A DNA stretch of 36,240 nucleotides from Armatimonadota bacterium. Its GTDB lineage: Bacteria > Armatimonadota > Zipacnadia > Zipacnadales > VGFC01. The translations under genes and the position numbers were made by a program. The first letter of the stretch is position 1, and every line of letters starts with the position of its first letter. The DNA is taken from the NCBI GenBank assembly GCA_016869045.1, contig VGFC01000022.1, forward strand, positions 1 through 36,240, read 5' to 3'. Shown here in pieces: positions 1-36,240 of this stretch. The notes beneath the pieces were generated by a model. It had not been told where the DNA came from. It saw only the letters and a list, made by a program, of their open reading frames with translations, and made no database searches.

Positions 1-2546
1 GTGATCTTGAACTCCATCGGGAAGCGGTCGGCGGAGCCGTAGTAGTGCATGTTGCTGAAGTCGGTGCACTCGACCCCGAGGATCTTGTCCGCCGGCGGCA
101 TGCTCGGCAGATACCCTACGCAACTGAGCGTATCCGGGTCCCCCGCGCGGATGCCGTCCACGTTCGCCTTCACCCAGCGGTTCAGGAGCACCGTCTCGAA
201 GCGCTTGCGGTCGGCCGAGCGCACGTCGTACCAGTCGTCGGTCGTGTTGCCGAGCGGCACGTTCGGCAGCGCGGCCTCCGGCGGGTTCTTGTCCCACGCC
301 GCGCGCAAGGCCTCGTCCGACCCGTAGCGCTCCTGCAGGAATGCGTTCCACAGGGCCACGATGTCCGGCCGGTCCTCGGCGGCGACGCCCGGCTCGTTCT
401 GGATGTCGTAGAGGATGCCCGGCACGTCCTTGTAGCGCTCCGCCCAGAACCGGTTCCAGTCCGCCTGGGCCGCCAGTTCCTCGTCGGTCAGCACTGTGCC
501 CAGCCAGTCGTGCAGCGACAGGAAGATCGCCACTCGGTGCTTCTGCGCGAGTTGCACAATCGCGTCCATCTGCCGCACAAGCCTCTTCGGCCGGTTCGCG
601 AGGTCGAGTGACGTGTGCTTCCCGTCGCCCTCGTAGCCCTTCGCCGCGAAGGGCGAGAAGTGCAGGATGCGCCAGATGTGGAACCCGTGCACTTCCATCG
701 CCGCGAAGTCGCGGTCCCACGTCGCCGGGTTCTCGTCCGGCGAGAAGTACATCATGCCCGTCTGGTTCGTGCCGACCAGGAAGCTTGGCTTCCCGTCCAC
801 CGTCATGTAGTTGCCCGCCCAGCCGATCCTCGCACCGCTCGCCAGCACCTTCTCGTCGCGCAGGCAGAAGGCCGACGCCAGCGAGTCCACGCGCCTCCCT
901 CCGTCGCTGAGCGTTGCCGCGATGGGGATCAGGTCGCCCTTCAGGCCATCCACCGGCACCGCTGCCTCGACAGCCTCGCTCGCGCCCGCCGCGAGGTCCA
1001 GGCTACGCTTCGCGACCTCCCGTCCGCCCACTGTCAGCGTCACCTCGCGCTTCGCTGGCCACCGACCGTTGTTCGCCGCCTGCACCGAGATGCTCGCCGT
1101 CTCCCCCGGCCCATAGCAGGCGAGGTCGGTCGCCAGGCTGTGCAGGAAGACCTTCTGCGTGATCTCGCTCATCACGCGCTCCAGCAGCGCCCGGCGTTCC
1201 GGGGTGCCGAGGAGGAGGTCTTGACCCGATGTGATCCCGCTGAACGCCCAGCTCGACTTCGGGTACTCACCCGCGAAGTTGTGCGCCATGCTGAGCGCCG
1301 TGCCGCGCAGCGCGCCGCCCTTGTCGAAGGCCTCAAGCACCGGAATCCACCGTCGGTGTACGGGCGGGAAGACGGGGCTGTTCACGCCCGTCTGGCAGCA
1401 GGCCGAGAAGCCCTCGACCGGCGCGTCGAACGAGTACGACGGAACGCCATCGCCCACCCATGCCGACGGGCGGAACTGCGTCGCCTGCTCCAAGTGGAAC
1501 TGCGGATCGAAGGCGCCGATCTGCGAGGGATCGAGGGCCATCGCGTCGCCCGGCTTGCCGATCCGTGTGTTCATGCCCACCGACGCCGGGGGCTCCTCCG
1601 CCGCATCCATCTCCGATGCCTTCCGGCCGACCACCGGCAGGTCCGTCCAACCCTCATTCGTCAGGATGAGAAGCTGGTCGAACGCATACCCATCGGTAGA
1701 CAGGAAGCTCCCGCCCGCCTTCAGGTAGGCCTGAAACGTCTCCCTCGCCTCCGCCGGGAAGCACGGCCCGAACGGCAAGACGACCGCATCGAACGCCTCC
1801 GCGGTCAGCACCTGTGGGTCGGCAAGGTCGCCGGGCCGGAGCATCGTGACGCCGAAGCCCGCCTCACGTAGCGCCTGCGCGAGGTCCGCCGGTGCGTGCG
1901 CCGTCCTGAAGCCGCCCGGCAGCCCCTCGCCCGTGTCGAGGATGCCGACGCTGCCCTTCTCCGTTGACTCGATCTGCAGCCCCTCGGTCTTCGGCAACGG
2001 AACAGCCTGCAGCTTGGGCTCGGTCTCCCACTTCATGCTGTCGATCGTCACCTCCAGGTCCCCGTAGTTGCAGCCGATGAGCATTCCGGTCGCCGTCGTC
2101 ATCTGCCGCGTCTTCTGCCCGCGCGGCTGGAACGCGAAGCCCGCGATGGGCACACGGACCTCCTGCCAGCCGGGCTTCTGGTCCGCCAGCTCGCCCTTCG
2201 TGAACCGCACGCGCTGCGCCCACATGTCGTTGTCCGGCTCGATCAGCCAGATGTGCATCGCAGCGCCCTTGGCGGCGGAGTGGACGTAGAGCTGAAAGGT
2301 CAGCGCGTACGCGTCCCCCGGCACCGTGCACGGCCCGCGCAGGTTGCCCCAGTGCGGCGGCTGATCCGTGTACCTGATCCGCATTGCCTGGCCCTCGCGC
2401 GCGAACTCCGTGTCCGCCGACCACGCCGGCGCATGGCCGCCGTCGCGGTTGTCCACCCACACAGCGATGTCCTCGAAGCCGTGTAGCGCGACATCAGACC
2501 TCGCAGGGGCGGCCAGAACGGCCGCGAGGAAACAGTAGGGTATCAC
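1..2546 (-). CDS. Secreted clan-A glycoside hydrolase-like protein, C-terminus off the window
   Basis: About 848 residues are visible and the frame is open to base 1, so the C-terminus is missing. The GTG start overlaps the stop of the upstream membrane-protein gene by 4 bp (GTGA) and follows GGAGAGGAG at good spacing. A short hydrophobic signal-like N-terminus precedes a beta-sandwich that looks carbohydrate-binding (about 20-175). Next comes a ThuA/GATase-like region (about 200-460, with LDTGEGLPGG and KAGGSFLSTDGYAFD), an Ig-like stretch, and from about residue 610 a TIM barrel. The barrel contains DIQNEPG, in which Glu718 is the expected clan-A acid/base. The nucleophile would lie beyond the window. 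The likely role is hydrolysis of a plant or microbial glycan outside the cytoplasm. The exact GH family (5-, 42- or 35-like) cannot be set from this part. Confidence 0.8.
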   Translation of the reverse strand, partial: MIPYCFLAAVLAAPARSDVALHGFEDIAVWVDNRDGGHAPAWSADTEFAREGQAMRIRYTDQPPHWGNLRGPCTVPGDAYALTFQLYVHSAAKGAAMHIWLIEPDNDMWAQRVRFTKGELADQKPGWQEVRVPIAGFAFQPRGQKTRQMTTATGMLIGCNYGDLEVTIDSMKWETEPKLQAVPLPKTEGLQIESTEKGSVGILDTGEGLPGGFRTAHAPADLAQALREAGFGVTMLRPGDLADPQVLTAEAFDAVVLPFGPCFPAEARETFQAYLKAGGSFLSTDGYAFDQLLILTNEGWTDLPVVGRKASEMDAAEEPPASVGMNTRIGKPGDAMALDPSQIGAFDPQFHLEQATQFRPSAWVGDGVPSYSFDAPVEGFSACCQTGVNSPVFPPVHRRWIPVLEAFDKGGALRGTALSMAHNFAGEYPKSSWAFSGITSGQDLLLGTPERRALLERVMSEITQKVFLHSLATDLACYGPGETASISVQAANNGRWPAKREVTLTVGGREVAKRSLDLAAGASEAVEAAVPVDGLKGDLIPIAATLSDGGRRVDSLASAFCLRDEKVLASGARIGWAGNYMTVDGKPSFLVGTNQTGMMYFSPDENPATWDRDFAAMEVHGFHIWRILHFSPFAAKGYEGDGKHTSLDLANRPKRLVRQMDAIVQLAQKHRVAIFLSLHDWLGTVLTDEELAAQADWNRFWAERYKDVPGILYDIQNEPGVAAEDRPDIVALWNAFLQERYGSDEALRAAWDKNPPEAALPNVPLGNTTDDWYDVRSADRKRFETVLLNRWVKANVDGIRAGDPDTLSCVGYLPSMPPADKILGVECTDFSNMHYYGSADRFPMEFKI

Positions 2547-3265
2547 GTGCACGTCTCCTCTCCGGGGACGGGGGGCTGAGGCGCGGGTGGAGCACTGCGC
2601 CACGCCCGCCACGCCGCGAGCGACACCAGCGTGGTCAGGACTGCGTGGAACGCGAGGAAGCCGCCGCCCACGCTGGGCTGGTAGAAATCCCATCCCGCCA
2701 TGGTTCCGTGGTCGGCGGCCCCGTCGAGCAGCGTGAACGCCAGCAGGGCCAGCAGGCCGAACCCCAAGGCGTGGCGGCGGACCGCGACGTAGACCAGCAG
2801 GCGTGTCGCCGTGTGGAACACCAGGGTGATCGCCCGCTCCATCGGGTAGTTGAGCTGGACGACTATGGGGAGCGGGTCCGTCGGCTCCAACGGCGCCGCA
2901 GTGCAGGCGCTGGCGAGGATGACGGGCACCTCGAAGGCCCCGATCCCCGCGCCGAAGGCCAGGACATCGGCCAACTTGAGCCGCGCCCACACCAGGATTA
3001 GCGCAGCTGCCGCGAGTTCAGTGGCCCCGGAGACTACCCCGCTCAACGTGCCTCGAGCCAGTTGCAGGCCCAGGCTATCCACAGGATGGTCGAGGCCGCA
3101 GCCGTAGTGGATCACAACCTTGGCCGTACACCCAACCACCCAGCTCGCGATGCCCAAGAGCGCCCAGCGCAATCGTGCGCCGTAGCGGAGCCGCAAGACC
3201 AGCAGTGGCCCGAATGCGACGGCCAGCAGCGAGACCCAGAACACCCCGTCCACCAGCGCCTGCAA
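2543..3265 (-). CDS. YhfC-like multipass membrane protein (putative glutamic-type intramembrane protease)
   Basis: A 240-residue protein with about seven hydrophobic segments. I chose the TTG at 3265 because GGGAGGTGG sits 8 nt upstream; a longer reading back to 3397 only translates the end of the URO-D gene in another frame. Motifs resemble the YhfC branch of CPBP/PrsW-type proteases: a Glu in a membrane segment (SGATE, Glu83), a second in GIGAFE (Glu112), and MER followed by a histidine (Glu143, Arg144, His151). These are the kinds of residue that carry catalysis in glutamic intramembrane proteases. The gene lies 34 bp after the URO-D gene and overlaps the secreted glycosidase gene by 4 bp, so the three probably form one transcript. 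Family assignment is by motif only; an unrelated integral membrane protein remains possible. Confidence 0.6.
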   Translation of the reverse strand: MQALVDGVFWVSLLAVAFGPLLVLRLRYGARLRWALLGIASWVVGCTAKVVIHYGCGLDHPVDSLGLQLARGTLSGVVSGATELAAAALILVWARLKLADVLAFGAGIGAFEVPVILASACTAAPLEPTDPLPIVVQLNYPMERAITLVFHTATRLLVYVAVRRHALGFGLLALLAFTLLDGAADHGTMAGWDFYQPSVGGGFLAFHAVLTTLVSLAAWRAWRSAPPAPQPPVPGEETCT

Positions 3266-3299
3266 TGCAACCACCTCCCGCCGCGCGCGAACGCCCCCA

Positions 3300-4295
3300 T
3301 CACTGGGCAGGAACCTCGACGCCCGGCGCCGCCAGTTCGATGAACGCCTCCAGCATGATCCGCTTCTTCTCGATGGGCACGCCGATCGCCGCGCCATCCC
3401 CGTAGTCGCTCAGCACGAAGCCGCCCTGGGGTGTCGCCCAGTGCTCGATGAGCTGCTTGGCCTCTGCGCGGATGGCGTCCGCGTCCTTCCAGGGGAGCGT
3501 CATCTGGATGTCGCAGAGGCTCTCGAAGCAGATGCGCCCGCGATACCTCTCCCCCATCTCCTCGATCCCCAGGTTCGTCGGTTGCTGCAGGTTCACGAGG
3601 TCCAGCCCGCAGTCGATCCACTCGCCCACGATGTCGTTCACATGCCCGCACGAGTGCATCCAGGCGTGCATCCCCGCGTCGTGGATCGCGTCGAACAGCC
3701 GCCGGTAGTAGGGCTTGAAGAACTCGCGGAACATCGGCAGGCTGGTGAACGCCGCCTCCTGCGTGCCCCAGTCATCGGTCATCGCGAACCCGTGCACGCG
3801 CCCCCGGAAGCGCTTCCCGATCTCCTGCGCAATCCCGATGGGGAACGCGACCACCCGCTCCGCGAGCGCATGCACGCCCTTTGGGTTCTCATACAGCGCG
3901 ACGAACAGCTCCGGCATCCCATACAGGTAGTGCATTCGCTCGAAGAACGTGAATCCGCACCCGACCATCACGTACTTCTCGCCCGCATTCGCCAGCTGCC
4001 CCTCGATGGCCGCGAAGCGGTTGTCATCGTGCGGGTCGGGCCACTTCACCTCGTCCAGCCGATCCAGCGACTTCAGGTTGTGGCCCTTGGGCTGGCCCAT
4101 GTTGGTGACACCCTCGGGCGCCGGATGCCATACGACACCCCACTCATCCTCGTACGGCTGCGACGCCTGCCAGCCCGCCGCGGCCTGCAGGCCGACACCA
4201 AACGTGTCGTCAATCCCCAAGGCCCCGAACCGAATCGGGATCCGCTCAGGGGTGTCGAACTCCAGCGCACGACGGACGATCTCGTATGATGTCAT
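3300..4295 (-). CDS. Uroporphyrinogen decarboxylase-like (URO-D / MtaA-CmuA superfamily) protein
   Basis: 331 residues, the usual length for the superfamily. The ATG is preceded by GAGGAG at 9-nt spacing. The N-terminus (RRALEFDTPERIPIRFG) is typical of the non-haem URO-D branch. The motif MHSCGHVNDI (His214, Cys216, His218) matches the His-x-Cys zinc site of corrinoid methyltransferases such as MtaA and CmuA. The following GLDLVNLQQP is the usual next strand. True HemE lacks this zinc motif, so tetrapyrrole synthesis is unlikely. Possible roles are methyl transfer or another C1 reaction on a sugar-derived compound; no corrinoid protein is encoded nearby. It is the first gene of the minus-strand block and is divergent from a zinc dehydrogenase. 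Confidence 0.85.
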   Translation of the reverse strand: MTSYEIVRRALEFDTPERIPIRFGALGIDDTFGVGLQAAAGWQASQPYEDEWGVVWHPAPEGVTNMGQPKGHNLKSLDRLDEVKWPDPHDDNRFAAIEGQLANAGEKYVMVGCGFTFFERMHYLYGMPELFVALYENPKGVHALAERVVAFPIGIAQEIGKRFRGRVHGFAMTDDWGTQEAAFTSLPMFREFFKPYYRRLFDAIHDAGMHAWMHSCGHVNDIVGEWIDCGLDLVNLQQPTNLGIEEMGERYRGRICFESLCDIQMTLPWKDADAIRAEAKQLIEHWATPQGGFVLSDYGDGAAIGVPIEKKRIMLEAFIELAAPGVEVPAQ

Positions 4296-4464
4296 CTGGC
4301 GCGACTCCTCGATGCAGCATAGCCCCTCGCTGCCACCCTCGCCCTCATCCTGATCATCCTGTCCATCCTGTTAGCCTTGCCTTCGTTGCCCTCCGAAGGT
4401 CTCCCTCCCGCCATCGTCGAACCGTGCGCCGACTCGGTCCGCTCTCAGGAGAGGAGCCTTCCGC
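4296..4464. promoter_or_regulatory. Divergent intergenic region between URO-D and zinc MDR genes
   Basis: This 169-bp gap must hold the promoters for both outward transcription units. I see no convincing -35/-10 pair. The plus strand is strongly pyrimidine-rich. It contains the CATCCTG repeat (4347-4371) and the inverted repeat CTTCG-N8-CGAAG (4381-4398), nearly repeated at 33491-33508 in the other divergent gap. GGAGAGGAG just before 4465 is the ribosome binding site of the dehydrogenase. Confidence 0.5.
4347..4371. repeat. Three-copy CATCCTG direct repeat with exact 9-bp period
   Basis: CATCCTG begins at 4347, 4356 and 4365; on the minus strand it reads CAGGATG with two variable bases between copies. 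It is one of several short phased repeat families in the gaps of this window. Confidence 0.8.
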
Positions 4465-5457
4465 ATGAAGTCCGTCCACCTTCTCGGCAACTGCAAGCTC
4501 GAGATTGCCGACTACCCGATGCCTGAGCCGAAGGAGAACGAGGTCCTGGTCAAGGTCACCGCCAGCGGCGTGTGCGGGGGCGAGATGCACAGCTTCCGCG
4601 GCCCGAACGCGATGGACATGAACGGTGGCCACGAGGTCGCCGGCATCATCGCCGATCCGCACGGCCACCCGCAGTGGGAGGAGGGCGATCGGGTTGGCAT
4701 CTTCACGCTCGGCGGCTGCGGCAAGTGCCGGTGGTGCCGCCAGGGCAAGGACACGTTCTGCCCCGAGGTCGGCACGCCGCGTGCGTGTCACTCCGAGTAC
4801 ATCGCTGTCAAGGCGAACGCGATGGTCAAGCTCTGCGATGACGTGTCCGCCTCCGTTGCGGTCCTGCTCTGCGGAGACGGCCTCGGCGTGCCCTATGGCG
4901 GGACGATCCGCGCGGGCGTGGGCAAGGGAGATGTCACCTGCGTCTTCGGCTGCGGGCCGGTCGGCCTGGGGATGGTGCTGATGCAGCGCTTCCTCGGTTG
5001 CTGGCCGATTGCCGTCGAGCCTATCGCGGCGCGCCGCGCGCTCGCCCTGAAGATGGGCGCCTGGCAGACGCTCGACCCCACGGCGGAGACCGACGTGGTG
5101 GCGAAGCTGCGCGAGCTGACCGACGGCCTCGGGCCGGATGCGTGCTTCGAGTGCTCGGGCCGCCAGGACACGCTCGACTGGGCGATGGATGGCACCAAGT
5201 GCGAGGGGATCATCTGCCAGGTCGGGCACGGTCCACAGTCCGTTGACCCGCAGAAGCTCATCATCAAGCGCAACCTGACGATCTTCGGCAACTGGGTCTC
5301 CCACCCGCGCTACTACCCGGACATGCTCTGCATGCACCGTAACGGCCTGCCCATCGAGCGCCTCATCACGCTGGAGACCTCCTACCAGAACGCGCAGGAG
5401 GCCTACTCGCGCCTGGAGCAAGGCCTGGAGGGGAAGGTCATCCTGACGTGGGACTGA
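4465..5457 (+). CDS. Zinc-dependent medium-chain dehydrogenase (MDR family, sorbitol/threonine dehydrogenase-like)
   Basis: 330 residues; the ATG is preceded by GGAGAGGAG. Catalytic zinc ligands are plausible at Cys37 (SGVCGGE) and His56/Glu57 (GGHE). The structural zinc loop is complete (Cys85, Cys88, Cys91, Cys99 in CGKCRWCRQGKDTFC). The Rossmann motif is present as FGCGPVGLG. It should oxidise a polyol or sugar alcohol, or reduce a sugar, with NAD(P) in the cytoplasm. Glu40 follows the first zinc Cys where many family members have Asp. It is divergent from the URO-D gene, an arrangement repeated at 30287-34543. The substrate cannot be named from sequence. Confidence 0.88.
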   Translation: MKSVHLLGNCKLEIADYPMPEPKENEVLVKVTASGVCGGEMHSFRGPNAMDMNGGHEVAGIIADPHGHPQWEEGDRVGIFTLGGCGKCRWCRQGKDTFCPEVGTPRACHSEYIAVKANAMVKLCDDVSASVAVLLCGDGLGVPYGGTIRAGVGKGDVTCVFGCGPVGLGMVLMQRFLGCWPIAVEPIAARRALALKMGAWQTLDPTAETDVVAKLRELTDGLGPDACFECSGRQDTLDWAMDGTKCEGIICQVGHGPQSVDPQKLIIKRNLTIFGNWVSHPRYYPDMLCMHRNGLPIERLITLETSYQNAQEAYSRLEQGLEGKVILTWD

Positions 5458-5501
5458 GCGCACTCCGGGGAAGGGGTGTCGCGCAGGCCGGCGAATGTCA
5501 C

Positions 5502-5525
5502 TGCGCGAGTCGTGCAGCTCGCGCA
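5502..5525. promoter_or_regulatory. Perfect 8-bp inverted repeat upstream of the lipoprotein gene
   Basis: TGCGCGAG and CTCGCGCA flank an 8-nt spacer in the gap after the dehydrogenase stop, 28 bp before the next start codon. It could be an operator or an RNA hairpin. There is no T-run, so an intrinsic terminator is less likely. Confidence 0.45.
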
Positions 5526-5553
5526 AACGCCATGCTCACGGAGGTGAACCGCC

Positions 5554-6216
5554 TTGAGTACTAGATCACTGCTCCTCGTCGCTGTCGCCGCACTCGCAGT
5601 TGCCGCCGCAGTCCTCCTTGCCGGCTGTCCTCCCAAGCAGACCACCACTGAGACGCCTGTCACCACAACTCCCACTCCGGCGGAGATGCCGAAGACGCCG
5701 GCCGAGCCTGCCGCGGCCCCGGGGGAGTTCACCTGGAGTGATGCGCCGACGGTGGCTCAGGTCCCGGACGCACCGATCGAGGGGATGATCAACGGCAAGG
5801 AGTTCACCGCCAACACGGTACGGATCGAGAAGGGTGATAACGGAAAGGCGACCCTCGAGATCTCCGACGCCAAGCTCGAAGACCCCACGGGCATCATCAC
5901 CGAGGACACCGGCGTGGACCTGGACTTCACCCTTCCCGAAGGCAAGCCCGGCGAGATGGTGAGGAAGATCGCCGATGAGAAGAACTTCGACCAGGAGCAC
6001 GCCTACTACCACTACCCGCAGGGCGGCGACAAGGGTCCGATGAGCGTGAACGACCCGTGGGGTTGCGCGCTGAAGATCGACAGTTGGGACATGACGGCCG
6101 ACCCGAAGAACGAGAAGATCCTCGGCACGGTCAAGGGCAAGGTCGCGATCGTGTTCGAGGACGACCCCAAGAGCTGGGTCGCGGGCACCCTCGACGCGCC
6201 GTACTACAAGTGGTAG
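5554..6216 (+). CDS. Unknown secreted lipoprotein
   Basis: 220 residues. The TTG start lies 9 nt after GGAGG at 5540. A hydrophobic signal ends in a clear lipobox (LLAGC, lipid-attachment Cys25). It is followed by a Thr/Pro/Ala-rich linker (about 26-57) and a soluble domain of about 160 residues. The domain contains INGKEFTANTVRIEKGDNGK and is rich in acidic residues, which looks like a small beta-sandwich. I do not recognise the family. Its position between the zinc dehydrogenase and a secreted fructosidase suggests a surface protein that helps bind or process a carbohydrate, but that rests on context alone. Confidence 0.8.
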   Translation: MSTRSLLLVAVAALAVAAAVLLAGCPPKQTTTETPVTTTPTPAEMPKTPAEPAAAPGEFTWSDAPTVAQVPDAPIEGMINGKEFTANTVRIEKGDNGKATLEISDAKLEDPTGIITEDTGVDLDFTLPEGKPGEMVRKIADEKNFDQEHAYYHYPQGGDKGPMSVNDPWGCALKIDSWDMTADPKNEKILGTVKGKVAIVFEDDPKSWVAGTLDAPYYKW

Positions 6217-6237
6217 ACAGGCCGGCTGAGCGGCGAC

Positions 6238-6264
6238 GGGCCGGGCGCCGGGCGCGTCCGGCCC
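6238..6264 (+). terminator. GC-rich hairpin between lipoprotein and GH32 genes
   Basis: GGGCCGG (6238-6244) pairs perfectly with CCGGCCC (6258-6264) around a 13-nt GC-rich loop. There is no T-tract. It may be a weak terminator, a processing site or a stabiliser of the upstream mRNA. Confidence 0.4.
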
Positions 6265-6292
6265 ACACGTTTCCGGCACAGGAGGCTATCGG

Positions 6293-8413
6293 ATGGGCCG
6301 CTGCGCAGCCGCGGTCGTCGCCTTGTGTTGCGTCGTCTGTGGCCGATCCTACGCGGCGCCCGATCTGCTGGTCGCGGACTTCGAGGGCCCGACCTACGGC
6401 GACTGGCAGGCTGAGGGCGAGGCCTTCGGGTCGGGCCCTGCGCAGGGCACACTGCCCGGCCAGATGGCGGTGAGCGGTTTCCTCGGCCACGGCCTCGTGA
6501 ACAGCTTCTACCACGGTGACGGGACAACGGGCACGCTCACGAGCCCGCCGTTCGAGATCGAGCGCCCCTACCTCAACTTCCTCATCGGCGGCGGGATGTA
6601 CCCCGGCGAGGCGTGCATCGACCTGTTGATCGACGGCCAGGTCGTCCGCACCGCGACCGGCCCGAACGACAAGCCCGGCGGCAGCGAGCGCCTCGGGTGG
6701 TGGACGTGGGATGTCGCCGAGTTCGCCGGCCGCACGGCCGTCATCCGCATCGTCGATCAGCGGACCGGCGGGTGGGGCCACATCAACGTAGACCAGATCG
6801 TCCAGAGCGAAGAGCGTTGGCAGGAGGTCGAGAAGTCGGTGGAACTCACCATCGAAAAGCAGTACCTCAACTTCCCGGTCAAGAGCGGCGCCCCGATGCG
6901 CCGACTCACCGTGCGCCTCGGCGAGGGCGCCGTGCGCGAGTTCGACATCGAGCTGGCCCTCGACGAGCCCGACTTCTGGGTCTTCATGGATGTGAGCGCG
7001 TTCAGGGGGCAGAAGGCGACCGTCACCACGAAGCTCTCCGAGAAGGAATCCTCTGTTCTGCAGCGCATCACGAACGACGACCGGATCACGGGCGCCGAGA
7101 ACCTGTACCGGGAGCGCTATCGGCCCCAGTTTCACTTCTCCTCCCGCCGCGGCTGGAACAACGACCCGAACGGGCTTGTGTACTACGCCGGCGAGTACCA
7201 CCTCTTCTACCAGCACAACCCGTACGGCTGGAAGTGGGGCAACATGCACTGGGGCCACGCCGTCAGCCCGGACCTCGTCCACTGGACCGAGTTGGCCGAC
7301 GCGCTGTACCCCGATCAGCACGGAACCTGCTTCTCGGGCTCTGCGGTCGTGGACGAGAACAACACGGCGGGCTTTCAGACGGGCGACGAGAAGGTGCTGG
7401 TCTGCATCTACACCGGCGCGGGCGACCCCTTCACGCAGTGCATCGCCTACAGCAACGACCGCGGCCGCACGTGGACGCAGTGGGAGGGAAACCCGGTCCT
7501 CCGGCACATCATCGGCGGCAACCGCGACCCCAAGGTCATCTGGTACGCGCCCGAGCGCAAGTGGGTCATGGCGCTCTTCCTGGATGGCAACGACTACGCC
7601 CTCTTCTCCTCACCCGACCTGAAGCGGTGGGAGCGCATGTCCGACATCAGCCTACCCGGCACCAGCGAGTGCCCCGAGTTCCTCGAGATCGCGCTCGACG
7701 GCAAGCCCGGCGACACGCGTTGGGTCTTCTACGGAGGCAACGGGCAGTATCTGATCGGCCGCTTCGACGGCAAGACCTTCACGCAGCAATCGGGTCCGCA
7801 CCGACTCAACTTCGGCAACTGCTTCTACGCCTCGCAGACGTTCAACAGCACCCCGGACGGCCGACGCATCTTGGTCGGCTGGGGCACCTTCGAGATGCCC
7901 GGGATGCCATTCAACCAGATGATGGACTTCCCGGTCGAACTCACGCTGCGCTCAACCGCCGAGGGGCCGCGCCTCTTCGTGCTGCCCGCTCGCGAGATTG
8001 AGACCCTCCACTCCAAGAAGCACGCCTTCTCCGACCTCACGCTCAAGGAGGGCGACAACCCTCTCTCGGGAATCACCGGCGACCTCTTCCATATCCGTGC
8101 GCAATTCCAGATCGGCGCGGCGTCGCAGTTCGGCTTCCACGTGCGCGGTATCCCGGTGGTCTTCAGCACGCTGCACAACACGCTGAGCTGCTTCACCGTC
8201 TCAGCGCCCCTGGAACCGCAGAACGGGAAGATCAAGCTGGAGCTGCTGGTGGATCGCACCTCCATCGAGGTCTACGCCAACGATGGCCTCGTGTACATGC
8301 CCGTCGGCGTGATCCCGTCCGACCAGCTCCACTCGCTCGACGCCTTCACTCGCGGCGCCGATACGAAGCTGACCTCTCTTGAGATCTACGAAGTGAAGAG
8401 CGCCTGGCAGTAG
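6293..8413 (+). CDS. Secreted GH32 beta-fructosidase (levanase/inulinase/invertase type) with N-terminal beta-sandwich
   Basis: 706 residues; AGGAGG precedes the ATG and a signal peptide follows. Residues about 22-180 form a beta-sandwich extension starting VADFEGPTYGDW. The five-bladed GH32 propeller starts near 275 and holds all three catalytic motifs: WNNDPNG (nucleophile Asp291), NRDPK (transition-state Asp412) and SECPEF (acid/base Glu459). The C-terminal GH32 sandwich ends with DRTSIEVYANDG. The enzyme should release fructose from sucrose, inulin or levan in the periplasm or outside the cell. The next two genes encode a sugar-binding lipoprotein and a sugar permease, which fits uptake of the product. 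The catalytic residues are complete, so activity is likely; whether it acts endo or exo is not decided. Confidence 0.95.
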   Translation: MGRCAAAVVALCCVVCGRSYAAPDLLVADFEGPTYGDWQAEGEAFGSGPAQGTLPGQMAVSGFLGHGLVNSFYHGDGTTGTLTSPPFEIERPYLNFLIGGGMYPGEACIDLLIDGQVVRTATGPNDKPGGSERLGWWTWDVAEFAGRTAVIRIVDQRTGGWGHINVDQIVQSEERWQEVEKSVELTIEKQYLNFPVKSGAPMRRLTVRLGEGAVREFDIELALDEPDFWVFMDVSAFRGQKATVTTKLSEKESSVLQRITNDDRITGAENLYRERYRPQFHFSSRRGWNNDPNGLVYYAGEYHLFYQHNPYGWKWGNMHWGHAVSPDLVHWTELADALYPDQHGTCFSGSAVVDENNTAGFQTGDEKVLVCIYTGAGDPFTQCIAYSNDRGRTWTQWEGNPVLRHIIGGNRDPKVIWYAPERKWVMALFLDGNDYALFSSPDLKRWERMSDISLPGTSECPEFLEIALDGKPGDTRWVFYGGNGQYLIGRFDGKTFTQQSGPHRLNFGNCFYASQTFNSTPDGRRILVGWGTFEMPGMPFNQMMDFPVELTLRSTAEGPRLFVLPAREIETLHSKKHAFSDLTLKEGDNPLSGITGDLFHIRAQFQIGAASQFGFHVRGIPVVFSTLHNTLSCFTVSAPLEPQNGKIKLELLVDRTSIEVYANDGLVYMPVGVIPSDQLHSLDAFTRGADTKLTSLEIYEVKSAWQ

Positions 8414-8476
8414 CCTTTGCCGTCCACCTGGGAGCGCGGGCTTCCGGCCGGCTGGCACGCGGTGGCAGCCTTTGCC
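8412..8476. repeat. 45-bp GC-rich insert flanked by 10-bp direct repeats
   Basis: AGCCTTTGCC occurs at 8412-8421 and 8467-8476, and the first copy overlaps the GH32 stop codon. The 45 bp between them include the pair CCACC (8424-8428) and GGTGG (8461-8465) and an inner GC-rich palindromic core (CCGGCCGG). The layout resembles a tiny palindromic insertion with a target-site duplication. No transposase is nearby. Confidence 0.45.
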
Positions 8477-8505
8477 TTTCGAACCGCCCATCAAGGAGCC
8501 TCCCC

Positions 8506-9495
8506 ATGCGACACTTCATCCTCGCCTCTCTCGTCCTCAGCCTCATCGCCGTGCTCTGCGGCTGCCCCAAGCCACCCGAGGAGAAGTCCCTAGGCCCGGC
8601 CGTCGCGCCGAAGACCTCGACCCCGGCGCCCACCGGCAGCAAGATCGGCCTCTCGGTACTAACGATGACGAACCCGTTCTTCAAGGACATCGCGGACGCG
8701 ATGGCGGACGAGGCGGCAGAGAGCGGGTACGAGGTGATCACTGTCAGCTCCGAGCAGGACCCGGCCAAGCAGTTCAGTCAGGTCCAGGACTTCATCGTTC
8801 AGAAGGTCAGCGCGATCGTCCTCACGCCGGCCAGCTCGCAGGCCGTGGGCACCGCGATCAAGGAGGCGAACAAGGCGGGCATCCCCGTCTTCACCGCCGA
8901 CATCGCGAGTCTGTCCGATGAGGGCGAGGTTGTCTGTCACATCGCCACGGACAACTACAGCGGCGGGCGCGAGGCCGCGAAGGCGATCATGAAGGCCCTC
9001 GGCAACAAGGGCAAGGTCGCCATCATCGACCACCCCGAGGTCGAGTCGGTGATCCTCCGCACGAAGGGCTTCCGCCAGGAGCTGAAGGAGGCGAAGAGCC
9101 CCATCGAGATCGTGGGTGCCTGGCCCGGCAAGGGCTCCAAGGACGAGTCCTTCAAGGTCGCCCAGGACATCCTCACGGCCCACAAGGACCTCAACGGCAT
9201 CTTCGCGATCAACGACCCCTCGGCCCTCGGCGCGTGCGCGGCCATCGAGAAGGCCGGGCTGACCGGCAAGATCAGCGTCGTCGGCTTCGACGGCCAGCTG
9301 GAGGGGAAGAAGGCCATCCTGGAGGGGAGGATCTACGCCGACCCGATCCAGTTCCCCGACCAGATCGGGCGCCAGACAGTGCAGACGATCCTGAAGTACC
9401 TCGGTGGCGAGGAGGTCGAGCCCGAGGTCCTCATCCCCACCAAGCTCTACTACAAGGCCGACGCCGAGCAGGACCCGGCGCTCAAGGCTGGGTAG
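8506..9495 (+). CDS. Sugar ABC transporter substrate-binding lipoprotein (RbsB type)
   Basis: 329 residues; AAGGAG lies upstream of the ATG. A signal peptide ends in LCGC with lipid Cys20, then a Pro/Thr-rich linker. The mature part is a type-1 periplasmic binding protein: NPFFKDIADAMADEA after strand 1, VSAIVLTPASS, TADIAS, ATDNYSGGREAAKAI, NGIFAINDPSALGA and VVGFDGQ are hallmarks of the ribose/fructose cluster. It should bind a monosaccharide and deliver it to the permease encoded next. Coming straight after GH32, fructose is the best guess for the ligand, by context only. A palindromic element (9520-9582) separates it from the permease gene. Confidence 0.92.
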   Translation: MRHFILASLVLSLIAVLCGCPKPPEEKSLGPAVAPKTSTPAPTGSKIGLSVLTMTNPFFKDIADAMADEAAESGYEVITVSSEQDPAKQFSQVQDFIVQKVSAIVLTPASSQAVGTAIKEANKAGIPVFTADIASLSDEGEVVCHIATDNYSGGREAAKAIMKALGNKGKVAIIDHPEVESVILRTKGFRQELKEAKSPIEIVGAWPGKGSKDESFKVAQDILTAHKDLNGIFAINDPSALGACAAIEKAGLTGKISVVGFDGQLEGKKAILEGRIYADPIQFPDQIGRQTVQTILKYLGGEEVEPEVLIPTKLYYKADAEQDPALKAG

Positions 9496-9519
9496 CCAAT
9501 GGCCGATCGCGCGGAACAT

Positions 9520-9582
9520 GGAATTCGGGGACATGACCCAATTCGCGCCGTTTGCGAATTGGGATCGTGTCCCCGCAATTCC
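9520..9582. repeat. REP-like long imperfect inverted repeat
   Basis: The left arm (9520-9546, starting GGAATTCGGGGACA) and the right arm (9554-9582, ending TGTCCCCGCAATTCC) pair almost throughout with two one-base bulges, leaving a 7-nt loop. The AATT-rich ends contrast with the surrounding GC-rich DNA. It resembles the dispersed palindromes mobilised by REP-associated tyrosine transposases. It lies between the binding-protein stop and the permease start and could attenuate or terminate the transcript there. Confidence 0.75.
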
Positions 9583-9593
9583 ACCTACTCACC

Positions 9594-10922
9594 ATGAACC
9601 ACCGCCTCCTCGCCAACTACGGGATGCTGCTCGTCCTCGTGCTCCTGTGCGGGTACTACAGCTGCGCGACCTGGAACGAGCAATACCCGAGCGGGGGCAA
9701 GGCCGGCCGGCAGTTGGCGGAGGCCCTGGCGCGCACCCACCGCCCGCAGGCCAGCGTGTTCGTCGTCGGCGGGGCGGACGCCGAGGATCAGCAGTTTGTG
9801 ACCGAGGCCCGGCGAGCGCTGGAGGCCGAGGGGATCGAGGTTGTCGCAAGCGCCGGCGCCGCCCCTCCCGCCGTGCTGAACCAGATCGACGGGCTGAAGC
9901 GCACCAGCAGGCTGCCCACGGTATTCGTCGCGAGCGCGCAGGCGGCCCGGTGGGACCTCTGGCAGACGCTGCCCCAGCGCTTCCCCCAACTTGCGAACGC
10001 GAAGGTCGTCTCGCCTCAGAGCTACCGTTTCCCGGACTTCCTGCGCCCGGCCAACCTGCTGGCCATCGCCGACCGCATCGTCGTGATCGCCATCGTCGCC
10101 ATCGGCATGACGATGGTCATCATCACCGGCGGGATCGACCTTTCGGTCGGCAGCCTCATCGCGCTTTCGGCCGTGTTCGCGACCGTGCTGATCCGTAGGT
10201 TCGCCGGCGCGCAATCCGCCAGCGCCGCCGGGATGGTCCTCTGTTGCCTGGCGGCCATTGCGCTCTGCGGAGCCGTCGGCGCCTTCTCCGGAGCGATGGT
10301 GTCGGGCTTTCGCATCCCGCCCTTCATCGTGACTCTCGCCATGATGCTCGTCGCGAGCGGCCTAGCCTTCACTCTCGCCAGCGGCCAGTCCGTCTACCAG
10401 GTTCCCGCCTCCATCGACTGGCTCGGACGCGGCACAAGCCTCTTCGGCCTGCCGAACACGGTCATCCTGATGGCGGCTCTCTACGCGGGTGCGCACCTGT
10501 TGATGACGCGCACGGTCCTGGGCCGCCGCATCTACGCGGTCGGCGGCAACCCCGAGGCCGCGCGCCTGTCCGGCGTGCCCGTCGCTAAGGTCATCCTGTT
10601 CGTGTACACCGCCTGCGGCTGCCTCGCGGGCCTTGGCGGCATCGTCCAGGCCTCGCAGTTGCAGAGCGGCGCGCCGACCTATGGTGTGATGTACGAGCTG
10701 TACGTGATCGCGGCGGTTGTCGTCGGCGGCACCACCCTCGCCGGCGGCACCGGCCGCGTGCTCGGCACGCTCATTGGCGCGTTCATCATCGCGGTCATTC
10801 AGAATGGCATGAACCTTACCGGCGTCGAGAGCTATACGCAGAAGGTCGTCATGGGCCTCGTGATCCTCGGCGCCGTCCTGCTCGACCAGTTGCGCAACCG
10901 CGGCTGGAAGCGCAGCCTGTAG
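9594..10922 (+). CDS. RbsC-family sugar ABC permease with a large insertion after the first membrane helix
   Basis: 442 residues from the ATG at 9594. No strong ribosome binding site is visible; an upstream TTG at 9552 would place the start inside the hairpin. TM1 covers about residues 9-27. The usual family element (YRFPDFLRPANLL, then GMTMVIITGGIDLSVGS) begins only near residue 144. Between them is a soluble insert of about 115 residues with alternating strands and helices (VFVVGGADAEDQQF, EGIEVVASAG, LPTVFVASAQAA). The rest is a normal permease with FRIPPFIVTLAMM, AVGGNPEAARLSG and VVVGGTTLAGGTG. It should import the sugar captured by the preceding lipoprotein. No ATP-binding subunit is encoded in the window. 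Confidence 0.9.
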   Translation: MNHRLLANYGMLLVLVLLCGYYSCATWNEQYPSGGKAGRQLAEALARTHRPQASVFVVGGADAEDQQFVTEARRALEAEGIEVVASAGAAPPAVLNQIDGLKRTSRLPTVFVASAQAARWDLWQTLPQRFPQLANAKVVSPQSYRFPDFLRPANLLAIADRIVVIAIVAIGMTMVIITGGIDLSVGSLIALSAVFATVLIRRFAGAQSASAAGMVLCCLAAIALCGAVGAFSGAMVSGFRIPPFIVTLAMMLVASGLAFTLASGQSVYQVPASIDWLGRGTSLFGLPNTVILMAALYAGAHLLMTRTVLGRRIYAVGGNPEAARLSGVPVAKVILFVYTACGCLAGLGGIVQASQLQSGAPTYGVMYELYVIAAVVVGGTTLAGGTGRVLGTLIGAFIIAVIQNGMNLTGVESYTQKVVMGLVILGAVLLDQLRNRGWKRSL

Positions 10923-10931
10923 CCGTACGAG

Positions 10932-10961
10932 CAATCGGAGGACAGGCATTCCTGTTGATTG
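10932..10961 (+). terminator. Weak hairpin after the permease gene
   Basis: CAATC and GATTG flank an inner ACAGG-CATT-CCTGT stem directly after the permease stop. The stem is interrupted and lacks a clear T-run, so termination here is only a possibility. Confidence 0.3.
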
Positions 10962-11169
10962 CCAGCATGCGTAACGCTCGTTACGATGGGTGGGAATGTG
11001 ACAGAGGAACAGCCTCCGCTGCCCCAAACCACCCACTACATCCTAAATGAGCGCCTTTGGTGCCGTTGATGATGTCAACGGGCATCTCACGCACCCATCG
11101 CGTCTAGGGATGCTCCACGTCTGGAGCGGGCCTCAATGATGAGCAAGCGTTACGCTGGTTTGGCAAACC
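10959..11169. promoter_or_regulatory. Palindrome-rich region before the deacetylase gene (possible regulatory leader or MITE-like element)
   Basis: The 287-bp gap has no supported gene but holds five perfect inverted repeats. They are CGTAAC-GCTC-GTTACG (10970-10985), CCGTTGA-N5-TCAACGG (11063-11081), GCTCCA-CGTC-TGGAGC (11112-11127), AGCGTTACGCT (11146-11156) and GGTTTGGCAAACC (11157-11169). A nested stem also lies at 10988-11034 (GGGTGG/CCACCC enclosing GAGG/CCTC). The word GCGTAACGCT occurs at 10969-10978 and in reverse complement at 11146-11155. TTGCCA lies outside each copy (10959-10964 and, reversed, 11161-11166), giving a terminal-inverted-repeat appearance. Operators for a regulator, a structured leader RNA and a small dead mobile element all fit. 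Confidence 0.5.
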
Positions 11170-11209
11170 ACATTCCTGCCCGTCCGCGCCCCTGTAGGAG
11201 GCACTTGCC

Positions 11210-12151
11210 ATGCGACGTCTCATCGTCACCGTGGATGACGCCGGCGGGCTCATCCAGGACCTCACGCAGTTCCGCCGCGCCCAGAGCTTCTTCGACGGGG
11301 AAGGCGTCCCCGCGACCTACTTCGTGGTGCCGCGCGGCGGCGAGTTGGAGGGGCCGCATGGCCCCGCAGGGGCCATCCGGCCCGACGTATGGGAGATGGA
11401 CCGCCAGCCCGAATGGCTGGCGTTGGCGCACGCAGCCCGAGACCGGGGCGATGACTTCCAGCTCCACGGGCTCGACCACGGAACGTGTGAGTTCGGCCCG
11501 TATCCGGCCTTCGTCCGCGCTCTGAGCCGGGAGGACCCTGAGCCCCTCCTGGTGCAAGACCGTGAGCAGTACGGTCACCTCTGGCGGCGCGACCTCTTCG
11601 TCGAGAGGCTCAAGGCCGCGATCGGCATCTTCGAGCGCGCCTTCGGTCGCCGGCCGGATGCCTTCCGTGGCGGCGCCCTGTCGCAGTCACCCCCGCTGCA
11701 CGAGGCTCTGACCGATGTCGGCATGAGGTATGTCTCGAACAAGGTCGTGGACCCGCGCGGCTGGAAGTATATTCTCGAGGAGTACGACGACCCCGGCGAC
11801 TGGGACCCGGAAGTGCCGCCTGCGCCGTACTGGCTGACGCCAGAGATCATCAACCTCCCGATCATCAGCGAGTACGCCTGGTACCTCACGCCGGAGAAGA
11901 TCGAGCCGCACCTCGCGCTCGCGATCGAGGACCTCGGGCGCGTCTACGACGCCGGGGGCGTGTTCATTCTCGTCTGTCACGTTCAGTGTGTGGGCGCCGA
12001 AGACTCCTACGCGCGCGACCTGCTGCATCGCTTGCTGGCCGCAGCGCGGGACGACTTCGGCGTGACGTTCGGCACCATCCGCGAACTCGTTGCCGACATC
12101 GAGGCCGGCGCCATGCCGGTGATTCAGGGAGACCAAACCCATGGGCATTGA
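11210..12151 (+). CDS. Polysaccharide deacetylase-like (NodB/DUF2334-like) protein
   Basis: 313 residues; GTAGGAGG precedes the ATG. There is no signal peptide, so it acts in the cytoplasm. NodB-type motifs are visible: VTVDDAG (Asp9/Asp10) at the end of strand 1, HGLDH (His86, His90) as the metal-binding His pair, FRGG (about 152-155) as the usual Arg motif, and CHVQC near the C-terminus where the catalytic His of motif 5 is expected. It should remove an acyl group from an N-acylated sugar or related metabolite using a divalent metal. The gene overlaps the aminotransferase gene by 11 bp, so the two are translated together and probably serve one pathway, perhaps amino-sugar or nucleotide-sugar modification. 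Confidence 0.8.
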   Translation: MRRLIVTVDDAGGLIQDLTQFRRAQSFFDGEGVPATYFVVPRGGELEGPHGPAGAIRPDVWEMDRQPEWLALAHAARDRGDDFQLHGLDHGTCEFGPYPAFVRALSREDPEPLLVQDREQYGHLWRRDLFVERLKAAIGIFERAFGRRPDAFRGGALSQSPPLHEALTDVGMRYVSNKVVDPRGWKYILEEYDDPGDWDPEVPPAPYWLTPEIINLPIISEYAWYLTPEKIEPHLALAIEDLGRVYDAGGVFILVCHVQCVGAEDSYARDLLHRLLAAARDDFGVTFGTIRELVADIEAGAMPVIQGDQTHGH

Positions 12152-13295
12152 TCGTTTCGACGGGCCGGAGATCGACTACCTGCGGGACGTGCTGGAATCG
12201 TGCAAACTCTCGGGCCGCTCCGACCGCTACCACGGCAAGCTCGAGGCCGCCTTCGCGGAGGCCTTCGGCGTCAAGCACGCCATCGCGGCGAACGCGGCGA
12301 TGTCGCTGCTCATCTCGTCGGTCTACGCCGCGGGCGCCGGCGCGGGCGACGAGGTGCTCTGCGATCCCCTCGTTCAGTTCCACGCGATCGGCGCGCTCTG
12401 GATGAACGCACATCCCACGTGGGCCGACGTCTGCCCGGACACGTGGCTCATGGACCCCGCGTCCGCCCGCGCGCACATCACGCCGCAGACGAAGGCCATC
12501 TGCGTCACCCACCTCTGGGGGCTGCCGGCGGAGGTGGACGCGCTGCGGCAGGTTGCCGACGAGCATGGCGTCATCCTCATCGAGGACTGCGCCCATGCGA
12601 TGTTCCTGCCGTACAAGGGCAAGTACGCCGGCACTTGGGGCCACATCGGGGTCTTTAGCTTCTGCCAAGGCAAGCACATGACGACCGGCGACGGCGGCAT
12701 CGCGCTCACCGACGACGACGAACTCGCGACCCGCATCCGCAGCGTCACCTGCTTCGGCGAGTCCCCGCCCGAGCTGGCCACCGTCTTCCGCATGACCGAG
12801 ATGCAGGCCGCAGTCGCACTCGCACAACTGGAGAAGGTCAAGGGCTACATCGAGGTCTACCAGAAGTCCTACGCTCACCTATCGGAGGCCCTCGAGGGTT
12901 GCATCTGGCTGCAGCCTCGCGCCATCAAGCCCGGCTGCGGCAACTCGCCGTACATCTTCTCCTTCCTCTTCCGTGGCGAGCAGGCGGGCATCGACCTCGA
13001 CGCTTTCAAGCACGCGCTGTTCGAGACGGGCGAGAACTTCAACATCGGCTTCACGCAGGTGCCCGCCTACAAGTACAAGCTCTTCACCCAGCCGATGGCC
13101 TACCAGAACAAGGGCTGCCCGCTGCATCGGTGCCCCTACTACGAGGGCAGCTACGAGTACCGCGACGGTCTCTGCTCGAACGCCGAAGCGATTCTGCCAC
13201 GCCTGGTGAACGTCAACTGCATGATCCCCGAGGCGGACGCCCAGCGCATCGCGGGGGCACTGCGGCGAGCCATCGAGCAGGTCGAGGGCGCATGA
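12141..13295 (+). CDS. DegT/DnrJ/EryC1/StrS-family PLP-dependent aminotransferase
   Basis: 384 residues, standard length. The ATG lies inside the end of the deacetylase gene and is preceded by a GGGAG-like site. Family motifs are in order: ANAAMSLLISS near residue 50, IEDCAHA (Asp149, contact to the PLP ring nitrogen), VFSFCQGKHMTTGDGG with Lys178 as the PLP lysine, and FRMTEMQAAVALAQLEK. A Cys-rich stretch (GCPLHRCPYYEG) is a variant of a pattern seen in StrS-type proteins. Usual substrates are keto-sugars attached to nucleotides or free keto-inositols. With a deacetylase-like partner, making or remodelling an amino sugar is the likely job. The ATGA overlap with the next small gene signals translational coupling. 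Confidence 0.92.
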   Translation: MGIDRFDGPEIDYLRDVLESCKLSGRSDRYHGKLEAAFAEAFGVKHAIAANAAMSLLISSVYAAGAGAGDEVLCDPLVQFHAIGALWMNAHPTWADVCPDTWLMDPASARAHITPQTKAICVTHLWGLPAEVDALRQVADEHGVILIEDCAHAMFLPYKGKYAGTWGHIGVFSFCQGKHMTTGDGGIALTDDDELATRIRSVTCFGESPPELATVFRMTEMQAAVALAQLEKVKGYIEVYQKSYAHLSEALEGCIWLQPRAIKPGCGNSPYIFSFLFRGEQAGIDLDAFKHALFETGENFNIGFTQVPAYKYKLFTQPMAYQNKGCPLHRCPYYEGSYEYRDGLCSNAEAILPRLVNVNCMIPEADAQRIAGALRRAIEQVEGA

Positions 13296-13525
13296 GCGAC
13301 CTCTCCCGCCTCTCCGACGAGAACTCGAACCGCATCTTCGCGATCGTCGAGGAGTTGCAGCCCGTCAGCGCACAACGCGTGCGGGAGGAGCTGGAGCGCC
13401 GCCACGACCTCTCAGCGCCCCTGGAGCAGGTGACGCGCTACATGGAGTTTCTACGCTCGGGCTTCCCGCGCAAGCTCGCCCATGCCGGCCCGGAGCTGTG
13501 GATCGTCGTGGACTTGGGGCCGTAG
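13292..13525 (+). CDS. Small winged-helix-like protein (77 residues)
   Basis: The ATG overlaps the aminotransferase stop (ATGA). Three predicted helices (ENSNRIFAIVEEL, SAQRVREELERRH, PLEQVTRYMEFLRS) followed by a strand (PELWIVV) match the outline of a small winged-helix DNA-binding domain. I know no named family for it. It may regulate its own operon or act as an accessory subunit of the aminotransferase. It is the last plus-strand gene before the convergent block. Confidence 0.65.
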   Translation: MSDLSRLSDENSNRIFAIVEELQPVSAQRVREELERRHDLSAPLEQVTRYMEFLRSGFPRKLAHAGPELWIVVDLGP

Positions 13526-13546
13526 TCGTTGACGTCCCCTGGGACC

Positions 13547-13563
13547 GCCACCGTCTCGGTGGC
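13547..13563. terminator. Hairpin between convergent genes
   Basis: GCCACCG-TCT-CGGTGGC is a perfect 7-bp stem with a 3-nt loop, placed between the plus-strand small gene (ends 13525) and the minus-strand gene ending at 13579. Its position suits a bidirectional terminator, although T-runs are absent on both sides. Confidence 0.55.
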
Positions 13564-13578
13564 AGCCGGTGCCGTCTC

Positions 13579-16500
13579 TCATTCAAACGCTACCGACGCC
13601 GACGCCAGCGTCTCGCTCAACGCGCCCCCCACGAGGTTCGCGCGGAACACCACCGGGTAGCCCTCGGGCTTGAACTTCCCTGTCCCCGGTCCGACGGTCA
13701 CTTCCCCCACCCATACGCAGTTCGCGTCGTCCAGCGGGAAGAGCTGCACATACCCCTCGCCGTTGACCGCGAGCGGGCTATAGTTCGGACCGGTCAGCAC
13801 TTCGACCGTCGCGTCCTGCGCAGGCTTCTGCAGGTGCACTTCGAAGTGCAGCGTGTCGCCGGGCTTGATCGCCTCCGGCAGCGGCGTGCCGTCGGCCATG
13901 GTCACGATCAGCCCGTCGAGCGGCAGATCGACCAGGCGCAGCCCGTCATAGGTGAACTGCGGGCCGGGGGTCACGGTGCCATCGGGGTTCTTGGCGGAGC
14001 CCGCGGTGCTTAGCACGATGAAGCACGTCTTGTCCGTGCCGTTCTCGTAGGCCTCGTTGATGTAGTGCGTATCGACCGTGTAGAGACCCGGCCGATTCGT
14101 GTTCAGCGCTCCGCGATAGCCGGGCTTGCCCGACGAGTTGCTGAAGCCCACGCTCGTGAACTTGTAGCCCTCGCCCACGATGTCCCTCAGCTTCACCTGG
14201 AAGAAGCGATAGGCCGGGTCATAGGGGAAGATGTGGCTCATCGAGTCCCAGCCCTGTGCGTTGGCGCACGCGACCTTGAGCCCGCCGCCCGGGAGCGCCT
14301 CGGTCAGGAACGTATCCTGCTTCACCCACTTCGTATCGTTCCCGTCCCAGTTGTACTTCGGCGCGGTCTCGAAGTGGCTGAAGTCCTCCTCCCACAGGGC
14401 CTTCCCTTCGCCGTCGAACAAGGGCTTCACGTCCGGCCTCGGTGGCGCGGCAACCACTTCGACGGGCGTCACTGCGCCCTCTCCCGCCTCCGTGTACGCC
14501 TCGATCTCCGACAGCACCGGCGCCGTCGGTGCACCCTCGACCGTCCTCACAGCGCTCGCCGTGAACCGCAGCTTCAGGCACGGCACCGCGGGCTTGAGGT
14601 TATGCGTGACCACGGTCTGCGTGTTGCCTGTCACGCTCGCGCGGCACGTCCGCCCGCCCGACGCCGTGAACTCCAGCTCGTAGTCGCTGATGTTCGGCGT
14701 GTACAGCACCACGCGCCCGATGTCGGCCGCCTCCTTCAGTGTGAGGGTGATCCACGACGGTCTACCTCCCGCGTGGGACGCATACCACCCGAGGTCGTCG
14801 GTGATCCCGTTGATTGCGTAGTAGTAGTACTGCTCGAACCACGGCGCGTAGTACCCCTCCGAGCAGCGCGCGAGCGTGCCCCGCGTCCAGTGCAGCAGGT
14901 TGCCGGGCCTCGCCGAGTCCTTCTCGCGCTTCGCCAGCTCATCGACGATGCTCTCTACCGTCGGCAGGTCCCGCGCCTTGGGGTCATCGGTGTAGATGTG
15001 CACATCCCCCTCGGCGAAGTGGTCGCGGAACGTGCCTTCTTCCAGCGCAACCTCGCGGCCCTCGGACATCACGATCAGGCTCTTCAGCCGCCTCAGTGGC
15101 GCCCAGCTCACACTCGCGTCCACGGCTCCCGGCTTGTGCTGGACGAGCACCAGGTACATATGCCCGCCGACCTCCCGGGCCCACGCCGCCAGTTCCGGCG
15201 CGCCCTCCACCGTCGGGCCTTCCGTCGGCGCCGGTGTCAGGATGGCCGTCTCCAGGAAGCGCAGCTCCCGCCATACCGGCGGCAGGCCGTAACGGTATTC
15301 GATCTCGGGCATGAAGAAGGGCGAGGTGTATGCCGTGAAGCCCTTCGCGCCGTACGCGATCGACGCGAAGTACTGGTTGCGGAACACGCGGTAGGGGTAC
15401 GGCGGCGCAGTCCCCATCTCCTGGTTCATGTGCGTCTGGCCTGTCGAGTGCCAGAGCGTCACATAGGTCGTCTTGCCCCGCGACGCGACCTCGTTCACCT
15501 TCTTCAGGAAGTTCGGCACATAGTCCCACTCGGGCGAGTACGGGTCGGGGTCGATCACGTCCGCGCACTTGTAGCCGTGGGTCACGATCCCATCGATGGT
15601 ATCGTTGGTGACGAACACCGGGTGGTATGGGTCGATCTCGGCGAGGTACTGGTAGTAGGCCTCCAGGTACGAGGAGCGGCAGTTGTGGATCTCCGGCTCA
15701 TCCGCGATGTAGTACCCGAGCAGCCCCGGCTCGCCCTTCACGCACTCCACCAGCTCCCGCGCCATGCGCTTCACATCCTCGCTGGGCTCGTCCAGCCGTT
15801 GGTACTCGTCCTGCGTCGGCCGCAGGGCCTCCTTGCCCGCCTGCCAGAGGTTGAAGGAGTAGAACAGCCGCCCGTTCTCCACCGAGACGATCGAGTACGT
15901 GCCGCGTTCCTCGAAGGCCTTCCTCACCGGCGACGCATCCGGAACGGTCAGCACTACCGGCGTCTCGACGTCCTGTAGCGCGACCACCTCCGCGCGCGGG
16001 TCCTCGGTCGGGATGTTGCCGTACCAGCCGATGGGCATGATCGGCTTCCCGTCCACCAGCACGTTGCGGTTCTCGTCGATCCGCACCTCGTGCCCCGCCG
16101 GCGGCGGGAGCTTCCTCAGCCTCGTCTCCGCGCTCGCCTGGTCCTTCCCGTCCGCTCCCACGGCCCTCACCACCAGCATGTACGTGCCGACCACCAGGTC
16201 ATCCGCCGCCATGCGGATTGGCTTGCCCAACCCGCCGACTGCCACGCGCCCCTGCGCCACGACCGTACCCGTCACGAGCGTCAGCGCGTACCGCACCTCC
16301 GCGGCCGCCTGCCTCACCTGCGCCGACAGTTCGACCTCGAACTCTATCTCCTTCAGCCCCTCGCTGGCGTAGATGCAGTTGCGGTAGCACGGCTTCAGCA
16401 CCGTGACTGTGATGGGCCGGTACTCGCTCGATAGCGACTTCACTACCGCCCGCAGCAAGTCCCCGTCTCCATCCCGCAGCGCGAAGACGACGTTCGTCTC

Positions 16501-17427
16501 CGATGCACTGCCGCGCGACTCGAGCGGCGGGAACTTCGCGGTCGCCTCTGCGCCGTTCCCGAGCGTCATCGCCTCCGCCTCGACCCGGCTCTTCGCGTCA
16601 TCCAGCAGATACGCGCTCGGCACTATGGTCCTCTCCGCCCCCGTCTCGTTGCGCACCGTCAGGCTCATACCCAGCGTCGCGACGCCGCTCGCCGCGCGCG
16701 AGACATCCACCTGCGGCTCCTCCACGCGGAAGCGGTAGGGTGAGTAGTCCTCCGGCATCTCGGTGAGCTTCCCGAAGAGCTTCGGCTGGTGGAAGTTGCG
16801 CCGCATCGGCGCCCACGAGGTCAGCTCCAACTCGCCCCCCGCGTGTCGCTCGCGGCTCACGTTCCACAGCCACGTGCTCCCCGCATCCGCGCCGAGCACG
16901 ATTGCCCCGAAGGGGATCCTCAGCTCCACGCACCATTCCCCTACCTCCCGGTCCACGCTCCCCGCTGCCTCGAACACCCCGTTCCACAGACGACTATGCA
17001 CGAGCCCATAGTCTGCCGAGAAGCTGTCGTACACCGCGCCGCGCGCGTTCACCATCACCTGATGGTAGTACCGCCCCTCGCCCGCCGGGTCGAAGAACAC
17101 CTCGATGCAGTCATCCGACCACACCGCGCCATCCCGCCACGGCGTCTCGGCCTTCAGCTTGTCGATCTCCGGCTCATCGCACTCGGCCGCTACGTACGCA
17201 CTGTCGGCGCCCACGAGCACCTTGAACCGCGTCTGCACCGCCGCAACCGGCAGCGCCCCCTCGTCCCCGGCGACGCTCGCCACCGTAAACCCCGTGCTCC
17301 ACTCTGCCGCCGCCCACGCCGCCTCGTCAAGCACCCCGTCCACCTTGACCTCCCCTTCTGCTTTCACCGCCCGCGCGGTCGGCTGCGCCTGCACCATGCC
17401 GACGACGAACACAATCGCTGCTACCAT
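13579..17427 (-). CDS. Large secreted CBM9-like / TIM-barrel glycosidase-like protein with F5/8C-like domain
   Basis: 1282 residues. I chose the ATG at 17427 because GGAGG lies 8 nt upstream and a signal peptide follows (MVAAIVFVVGMVQAQ). Residues about 20-230 form a CBM9-like/DOMON fold (VDGVLDEAAW, WSDDCIEVFFDP, WCVELRIPF). An Ig-like region follows, then a TIM barrel at about 440-790 that opens with VLVDGKPIMPIGWYGN and contains YYIADEPE, with Glu577 in the clan-A acid/base position. A discoidin-like module (about 850-975; WITLTLKEAADIGRVVLYTP) and a C-terminal beta-rich module (about 1000-1282) complete it. It probably binds and attacks a polysaccharide at the cell surface. A clear nucleophile Glu could not be picked, so activity is not certain. 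Confidence 0.85.
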   Translation of the reverse strand: MVAAIVFVVGMVQAQPTARAVKAEGEVKVDGVLDEAAWAAAEWSTGFTVASVAGDEGALPVAAVQTRFKVLVGADSAYVAAECDEPEIDKLKAETPWRDGAVWSDDCIEVFFDPAGEGRYYHQVMVNARGAVYDSFSADYGLVHSRLWNGVFEAAGSVDREVGEWCVELRIPFGAIVLGADAGSTWLWNVSRERHAGGELELTSWAPMRRNFHQPKLFGKLTEMPEDYSPYRFRVEEPQVDVSRAASGVATLGMSLTVRNETGAERTIVPSAYLLDDAKSRVEAEAMTLGNGAEATAKFPPLESRGSASETNVVFALRDGDGDLLRAVVKSLSSEYRPITVTVLKPCYRNCIYASEGLKEIEFEVELSAQVRQAAAEVRYALTLVTGTVVAQGRVAVGGLGKPIRMAADDLVVGTYMLVVRAVGADGKDQASAETRLRKLPPPAGHEVRIDENRNVLVDGKPIMPIGWYGNIPTEDPRAEVVALQDVETPVVLTVPDASPVRKAFEERGTYSIVSVENGRLFYSFNLWQAGKEALRPTQDEYQRLDEPSEDVKRMARELVECVKGEPGLLGYYIADEPEIHNCRSSYLEAYYQYLAEIDPYHPVFVTNDTIDGIVTHGYKCADVIDPDPYSPEWDYVPNFLKKVNEVASRGKTTYVTLWHSTGQTHMNQEMGTAPPYPYRVFRNQYFASIAYGAKGFTAYTSPFFMPEIEYRYGLPPVWRELRFLETAILTPAPTEGPTVEGAPELAAWAREVGGHMYLVLVQHKPGAVDASVSWAPLRRLKSLIVMSEGREVALEEGTFRDHFAEGDVHIYTDDPKARDLPTVESIVDELAKREKDSARPGNLLHWTRGTLARCSEGYYAPWFEQYYYYAINGITDDLGWYASHAGGRPSWITLTLKEAADIGRVVLYTPNISDYELEFTASGGRTCRASVTGNTQTVVTHNLKPAVPCLKLRFTASAVRTVEGAPTAPVLSEIEAYTEAGEGAVTPVEVVAAPPRPDVKPLFDGEGKALWEEDFSHFETAPKYNWDGNDTKWVKQDTFLTEALPGGGLKVACANAQGWDSMSHIFPYDPAYRFFQVKLRDIVGEGYKFTSVGFSNSSGKPGYRGALNTNRPGLYTVDTHYINEAYENGTDKTCFIVLSTAGSAKNPDGTVTPGPQFTYDGLRLVDLPLDGLIVTMADGTPLPEAIKPGDTLHFEVHLQKPAQDATVEVLTGPNYSPLAVNGEGYVQLFPLDDANCVWVGEVTVGPGTGKFKPEGYPVVFRANLVGGALSETLASASVAFE

Positions 17428-17471
17428 GCGTTGACCCTCCGTCGCCTGGGACCGCGCGCTACGAGCGCGCA

Positions 17472-17503
17472 CGCCGTCGCCGTCCTCTCACTCCTCACTC
17501 CTC
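17472..17503 (-). repeat. GAGTGAG-type repeat, copy A
   Basis: On the minus strand this reads GAGGAGTGAGGAGTGAGAG followed by GGCGACGGCG. The same purine-rich tract runs on through the stop codon of the adjacent propeller gene. A close copy lies at 30264-30295. Confidence 0.65.
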
Positions 17504-17504
17504 T

Positions 17505-18998
17505 TCACTCACTCCTCAGCTTCGCGAGATCCAGCCGGTACATGATCTGGTTGTAGTCATACCTCGGCGTGCCCTGCTCGTTCCCGGAAAACGTCTTCGT
17601 GTACGTGCCCTCGAAGTAGATGACCCGCCCGCCCTCCTCGTCGAAGTACGGATGTTGCTTCGGGTTGTAGAAGCTGTACTTGTCGTGGGTGACGATCTTG
17701 CGCGCGGCGGTCCACGGCCCGGTCGGCGAGTCAGCCTCCGCGTACCAGACCTCACCCAGCATCGACGTACCGAACTGCTGCGTCGCGATCATGATCCAGC
17801 GCTTGCGGTACTCGTTCCAGCACACCGAGCCCCGGTGCGCAAGCACGGGCTTGCCCGTCTGCGCATCCCGCAGCTGGAACCGCGCCTCCTCCGCCTTCAG
17901 CTTCCCATCCTTCAGGAGCTTCGCTTCGTCCTCTTGGCTCAGGGCCTTCACGCCCTGCTTCCAACTCCACCCGACCTTGCCGTCCGCCCCGCGCTCAACC
18001 TCCCCGTTCTCATCCACGCACGTGAAGCACTCATACGAAGTCAGGTGCAGGAAGTGCTGCGGATCGGCGACCGTCCTCGTCACCGGGTACGGATCGCCAA
18101 AGTGGACGTACTCGCCCTCGATGAACGGGTGCCCGTACGGAGCCGCGGGCGCGTCGATGGGGAACTCGAAGCGCTTGTCGAACTGCTGCGTCTCGTCGTT
18201 CCACTCGACGATCCCCCGCTGATAGGTGTCCATCGGGGCCTTGATCTTCGCATACGCTGCGAACATCCGCTCACGCCCGTCGGGCTCGCGAAGCACGGTG
18301 AAGCCCGTCGCCCACGTCGGCCCATCGCCGGGCATTCGGCACGTCTCCTTCGCGAACCCGTTCTGGTCCACGAAGTACTCCAGGTCCACGCCGACCGCTG
18401 GGTCGAGTCCTCCATCCGCCGGCAGCCTCGACGTCGCCCCCGGCATGTGGAAGTTGCCCAGGGGATAGCCCGGCCGGTTCGTGTCACCCCAGAACCAGTA
18501 CAGCCTGCCGTGGTAGAGGGCGTTCTGCACGCTATCCTGGCCCAGCACGAGCGCATTGACGAGGGGCTGCTTGATGGGGGGCTGCAGACCCGCGAGGACC
18601 GTGTCCCGATAGAGGCCTTCACCCGTCATGCGGTACAGCCGCTCGGCAATGTTGAGCCGCTTGATCTTCAGCGTAGCACTGCCGCCGGGCGAGACATCGA
18701 GGGCCGTCCCGCGGTACCCGAACCCATCCTTGGGGAACTCATAGCCGTGGCTGCTGACGAAGAAGAAGACCCGCTTGTCCATCAGCCCCGGCTCATCGAA
18801 CGCCGCTACGCCTCCGCTGTCGGTCCAGTACGAGACCTCATTCACCGTCCGCAGTTCCACCAGCGGCACGCCTCGCCCGGTCTCCTCATCCACCACCTTG
18901 ATGACGAAGCATGCCTGCCCCAACGCGCACCCCCCCCCTAGCCCGAGTGCCGTTAGCATCCAGCCTATCGCCTTCTTCGCCGTTCTTCCAATCTTCAA
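17505..18998 (-). CDS. Secreted beta-propeller protein, GH43/DUF4185-like
   Basis: 497 residues from a TTG at 18998, with GGGGA 5-6 nt upstream. The next in-frame Met would lose the basic part of the signal peptide (KIGRTAKKA before a hydrophobic run ending ALGQA). After a short Ig-like domain (VIKVVDEETGRGVPLVELRTV, about 28-110) the protein has repeated propeller-like strands. These include ALYHGRLYWFWGDTNRPG, HPFIEGEYVHFGDPYP, WNEYRKRWIMIATQQ, VWYAEADSPTGPW and HPYFDEEGGRVIYFEGTYT. Such WGDT and SPTGPW motifs are common in DUF4185 and GH43-like proteins, which read out or cleave glycans. No catalytic triad could be assigned. The start codon lies inside a dispersed intergenic repeat (18969-19025), and the last residues come from a GAGTGAG repeat. 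Confidence 0.75.
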   Translation of the reverse strand: MKIGRTAKKAIGWMLTALGLGGGCALGQACFVIKVVDEETGRGVPLVELRTVNEVSYWTDSGGVAAFDEPGLMDKRVFFFVSSHGYEFPKDGFGYRGTALDVSPGGSATLKIKRLNIAERLYRMTGEGLYRDTVLAGLQPPIKQPLVNALVLGQDSVQNALYHGRLYWFWGDTNRPGYPLGNFHMPGATSRLPADGGLDPAVGVDLEYFVDQNGFAKETCRMPGDGPTWATGFTVLREPDGRERMFAAYAKIKAPMDTYQRGIVEWNDETQQFDKRFEFPIDAPAAPYGHPFIEGEYVHFGDPYPVTRTVADPQHFLHLTSYECFTCVDENGEVERGADGKVGWSWKQGVKALSQEDEAKLLKDGKLKAEEARFQLRDAQTGKPVLAHRGSVCWNEYRKRWIMIATQQFGTSMLGEVWYAEADSPTGPWTAARKIVTHDKYSFYNPKQHPYFDEEGGRVIYFEGTYTKTFSGNEQGTPRYDYNQIMYRLDLAKLRSE

Positions 18999-19025
18999 GT
19001 CTTCCCCTTTCGTTCCGTTGCCGTC
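18969..19025 (-). repeat. GAAG-rich dispersed repeat, copy 1 (spans a start codon)
   Basis: The minus strand carries GACGGCAACG, then GGAAGACT, then GAAGAACGGCGAAGAA; the same words in the same order recur at 33451-33503. It covers the end of the FGE-fusion gene, the gap, and the first codons of the propeller gene. Confidence 0.75.
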
Positions 19026-22000
19026 ATCCGTCCTGGCATACGACCCGGAACCCGACATCGTACACGCCCCGATAGGCCGGGTACGCCTCCCGGTACGCCG
19101 ACCTCGCGCGCTGTGGCACGTCGTACCATGACCCGCCGCGGACCACCTTGCTTCCCGCGCTGTAGTCGCTCGCGGTCCACTCGGCCACGTTGCCGTGCGT
19201 GTCATACAGCCCCCACGGGTTCGGTTGGTAGGTGCCGACGGGCGCGGAGACCCGGAACTTGTCGTTCACCGAGTCCACCGCCGGCCGCCACGGCGCGATC
19301 GCCCCCGACGGCAGCGCCCAGGGAGCGTACGTATCGACGAACCGGAGACAGTGATCCGCGAGATTCGCGTAGGGGGAGAAGTCGGTCTGGGTGTCGCCGA
19401 ACCACAGCGGCGTCGCGGTGCCGGCGCGGCAAGCCCATTCCCATTGGGTCTCGGTCGGCAGCGCGAAGGTCATCCTCGTCTTCCCGCTGAGCCACTTGCA
19501 GAAGGCCTCCGCCTCATTCCAGGAGACCCGCGCGACGGGCTGCTTCGGCTCGTTGACGGGGTAGCCGCGCTCCTCGATGCTGAACTGCAGGTAGTCGCCC
19601 TCCTCCAGCCGGCTGTCGTGTTGGGGGTCGAAGCGCGCGTACTGCTCATTCGTGATCTCCAGCGCCCCCATCCAGAAGGGCTTCTCGACCCGCGCCGCGG
19701 CCACCGGTTCATCCGGCGGACCATCTCGGCTGCCCATCACGAACTCGCCCGCCGGGATCCGGACGAGCTTCAGTTCCATCCCGTCGCCCAGATCGACCGT
19801 CCGCTCGGCCTGACCCTCCGGCGCCAGCCGCCGCTTTGCCTCCTGCGCATCGAAGGGCCAGCCTGCTACCGTCGGCGTCTTGCTCGCCGCGACCTCGGTC
19901 TGCACGACCGGGAACTGCGCCGAGAGTGTCGGCAGGTTGAGCACCGCCTCCGGGTCCTCGTCTATCCCGGCATACTTCGTGAACATCGCTCGCCGCCGAT
20001 CGCGCATCGGGTCAACTAGCCCGTTCCCCACGATCTCATGCCACGTCCCGTGCGCCGGCGCGTTCAGGTCGATCCACGTCGTGAGTCGGTCCCACGCCTC
20101 CGGCTCCAGCTGCACGCCATGATGGCCCTTGCGCAGCAGCTGCATCAGCCGCGTCGTATCCGCCGCGAACTCACCCGGCATCAACAGGTGCATGTCGCTC
20201 TCGATCGTCGCGTTGCGCACGTAGCACTTCAGCGCCATGTAAGAGGGGGTGAACTTGGAGCCCTGCTGGTACCCATTGTCCGGCCCGGGCGGCCTCACCG
20301 CTGGCGCATCGCGCAGGTCCGCCACCTCTTCCCCGTTCGCGCCGGGCTTGCCGTCGTGGCAACTGATGCAGTACTTGTCCAGCACCGGCTGCACCTCGCG
20401 CACGAACGAGAACCCGCGTGTCGGGCCGTACCAGGGGGTGATCTCCACCGGCCCGCGCCGCGAGGCGGCGGTGGGGTACTTGCTCGGCGGCGCCATCTGC
20501 TGCCTCTCGTGGCAGCCGACGCACGACAGCGTCTCGCCGGGCATCGCCGTCATCCACGAACGCATCAGCTGGAGCGCCTGGCCCTTGTCGTCGAGCGGCT
20601 GTAGCGAGACCGGGGTGTTCGCCGGCACGCGGAAGAATGCCGAGCCGTCTTCCTCAACCGGAACCGTGCCCATGATCCGCTTCACATCCCACGGGCCGTC
20701 GTAGCCGACCCGGTTCACCTGCCCGCCCATGCCGTGGTAGGCGAACTGGTAAGTGAACAAGCGCAGCTTCTTGACGGCCCCGCGCGGGACGCCCTTCAGC
20801 CCCGGCCCGTCGTAGATGTCGGCCACGTAGACCAGACCGTCCTTGCGGCTCGGATCGACGCGGTTGGGGATTACCGGCGGTCGCGGCGTCGCCCTCAGGG
20901 GCACCGGCTCCAGCAGCGCATACCCCGGGACCTCCTTGATGAGGGTCAGGTTGTCGAACACATCCGCGAGGTAGATGCCCCAGTTCGACGCCGGCGTCGG
21001 CTTGCAGGCCACCAGGAAGTACCTGTCACTCAGCGGGTACGGGTGCAGGTACTTCGGCCAGCTCCCGCCCGTCAGGCCGTCCAGCAGAATCGGCTGCACC
21101 TTCTTCCCGAAGCCCGGAATCCGCTGCAGCGCGCCATCCGCCTCGTGCTTCCCGCGCGCGGTATCGAACAGCAGCAGTTCCCCCATGCGCGGGTTGTCGT
21201 GGTGCCCCACGACCACCGCGACGAACTTGGTCGGGTCATTGGGGATCGGGCGCGCGTAGAAGGTCGAGTTCGGCCAGTAGGAGTTGCTGCCGTAGTACTC
21301 CATCTGCTCCGTGCCGTCGGGGTTCATGTGGAACAGAATCCGCGACACGAAGTGCGGGATGTCCGAGTACTCCCAGCGCAGGTACAGCACCCGCCCGTTG
21401 TTCAGCACCGTGGGGCACCAGTCGTGGTCCTGCTCGAAGCCCAGTTGCCGGATGGCGCCGGTCTTGCGGTCGAGGTAGTACAGGTTCGACACGTGTGCCG
21501 AGCCCGTGACGCAGGGCACGCCCACGAAGGGTGCGGTCGAGGTGAAGATGATGTCCTCGTTCGGCAAGTAGCAGGAGTCGTAGTCGTCCACATCCGGCTC
21601 GTCGATCAGCGGAAGCTGCGTGACCCCCGAGCCGTTCGCGTTCATCTCGAAGATGCGCCACCGGCCGTTGTCCGCCACCGACGAGAACATGAGCCTGCCG
21701 CCGTCCCAGTGCAGATCGACATCCCCCACGAACACGTCCTTCGCGGGCCGATAGAGCGTCGTCAGCTCACCGTCGGGGTTCAGCCCGTTGAGCACCGCGA
21801 TCTCGTTGTCGAAGCCGTTGCGCGGCAGGCTCGAGTTGCTCTCCCAGTTCGCGGGAAGACCCAGATTGCCCGCCGAGCGCTGGATGACCAGGAGCCTGTC
21901 GAAGTCCAGCAGCGGGTTGTCCAGCAGCGCCCCGTTCAGGCGCTCCACCATGCTGCGGGCTTCGTCTAGCGCTCCCTCGTCGCCGTCGAGCGCCCTCTTC

Positions 22001-22884
22001 TGCGCCTCCGGCAGCCGATCCAGCAGCGCCAGGTACTCCGCGCCGTTCGCGTACTTCTCGGGGTAGGTCGCCACCAGGTCGGTGATCGCGCGCCGTATCG
22101 CCTCCGCGTCGATCCGCCCGATCTGCTGCTGCAAGAGCCTCGCCCGCGAGTCCACGATTTGGCCGAACCACTCGCCCTTCGCCAGGTACCGCAGCACGTT
22201 TCCGGTCAGTTGCTCCAGGTTCGCGCGGTGTTGGTTGTCCTCCAGGCCGTAGTGCGGACATCGCCAGCCGAGGGTGATGATCCGCCCCTTCCCGTGGCCG
22301 AACTCGCAGAACGGGTTCTCTCCCGCATCGGGGGACGCTTTCCCGATGACATTCCCGCCGTAAGGCCCCCCGCTACCATGAAAGTCCGAGAATGCCGGAT
22401 ACCCTCCACTCACCAGCCGGATCGGCTGACCGGGCGGGAAACCCTCATACACCGGGTGTTCGGGCGGGTTCGGCATCACGCCCGCCACGAACGTATCGAC
22501 GCCGGACCCTCCCATGCGCGGCGTCGCCGGCTCCAGGCTGAGCGTCTGCACGTAGAACAGCGCGGTACCCGACAGGTACAGCCCGTGCCCCTGCTCCAGC
22601 CACCCGAGCAGCGCCCTCTTCACCGCCCCCGCATCCATCCCCGGCGGAGTCCCCGCATGCTCGCTATGCCACCACAGCACCCGTAGATCATCCGGGAGCG
22701 CCAGTGTGCCGTCCGCGCCCAGCGCAACCTCCCGCGCGCCGAACGTCTCCACCGCCAGCTCCCGCGCCGCGAGTTCGCCGGGCAGAGGATCGCTCAGCGC
22801 AAGCACACCCAGGCCAGGAACCGGCTGGGCCGACGCGGCCAGTGCTGAGGTGAGCATCAGTGCAACGACTGTGAGTGCACGCAT
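19024..22884 (-). CDS. Giant secreted fusion: GATase-like, hydrazine-synthase-alpha-like propeller, two c-type haem motifs, FGE-sulfatase domain
   Basis: 1286 residues; GAGGAT precedes the ATG and a signal peptide ends at ASA (about residue 20). Domains in order: ThuA/GATase-like (about 22-235), helical linker (240-330), TolB-like propeller resembling the HZS-alpha N-terminal family (about 345-770; DVDLHWDGGRLMFSS, YLPNEDIIFTSTAP, VLNNGRVLYLRWEY), c-type haem motifs CVGCH (788-792) and CISCH (839-843), then an FGE-sulfatase fold (about 1030-1284; MELKLVRIPAGEFVMGS, LPTETQWEWACRAGT, THGNVAEWT, VVRGGSWYD). Two CxxCH motifs after a signal peptide imply covalent haem outside the cytoplasm. The FGE part lacks the Cys pair of true formylglycine-generating enzymes (RGGSWYDVPQRARSAYR), so it probably binds rather than oxidises. 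The protein may couple glycan binding to extracellular redox chemistry. True hydrazine synthesis is not implied. Confidence 0.88.
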   Translation of the reverse strand: MRALTVVALMLTSALAASAQPVPGLGVLALSDPLPGELAARELAVETFGAREVALGADGTLALPDDLRVLWWHSEHAGTPPGMDAGAVKRALLGWLEQGHGLYLSGTALFYVQTLSLEPATPRMGGSGVDTFVAGVMPNPPEHPVYEGFPPGQPIRLVSGGYPAFSDFHGSGGPYGGNVIGKASPDAGENPFCEFGHGKGRIITLGWRCPHYGLEDNQHRANLEQLTGNVLRYLAKGEWFGQIVDSRARLLQQQIGRIDAEAIRRAITDLVATYPEKYANGAEYLALLDRLPEAQKRALDGDEGALDEARSMVERLNGALLDNPLLDFDRLLVIQRSAGNLGLPANWESNSSLPRNGFDNEIAVLNGLNPDGELTTLYRPAKDVFVGDVDLHWDGGRLMFSSVADNGRWRIFEMNANGSGVTQLPLIDEPDVDDYDSCYLPNEDIIFTSTAPFVGVPCVTGSAHVSNLYYLDRKTGAIRQLGFEQDHDWCPTVLNNGRVLYLRWEYSDIPHFVSRILFHMNPDGTEQMEYYGSNSYWPNSTFYARPIPNDPTKFVAVVVGHHDNPRMGELLLFDTARGKHEADGALQRIPGFGKKVQPILLDGLTGGSWPKYLHPYPLSDRYFLVACKPTPASNWGIYLADVFDNLTLIKEVPGYALLEPVPLRATPRPPVIPNRVDPSRKDGLVYVADIYDGPGLKGVPRGAVKKLRLFTYQFAYHGMGGQVNRVGYDGPWDVKRIMGTVPVEEDGSAFFRVPANTPVSLQPLDDKGQALQLMRSWMTAMPGETLSCVGCHERQQMAPPSKYPTAASRRGPVEITPWYGPTRGFSFVREVQPVLDKYCISCHDGKPGANGEEVADLRDAPAVRPPGPDNGYQQGSKFTPSYMALKCYVRNATIESDMHLLMPGEFAADTTRLMQLLRKGHHGVQLEPEAWDRLTTWIDLNAPAHGTWHEIVGNGLVDPMRDRRRAMFTKYAGIDEDPEAVLNLPTLSAQFPVVQTEVAASKTPTVAGWPFDAQEAKRRLAPEGQAERTVDLGDGMELKLVRIPAGEFVMGSRDGPPDEPVAAARVEKPFWMGALEITNEQYARFDPQHDSRLEEGDYLQFSIEERGYPVNEPKQPVARVSWNEAEAFCKWLSGKTRMTFALPTETQWEWACRAGTATPLWFGDTQTDFSPYANLADHCLRFVDTYAPWALPSGAIAPWRPAVDSVNDKFRVSAPVGTYQPNPWGLYDTHGNVAEWTASDYSAGSKVVRGGSWYDVPQRARSAYREAYPAYRGVYDVGFRVVCQDG

Positions 22885-22903
22885 GTGTTATCCTCGGGTC
22901 GTC

Positions 22904-22956
22904 GGGACTGTCCAAGTCTCGATCCCGCCTTCCGGATCGAGACGCAGGACTGTCCC
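22904..22956. repeat. Long inverted repeat (GGGACTGTCC type)
   Basis: The left arm at 22904-22925 (GGGACTGTCC, AA, GTCTCGATCC) pairs with the right arm at 22934-22956 (GGATCGAGAC, GCA, GGACTGTCCC) around an 8-nt loop. Two 10-bp stems are separated by a small internal mismatch. It lies in the 105-bp gap between the flavoprotein stop and the start of the giant fusion gene, so it may terminate or partly uncouple the downstream gene. It looks REP-like. Confidence 0.75.
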
Positions 22957-22989
22957 TTGTTCGCCTTCCCAAAGCCAGCCGGTGCTCCC

Positions 22990-24618
22990 CTATCCCGTCA
23001 TCTTCCGGAACCTCCGAAACGACCGATACAGCCCCATCCACTCCCTCACCAGCCCCGTCAGCCCCTTCTTCGGAGTCCCCTGCCCCATGTCCTTCAGGAT
23101 CTCCAGCGCGGCGTTCCTTCCCGGCAGGCCGGTGATGCCGCCGCCGGGGTGTGAGCCGCTCCCGGTGAGGTACAGGTTCGGGATCGGTGTGCGGTACTGC
23201 GAGAGTTCCGGCAGCGGCCGGAAGCCCCATGCCTGGTGCATCTCCATGTCCACGTGCCAGGCGCAGCCGTTCGTGTTGTCGGTGAGCCGCCGCCAGTCCA
23301 GCGGCGAGGTGATCAGGCGCCCCAGTACCGCGCTCTTGACGTTGGGCGCATAGCGCGCGAACGTCTCGATCGCCCGGTCGGCGGTCTCCTCCCGGATGCC
23401 ATCCCATGACCGGCCCTCGCCCAGGTGGAACGGCGCGAACTGCGACAGCCACAACGTGTGTTTGCCCTCGGGCGCGAGGCTCGGGTCCAAGGCCGTGCAG
23501 CACGCGCACCACAGGCCGGGCTCGCGCGAGGGCCGCCCGCTCTCGATGTCGATCCAACCGTCCATCACGTAGCTCAGCGAGGGCGCGATGATCGGCGAGG
23601 CGAGCGTCTGTTCCGGCAGACCACCGTAGCGTTCGAACACAGGCCGTTCGGAGAGCGCCAGATCAACCTTGAACAGTGAGGCACTCGTTGTCGAGACCTG
23701 CCTCACCCGTTGCAGCAAGCCGCTCGGCACGTCGCTCTCATCCATCAGCTCCAGGAACAGGCGCTTCGCGTCAATGGCGGAGATGACGTGCTTCCCCGCC
23801 TCGAAGGTCTCTCCGTCCTGGGTCGTCACTCCCGTCGCCCGGCCATTGGCCACATGCACCTTGCTCACATGGCTGTTGAGGGCGACCGTCCCTCCCGCGC
23901 CCTCGATGATGCTCGCCAGCGCGCGACAGAGCGCCCCCGACCCGCCCTTCGGCCGCGCACCGCCGGACAGGTGGCTGCCCGACTGCAACCCCATCGCGAG
24001 GGTTGAGCCCGGTCGCGTCGGCGGGGTGCCCGTCTGCACCGCCCACCACGCCATCGCACCCTTGAGGCGGTCGTCGGTGAAGAAGCGGTCGATGAACACG
24101 ACGGGCGGCGTAACCAGCGCCCGGTACAGCTCCTGCATCTCCGCCGTCTCGGTGACCGCCAGCATGTCCGCCATCGTCGGCGGCGGGCCGACATCGAACG
24201 CCTCCAGCAGGTGCAGCGCGTGCTCCCAGAACTCGTGCCAGCGTCGGTAGTTCTCGACCTCCTGCGGCGCGAACTTCGCCAGCTCCTCGCACGTCCTCTC
24301 GACATCGCGCCACACCAGCCAGCTTGCTCCGTCGTCGTACGGGAAGAACCATAGCGGCTCGTGCCAGAGGTACTCGAGCCCGTGCTTCTCCAGCTCCAGC
24401 TCCTTGGGCACGGGGCCCGAGCACATGTGCTGATGATCCACGCCGCCCCGGTTCACGAAGAAGCCAGGGTTCTCGGGCATCGCCTCCGTTGTGCAGCATC
24501 CGCCCGCCACCTCCCGCCGTTCCAGCACAAGGACGCGCAGGCCCTGCTTCGCCAGGTACGCGCCGCAGGTCAGTCCGTTGTGCCCGCCACCGATGATGAT
24601 CGAGTCGTACTCAGCCAT
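22990..24618 (-). CDS. FAD-dependent oxidoreductase, phytoene desaturase/isomerase (CrtI/PYROXD2)-like
   Basis: 542 residues. GAGGAG overlaps the upstream stop, and only 3 bp separate the two genes. The N-terminus holds the dinucleotide-binding motif IIGGGHNGLTCGAYLAKQG (Gly10, Gly12, Gly15) with VLVLERREVAGG as the ribose-binding strand. The C-terminus carries NLYLTGSGSHPGGGITGLPGRNAA, the usual CrtI-family FAD motif. No signal peptide is seen, so it is cytoplasmic or membrane-associated. Members desaturate or isomerise carotenoids, but many have unknown substrates. No phytoene synthase or other carotenoid gene lies nearby, and its neighbours are carbohydrate-active, so a role in pigment making is not supported here. 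Confidence 0.88.
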   Translation of the reverse strand: MAEYDSIIIGGGHNGLTCGAYLAKQGLRVLVLERREVAGGCCTTEAMPENPGFFVNRGGVDHQHMCSGPVPKELELEKHGLEYLWHEPLWFFPYDDGASWLVWRDVERTCEELAKFAPQEVENYRRWHEFWEHALHLLEAFDVGPPPTMADMLAVTETAEMQELYRALVTPPVVFIDRFFTDDRLKGAMAWWAVQTGTPPTRPGSTLAMGLQSGSHLSGGARPKGGSGALCRALASIIEGAGGTVALNSHVSKVHVANGRATGVTTQDGETFEAGKHVISAIDAKRLFLELMDESDVPSGLLQRVRQVSTTSASLFKVDLALSERPVFERYGGLPEQTLASPIIAPSLSYVMDGWIDIESGRPSREPGLWCACCTALDPSLAPEGKHTLWLSQFAPFHLGEGRSWDGIREETADRAIETFARYAPNVKSAVLGRLITSPLDWRRLTDNTNGCAWHVDMEMHQAWGFRPLPELSQYRTPIPNLYLTGSGSHPGGGITGLPGRNAALEILKDMGQGTPKKGLTGLVREWMGLYRSFRRFRKMTG

Positions 24619-24621
24619 CCG

Positions 24622-26757
24622 TCACTCCTCGCGGCTCGCGTTGCCCGAGTCATCCACCGCCACCACCCTATACTGCCTCCCCTCTCCGCCTTCCCTGTCC
24701 GTGTACTCCGTCGCGATGGTCGAGACGATCTGCGTCTCCCCGGCGTACACGCGGTAGTACGCGGTGTCCGGCTCCGGCGGCGCGTCCCACTTCACAAGGG
24801 CCTGCCCCTCGGCGTCCCTCTCAACGCGCACGTTAGTCACGGGAGAGGGCGGCTCGTCGTGGTACGCCGTCGTGTAGACCGTCACCGTTCCGGCGGCGAC
24901 CGCATCGCTCAGCTTCCCGCCCCCCATCCCCACGACTCCCGCCGGGGCCTGCAGGTCGCCGAAGGCGTTCATCGGCGGGTGTTTCGGGTCATACACGTAC
25001 TTGCGCAGCCTCAGGTCCGGCGCCCGGCCCTTCACCGCCAACGCGACGCGAACGTCCTGCGCATTGCGGTTAATCACCGCGATGGAGTAGGTCTCGGTCA
25101 CGTTGTTCCGCAGCGCGCAGACCCTGAGGCGCGGGTCGTTGCAGCCCACCTCGAACACGGTCGCCGGGCCGCGGAAGTACTTCGTCATCAGCCCATAGGC
25201 GTAGTAGTGCGGCCGCGTGCTGAAGTCGCTGCCGCTCCACCTGAAGGTGCCCCACTTGTTGATGTAGTGCGCGTTGTACTCGTCCGGGAAGTCGGCGTAG
25301 GTCCAGTTGCCCATGGCGCAGATGCCAGCACTGATCGCTGCGATCGCCGCCTCGCAAAGCTGAATGCCGATCATCGGCTCGTCGGGCGTATCGAAGTAGA
25401 CGCACCGGTCGAGTTCCACCCCGTCCACCGTCCGCCCGTCCTGCTTGCAGCCGAACTCGCCGAGGATGAAGTCCTTCCCCTTGGCCTTCGCGATCCCCCT
25501 CGCCCACCGCAGCTTGTCGAGGAACCACGGGTAGAAGCGCTCGTCGGTCGGTGGGTGCTCAGCGAAGTAGTGGTGCCCGCCGTAGATGGCCGTGATGTCA
25601 TCCATGTTCTGCGCGGCCCACTCCAGCGTGTGCCAGTAGGAGAAAGGCGCGGCGTCGCTCGCGAGGAGCCCGATGTCCAGCTTCCGCGCTTGCAGCTCGT
25701 CGTAGAGGCACTGATGGTAGTCTCTGAACGTGGGCAGATCGCTTGCCAGAGAGCCCCACCCGCCGAGAGTCAGCTCGTTCGTCACGCAGTACCAGCGGAT
25801 GTTCGAGCAGCCGCGCTCGCGGACGAGGTACTCCAGGTTGTCCACCATGTGCTTCGCGTACGCGCGCCGCTCGTCACCGGGCTGCGTCTCCTTAGGCCCC
25901 CACGTGGTCATGTAGACCTCGGTGCCTGTGCCCTTCAGCCGCAGGATGTAGTCGGCCGCCTTGTCCAGCATCGCCCGATCCCAGTCCGGGCTGTCGTTCA
26001 TGCGCGCGAAGGACGGGCTGATCTCCCGCCAGCGCTTGGCGATGACTGTGTTCACCAGCTCCGGCGTGGTCGGGAAGGTGTGGTCGAACACATGGAAGCC
26101 GACGCCGCGGAAGTCCGGGAGCACGACCTCCTCCGTGTTGACGGTGATCTCCCGCTCGGCATCCCCCAGGTCCGGCCACGCTTCCAGCCGACCCGTCTGC
26201 GCGATTCGGACATCGTCGAACCACGCCGTGCCGTGCGCGTGCAGGACCAGATCGAGTCGCGCCTGCGCCGTGCCTTCGGGAGCTCTGCCATCGATCGTGA
26301 GCTGCTCCCATCCGTTTACCCCGTTGCTCAACGCGACCTTGCTGTGCTCGATCCCGACGCGCTGCTCGCCGGCGTCCATGAACTCCAGCGCGGCATACGC
26401 CCCGCTGCCGTCCGCCACACCCTCCGCGCGCACCCAGAGCGTCACACGGAGCTCATCTCCGGCCGTAACGGGGCCCCAGGAGTGTCCTAGCTGCTGGTAC
26501 GCGGGCTCGACGCCCGCAGCCACAACGATGCGCGCCGACTGCTTGCCCGAGTGCGCAACCGCGTCATCCACGTCGAACTCCGCCTGCCCATGCGTGCGCC
26601 AGCCCTCGATGCCGTCCTCGAACGAGGTATCCAGAATCACCGGGTTGTCCCCCGCCTTCTCTTGAGCCAACACGGTCAGTCCCAACGCCACAACCAGCGA
26701 CGCCACCCCGGCCGCTCGCCCCATTGCCCCAGTATTCGGTGGTTCGTTGCCGTTCAC
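24622..26757 (-). CDS. Secreted clan-A glycoside hydrolase with N-terminal CBM-like and C-terminal FN3 domains
   Basis: 711 residues from a GTG that overlaps the upstream stop (GTGA); GGTGGAGG lies 9 nt upstream. A signal peptide (ASLVVALGLTVLAQ) is followed by a CBM4/9-like sandwich (about 38-190; DTSFEDGIEGWRTHG, GTAWFDDVRIAQ). A TIM barrel (about 210-560) carries CVTNELT with acid/base Glu328 and LGEFGC with nucleophile Glu434, giving a complete retaining pair. It resembles GH39/GH30/GH5-type enzymes; the family cannot be fixed by eye. After a small beta domain, an FN3 domain (about 630-711; SPVTNVRVERDAEG) ends the protein. It should hydrolyse a polysaccharide outside the cell. It shares a tight operon with the PcRGLX-like gene. 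Confidence 0.88.
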   Translation of the reverse strand: MNGNEPPNTGAMGRAAGVASLVVALGLTVLAQEKAGDNPVILDTSFEDGIEGWRTHGQAEFDVDDAVAHSGKQSARIVVAAGVEPAYQQLGHSWGPVTAGDELRVTLWVRAEGVADGSGAYAALEFMDAGEQRVGIEHSKVALSNGVNGWEQLTIDGRAPEGTAQARLDLVLHAHGTAWFDDVRIAQTGRLEAWPDLGDAEREITVNTEEVVLPDFRGVGFHVFDHTFPTTPELVNTVIAKRWREISPSFARMNDSPDWDRAMLDKAADYILRLKGTGTEVYMTTWGPKETQPGDERRAYAKHMVDNLEYLVRERGCSNIRWYCVTNELTLGGWGSLASDLPTFRDYHQCLYDELQARKLDIGLLASDAAPFSYWHTLEWAAQNMDDITAIYGGHHYFAEHPPTDERFYPWFLDKLRWARGIAKAKGKDFILGEFGCKQDGRTVDGVELDRCVYFDTPDEPMIGIQLCEAAIAAISAGICAMGNWTYADFPDEYNAHYINKWGTFRWSGSDFSTRPHYYAYGLMTKYFRGPATVFEVGCNDPRLRVCALRNNVTETYSIAVINRNAQDVRVALAVKGRAPDLRLRKYVYDPKHPPMNAFGDLQAPAGVVGMGGGKLSDAVAAGTVTVYTTAYHDEPPSPVTNVRVERDAEGQALVKWDAPPEPDTAYYRVYAGETQIVSTIATEYTDREGGEGRQYRVVAVDDSGNASREE

Positions 26758-29700
26758 TTCGCCTCGCCTCCACCCTTTGCCACGTCTGCCCCGAACGGCG
26801 CGCCGCCGTCGAACGTCGCCAGGAACGTCGTATGCTCATCCGCTGTCGGCTGTCCCTCCGGGAACTCCTGTCTCACCACATCCGATACGCGTATCCATCC
26901 GAGCACCGACTCCACCGACGTATTCGGCGAGTACGTCGAGTTGCAGCCCAGCAGGAACAGGTCCGAGGGCCGCGAGGGGAAGTGCGCCGCGTCCTTCTGC
27001 TCGCCGACCTTCTGCCCGTCCACGTACAGCGCCATCGTCCCGGCGCCCGGCCCCGTGCGCTCCCAGGTGAACGCCACCCGATGCCACTCCCCGGCCTTCC
27101 AGGGGCAGGGGCATGTCACGTTCGATGACTGGTCCTTGTCGGCCCACGCCGCGATCAGTGACCTCCCTGCGTTCACCTCTCCCCCGTCCCACACGAACAC
27201 GGTCAGGCCGTAGTCGTACTCCCCGTCGCGGGAGTCGAAGAACTGGTGGTAGTGATAGGGCACTGCCTCGCGTCTCGTGGCCGTGTCCTCCCACAGCGGC
27301 TGCACTGCGAACTCGATGGTCCCGCGCTCGTACGGCACGTTCCCTGGCGCCGCGTACCGCAGCCGCGCCAGATCGACCAGCTTCACCCCGCCGCCGTCCG
27401 GCGTCCGGGCCGCTTCGGCCGGAGGCGCATTGCTGAGCGGCGTGTCGGAGGTCAGCTGGAACTGCTGCTTCGGTGCATGGACGTCGATTCGGTATGCCCC
27501 CGCCGGCGCGTCCGCCGGGGCCCCCAACGTGAACGCGTCGAGCCCGCCGCGCACGATGTCGTGCGATGCCACGACGCCCTCCGGTCCGGTCAGCTCCGCC
27601 TTCCCCTCCAGCGGCTCCGACCGCACCCGGTATCCGCTCTGCTGGCTCACCCACACCTTCAGGGGCTGCCCCTCGGCCTTGGTTGCCCACGCACGCCCCG
27701 TCTCACCCGTGCCGAGCGTCCCCCGCCAGGGTCGGTCCAGCGGATCGAGGCCCAACTTCGCGAGGCTCACCGTGATCCGCGGCACCTCGAAGAACGCGGT
27801 CGAATGGTAGCCGTGGTTCATGTACAGGTCGAAGTCGGGCAGCGTCCGGTCGATGAAGGAGCGGTCGCCGGTCGCCTCGTAGCAGAACGCGAGGTCCGCG
27901 AAGTCGCCGTGGCAGCGACTGTCGAGGAAGTCGCGCAGGTAGCTCCACACCGGCCCGACGCTCGTCTCGACCTTCGTCTCCTCGACCGCGTCCAGCCATT
28001 CGCGGATCATCGCCACGAACCGTTGCCGCACATCCTCGTCCCCGGTCACCTCCACGTAGTCGCGGATGAACTGCCCGATGGTGTAGTAGGGCGACATCAG
28101 GCGCCCCTCCTGTTGCGCCTCCACGCGGTCCGTGATCTCGTGCCGGTGCTCCCAGTGGTACTCGAAGCCCCGCTTGGCGAGGTCCAGGTACCGCTGGTCG
28201 CCGGTGAGCCGGTACATGTGGACCACGTCGATCATCTTCCAGTTGTCACGTCCCTCGCCCAGCGCAGTCAGCTTGGCCAGGATCAGCTCCCCGCTCAGTC
28301 TGGCGGTCTCCAGTGAATGCGGATCGCCGGTTAGCATGTGGTGCGCGATCGTGCCGATGAACCAGCCGTGCCCGCCGATGGTGCATGTGCCCCCGTACAG
28401 CCGTCCGCGCTTGTACTCGTCCTTGGTGTCGAGGGCCGCCGGCGTGAAACCCGCGTTCTGGTAGTGGTTGAAGCTGTGTCGCCGCAGGCCCCCCATCGGC
28501 GGCGGCTGATCGCCCAGGTAGTAGAACAGGTCCGCCCGCAGCTTCTCGCCCACGCCGTCGTCACGCGCACACTCCCTCGCCAGCTTCTCCGGCATGTACC
28601 CCGGCATCAGCCACAGGCCGTAGTCGAACTTGCCCTCCGTCAACTCGCCGTGGCTGGTGTCCACGTCGCGGAAGTGGTTGATCGCCCGCTCGAAGTAGTC
28701 CCAGTACTTCCGCTCACCCGTCCGCAGGAACTGGACGAACAGCCCGTAGTCCAGCGCCGTCTCCATGTTCAGCCACTGCCCGCCCGAGTAGAGCAGGTCG
28801 CCGTAGTCCCAGATGCCGTACAGCGCGTTGCTCTCCACGCCGTTGACGAACTGCCCGTCGATCCAGTCCTCCACCCGATCCTCGTAGTAGCGAAACTGAC
28901 CGGGCGTCTTCGGCCGGATCGGCCCCCACACTCCGCTGTTGCACATCCACTCGGGGCTCGGGTAGACCATGGGCGGCCGGTCCAGCCCGCGACGAAACTG
29001 CTCCGCGGTCTCTGCGTCGTCCGCCGCGTGGAAGGCCAGCAACACGGTGTGCGTCTTCGCAGTCCCCAGGTGTATGTGATGCGGCCTGTCCACCGTAGGC
29101 AGTAGCCCGAGGCTCAGCCCTTCCGGCCCGACCGATACCGCCTTCGGGTGCAGTTGCCAGAACCACCTCACCGCGGCGGTGACGGACCACGGCCGGCCCT
29201 CGCAGGTAACCGTCGTCAGCCCGTTGGCTCGCGCCGTGTGCCCGCGCTCCTCGCCATTGACGCTCAGCGCCGCCTCGAAGGTCTTCCTCCGCTCATCGCG
29301 CTCCCAGAGGCCGTCCTCCTCCGGACTGCGCCACGTCTTGCGCTCATCGCTGATTCGCACGAAGTCCGGGTTGTCCAGGCCCGCGATCGCCTGCGGTCGC
29401 TCCGGTCCGAGCTGCAGGAGCCTCAGGTGATCCTCAGCCCCCAGCGAGAACGCCTCGCCTCCGTCCGTCCGTACCTCTCTCCCGCCCCCCGATAGCCCGA
29501 ACCGCAGCTCGATCCCCTCCACATCGGCAAACACCCGCCCCGTGTCCTGCACGAAGCTGCAATCCGCCAGTATCGCCGGCCAGCCCGCCCACACCTGCAG
29601 CCTCAGTAGGTAGCTCAGATGATCCGACCCTCCGGCCCCCAACCGTCCCCGTACCGCGATCATCGCCCGAACCGGCCCGGCCTCCTTCACCTCGATGCTC

Positions 29701-30245
29701 GTCGGCGGCGCGCTGTCTCCCGAAGCAGGCAGCTCGAACAGCCCTCCCGCTCCCAGCGCCGTCTCGCTCTCCTCGAAGCGCCCGTTGCCGTTCGCGTCGT
29801 ACCACACGCCGGCAATCGGCCCGCCTCGGCCCGTGGTCAGCGCGAGCTTCAGCGGCCCGTTCGTCACCGTGACTGCCCCGCCGTCCTGAGCCACACTCAC
29901 CGGCTGCTCCGGGGCCGGACTGGCCGGGGCGCCCTCGCCGTAGACCAAGCGATAGCCCTTCACCTGGGGATCGGCTACGAACCGCACCAGCAGCGTCTGC
30001 ACGCTCCCTCCTCGCGCCCACCACCGTGTGCCCACGCTGAGCTGCGCCGGGACCGGCTTGCCACTTGCATCTACCACCGCAACGCGCTCCGTAGCCGACA
30101 GCTCTCCCACGGGGAACGGCACCCCGATCACCACCGGCCACGCCGGCAGGCTCACCCCCTCCGGATTGCTCGCGGTCAGCAGAACCTCTCCCGCCGACGC
30201 TGTCGCCCCCATCAACATCCCTGCCATCGCGATCAGCCCTCGCAT
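26754..30245 (-). CDS. Secreted PcRGLX/YetA-like protein with RIFT barrel, helical toroid and LamG-like domain
   Basis: 1163 residues. The ATG at 30245 follows GGGAGGT at 6-nt spacing and begins a signal peptide (MRGLIAMAGMLMGATASAG). Residues about 18-105 match the N-terminal RIFT barrel of the PcRGLX/YetA exo-rhamnogalacturonan-lyase-like family (GVSLPAWPVVIGVPFPVGEL). A second beta domain follows to about 430. The central part (about 438-830) is a helical (alpha/alpha) toroid with repeated Trp/Tyr/His-rich helices (SFNHYQNAGFTPAAL, GHGWFIGTIAHHML). The C-terminus (about 975-1150) is a concanavalin/LamG fold (GTIEFAVQPLWED, MALYVDGQKVGEQ). It probably lyses or trims a uronic-acid-containing polymer such as pectin, which fits the secreted beta-helix protein at 34596. 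It heads a 4-bp-overlapping pair with the clan-A hydrolase. Confidence 0.8.
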   Translation of the reverse strand: MRGLIAMAGMLMGATASAGEVLLTASNPEGVSLPAWPVVIGVPFPVGELSATERVAVVDASGKPVPAQLSVGTRWWARGGSVQTLLVRFVADPQVKGYRLVYGEGAPASPAPEQPVSVAQDGGAVTVTNGPLKLALTTGRGGPIAGVWYDANGNGRFEESETALGAGGLFELPASGDSAPPTSIEVKEAGPVRAMIAVRGRLGAGGSDHLSYLLRLQVWAGWPAILADCSFVQDTGRVFADVEGIELRFGLSGGGREVRTDGGEAFSLGAEDHLRLLQLGPERPQAIAGLDNPDFVRISDERKTWRSPEEDGLWERDERRKTFEAALSVNGEERGHTARANGLTTVTCEGRPWSVTAAVRWFWQLHPKAVSVGPEGLSLGLLPTVDRPHHIHLGTAKTHTVLLAFHAADDAETAEQFRRGLDRPPMVYPSPEWMCNSGVWGPIRPKTPGQFRYYEDRVEDWIDGQFVNGVESNALYGIWDYGDLLYSGGQWLNMETALDYGLFVQFLRTGERKYWDYFERAINHFRDVDTSHGELTEGKFDYGLWLMPGYMPEKLARECARDDGVGEKLRADLFYYLGDQPPPMGGLRRHSFNHYQNAGFTPAALDTKDEYKRGRLYGGTCTIGGHGWFIGTIAHHMLTGDPHSLETARLSGELILAKLTALGEGRDNWKMIDVVHMYRLTGDQRYLDLAKRGFEYHWEHRHEITDRVEAQQEGRLMSPYYTIGQFIRDYVEVTGDEDVRQRFVAMIREWLDAVEETKVETSVGPVWSYLRDFLDSRCHGDFADLAFCYEATGDRSFIDRTLPDFDLYMNHGYHSTAFFEVPRITVSLAKLGLDPLDRPWRGTLGTGETGRAWATKAEGQPLKVWVSQQSGYRVRSEPLEGKAELTGPEGVVASHDIVRGGLDAFTLGAPADAPAGAYRIDVHAPKQQFQLTSDTPLSNAPPAEAARTPDGGGVKLVDLARLRYAAPGNVPYERGTIEFAVQPLWEDTATRREAVPYHYHQFFDSRDGEYDYGLTVFVWDGGEVNAGRSLIAAWADKDQSSNVTCPCPWKAGEWHRVAFTWERTGPGAGTMALYVDGQKVGEQKDAAHFPSRPSDLFLLGCNSTYSPNTSVESVLGWIRVSDVVRQEFPEGQPTADEHTTFLATFDGGAPFGADVAKGGGEAK

Positions 30246-30263
30246 AACGCTACCTCCCGCCGT

Positions 30264-30295
30264 CCGCCGTTGCCATCTCTCGCTCCTCACTCCTC
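30264..30295 (-). repeat. GAGTGAG-type repeat, copy B (overlaps a stop codon)
   Basis: The minus strand reads GAGGAGTGAGGAGCGAGAG followed by GGCAACGGCGG, close to 17472-17503. The TGA stop of the second URO-D-like gene (30287-30289) lies inside it. Confidence 0.65.
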
Positions 30296-31339
30296 TCCCC
30301 TCGCTCCTCGCCGTCCGAACACCTCCGCCGCCGCCGCCACGTTCGCCGCCGGGTACTCCGGGCGGTGCCACCGCATTGATACGCCCATGAAGCCCCCATC
30401 GGGCGTCGCGAAGGTCTCCATGAGCTTCCGCGCCTCCGCCCGACACTGCTCAGGCGTGCCGGTCGCGAGGGTCGTCATCATGTCCACCGACGCCTTACAG
30501 GCGACCTTCCCTCGCAAGGCCTCGCCCCACCGCTCGATGCCTACGATGTTCGGCTGCACGATCTCCACGACGTCGGGCCCCAGCGCCAGGTAGTCATCCA
30601 GGATCGCGCTGATGTCCCCGTCGAAGAGACACCCAGCGAACATCCCGTGAGACTGGATGCGCCCGAACAGCTCCTCGTAGAAGACGGCGAACCCCTCGCG
30701 CCACAGGTCCGGCGCGAACATCAGCCCATCGGTGCCGGCGAACTCGTCGATGATCGCGACCATCGGCACGCCGATGTCCGCCCAGCGGTCGATGATGCCC
30801 TTCTGATAGATGACGACCTGCTCGACGACCTCGAGCACCTCCGCCAGGTTGTCGTGCAGCCGCATCAGCAGCCCGTCGTAGCCGTACAGGTTGAACGCCA
30901 CGAGCAGCGGCCCTGGATCGACGTACCCGCACACGAACCGGTCCGGGTAGTGCTCCCGCAGCACGGCGGCCGTGCGCTCGAAGAACGGATCGCTCACGGA
31001 CGGATCGGGGAACTGATACCGGTCGAGCGCGCCCGGCTCACTCAGCGGCTTCTCCAGCACCTGGTACGCGGTGCTCAGGTCCTTCGGCACGCGCTGCAGG
31101 CAGCCCCATTCATCGCGCCGCAGCCTCTCCCCCGCCTCGTTCTGCCCCTCCTCGGTGAACGTCCAGTGGTATGTCACGCGCAGCGAGTCGAAGTCCTCGG
31201 TGCCCGCCACGAGCTTCGCCGTCGCCGGGTCGAGCGTCCCGTAGGCATCGTAGAGGTGCGGCACGTCATGCACTTCCAGCGGCACGCAATCCGGTCCGTC
31301 GAACCGATACGCCCGCTCAACCCTCTCAACGTGATCCAT
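30287..31339 (-). CDS. Second URO-D superfamily protein, divergent, without the usual HxCG zinc motif
   Basis: 350 residues. I chose the ATG at 31339 because GAGGTAAAG precedes it; a GTG at 31366 would overlap the upstream gene by 22 bp. The protein has the URO-D outline: RVERAYRFDGPDCVPLE at the start, DRYQFPDPS, PMVAIIDEFAGTDGLMFAPDLWRE, and LGPDVVEIVQPNIVG late in the barrel. The position normally holding His-Ser-Cys-Gly reads MFAGCLFDGDIS, so a Cys is kept but the His is not, and Asp residues take its place. The metal site may therefore differ or be lost. It lies 5 bp after a Gfo/Idh/MocA gene and upstream of the PcRGLX-like gene, and probably acts on a sugar breakdown product. Confidence 0.82.
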   Translation of the reverse strand: MDHVERVERAYRFDGPDCVPLEVHDVPHLYDAYGTLDPATAKLVAGTEDFDSLRVTYHWTFTEEGQNEAGERLRRDEWGCLQRVPKDLSTAYQVLEKPLSEPGALDRYQFPDPSVSDPFFERTAAVLREHYPDRFVCGYVDPGPLLVAFNLYGYDGLLMRLHDNLAEVLEVVEQVVIYQKGIIDRWADIGVPMVAIIDEFAGTDGLMFAPDLWREGFAVFYEELFGRIQSHGMFAGCLFDGDISAILDDYLALGPDVVEIVQPNIVGIERWGEALRGKVACKASVDMMTTLATGTPEQCRAEARKLMETFATPDGGFMGVSMRWHRPEYPAANVAAAAEVFGRRGARGEE

Positions 31340-31344
31340 GCGCT

Positions 31345-32268
31345 TTACCTCAGTTGCCTGCTGCACTCCAGGCAGAGCTCAATCGCCCTCCTCCCCGTCT
31401 CCAGGTCGCTCAACGGTCCTCCCGTGCCCAGGACCTCATCCAGGAAGCTACTCGTGTCCTCCGCCTTCGATGTATCGGGCGGCGGTGTGATGATCGCACG
31501 CTCGCCCCCGCGCTCGACGGTCACGTGCATCTCCGGGTCGGTCGAGAACCCACACCAGCCGTCCGTGGTGACAATCGTGCCCATGTAGCCCGGCTTGTCC
31601 GCAAAGCCCATGGCGAACTCGATCGTGCCCACCAGCCCCGACGCCCACTTCATCATCACCGTGGCCGAGACTTGCCGGTCCTTCTCGATGCCGTGTGCCG
31701 CGATTCCGCTCGGTTGGCCGAAGAGGTCGATGAACTGGTCGATGAAGTGGATGTGCAACCCGCAGAACATGTCCCCGCGTAGCGCCGGATCGATGTACCA
31801 CTTCGCACCGCCGTAGTATCGGTAGTACGCTGCGCGCGGCTCGCCCAGCTTGGCCAGCGTCTCCTTCATCGTGCGGTGCAGACTCTCCGCCCTCACCGTC
31901 AAGCCGTGATGCAGCACCACGCCATTCCCCTGCGCCAAGGCCACGAGCTCGTCATACTGCCCGAGATCATCCACCAGCGGGTACTCGCACAGCACGTGCT
32001 TGCCCGCCGCGAGCGCCGCCTTCACCTGCTCGTAGTGCAGCACGTTGCACGTACTGACCACCACCGCGTCCACGTCGTCCCCCAACACGTTCTCCAGCCG
32101 CGTAGCCAACCGCACTCCCTCGTCGGGAATCGCCTCCCTCAACCTCCCCAGGTCCCTTCCCACAGCCATCACAACCTCCGCGCGCGGGTCCTCCTGCAGC
32201 TGCCCAAGCCGTGTCTCCCCCATCATCCCCGTCACCCCAATGATTGCAGTTCGCACCGGTTCGCGCAT
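31345..32268 (-). CDS. Gfo/Idh/MocA-family NAD(P)-dependent oxidoreductase
   Basis: 307 residues; GGAGGGAGGG precedes the ATG. The Rossmann start is IIGVTGMMGETRL, a variant of GxGxxG, and DAVVVSTCNVLHYEQVKAALAAGKHVLCEYP is the classic second half of the nucleotide domain. The catalytic EKP motif reads Glu95-Tyr96-Pro97, so the usual Lys is replaced by Tyr. GLHIHFIDQFIDLFG contains the His/Asp segment of the substrate domain. Members oxidise or reduce sugars, inositols and related compounds. With the Lys missing, either chemistry or substrate may be altered. The gene is 5 bp from the URO-D-like gene and 57 bp from the esterase gene. Confidence 0.88.
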   Translation of the reverse strand: MREPVRTAIIGVTGMMGETRLGQLQEDPRAEVVMAVGRDLGRLREAIPDEGVRLATRLENVLGDDVDAVVVSTCNVLHYEQVKAALAAGKHVLCEYPLVDDLGQYDELVALAQGNGVVLHHGLTVRAESLHRTMKETLAKLGEPRAAYYRYYGGAKWYIDPALRGDMFCGLHIHFIDQFIDLFGQPSGIAAHGIEKDRQVSATVMMKWASGLVGTIEFAMGFADKPGYMGTIVTTDGWCGFSTDPEMHVTVERGGERAIITPPPDTSKAEDTSSFLDEVLGTGGPLSDLETGRRAIELCLECSRQLR

Positions 32269-32283
32269 CCGTGTCCCTCCCTC

Positions 32284-32325
32284 CGTCTTCGGGCCTCTTC
32301 GTGCCTTCTTCGGGTTCTTCGTGTT
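32284..32325 (-). repeat. CGAAGA phased repeat
   Basis: On the plus strand TCTTCG starts at 32286, 32296, 32307 and 32316, giving spacings of 10, 11 and 9 bp, close to one helical turn. It fills most of the 57-bp gap between the esterase and the oxidoreductase genes. Confidence 0.75.
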
Positions 32326-33393
32326 TCAGCCTTCGCCTTTGCCGATCACCCGCTCCACGAACTCGTACGCCTTCTCCCTTGCCTCCGGCGGGAAGCTGTG
32401 CTCGCAGTCCGGATGCACTGCCATCAGCCGATCCTCCGCGCCGAACAGCGAGTACACGGGCCTCGCAGCGTTCAGGCAGTCGTATATGCCCGACACCTCG
32501 AAGTTTGCATCCCGCAGGGGCGCGTTCACGAAGATCGCCCGCGGCGCGATGGCCCCGAGCACCTCCGTGAAGTCAAATGGCATCCGCGCGGGGTCTCGGC
32601 CGTACTCGCTCGCGATGCGCGGCATGTAGCCGTTGTGCGACCAGCCGGTCAGGTCGCCGCCGTAGTACTTGGCGAACGAGTTGAACCCGCAGCTCGTCAC
32701 CGCGACCTTGATCCGCTCGTCGAACGCCGCGACGAACAGGCTGTTGTGCCCGCCGAGCGAATGCCCGATGACGCCGATCCGCTCCGGATCGACCTCCGGC
32801 AAGCTCTGGAGCAGATCGATCGCGCGCACGTGGTTCACGATGCCCTTCATCGTTGCGCTGACGAACCCGCGCGCATAGACGTCGATCTTGTAGTCGCCGA
32901 AGTTCGGGTAGTCCGGCGCGAGCGTCACGTACCCGCGCTCCGCCAGCTCCTGGGCGTAGTGCAGGTCCGGGCTGCCGCCGAGGCCTGCCGGTTCGCCCTT
33001 GCCGATCTCGATGGTCTGGTGCAGGCACAGCATCGCCGGCCGCTTCCCGCGCACACCCTTCGGCAGAAAGAGGAACGCTGGCACACGGTCGCCCGGCGCC
33101 ACCTCATACGTGATCTTCTGCCGGATCCACTTGCCTGTCTCCAGCTCCTCCGACGCATTCACGGCGGGCGGCCCCTCGCGCGGCTCCTTCGGCAGCGGCC
33201 CCATTACCAGCTGCATGTTCGCCAGGATGTGCCCGCGCCGAATCGCCCATTCCTCCGGCGTCCGGGTCGCGTGCGCCTGTCCGCCCTCGTCGATGTACGT
33301 CAGCAGGTTCAGCTTGTCCGCGTAGAACGGCGCGGCCGACGCCTGGCTCATCGGGGTCACCGGAAGCAACGACAGCAGTATCGATTGCACCAT
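32326..33393 (-). CDS. Secreted alpha/beta hydrolase, acetyl-xylan-esterase/dienelactone-hydrolase-like
   Basis: 355 residues; GGAAGG precedes the ATG. The N-terminus is signal-like (VQSILLSLLPVTPMSQASAAP). The alpha/beta hydrolase core runs from about 90 to the end: VPAFLFLPKGVRGKRPAMLCLHQT (oxyanion region), IGVIGHSLGGHNSLF with nucleophile Ser212, and HPDCEHSFPPEAR with the probable catalytic His332. Proteins of this type remove acetyl or other ester groups from polysaccharides such as xylan or pectin. That suits its place at the head of an operon with a PcRGLX-like protein and a glycosidase. The exact ester is unknown. It is divergent from the second zinc dehydrogenase. Confidence 0.85.
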   Translation of the reverse strand: MVQSILLSLLPVTPMSQASAAPFYADKLNLLTYIDEGGQAHATRTPEEWAIRRGHILANMQLVMGPLPKEPREGPPAVNASEELETGKWIRQKITYEVAPGDRVPAFLFLPKGVRGKRPAMLCLHQTIEIGKGEPAGLGGSPDLHYAQELAERGYVTLAPDYPNFGDYKIDVYARGFVSATMKGIVNHVRAIDLLQSLPEVDPERIGVIGHSLGGHNSLFVAAFDERIKVAVTSCGFNSFAKYYGGDLTGWSHNGYMPRIASEYGRDPARMPFDFTEVLGAIAPRAIFVNAPLRDANFEVSGIYDCLNAARPVYSLFGAEDRLMAVHPDCEHSFPPEAREKAYEFVERVIGKGEG

Positions 33394-33526
33394 GCCTTCC
33401 GGTTCGCCAAACAGGGCCTTTCACCCTCGGTCGCGAAGACACGTGCCGTTGTCGTTCTTCGCCGTTCTTCATGGCTTCGAGTCTTCCCGTTTTCGTTGCC
33501 GTCCGAAGGGGTTCAGGAGCGCCGCC
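33394..33526. promoter_or_regulatory. Divergent intergenic region between esterase and second zinc MDR genes
   Basis: 133 bp that should contain promoters in both directions; no clear sigma-70 boxes are seen. It is largely filled by the GAAG-rich repeat (33451-33503) and the TTCGTTGCCGTCCGAAG element (33492-33508) shared with the other divergent gap. GGAG at 33516 is the likely ribosome binding site of the downstream gene. Confidence 0.45.
33451..33503 (-). repeat. GAAG-rich dispersed repeat, copy 2
   Basis: The minus strand reads GACGGCAACG, GGAAGACT, GAAGAACGGCGAAGAA in the same order as 18969-19025, with short length differences near the left end. Here it is wholly intergenic. Confidence 0.75.
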
Positions 33527-34543
33527 ATGCAGAAGGTCATCATCTCCGGTGAACGCCAGGCGGAGATCGTCGAAGTCCCCGATCCTCAGCCCATCGAGGA
33601 CTGGGTGGTCGTGAAGATCCACGTCGCCCCGATGTGCACCGAGTACAAGGCGTGGCTCGCGGGCGGCCGGCACGAGAGCCTCGGCCACGAGGCCGTCGGC
33701 GAGGTGGTCGCGATCGCGCAGCCGTGCAAGGTGAAGATCGGCGACCGCGTCGTGGTGCAGCCGCAGTGGCCGTGCGGCAGGTGTCGGCTGTGCCTTGCGG
33801 GCGATTACATCCGCTGCACGAACGTGCACAACTTCGCGCAGTTCACCGGCTCCCCGCACGGTCAGGCCACCATGGCGCAGTACGTGCTCAAGCCCTCCTG
33901 GCTTCTCTCACCCATCCCTGATGAGGTCAGCTATCATCACGCAGGGCTCGCCATCTGCGCGCTCGGGCCCACGTTCGGCGCCTATGAGATTGCGCAACTT
34001 GGCGCCTTCGACACCGTCCTCATCGCGGGCATGGGGCCGGTGGGCCTCGGCGGCGTGGTCAACGCGAAGTTCCGCAACGCGCGGGTCATCGCGCTGGAGC
34101 CCCTCCCTTGGCGTCAGGCGAAGGCCCGCGAGCTGGGCGCGGACTCCGTCCTCGATCCGCATGATGAGACCGTGTTCGAGCAGATCATGGAGATCACCCA
34201 CGGGGAGGGCGCGCGCTGCACGGTGGATTGTGCCGGCGCGCTCGACGCGCAGCGACTGCTGCTGAAGGCCACTCGCTTCGGCGGCTGGATGATCTTCGTC
34301 GCATGGGCGAACGAGCCGCTCGAGATCAGAGGCACGCCCGACCTCGTGCAGACCGGCGTCAAGCTCGCGGGTGCCTGGCACTACAACCTCAACGACTACC
34401 CGGGAGTCCTGCAGGTCATCCGCGAGTCGCCCGTCATCGACCAACTGATCAGCCACGTCTTCGGCTTCAGCCAGATCCAGGAGGCGTTCGAGACCTCCGC
34501 GTCGCACGAGTCCGCGAAGGTCATGCTGGAGCCGTGGGGGTAG
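33527..34543 (+). CDS. Second zinc-dependent medium-chain dehydrogenase (MDR family)
   Basis: 338 residues from the ATG at 33527. A longer frame back to 33392 translates repeat DNA and the opposite-strand start region, so it was not used. Catalytic zinc ligands are plausible at Cys37 (PMCTEY) and His54/Glu55 (LGHEAVGE). The structural zinc loop is complete at Cys83, Cys86, Cys89 and Cys97. The nucleotide fold has IAGMGPVGLGG. It should oxidise or reduce a sugar or polyol in the cytoplasm. It is related in type to the dehydrogenase at 4465, and each of the two is divergent from a block containing a URO-D gene. Confidence 0.88.
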   Translation: MQKVIISGERQAEIVEVPDPQPIEDWVVVKIHVAPMCTEYKAWLAGGRHESLGHEAVGEVVAIAQPCKVKIGDRVVVQPQWPCGRCRLCLAGDYIRCTNVHNFAQFTGSPHGQATMAQYVLKPSWLLSPIPDEVSYHHAGLAICALGPTFGAYEIAQLGAFDTVLIAGMGPVGLGGVVNAKFRNARVIALEPLPWRQAKARELGADSVLDPHDETVFEQIMEITHGEGARCTVDCAGALDAQRLLLKATRFGGWMIFVAWANEPLEIRGTPDLVQTGVKLAGAWHYNLNDYPGVLQVIRESPVIDQLISHVFGFSQIQEAFETSASHESAKVMLEPWG

Positions 34544-34550
34544 GGCAGTT

Positions 34551-34582
34551 GGCGAGTTCTCAGGTCGGCAAGTTCGCAGGTT
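34551..34582 (+). repeat. Two-copy 16-bp tandem repeat before the beta-helix gene
   Basis: GGCGAGTTCTCAGGTC (34551-34566) and GGCAAGTTCGCAGGTT (34567-34582) match at 13 of 16 positions and fill most of the 52-bp gap. The ribosome binding site GGGAGG begins directly after it. Confidence 0.75.
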
Positions 34583-34595
34583 GGGAGGATCGGGG

Positions 34596-36240
34596 ATGAT
34601 CGTCTGCCTCGCAATCGTCGCCACGGCCTACTCGGTGCCCGCTCAGCCGCCCGAGCCTCGTGCCGTCGACACCATCGCCGACATGCTGAAGGCCGCGCCG
34701 CAGGCTGACGCGACACCCTTCGAGGTCCGCGGCTACCGTCAGCCCGACGACGGCGGCGGTGGGCTGTTCATGTACCAGCGCCTGAATGCACAGCCGCCGG
34801 ACGGGGGTACCGTCTTCCAGGCCGAGGGCGTCCCCGGCCGCTTCGTGCGTCAGTATGACGCCCAGAGCGATGCCTATGCCGAGTGGTTCGGTGCGTATGG
34901 GGATGGGGACGGGCCCGACCCCCACGATGACCACGCGGCCATCAACGCCTGCCTCGCCTCGCTGGGGCGCGTGAAGCTGCTAGCCAAGACCTACGGCGTC
35001 CGCGGCAAACCGACGCCGTTCAACCCGCAGGCGACGTACAACGCCATCGACCTCGGCCCGCGGTACCGCATCGAGGGCAGCGGGCGTGACAAGACGACCA
35101 TCCGGCTCCTCACCGGGACCAATCCCTGCGGCAACGGCCCCGCCGAGAACTACTTCAACCTGCTGGGCAATCGGGCATTCCACGAGAGCGCGGACTACGC
35201 CGTCGTTCGCGACCTCACCATCGACTGCAACTTCGATGGCCAGGACAAGTACACGACGATCAACGCCATCGGCGTGCGCGGCGGCGGGGTGTTGGTCGAG
35301 CGCTGCCACTTCCGCGGCTACGGGACGGGCCGCCATCCCGAGGGCAGCTCCCGCGAGGCGTTTGTGATCCACCAGACCCTCGTCTACAAGGACCCGAACG
35401 GCTGCCGCCAGGCCGCGACCTACCGTGACCTCCTGTTCACCGATCCCGGTCACAACCCCGAACTCCAGGCCCCGCTCGGCGAGATCACCCATATCGCCCT
35501 CGGCGGCGCGAACAACTTCAGCGACCTCAGCTGGATCATGCCCAAGGGCAAGGACCCCGACTTTGACCCCGCCAACGGCGGTGAGAACGAGAACAACTGG
35601 TGGCCCTCCTACGGCGGCGTGGTCGAGAACTGCGCCATCCGCGATGAGCCTTACACGCCGGGCACGCAGAGTTGCTTCCTGCACGGGATCACGTACGGGG
35701 ACTGCGTCGGACTGACGGTCCGCAACAACCGCATCGAGAACTTCGAGGGCGTCGCGGTCTACGTCATGAGCTGGTGGAACCGCGACATCACCATCGTGGA
35801 CAACGAGTTCCTCAACGTCACGATGGGCATCTCACTTGAGGCCAAGGGCGACAACAACGTGCCCCTGCAGATGCCCAGCCACACCAACGTCCTCTTCGCG
35901 CGCAACAAGGTTACGCTCGCGCATCCCATTCACGATCCCTGGTCGCCGCGCGGCGTGAACCTCTACGGCCAGACCCCCGGCGGCGACGTGCGCATGGACA
36001 ACATCATCGTCCGCGACAACACGATCGAGGGCACGGCCTACACGAACGCGAAGGGCCAGCGCGTCTGCCCTATCGGGATCAACATCCAGATCCTCCACGC
36101 CCGCTACCGCAACCTCGTCTTCGAGAACAACCGGATCAACATCCCGGACGTCTGCGAGGGCGTCTGGGTGCCACAGGAGCCCTACGCCATGTCGCTCACC
36201 TACTTCCCCCTCGCCCGCTGGGAGGAGGACATGCGCACCA
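34596..36240 (+). CDS. Secreted right-handed beta-helix (pectate-lyase-3-like) protein, C-terminus off the window
   Basis: 548 codons are visible and the frame is open at the right edge. GGGAGG precedes the ATG by 7 nt. A short signal peptide (MIVCLAIVATAYSVPAQ) is followed by a domain with FEVRGYRQPDDGGGGLFMYQ and WFGAYGDGDGPDPHDDHAAINACL. That second piece is the usual entry of pectate-lyase-3/GH28/GH55-type beta-helices, with the FGAxGDG motif. Parallel helix rungs follow (YRIEGSGRDKTTIRLL, DLTIDCNFDG, GVLVERCHFRGYGTG, VENCAIRD, LTVRNNRIENFEGVAVYV, ITIVDNEFLNV, IIVRDNTIEG). It probably cleaves or binds an acidic polysaccharide outside the cell. It follows the zinc dehydrogenase by 52 bp. 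Confidence 0.85.
   Translation, partial: MIVCLAIVATAYSVPAQPPEPRAVDTIADMLKAAPQADATPFEVRGYRQPDDGGGGLFMYQRLNAQPPDGGTVFQAEGVPGRFVRQYDAQSDAYAEWFGAYGDGDGPDPHDDHAAINACLASLGRVKLLAKTYGVRGKPTPFNPQATYNAIDLGPRYRIEGSGRDKTTIRLLTGTNPCGNGPAENYFNLLGNRAFHESADYAVVRDLTIDCNFDGQDKYTTINAIGVRGGGVLVERCHFRGYGTGRHPEGSSREAFVIHQTLVYKDPNGCRQAATYRDLLFTDPGHNPELQAPLGEITHIALGGANNFSDLSWIMPKGKDPDFDPANGGENENNWWPSYGGVVENCAIRDEPYTPGTQSCFLHGITYGDCVGLTVRNNRIENFEGVAVYVMSWWNRDITIVDNEFLNVTMGISLEAKGDNNVPLQMPSHTNVLFARNKVTLAHPIHDPWSPRGVNLYGQTPGGDVRMDNIIVRDNTIEGTAYTNAKGQRVCPIGINIQILHARYRNLVFENNRINIPDVCEGVWVPQEPYAMSLTYFPLARWEEDMRT

Follow-up and report, generated by a model that had tools for sequence, protein, structure and literature searches.

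Between the end of an ABC transporter permease-like ORF (position 10922) and the start of the next ORF (11210), the 36,240-nt window from an Armatimonadota genome (the window being the whole stretch of DNA that was analyzed) contains a gap that is rich in dyads. Is this gap a pair of operator clusters, a structured RNA leader of the downstream putative deacetylase, or a non-coding element with terminal inverted repeats? All three readings were offered by the initial annotation of this DNA. The last has been borne out: the element exists in 27 copies or fragments, has terminal inverted repeats, is flanked by a 4-bp target-site duplication, and one of its sites has an empty allele. The first two have not been borne out.

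The features on which the annotation was built are present. Five perfect dyads (arms of at least 5, loop of at most 8) lie within 10959-11169, as claimed, and all of them are spaced; no palindrome of at least 8 bp without a spacer occurs in the gap. Four have arms of at least 6. A 211-bp tile of the window holds 0.57 such dyads on average, and a count of four is reached by 6 of 721 window tiles (the gap region itself being counted among them) and in 1 of 1000 mononucleotide shuffles. The inverted GCGTAACGCT pair with TTGCCA outside each copy was found as described (Table 1).

Table 1. Features of the gap and its surroundings, in window positions
Feature	Position	Strand	Remark
Upstream neighbor, ABC transporter permease-like ORF	9552-10922	+	Named by reading its translation
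Left half of split palindrome: GGA mark, GGACAGGCA, loop TTCC	10937-10952	+	GGA plus half 10940-10952
Target-site duplication, left copy TTCC	10949-10952	+	
MITE body, TG...CA ends	10953-11172	+	Copies diverge only beyond these limits
Left terminal repeat TGTTGATTGCCAGCATGCGTAACGCT	10953-10978	+	Aligns with right end and both IS ends
Outer inverted repeat, GCGTAACGCT and its complement AGCGTTACGC	10969-10978 and 11146-11155		100% identity; TTGCCA / TGGCAA outside the copies
Dyads	10970-10985, 11063-11081, 11112-11127, 11146-11156, 11157-11169		Perfect, with spacer
Dyad CGTAACG-ct-CGTTACG	10970-10985	.	CGTAACG also near both IS ends
Right terminal repeat TGTGGTTTGCCAAACCAGCGTAACGC (as read on - strand)	11147-11172	-	10-bp perfect core pair with left repeat
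Target-site duplication, right copy TTCC	11173-11176	+	
Right half of split palindrome, TTCC-TGCCCGTCC	11173-11185	+	One base off the usual TGCCTGTCC
AGGAGG of downstream ORF	11196-11201		Outside the insertion
Downstream neighbor, putative deacetylase ORF	11210-12151	+	From the ORF list; name given by the initial annotation

The 220-bp element and its insertion sites

The gap is a non-coding MITE of 220 bp. Its dyads fall within the interval first proposed, 10959-11169, but the true limits of the element are slightly wider (Table 1). A stop is present in all six frames. When the body was searched against its own genome (7.87 Mb in 723 contigs), 27 copies or fragments were obtained at E ≤ 0.001; the initial annotation would have given the idea up had no other copies been found. 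Seven of these places hold a complete element and 20 are broken off at contig ends. Over the aligned part 26 of the 27 are free of mismatches, and the remaining one, a fragment, has a single mismatch. Because 34 ends can be read (16 left, 18 right) among 27 places, the insertion sites number 18 to 27, a figure that is bounded only, as the assembly is fragmented. The terminal inverted repeats are imperfect and 26 bp long, and the score with which the left end aligns to the right was reached by 0 of 2000 shuffles. The element is thus short and non-coding, has terminal inverted repeats, occupies many places, is flanked by a target duplication and has ends similar to those of an IS, all of which are characteristic of MITEs.

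Two copies lie about 2.3 kb apart on a single contig (L186; G000:C224, 1-172 and 2318-2563), both with the same identical 55-bp flank on one side. This flank may belong to a larger repeat, since similar stretches occur in C148 (L016) and C9 (L165).

Into what does the element insert? All 34 readable ends are adjoined, with at most one mismatch, by half of a palindrome (GGACAGGC plus 5 nt, or the mirror of this), and the target is a 22-bp REP-like palindrome, GGACAGGCA-NNNN-TGCCTGTCC. Its 4-nt loop is split and duplicated, exactly in five of the seven complete copies and with one base off in the other two. The loop pairs are TTCC/TTCC (two copies), GGAA/GGAA (three), AGAA/GGAA (one) and GGAA/AGAA (one). 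The initial annotation had reported no target-site duplication, wrongly, as TTCC is repeated just outside the interval that it considered. Formally the duplication could measure 4 to 8 bp, because the element ends and the palindrome centre share TG/CA. One fragment (C576), in which the palindrome has a C opposite the point where the element keeps CA, weakly favors 4 bp, but an A-C mismatch at the same pair is also seen in 2 of 73 intact palindromes. The two complete copies with unequal loops (L006 and L007) are reciprocal to each other, which suits an exchange of flanks between two copies, by recombination or misassembly.

The likely partner and its relatives

An IS of 1436 bp (G000:C13:6433-7868, hereafter the C13 IS) has ends like those of the MITE and occupies a palindrome of the same kind, with an imperfect target duplication that reads TTCC on one side and ATCC, one base off, on the other. 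A search of the own genome for a palindrome half followed by the end motif, at up to two mismatches, returned 39 matches (reversed-pattern control, 3), which by position are 34 MITE ends, three IS ends and two unrelated places with two mismatches each. One IS end recurs at C319, where it stands beside another palindrome half and runs into the contig end. When MITE ends were aligned with IS ends, the scores of three of the four pairs were reached by 0 of 2000 shuffles and that of the weakest by 12 of 2000; the left MITE end gave 0 with one C13 IS end and 12 with the other. The interiors have no similarity of note. As only the ends are in common, the MITE did not arise from the C13 IS by simple deletion, and since the ends beat shuffles but the interiors are unlike, the partnership is rated as likely and no higher. 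CGTAACG, which recurs near both IS ends, is a possible transposase site.

The C13 IS contains one intact ORF of 450 aa. The closest NCBIfam model to its product is IS481 transposase (E 1.8e-37); the NF033577 score of 129.4 bits is below the cut-off of 224 but is still the best of the four matching models. Among Pfam domains HTH_28, HTH_23 and rve_3 score above cut-off, and rve reaches 29.8 bits, below its cut-off of 32.6. As in IS481 elements, a single ORF therefore encodes a transposase with HTH and rve core. The IS481 family is characterized by DD(35)E spacing; in the C13 protein the putative catalytic residues, assigned by motif, are D174, D241 and E285, with 43 residues between the last two. 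The DD(35)E spacing is also given for IS3 in the consulted part of a survey of REP-targeting elements (PMC1525189).

This IS481-like transposase is the likely driver of the MITE. At E ≤ 0.001 a search of the own genome with its sequence returned nothing but the protein itself, and, barring the two unrelated two-mismatch matches, the end motif stands beside a palindrome half on the MITE and the C13 IS alone. Both observations speak against a different driver, namely an IS with closer ends that is now lost or unassembled, of which the C13 IS would be a mere cousin with the same target habit. The unlike interiors, the several positions at which the ends differ and the presence of like elements in a genome (CSMAG_1176) in which no C13 transposase relative was found, by a search run without a positive control, all point towards such an IS, which we consider unlikely but a serious contender.

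Diverged elements that share the end motif and the kind of target occur in one other named genome, CSMAG_1176. When the named genomes were scanned for exact occurrences of the end motif, 20 matches turned up in 19 stretches; nine are in CSMAG_1176 (eight stretches) and 11 are single matches in other genomes, about the chance expectation that we estimate for 18 fixed bases. GGCA plus 4 nt precedes the motif in 8 of the 9 CSMAG_1176 matches, in contrast to 0 of the 11 elsewhere. Two elements with both ends recognized, 399 and 479 bp long, have exact 4-bp duplications, TCCT and GGGA, between GGCA and TGCC. The CSMAG_1176 elements are diverged, with 80 to 97% identity between stretches (aligned parts above 40 bp), and the eight stretches (55,668 bases) contain no intact GGACAGGC palindrome at up to two mismatches.

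Closer to the host, the one other genome of the genus and family that was searched, a genus mate, lacks the MITE (0 of 1). In 20 stretches, a part of that genome, there were no orthologous empty sites, only five scattered matches of 72-83% identity, and no palindrome at up to one mismatch. Relatives of the C13 transposase occur in at least 3 of 290 other genomes of the phylum among the matches listed (28-29% identity, E ≤ 1e-15), each genome having contributed no more than 5 scored candidates, and at E ≤ 1e-60 the own copy is the only match in the phylum. Peptide patterns confirmed no relative in the named genome collection, from which the own records were perhaps left out. Plasmids gave 172 records with transposase matches, all below 60% identity. 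Viral contigs gave no transposase relative and two single matches to the end motif, neither of which is preceded by GGCA plus 4 nt.

Choice of target and the proposed mechanism

The target palindrome is abundant. Counted by its exact stem, whatever the loop, it is present in 73 intact copies in the own genome (control 0), a high copy number like that of REPs, and the commonest intact form, GGACAGGCATTCCTGCCTGTCC, has 97 matches within three mismatches (reversed-pattern control 0), one place being counted on both strands. The palindrome is also polar: of the 73 distinct intact copies in the fetched stretches, 62 have GGA before the stem on the strand with the pyrimidine loop, 11 have it on the opposite strand, and five have GTA before the stem. 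With respect to the MITE body, the pyrimidine loop is on the + strand at 11 of the 27 places and the purine loop at 16. With 18 to 27 sites filled and 73 exact-stem palindromes intact, the element occupies roughly 20 to 27% of those found. Of the 46 genomes of the class, 15 contain the stem, the own genome included (control 0 in each), and its prevailing loop differs among the class genomes listed, e.g., AATCCT in G011 and ATCCCT in G018. At G000:C4:60670-61015 (L031, L032, and L135) there are two runs of three palindromes, 39 bp from start to start, which resemble a BIME.

One occupied site can be compared with its unoccupied form. The end of contig C113 consists of an intact palindrome and a flank that matches the right flank beyond the MITE in C512, without a single difference over 101 bases counted from the duplicated loop. 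C113 is the empty allele of the occupied C512 site within the same assembly, and a single palindrome was the target. There was no second empty allele among the stretches fetched from the own genome, and a single one could in principle reflect a mixture of strains in the assembly. Palindrome halves at all 34 readable ends would also suit a composite unit, in which half, body and half move together and the palindromes are not a target at all. However, loop and orientation vary between copies and yet agree across each copy (exactly in 5 of 7, one base off in 2 of 7), as expected of one split target; moreover, 73 intact palindromes stand without the element, and the assembled empty allele is a single palindrome. 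We regard a composite unit as very improbable, and an element that includes its palindromes was rejected on loop variation and the empty allele.

We think it very probable that the gap is a non-autonomous DDE-type MITE of 220 bp, seated in the loop of a palindrome and moved in trans, most likely by the C13 transposase. The copies, their ends, the target, the duplication, the one empty allele and the IS with like ends in like targets have been observed directly; the role of the C13 IS as driver and the way in which the palindrome is recognized are what we infer. The transposase, supplied in trans and most probably the IS481-like protein of the 1436-bp IS, would recognize the shared ends TGTTGNTTGCC...GCGTAACG and would select a REP-like palindrome. 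A staggered cut of 4 nt at the palindrome centre would then duplicate the loop and leave half a palindrome on each side of the element.

Such enzymes and their MITEs may choose the hairpin loop by its shape as much as by its sequence. This proposal is possible but tentative, and it draws on two genomes in which unlike loops and partly unlike stems (GGACAGGCA-TTCC-TGCCTGTCC here; GGGCA-GGGA-TGCCC and GGCA-TCCT-TGCC in CSMAG_1176) are in both cases cut around a 4-nt loop. If it is true, the transposase would act on extruded or single-stranded hairpins, and the repeats would be landing sites at which insertion does no harm. Because the target choice of this DDE-type system is so narrow, it can be tested whether a palindrome is recognized by its duplex sequence or in the form of an extruded hairpin.

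That the gap is instead a functional RNA or an operator cluster controlling the downstream gene is scarcely credible: it folds strongly (z -3.4 as DNA and -3.8 as RNA), presumably on account of its inverted repeats, and has one promoter-like match inside (shuffle mean 0.1), but near-identical copies stand next to many different, unrelated flanks in both orientations relative to the palindrome (11 and 16 of 27), which speaks against operator clusters and a deacetylase leader alike, and a comparison with Rfam gave nothing at E ≤ 1. The copies refute such an origin, and a secondary effect on the neighboring gene is possible. The promoter-like match is sigma-70-like, lies within the MITE at 10959-10987 on the strand of the downstream gene and agrees at 9 of 12 positions. 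The MITE explains a dyad-rich gap that could be taken for a regulatory RNA.

Relation to known mobile DNA

Several ISs are known to target REPs, including IS1397, ISKpn1, and ISPsy8 (IS3 family), IS621, ISPa11, ISPpu9, and ISPpu10 (IS110) and ISRm22 (IS4), and REP-splitting ISs are known from the IS3, IS110, IS4, IS256, and IS5 families (PMC1525189). Each of the five ISPsy8 copies is inserted on the axis of symmetry of a predicted hairpin and is accompanied by a direct repeat of 3 bases (PMC1525189). These ISs and the MITE are alike in that a repetitive palindrome is split at a fixed point (PMC1525189). The present system differs from them in that its abundant element, of 220 bp, is non-autonomous, its target duplication measures 4 bp, and its likely partner is nearest to IS481, a family that goes unmentioned in the consulted part of that survey (PMC1525189).

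Bacterial MITEs are exemplified by the Correia and RUP elements (PMC2817692). They resemble the present element in being short and non-coding, with terminal inverted repeats, many copies, a target duplication and a transposase presumed to act in trans. In contrast to them, the target here is confined to one dispersed palindrome family, a restriction that is not described for bacterial MITEs in the literature searched, as far as the consulted part of it extends (PMC2817692). Likewise, no report of an IS481-type element or MITE with a REP-loop habit was found in the consulted parts of a mostly non-subscription literature (PMC1525189, PMC2817692, PMC3189936, PMC11708052, PMC3686654). What is new is the REP-loop MITE with its likely IS481-like partner, REP-targeting ISs being already known; a non-autonomous element and an IS481-like transposase are thereby added to REP-targeting mobile DNA. 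The host lineage is probably uncultured, to judge from the fragmented assembly.

REPINs are doublets of REPs and are moved by tyrosine transposases. They and their RAYTs are comparable to the present system in that both involve palindromic repeats with a conserved 5′ mark and small mobile DNA of bacteria (PMC3686654, PMC3189936). In the present system, however, the palindrome serves as the target, and it is a unit with DDE-type TG...CA ends that moves. Movement driven by a RAYT seems unlikely: the GGACAGGC target palindrome, at up to three mismatches, is absent from the fetched flanks of 10 Y1 transposase hits in the own genome (L100-L109). REPs as described in the consulted part of PMC3686654 have a 5′ tetranucleotide, GT(A/G)G, next to the palindrome. 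The palindrome described here has GGA in that place in 62 of 73 copies and GTA in 5 of 73, and GGA is therefore a mark of polarity that resembles that of REPs without being identical to it (PMC3686654). Repeats of the GTAGGGGCG...CGCCC kind, which are nearer to the classical GTAG-type REP than the target palindrome is, occur in the own genome, in the right flank of L026, and inside a CSMAG_1176 element (L111 interior).
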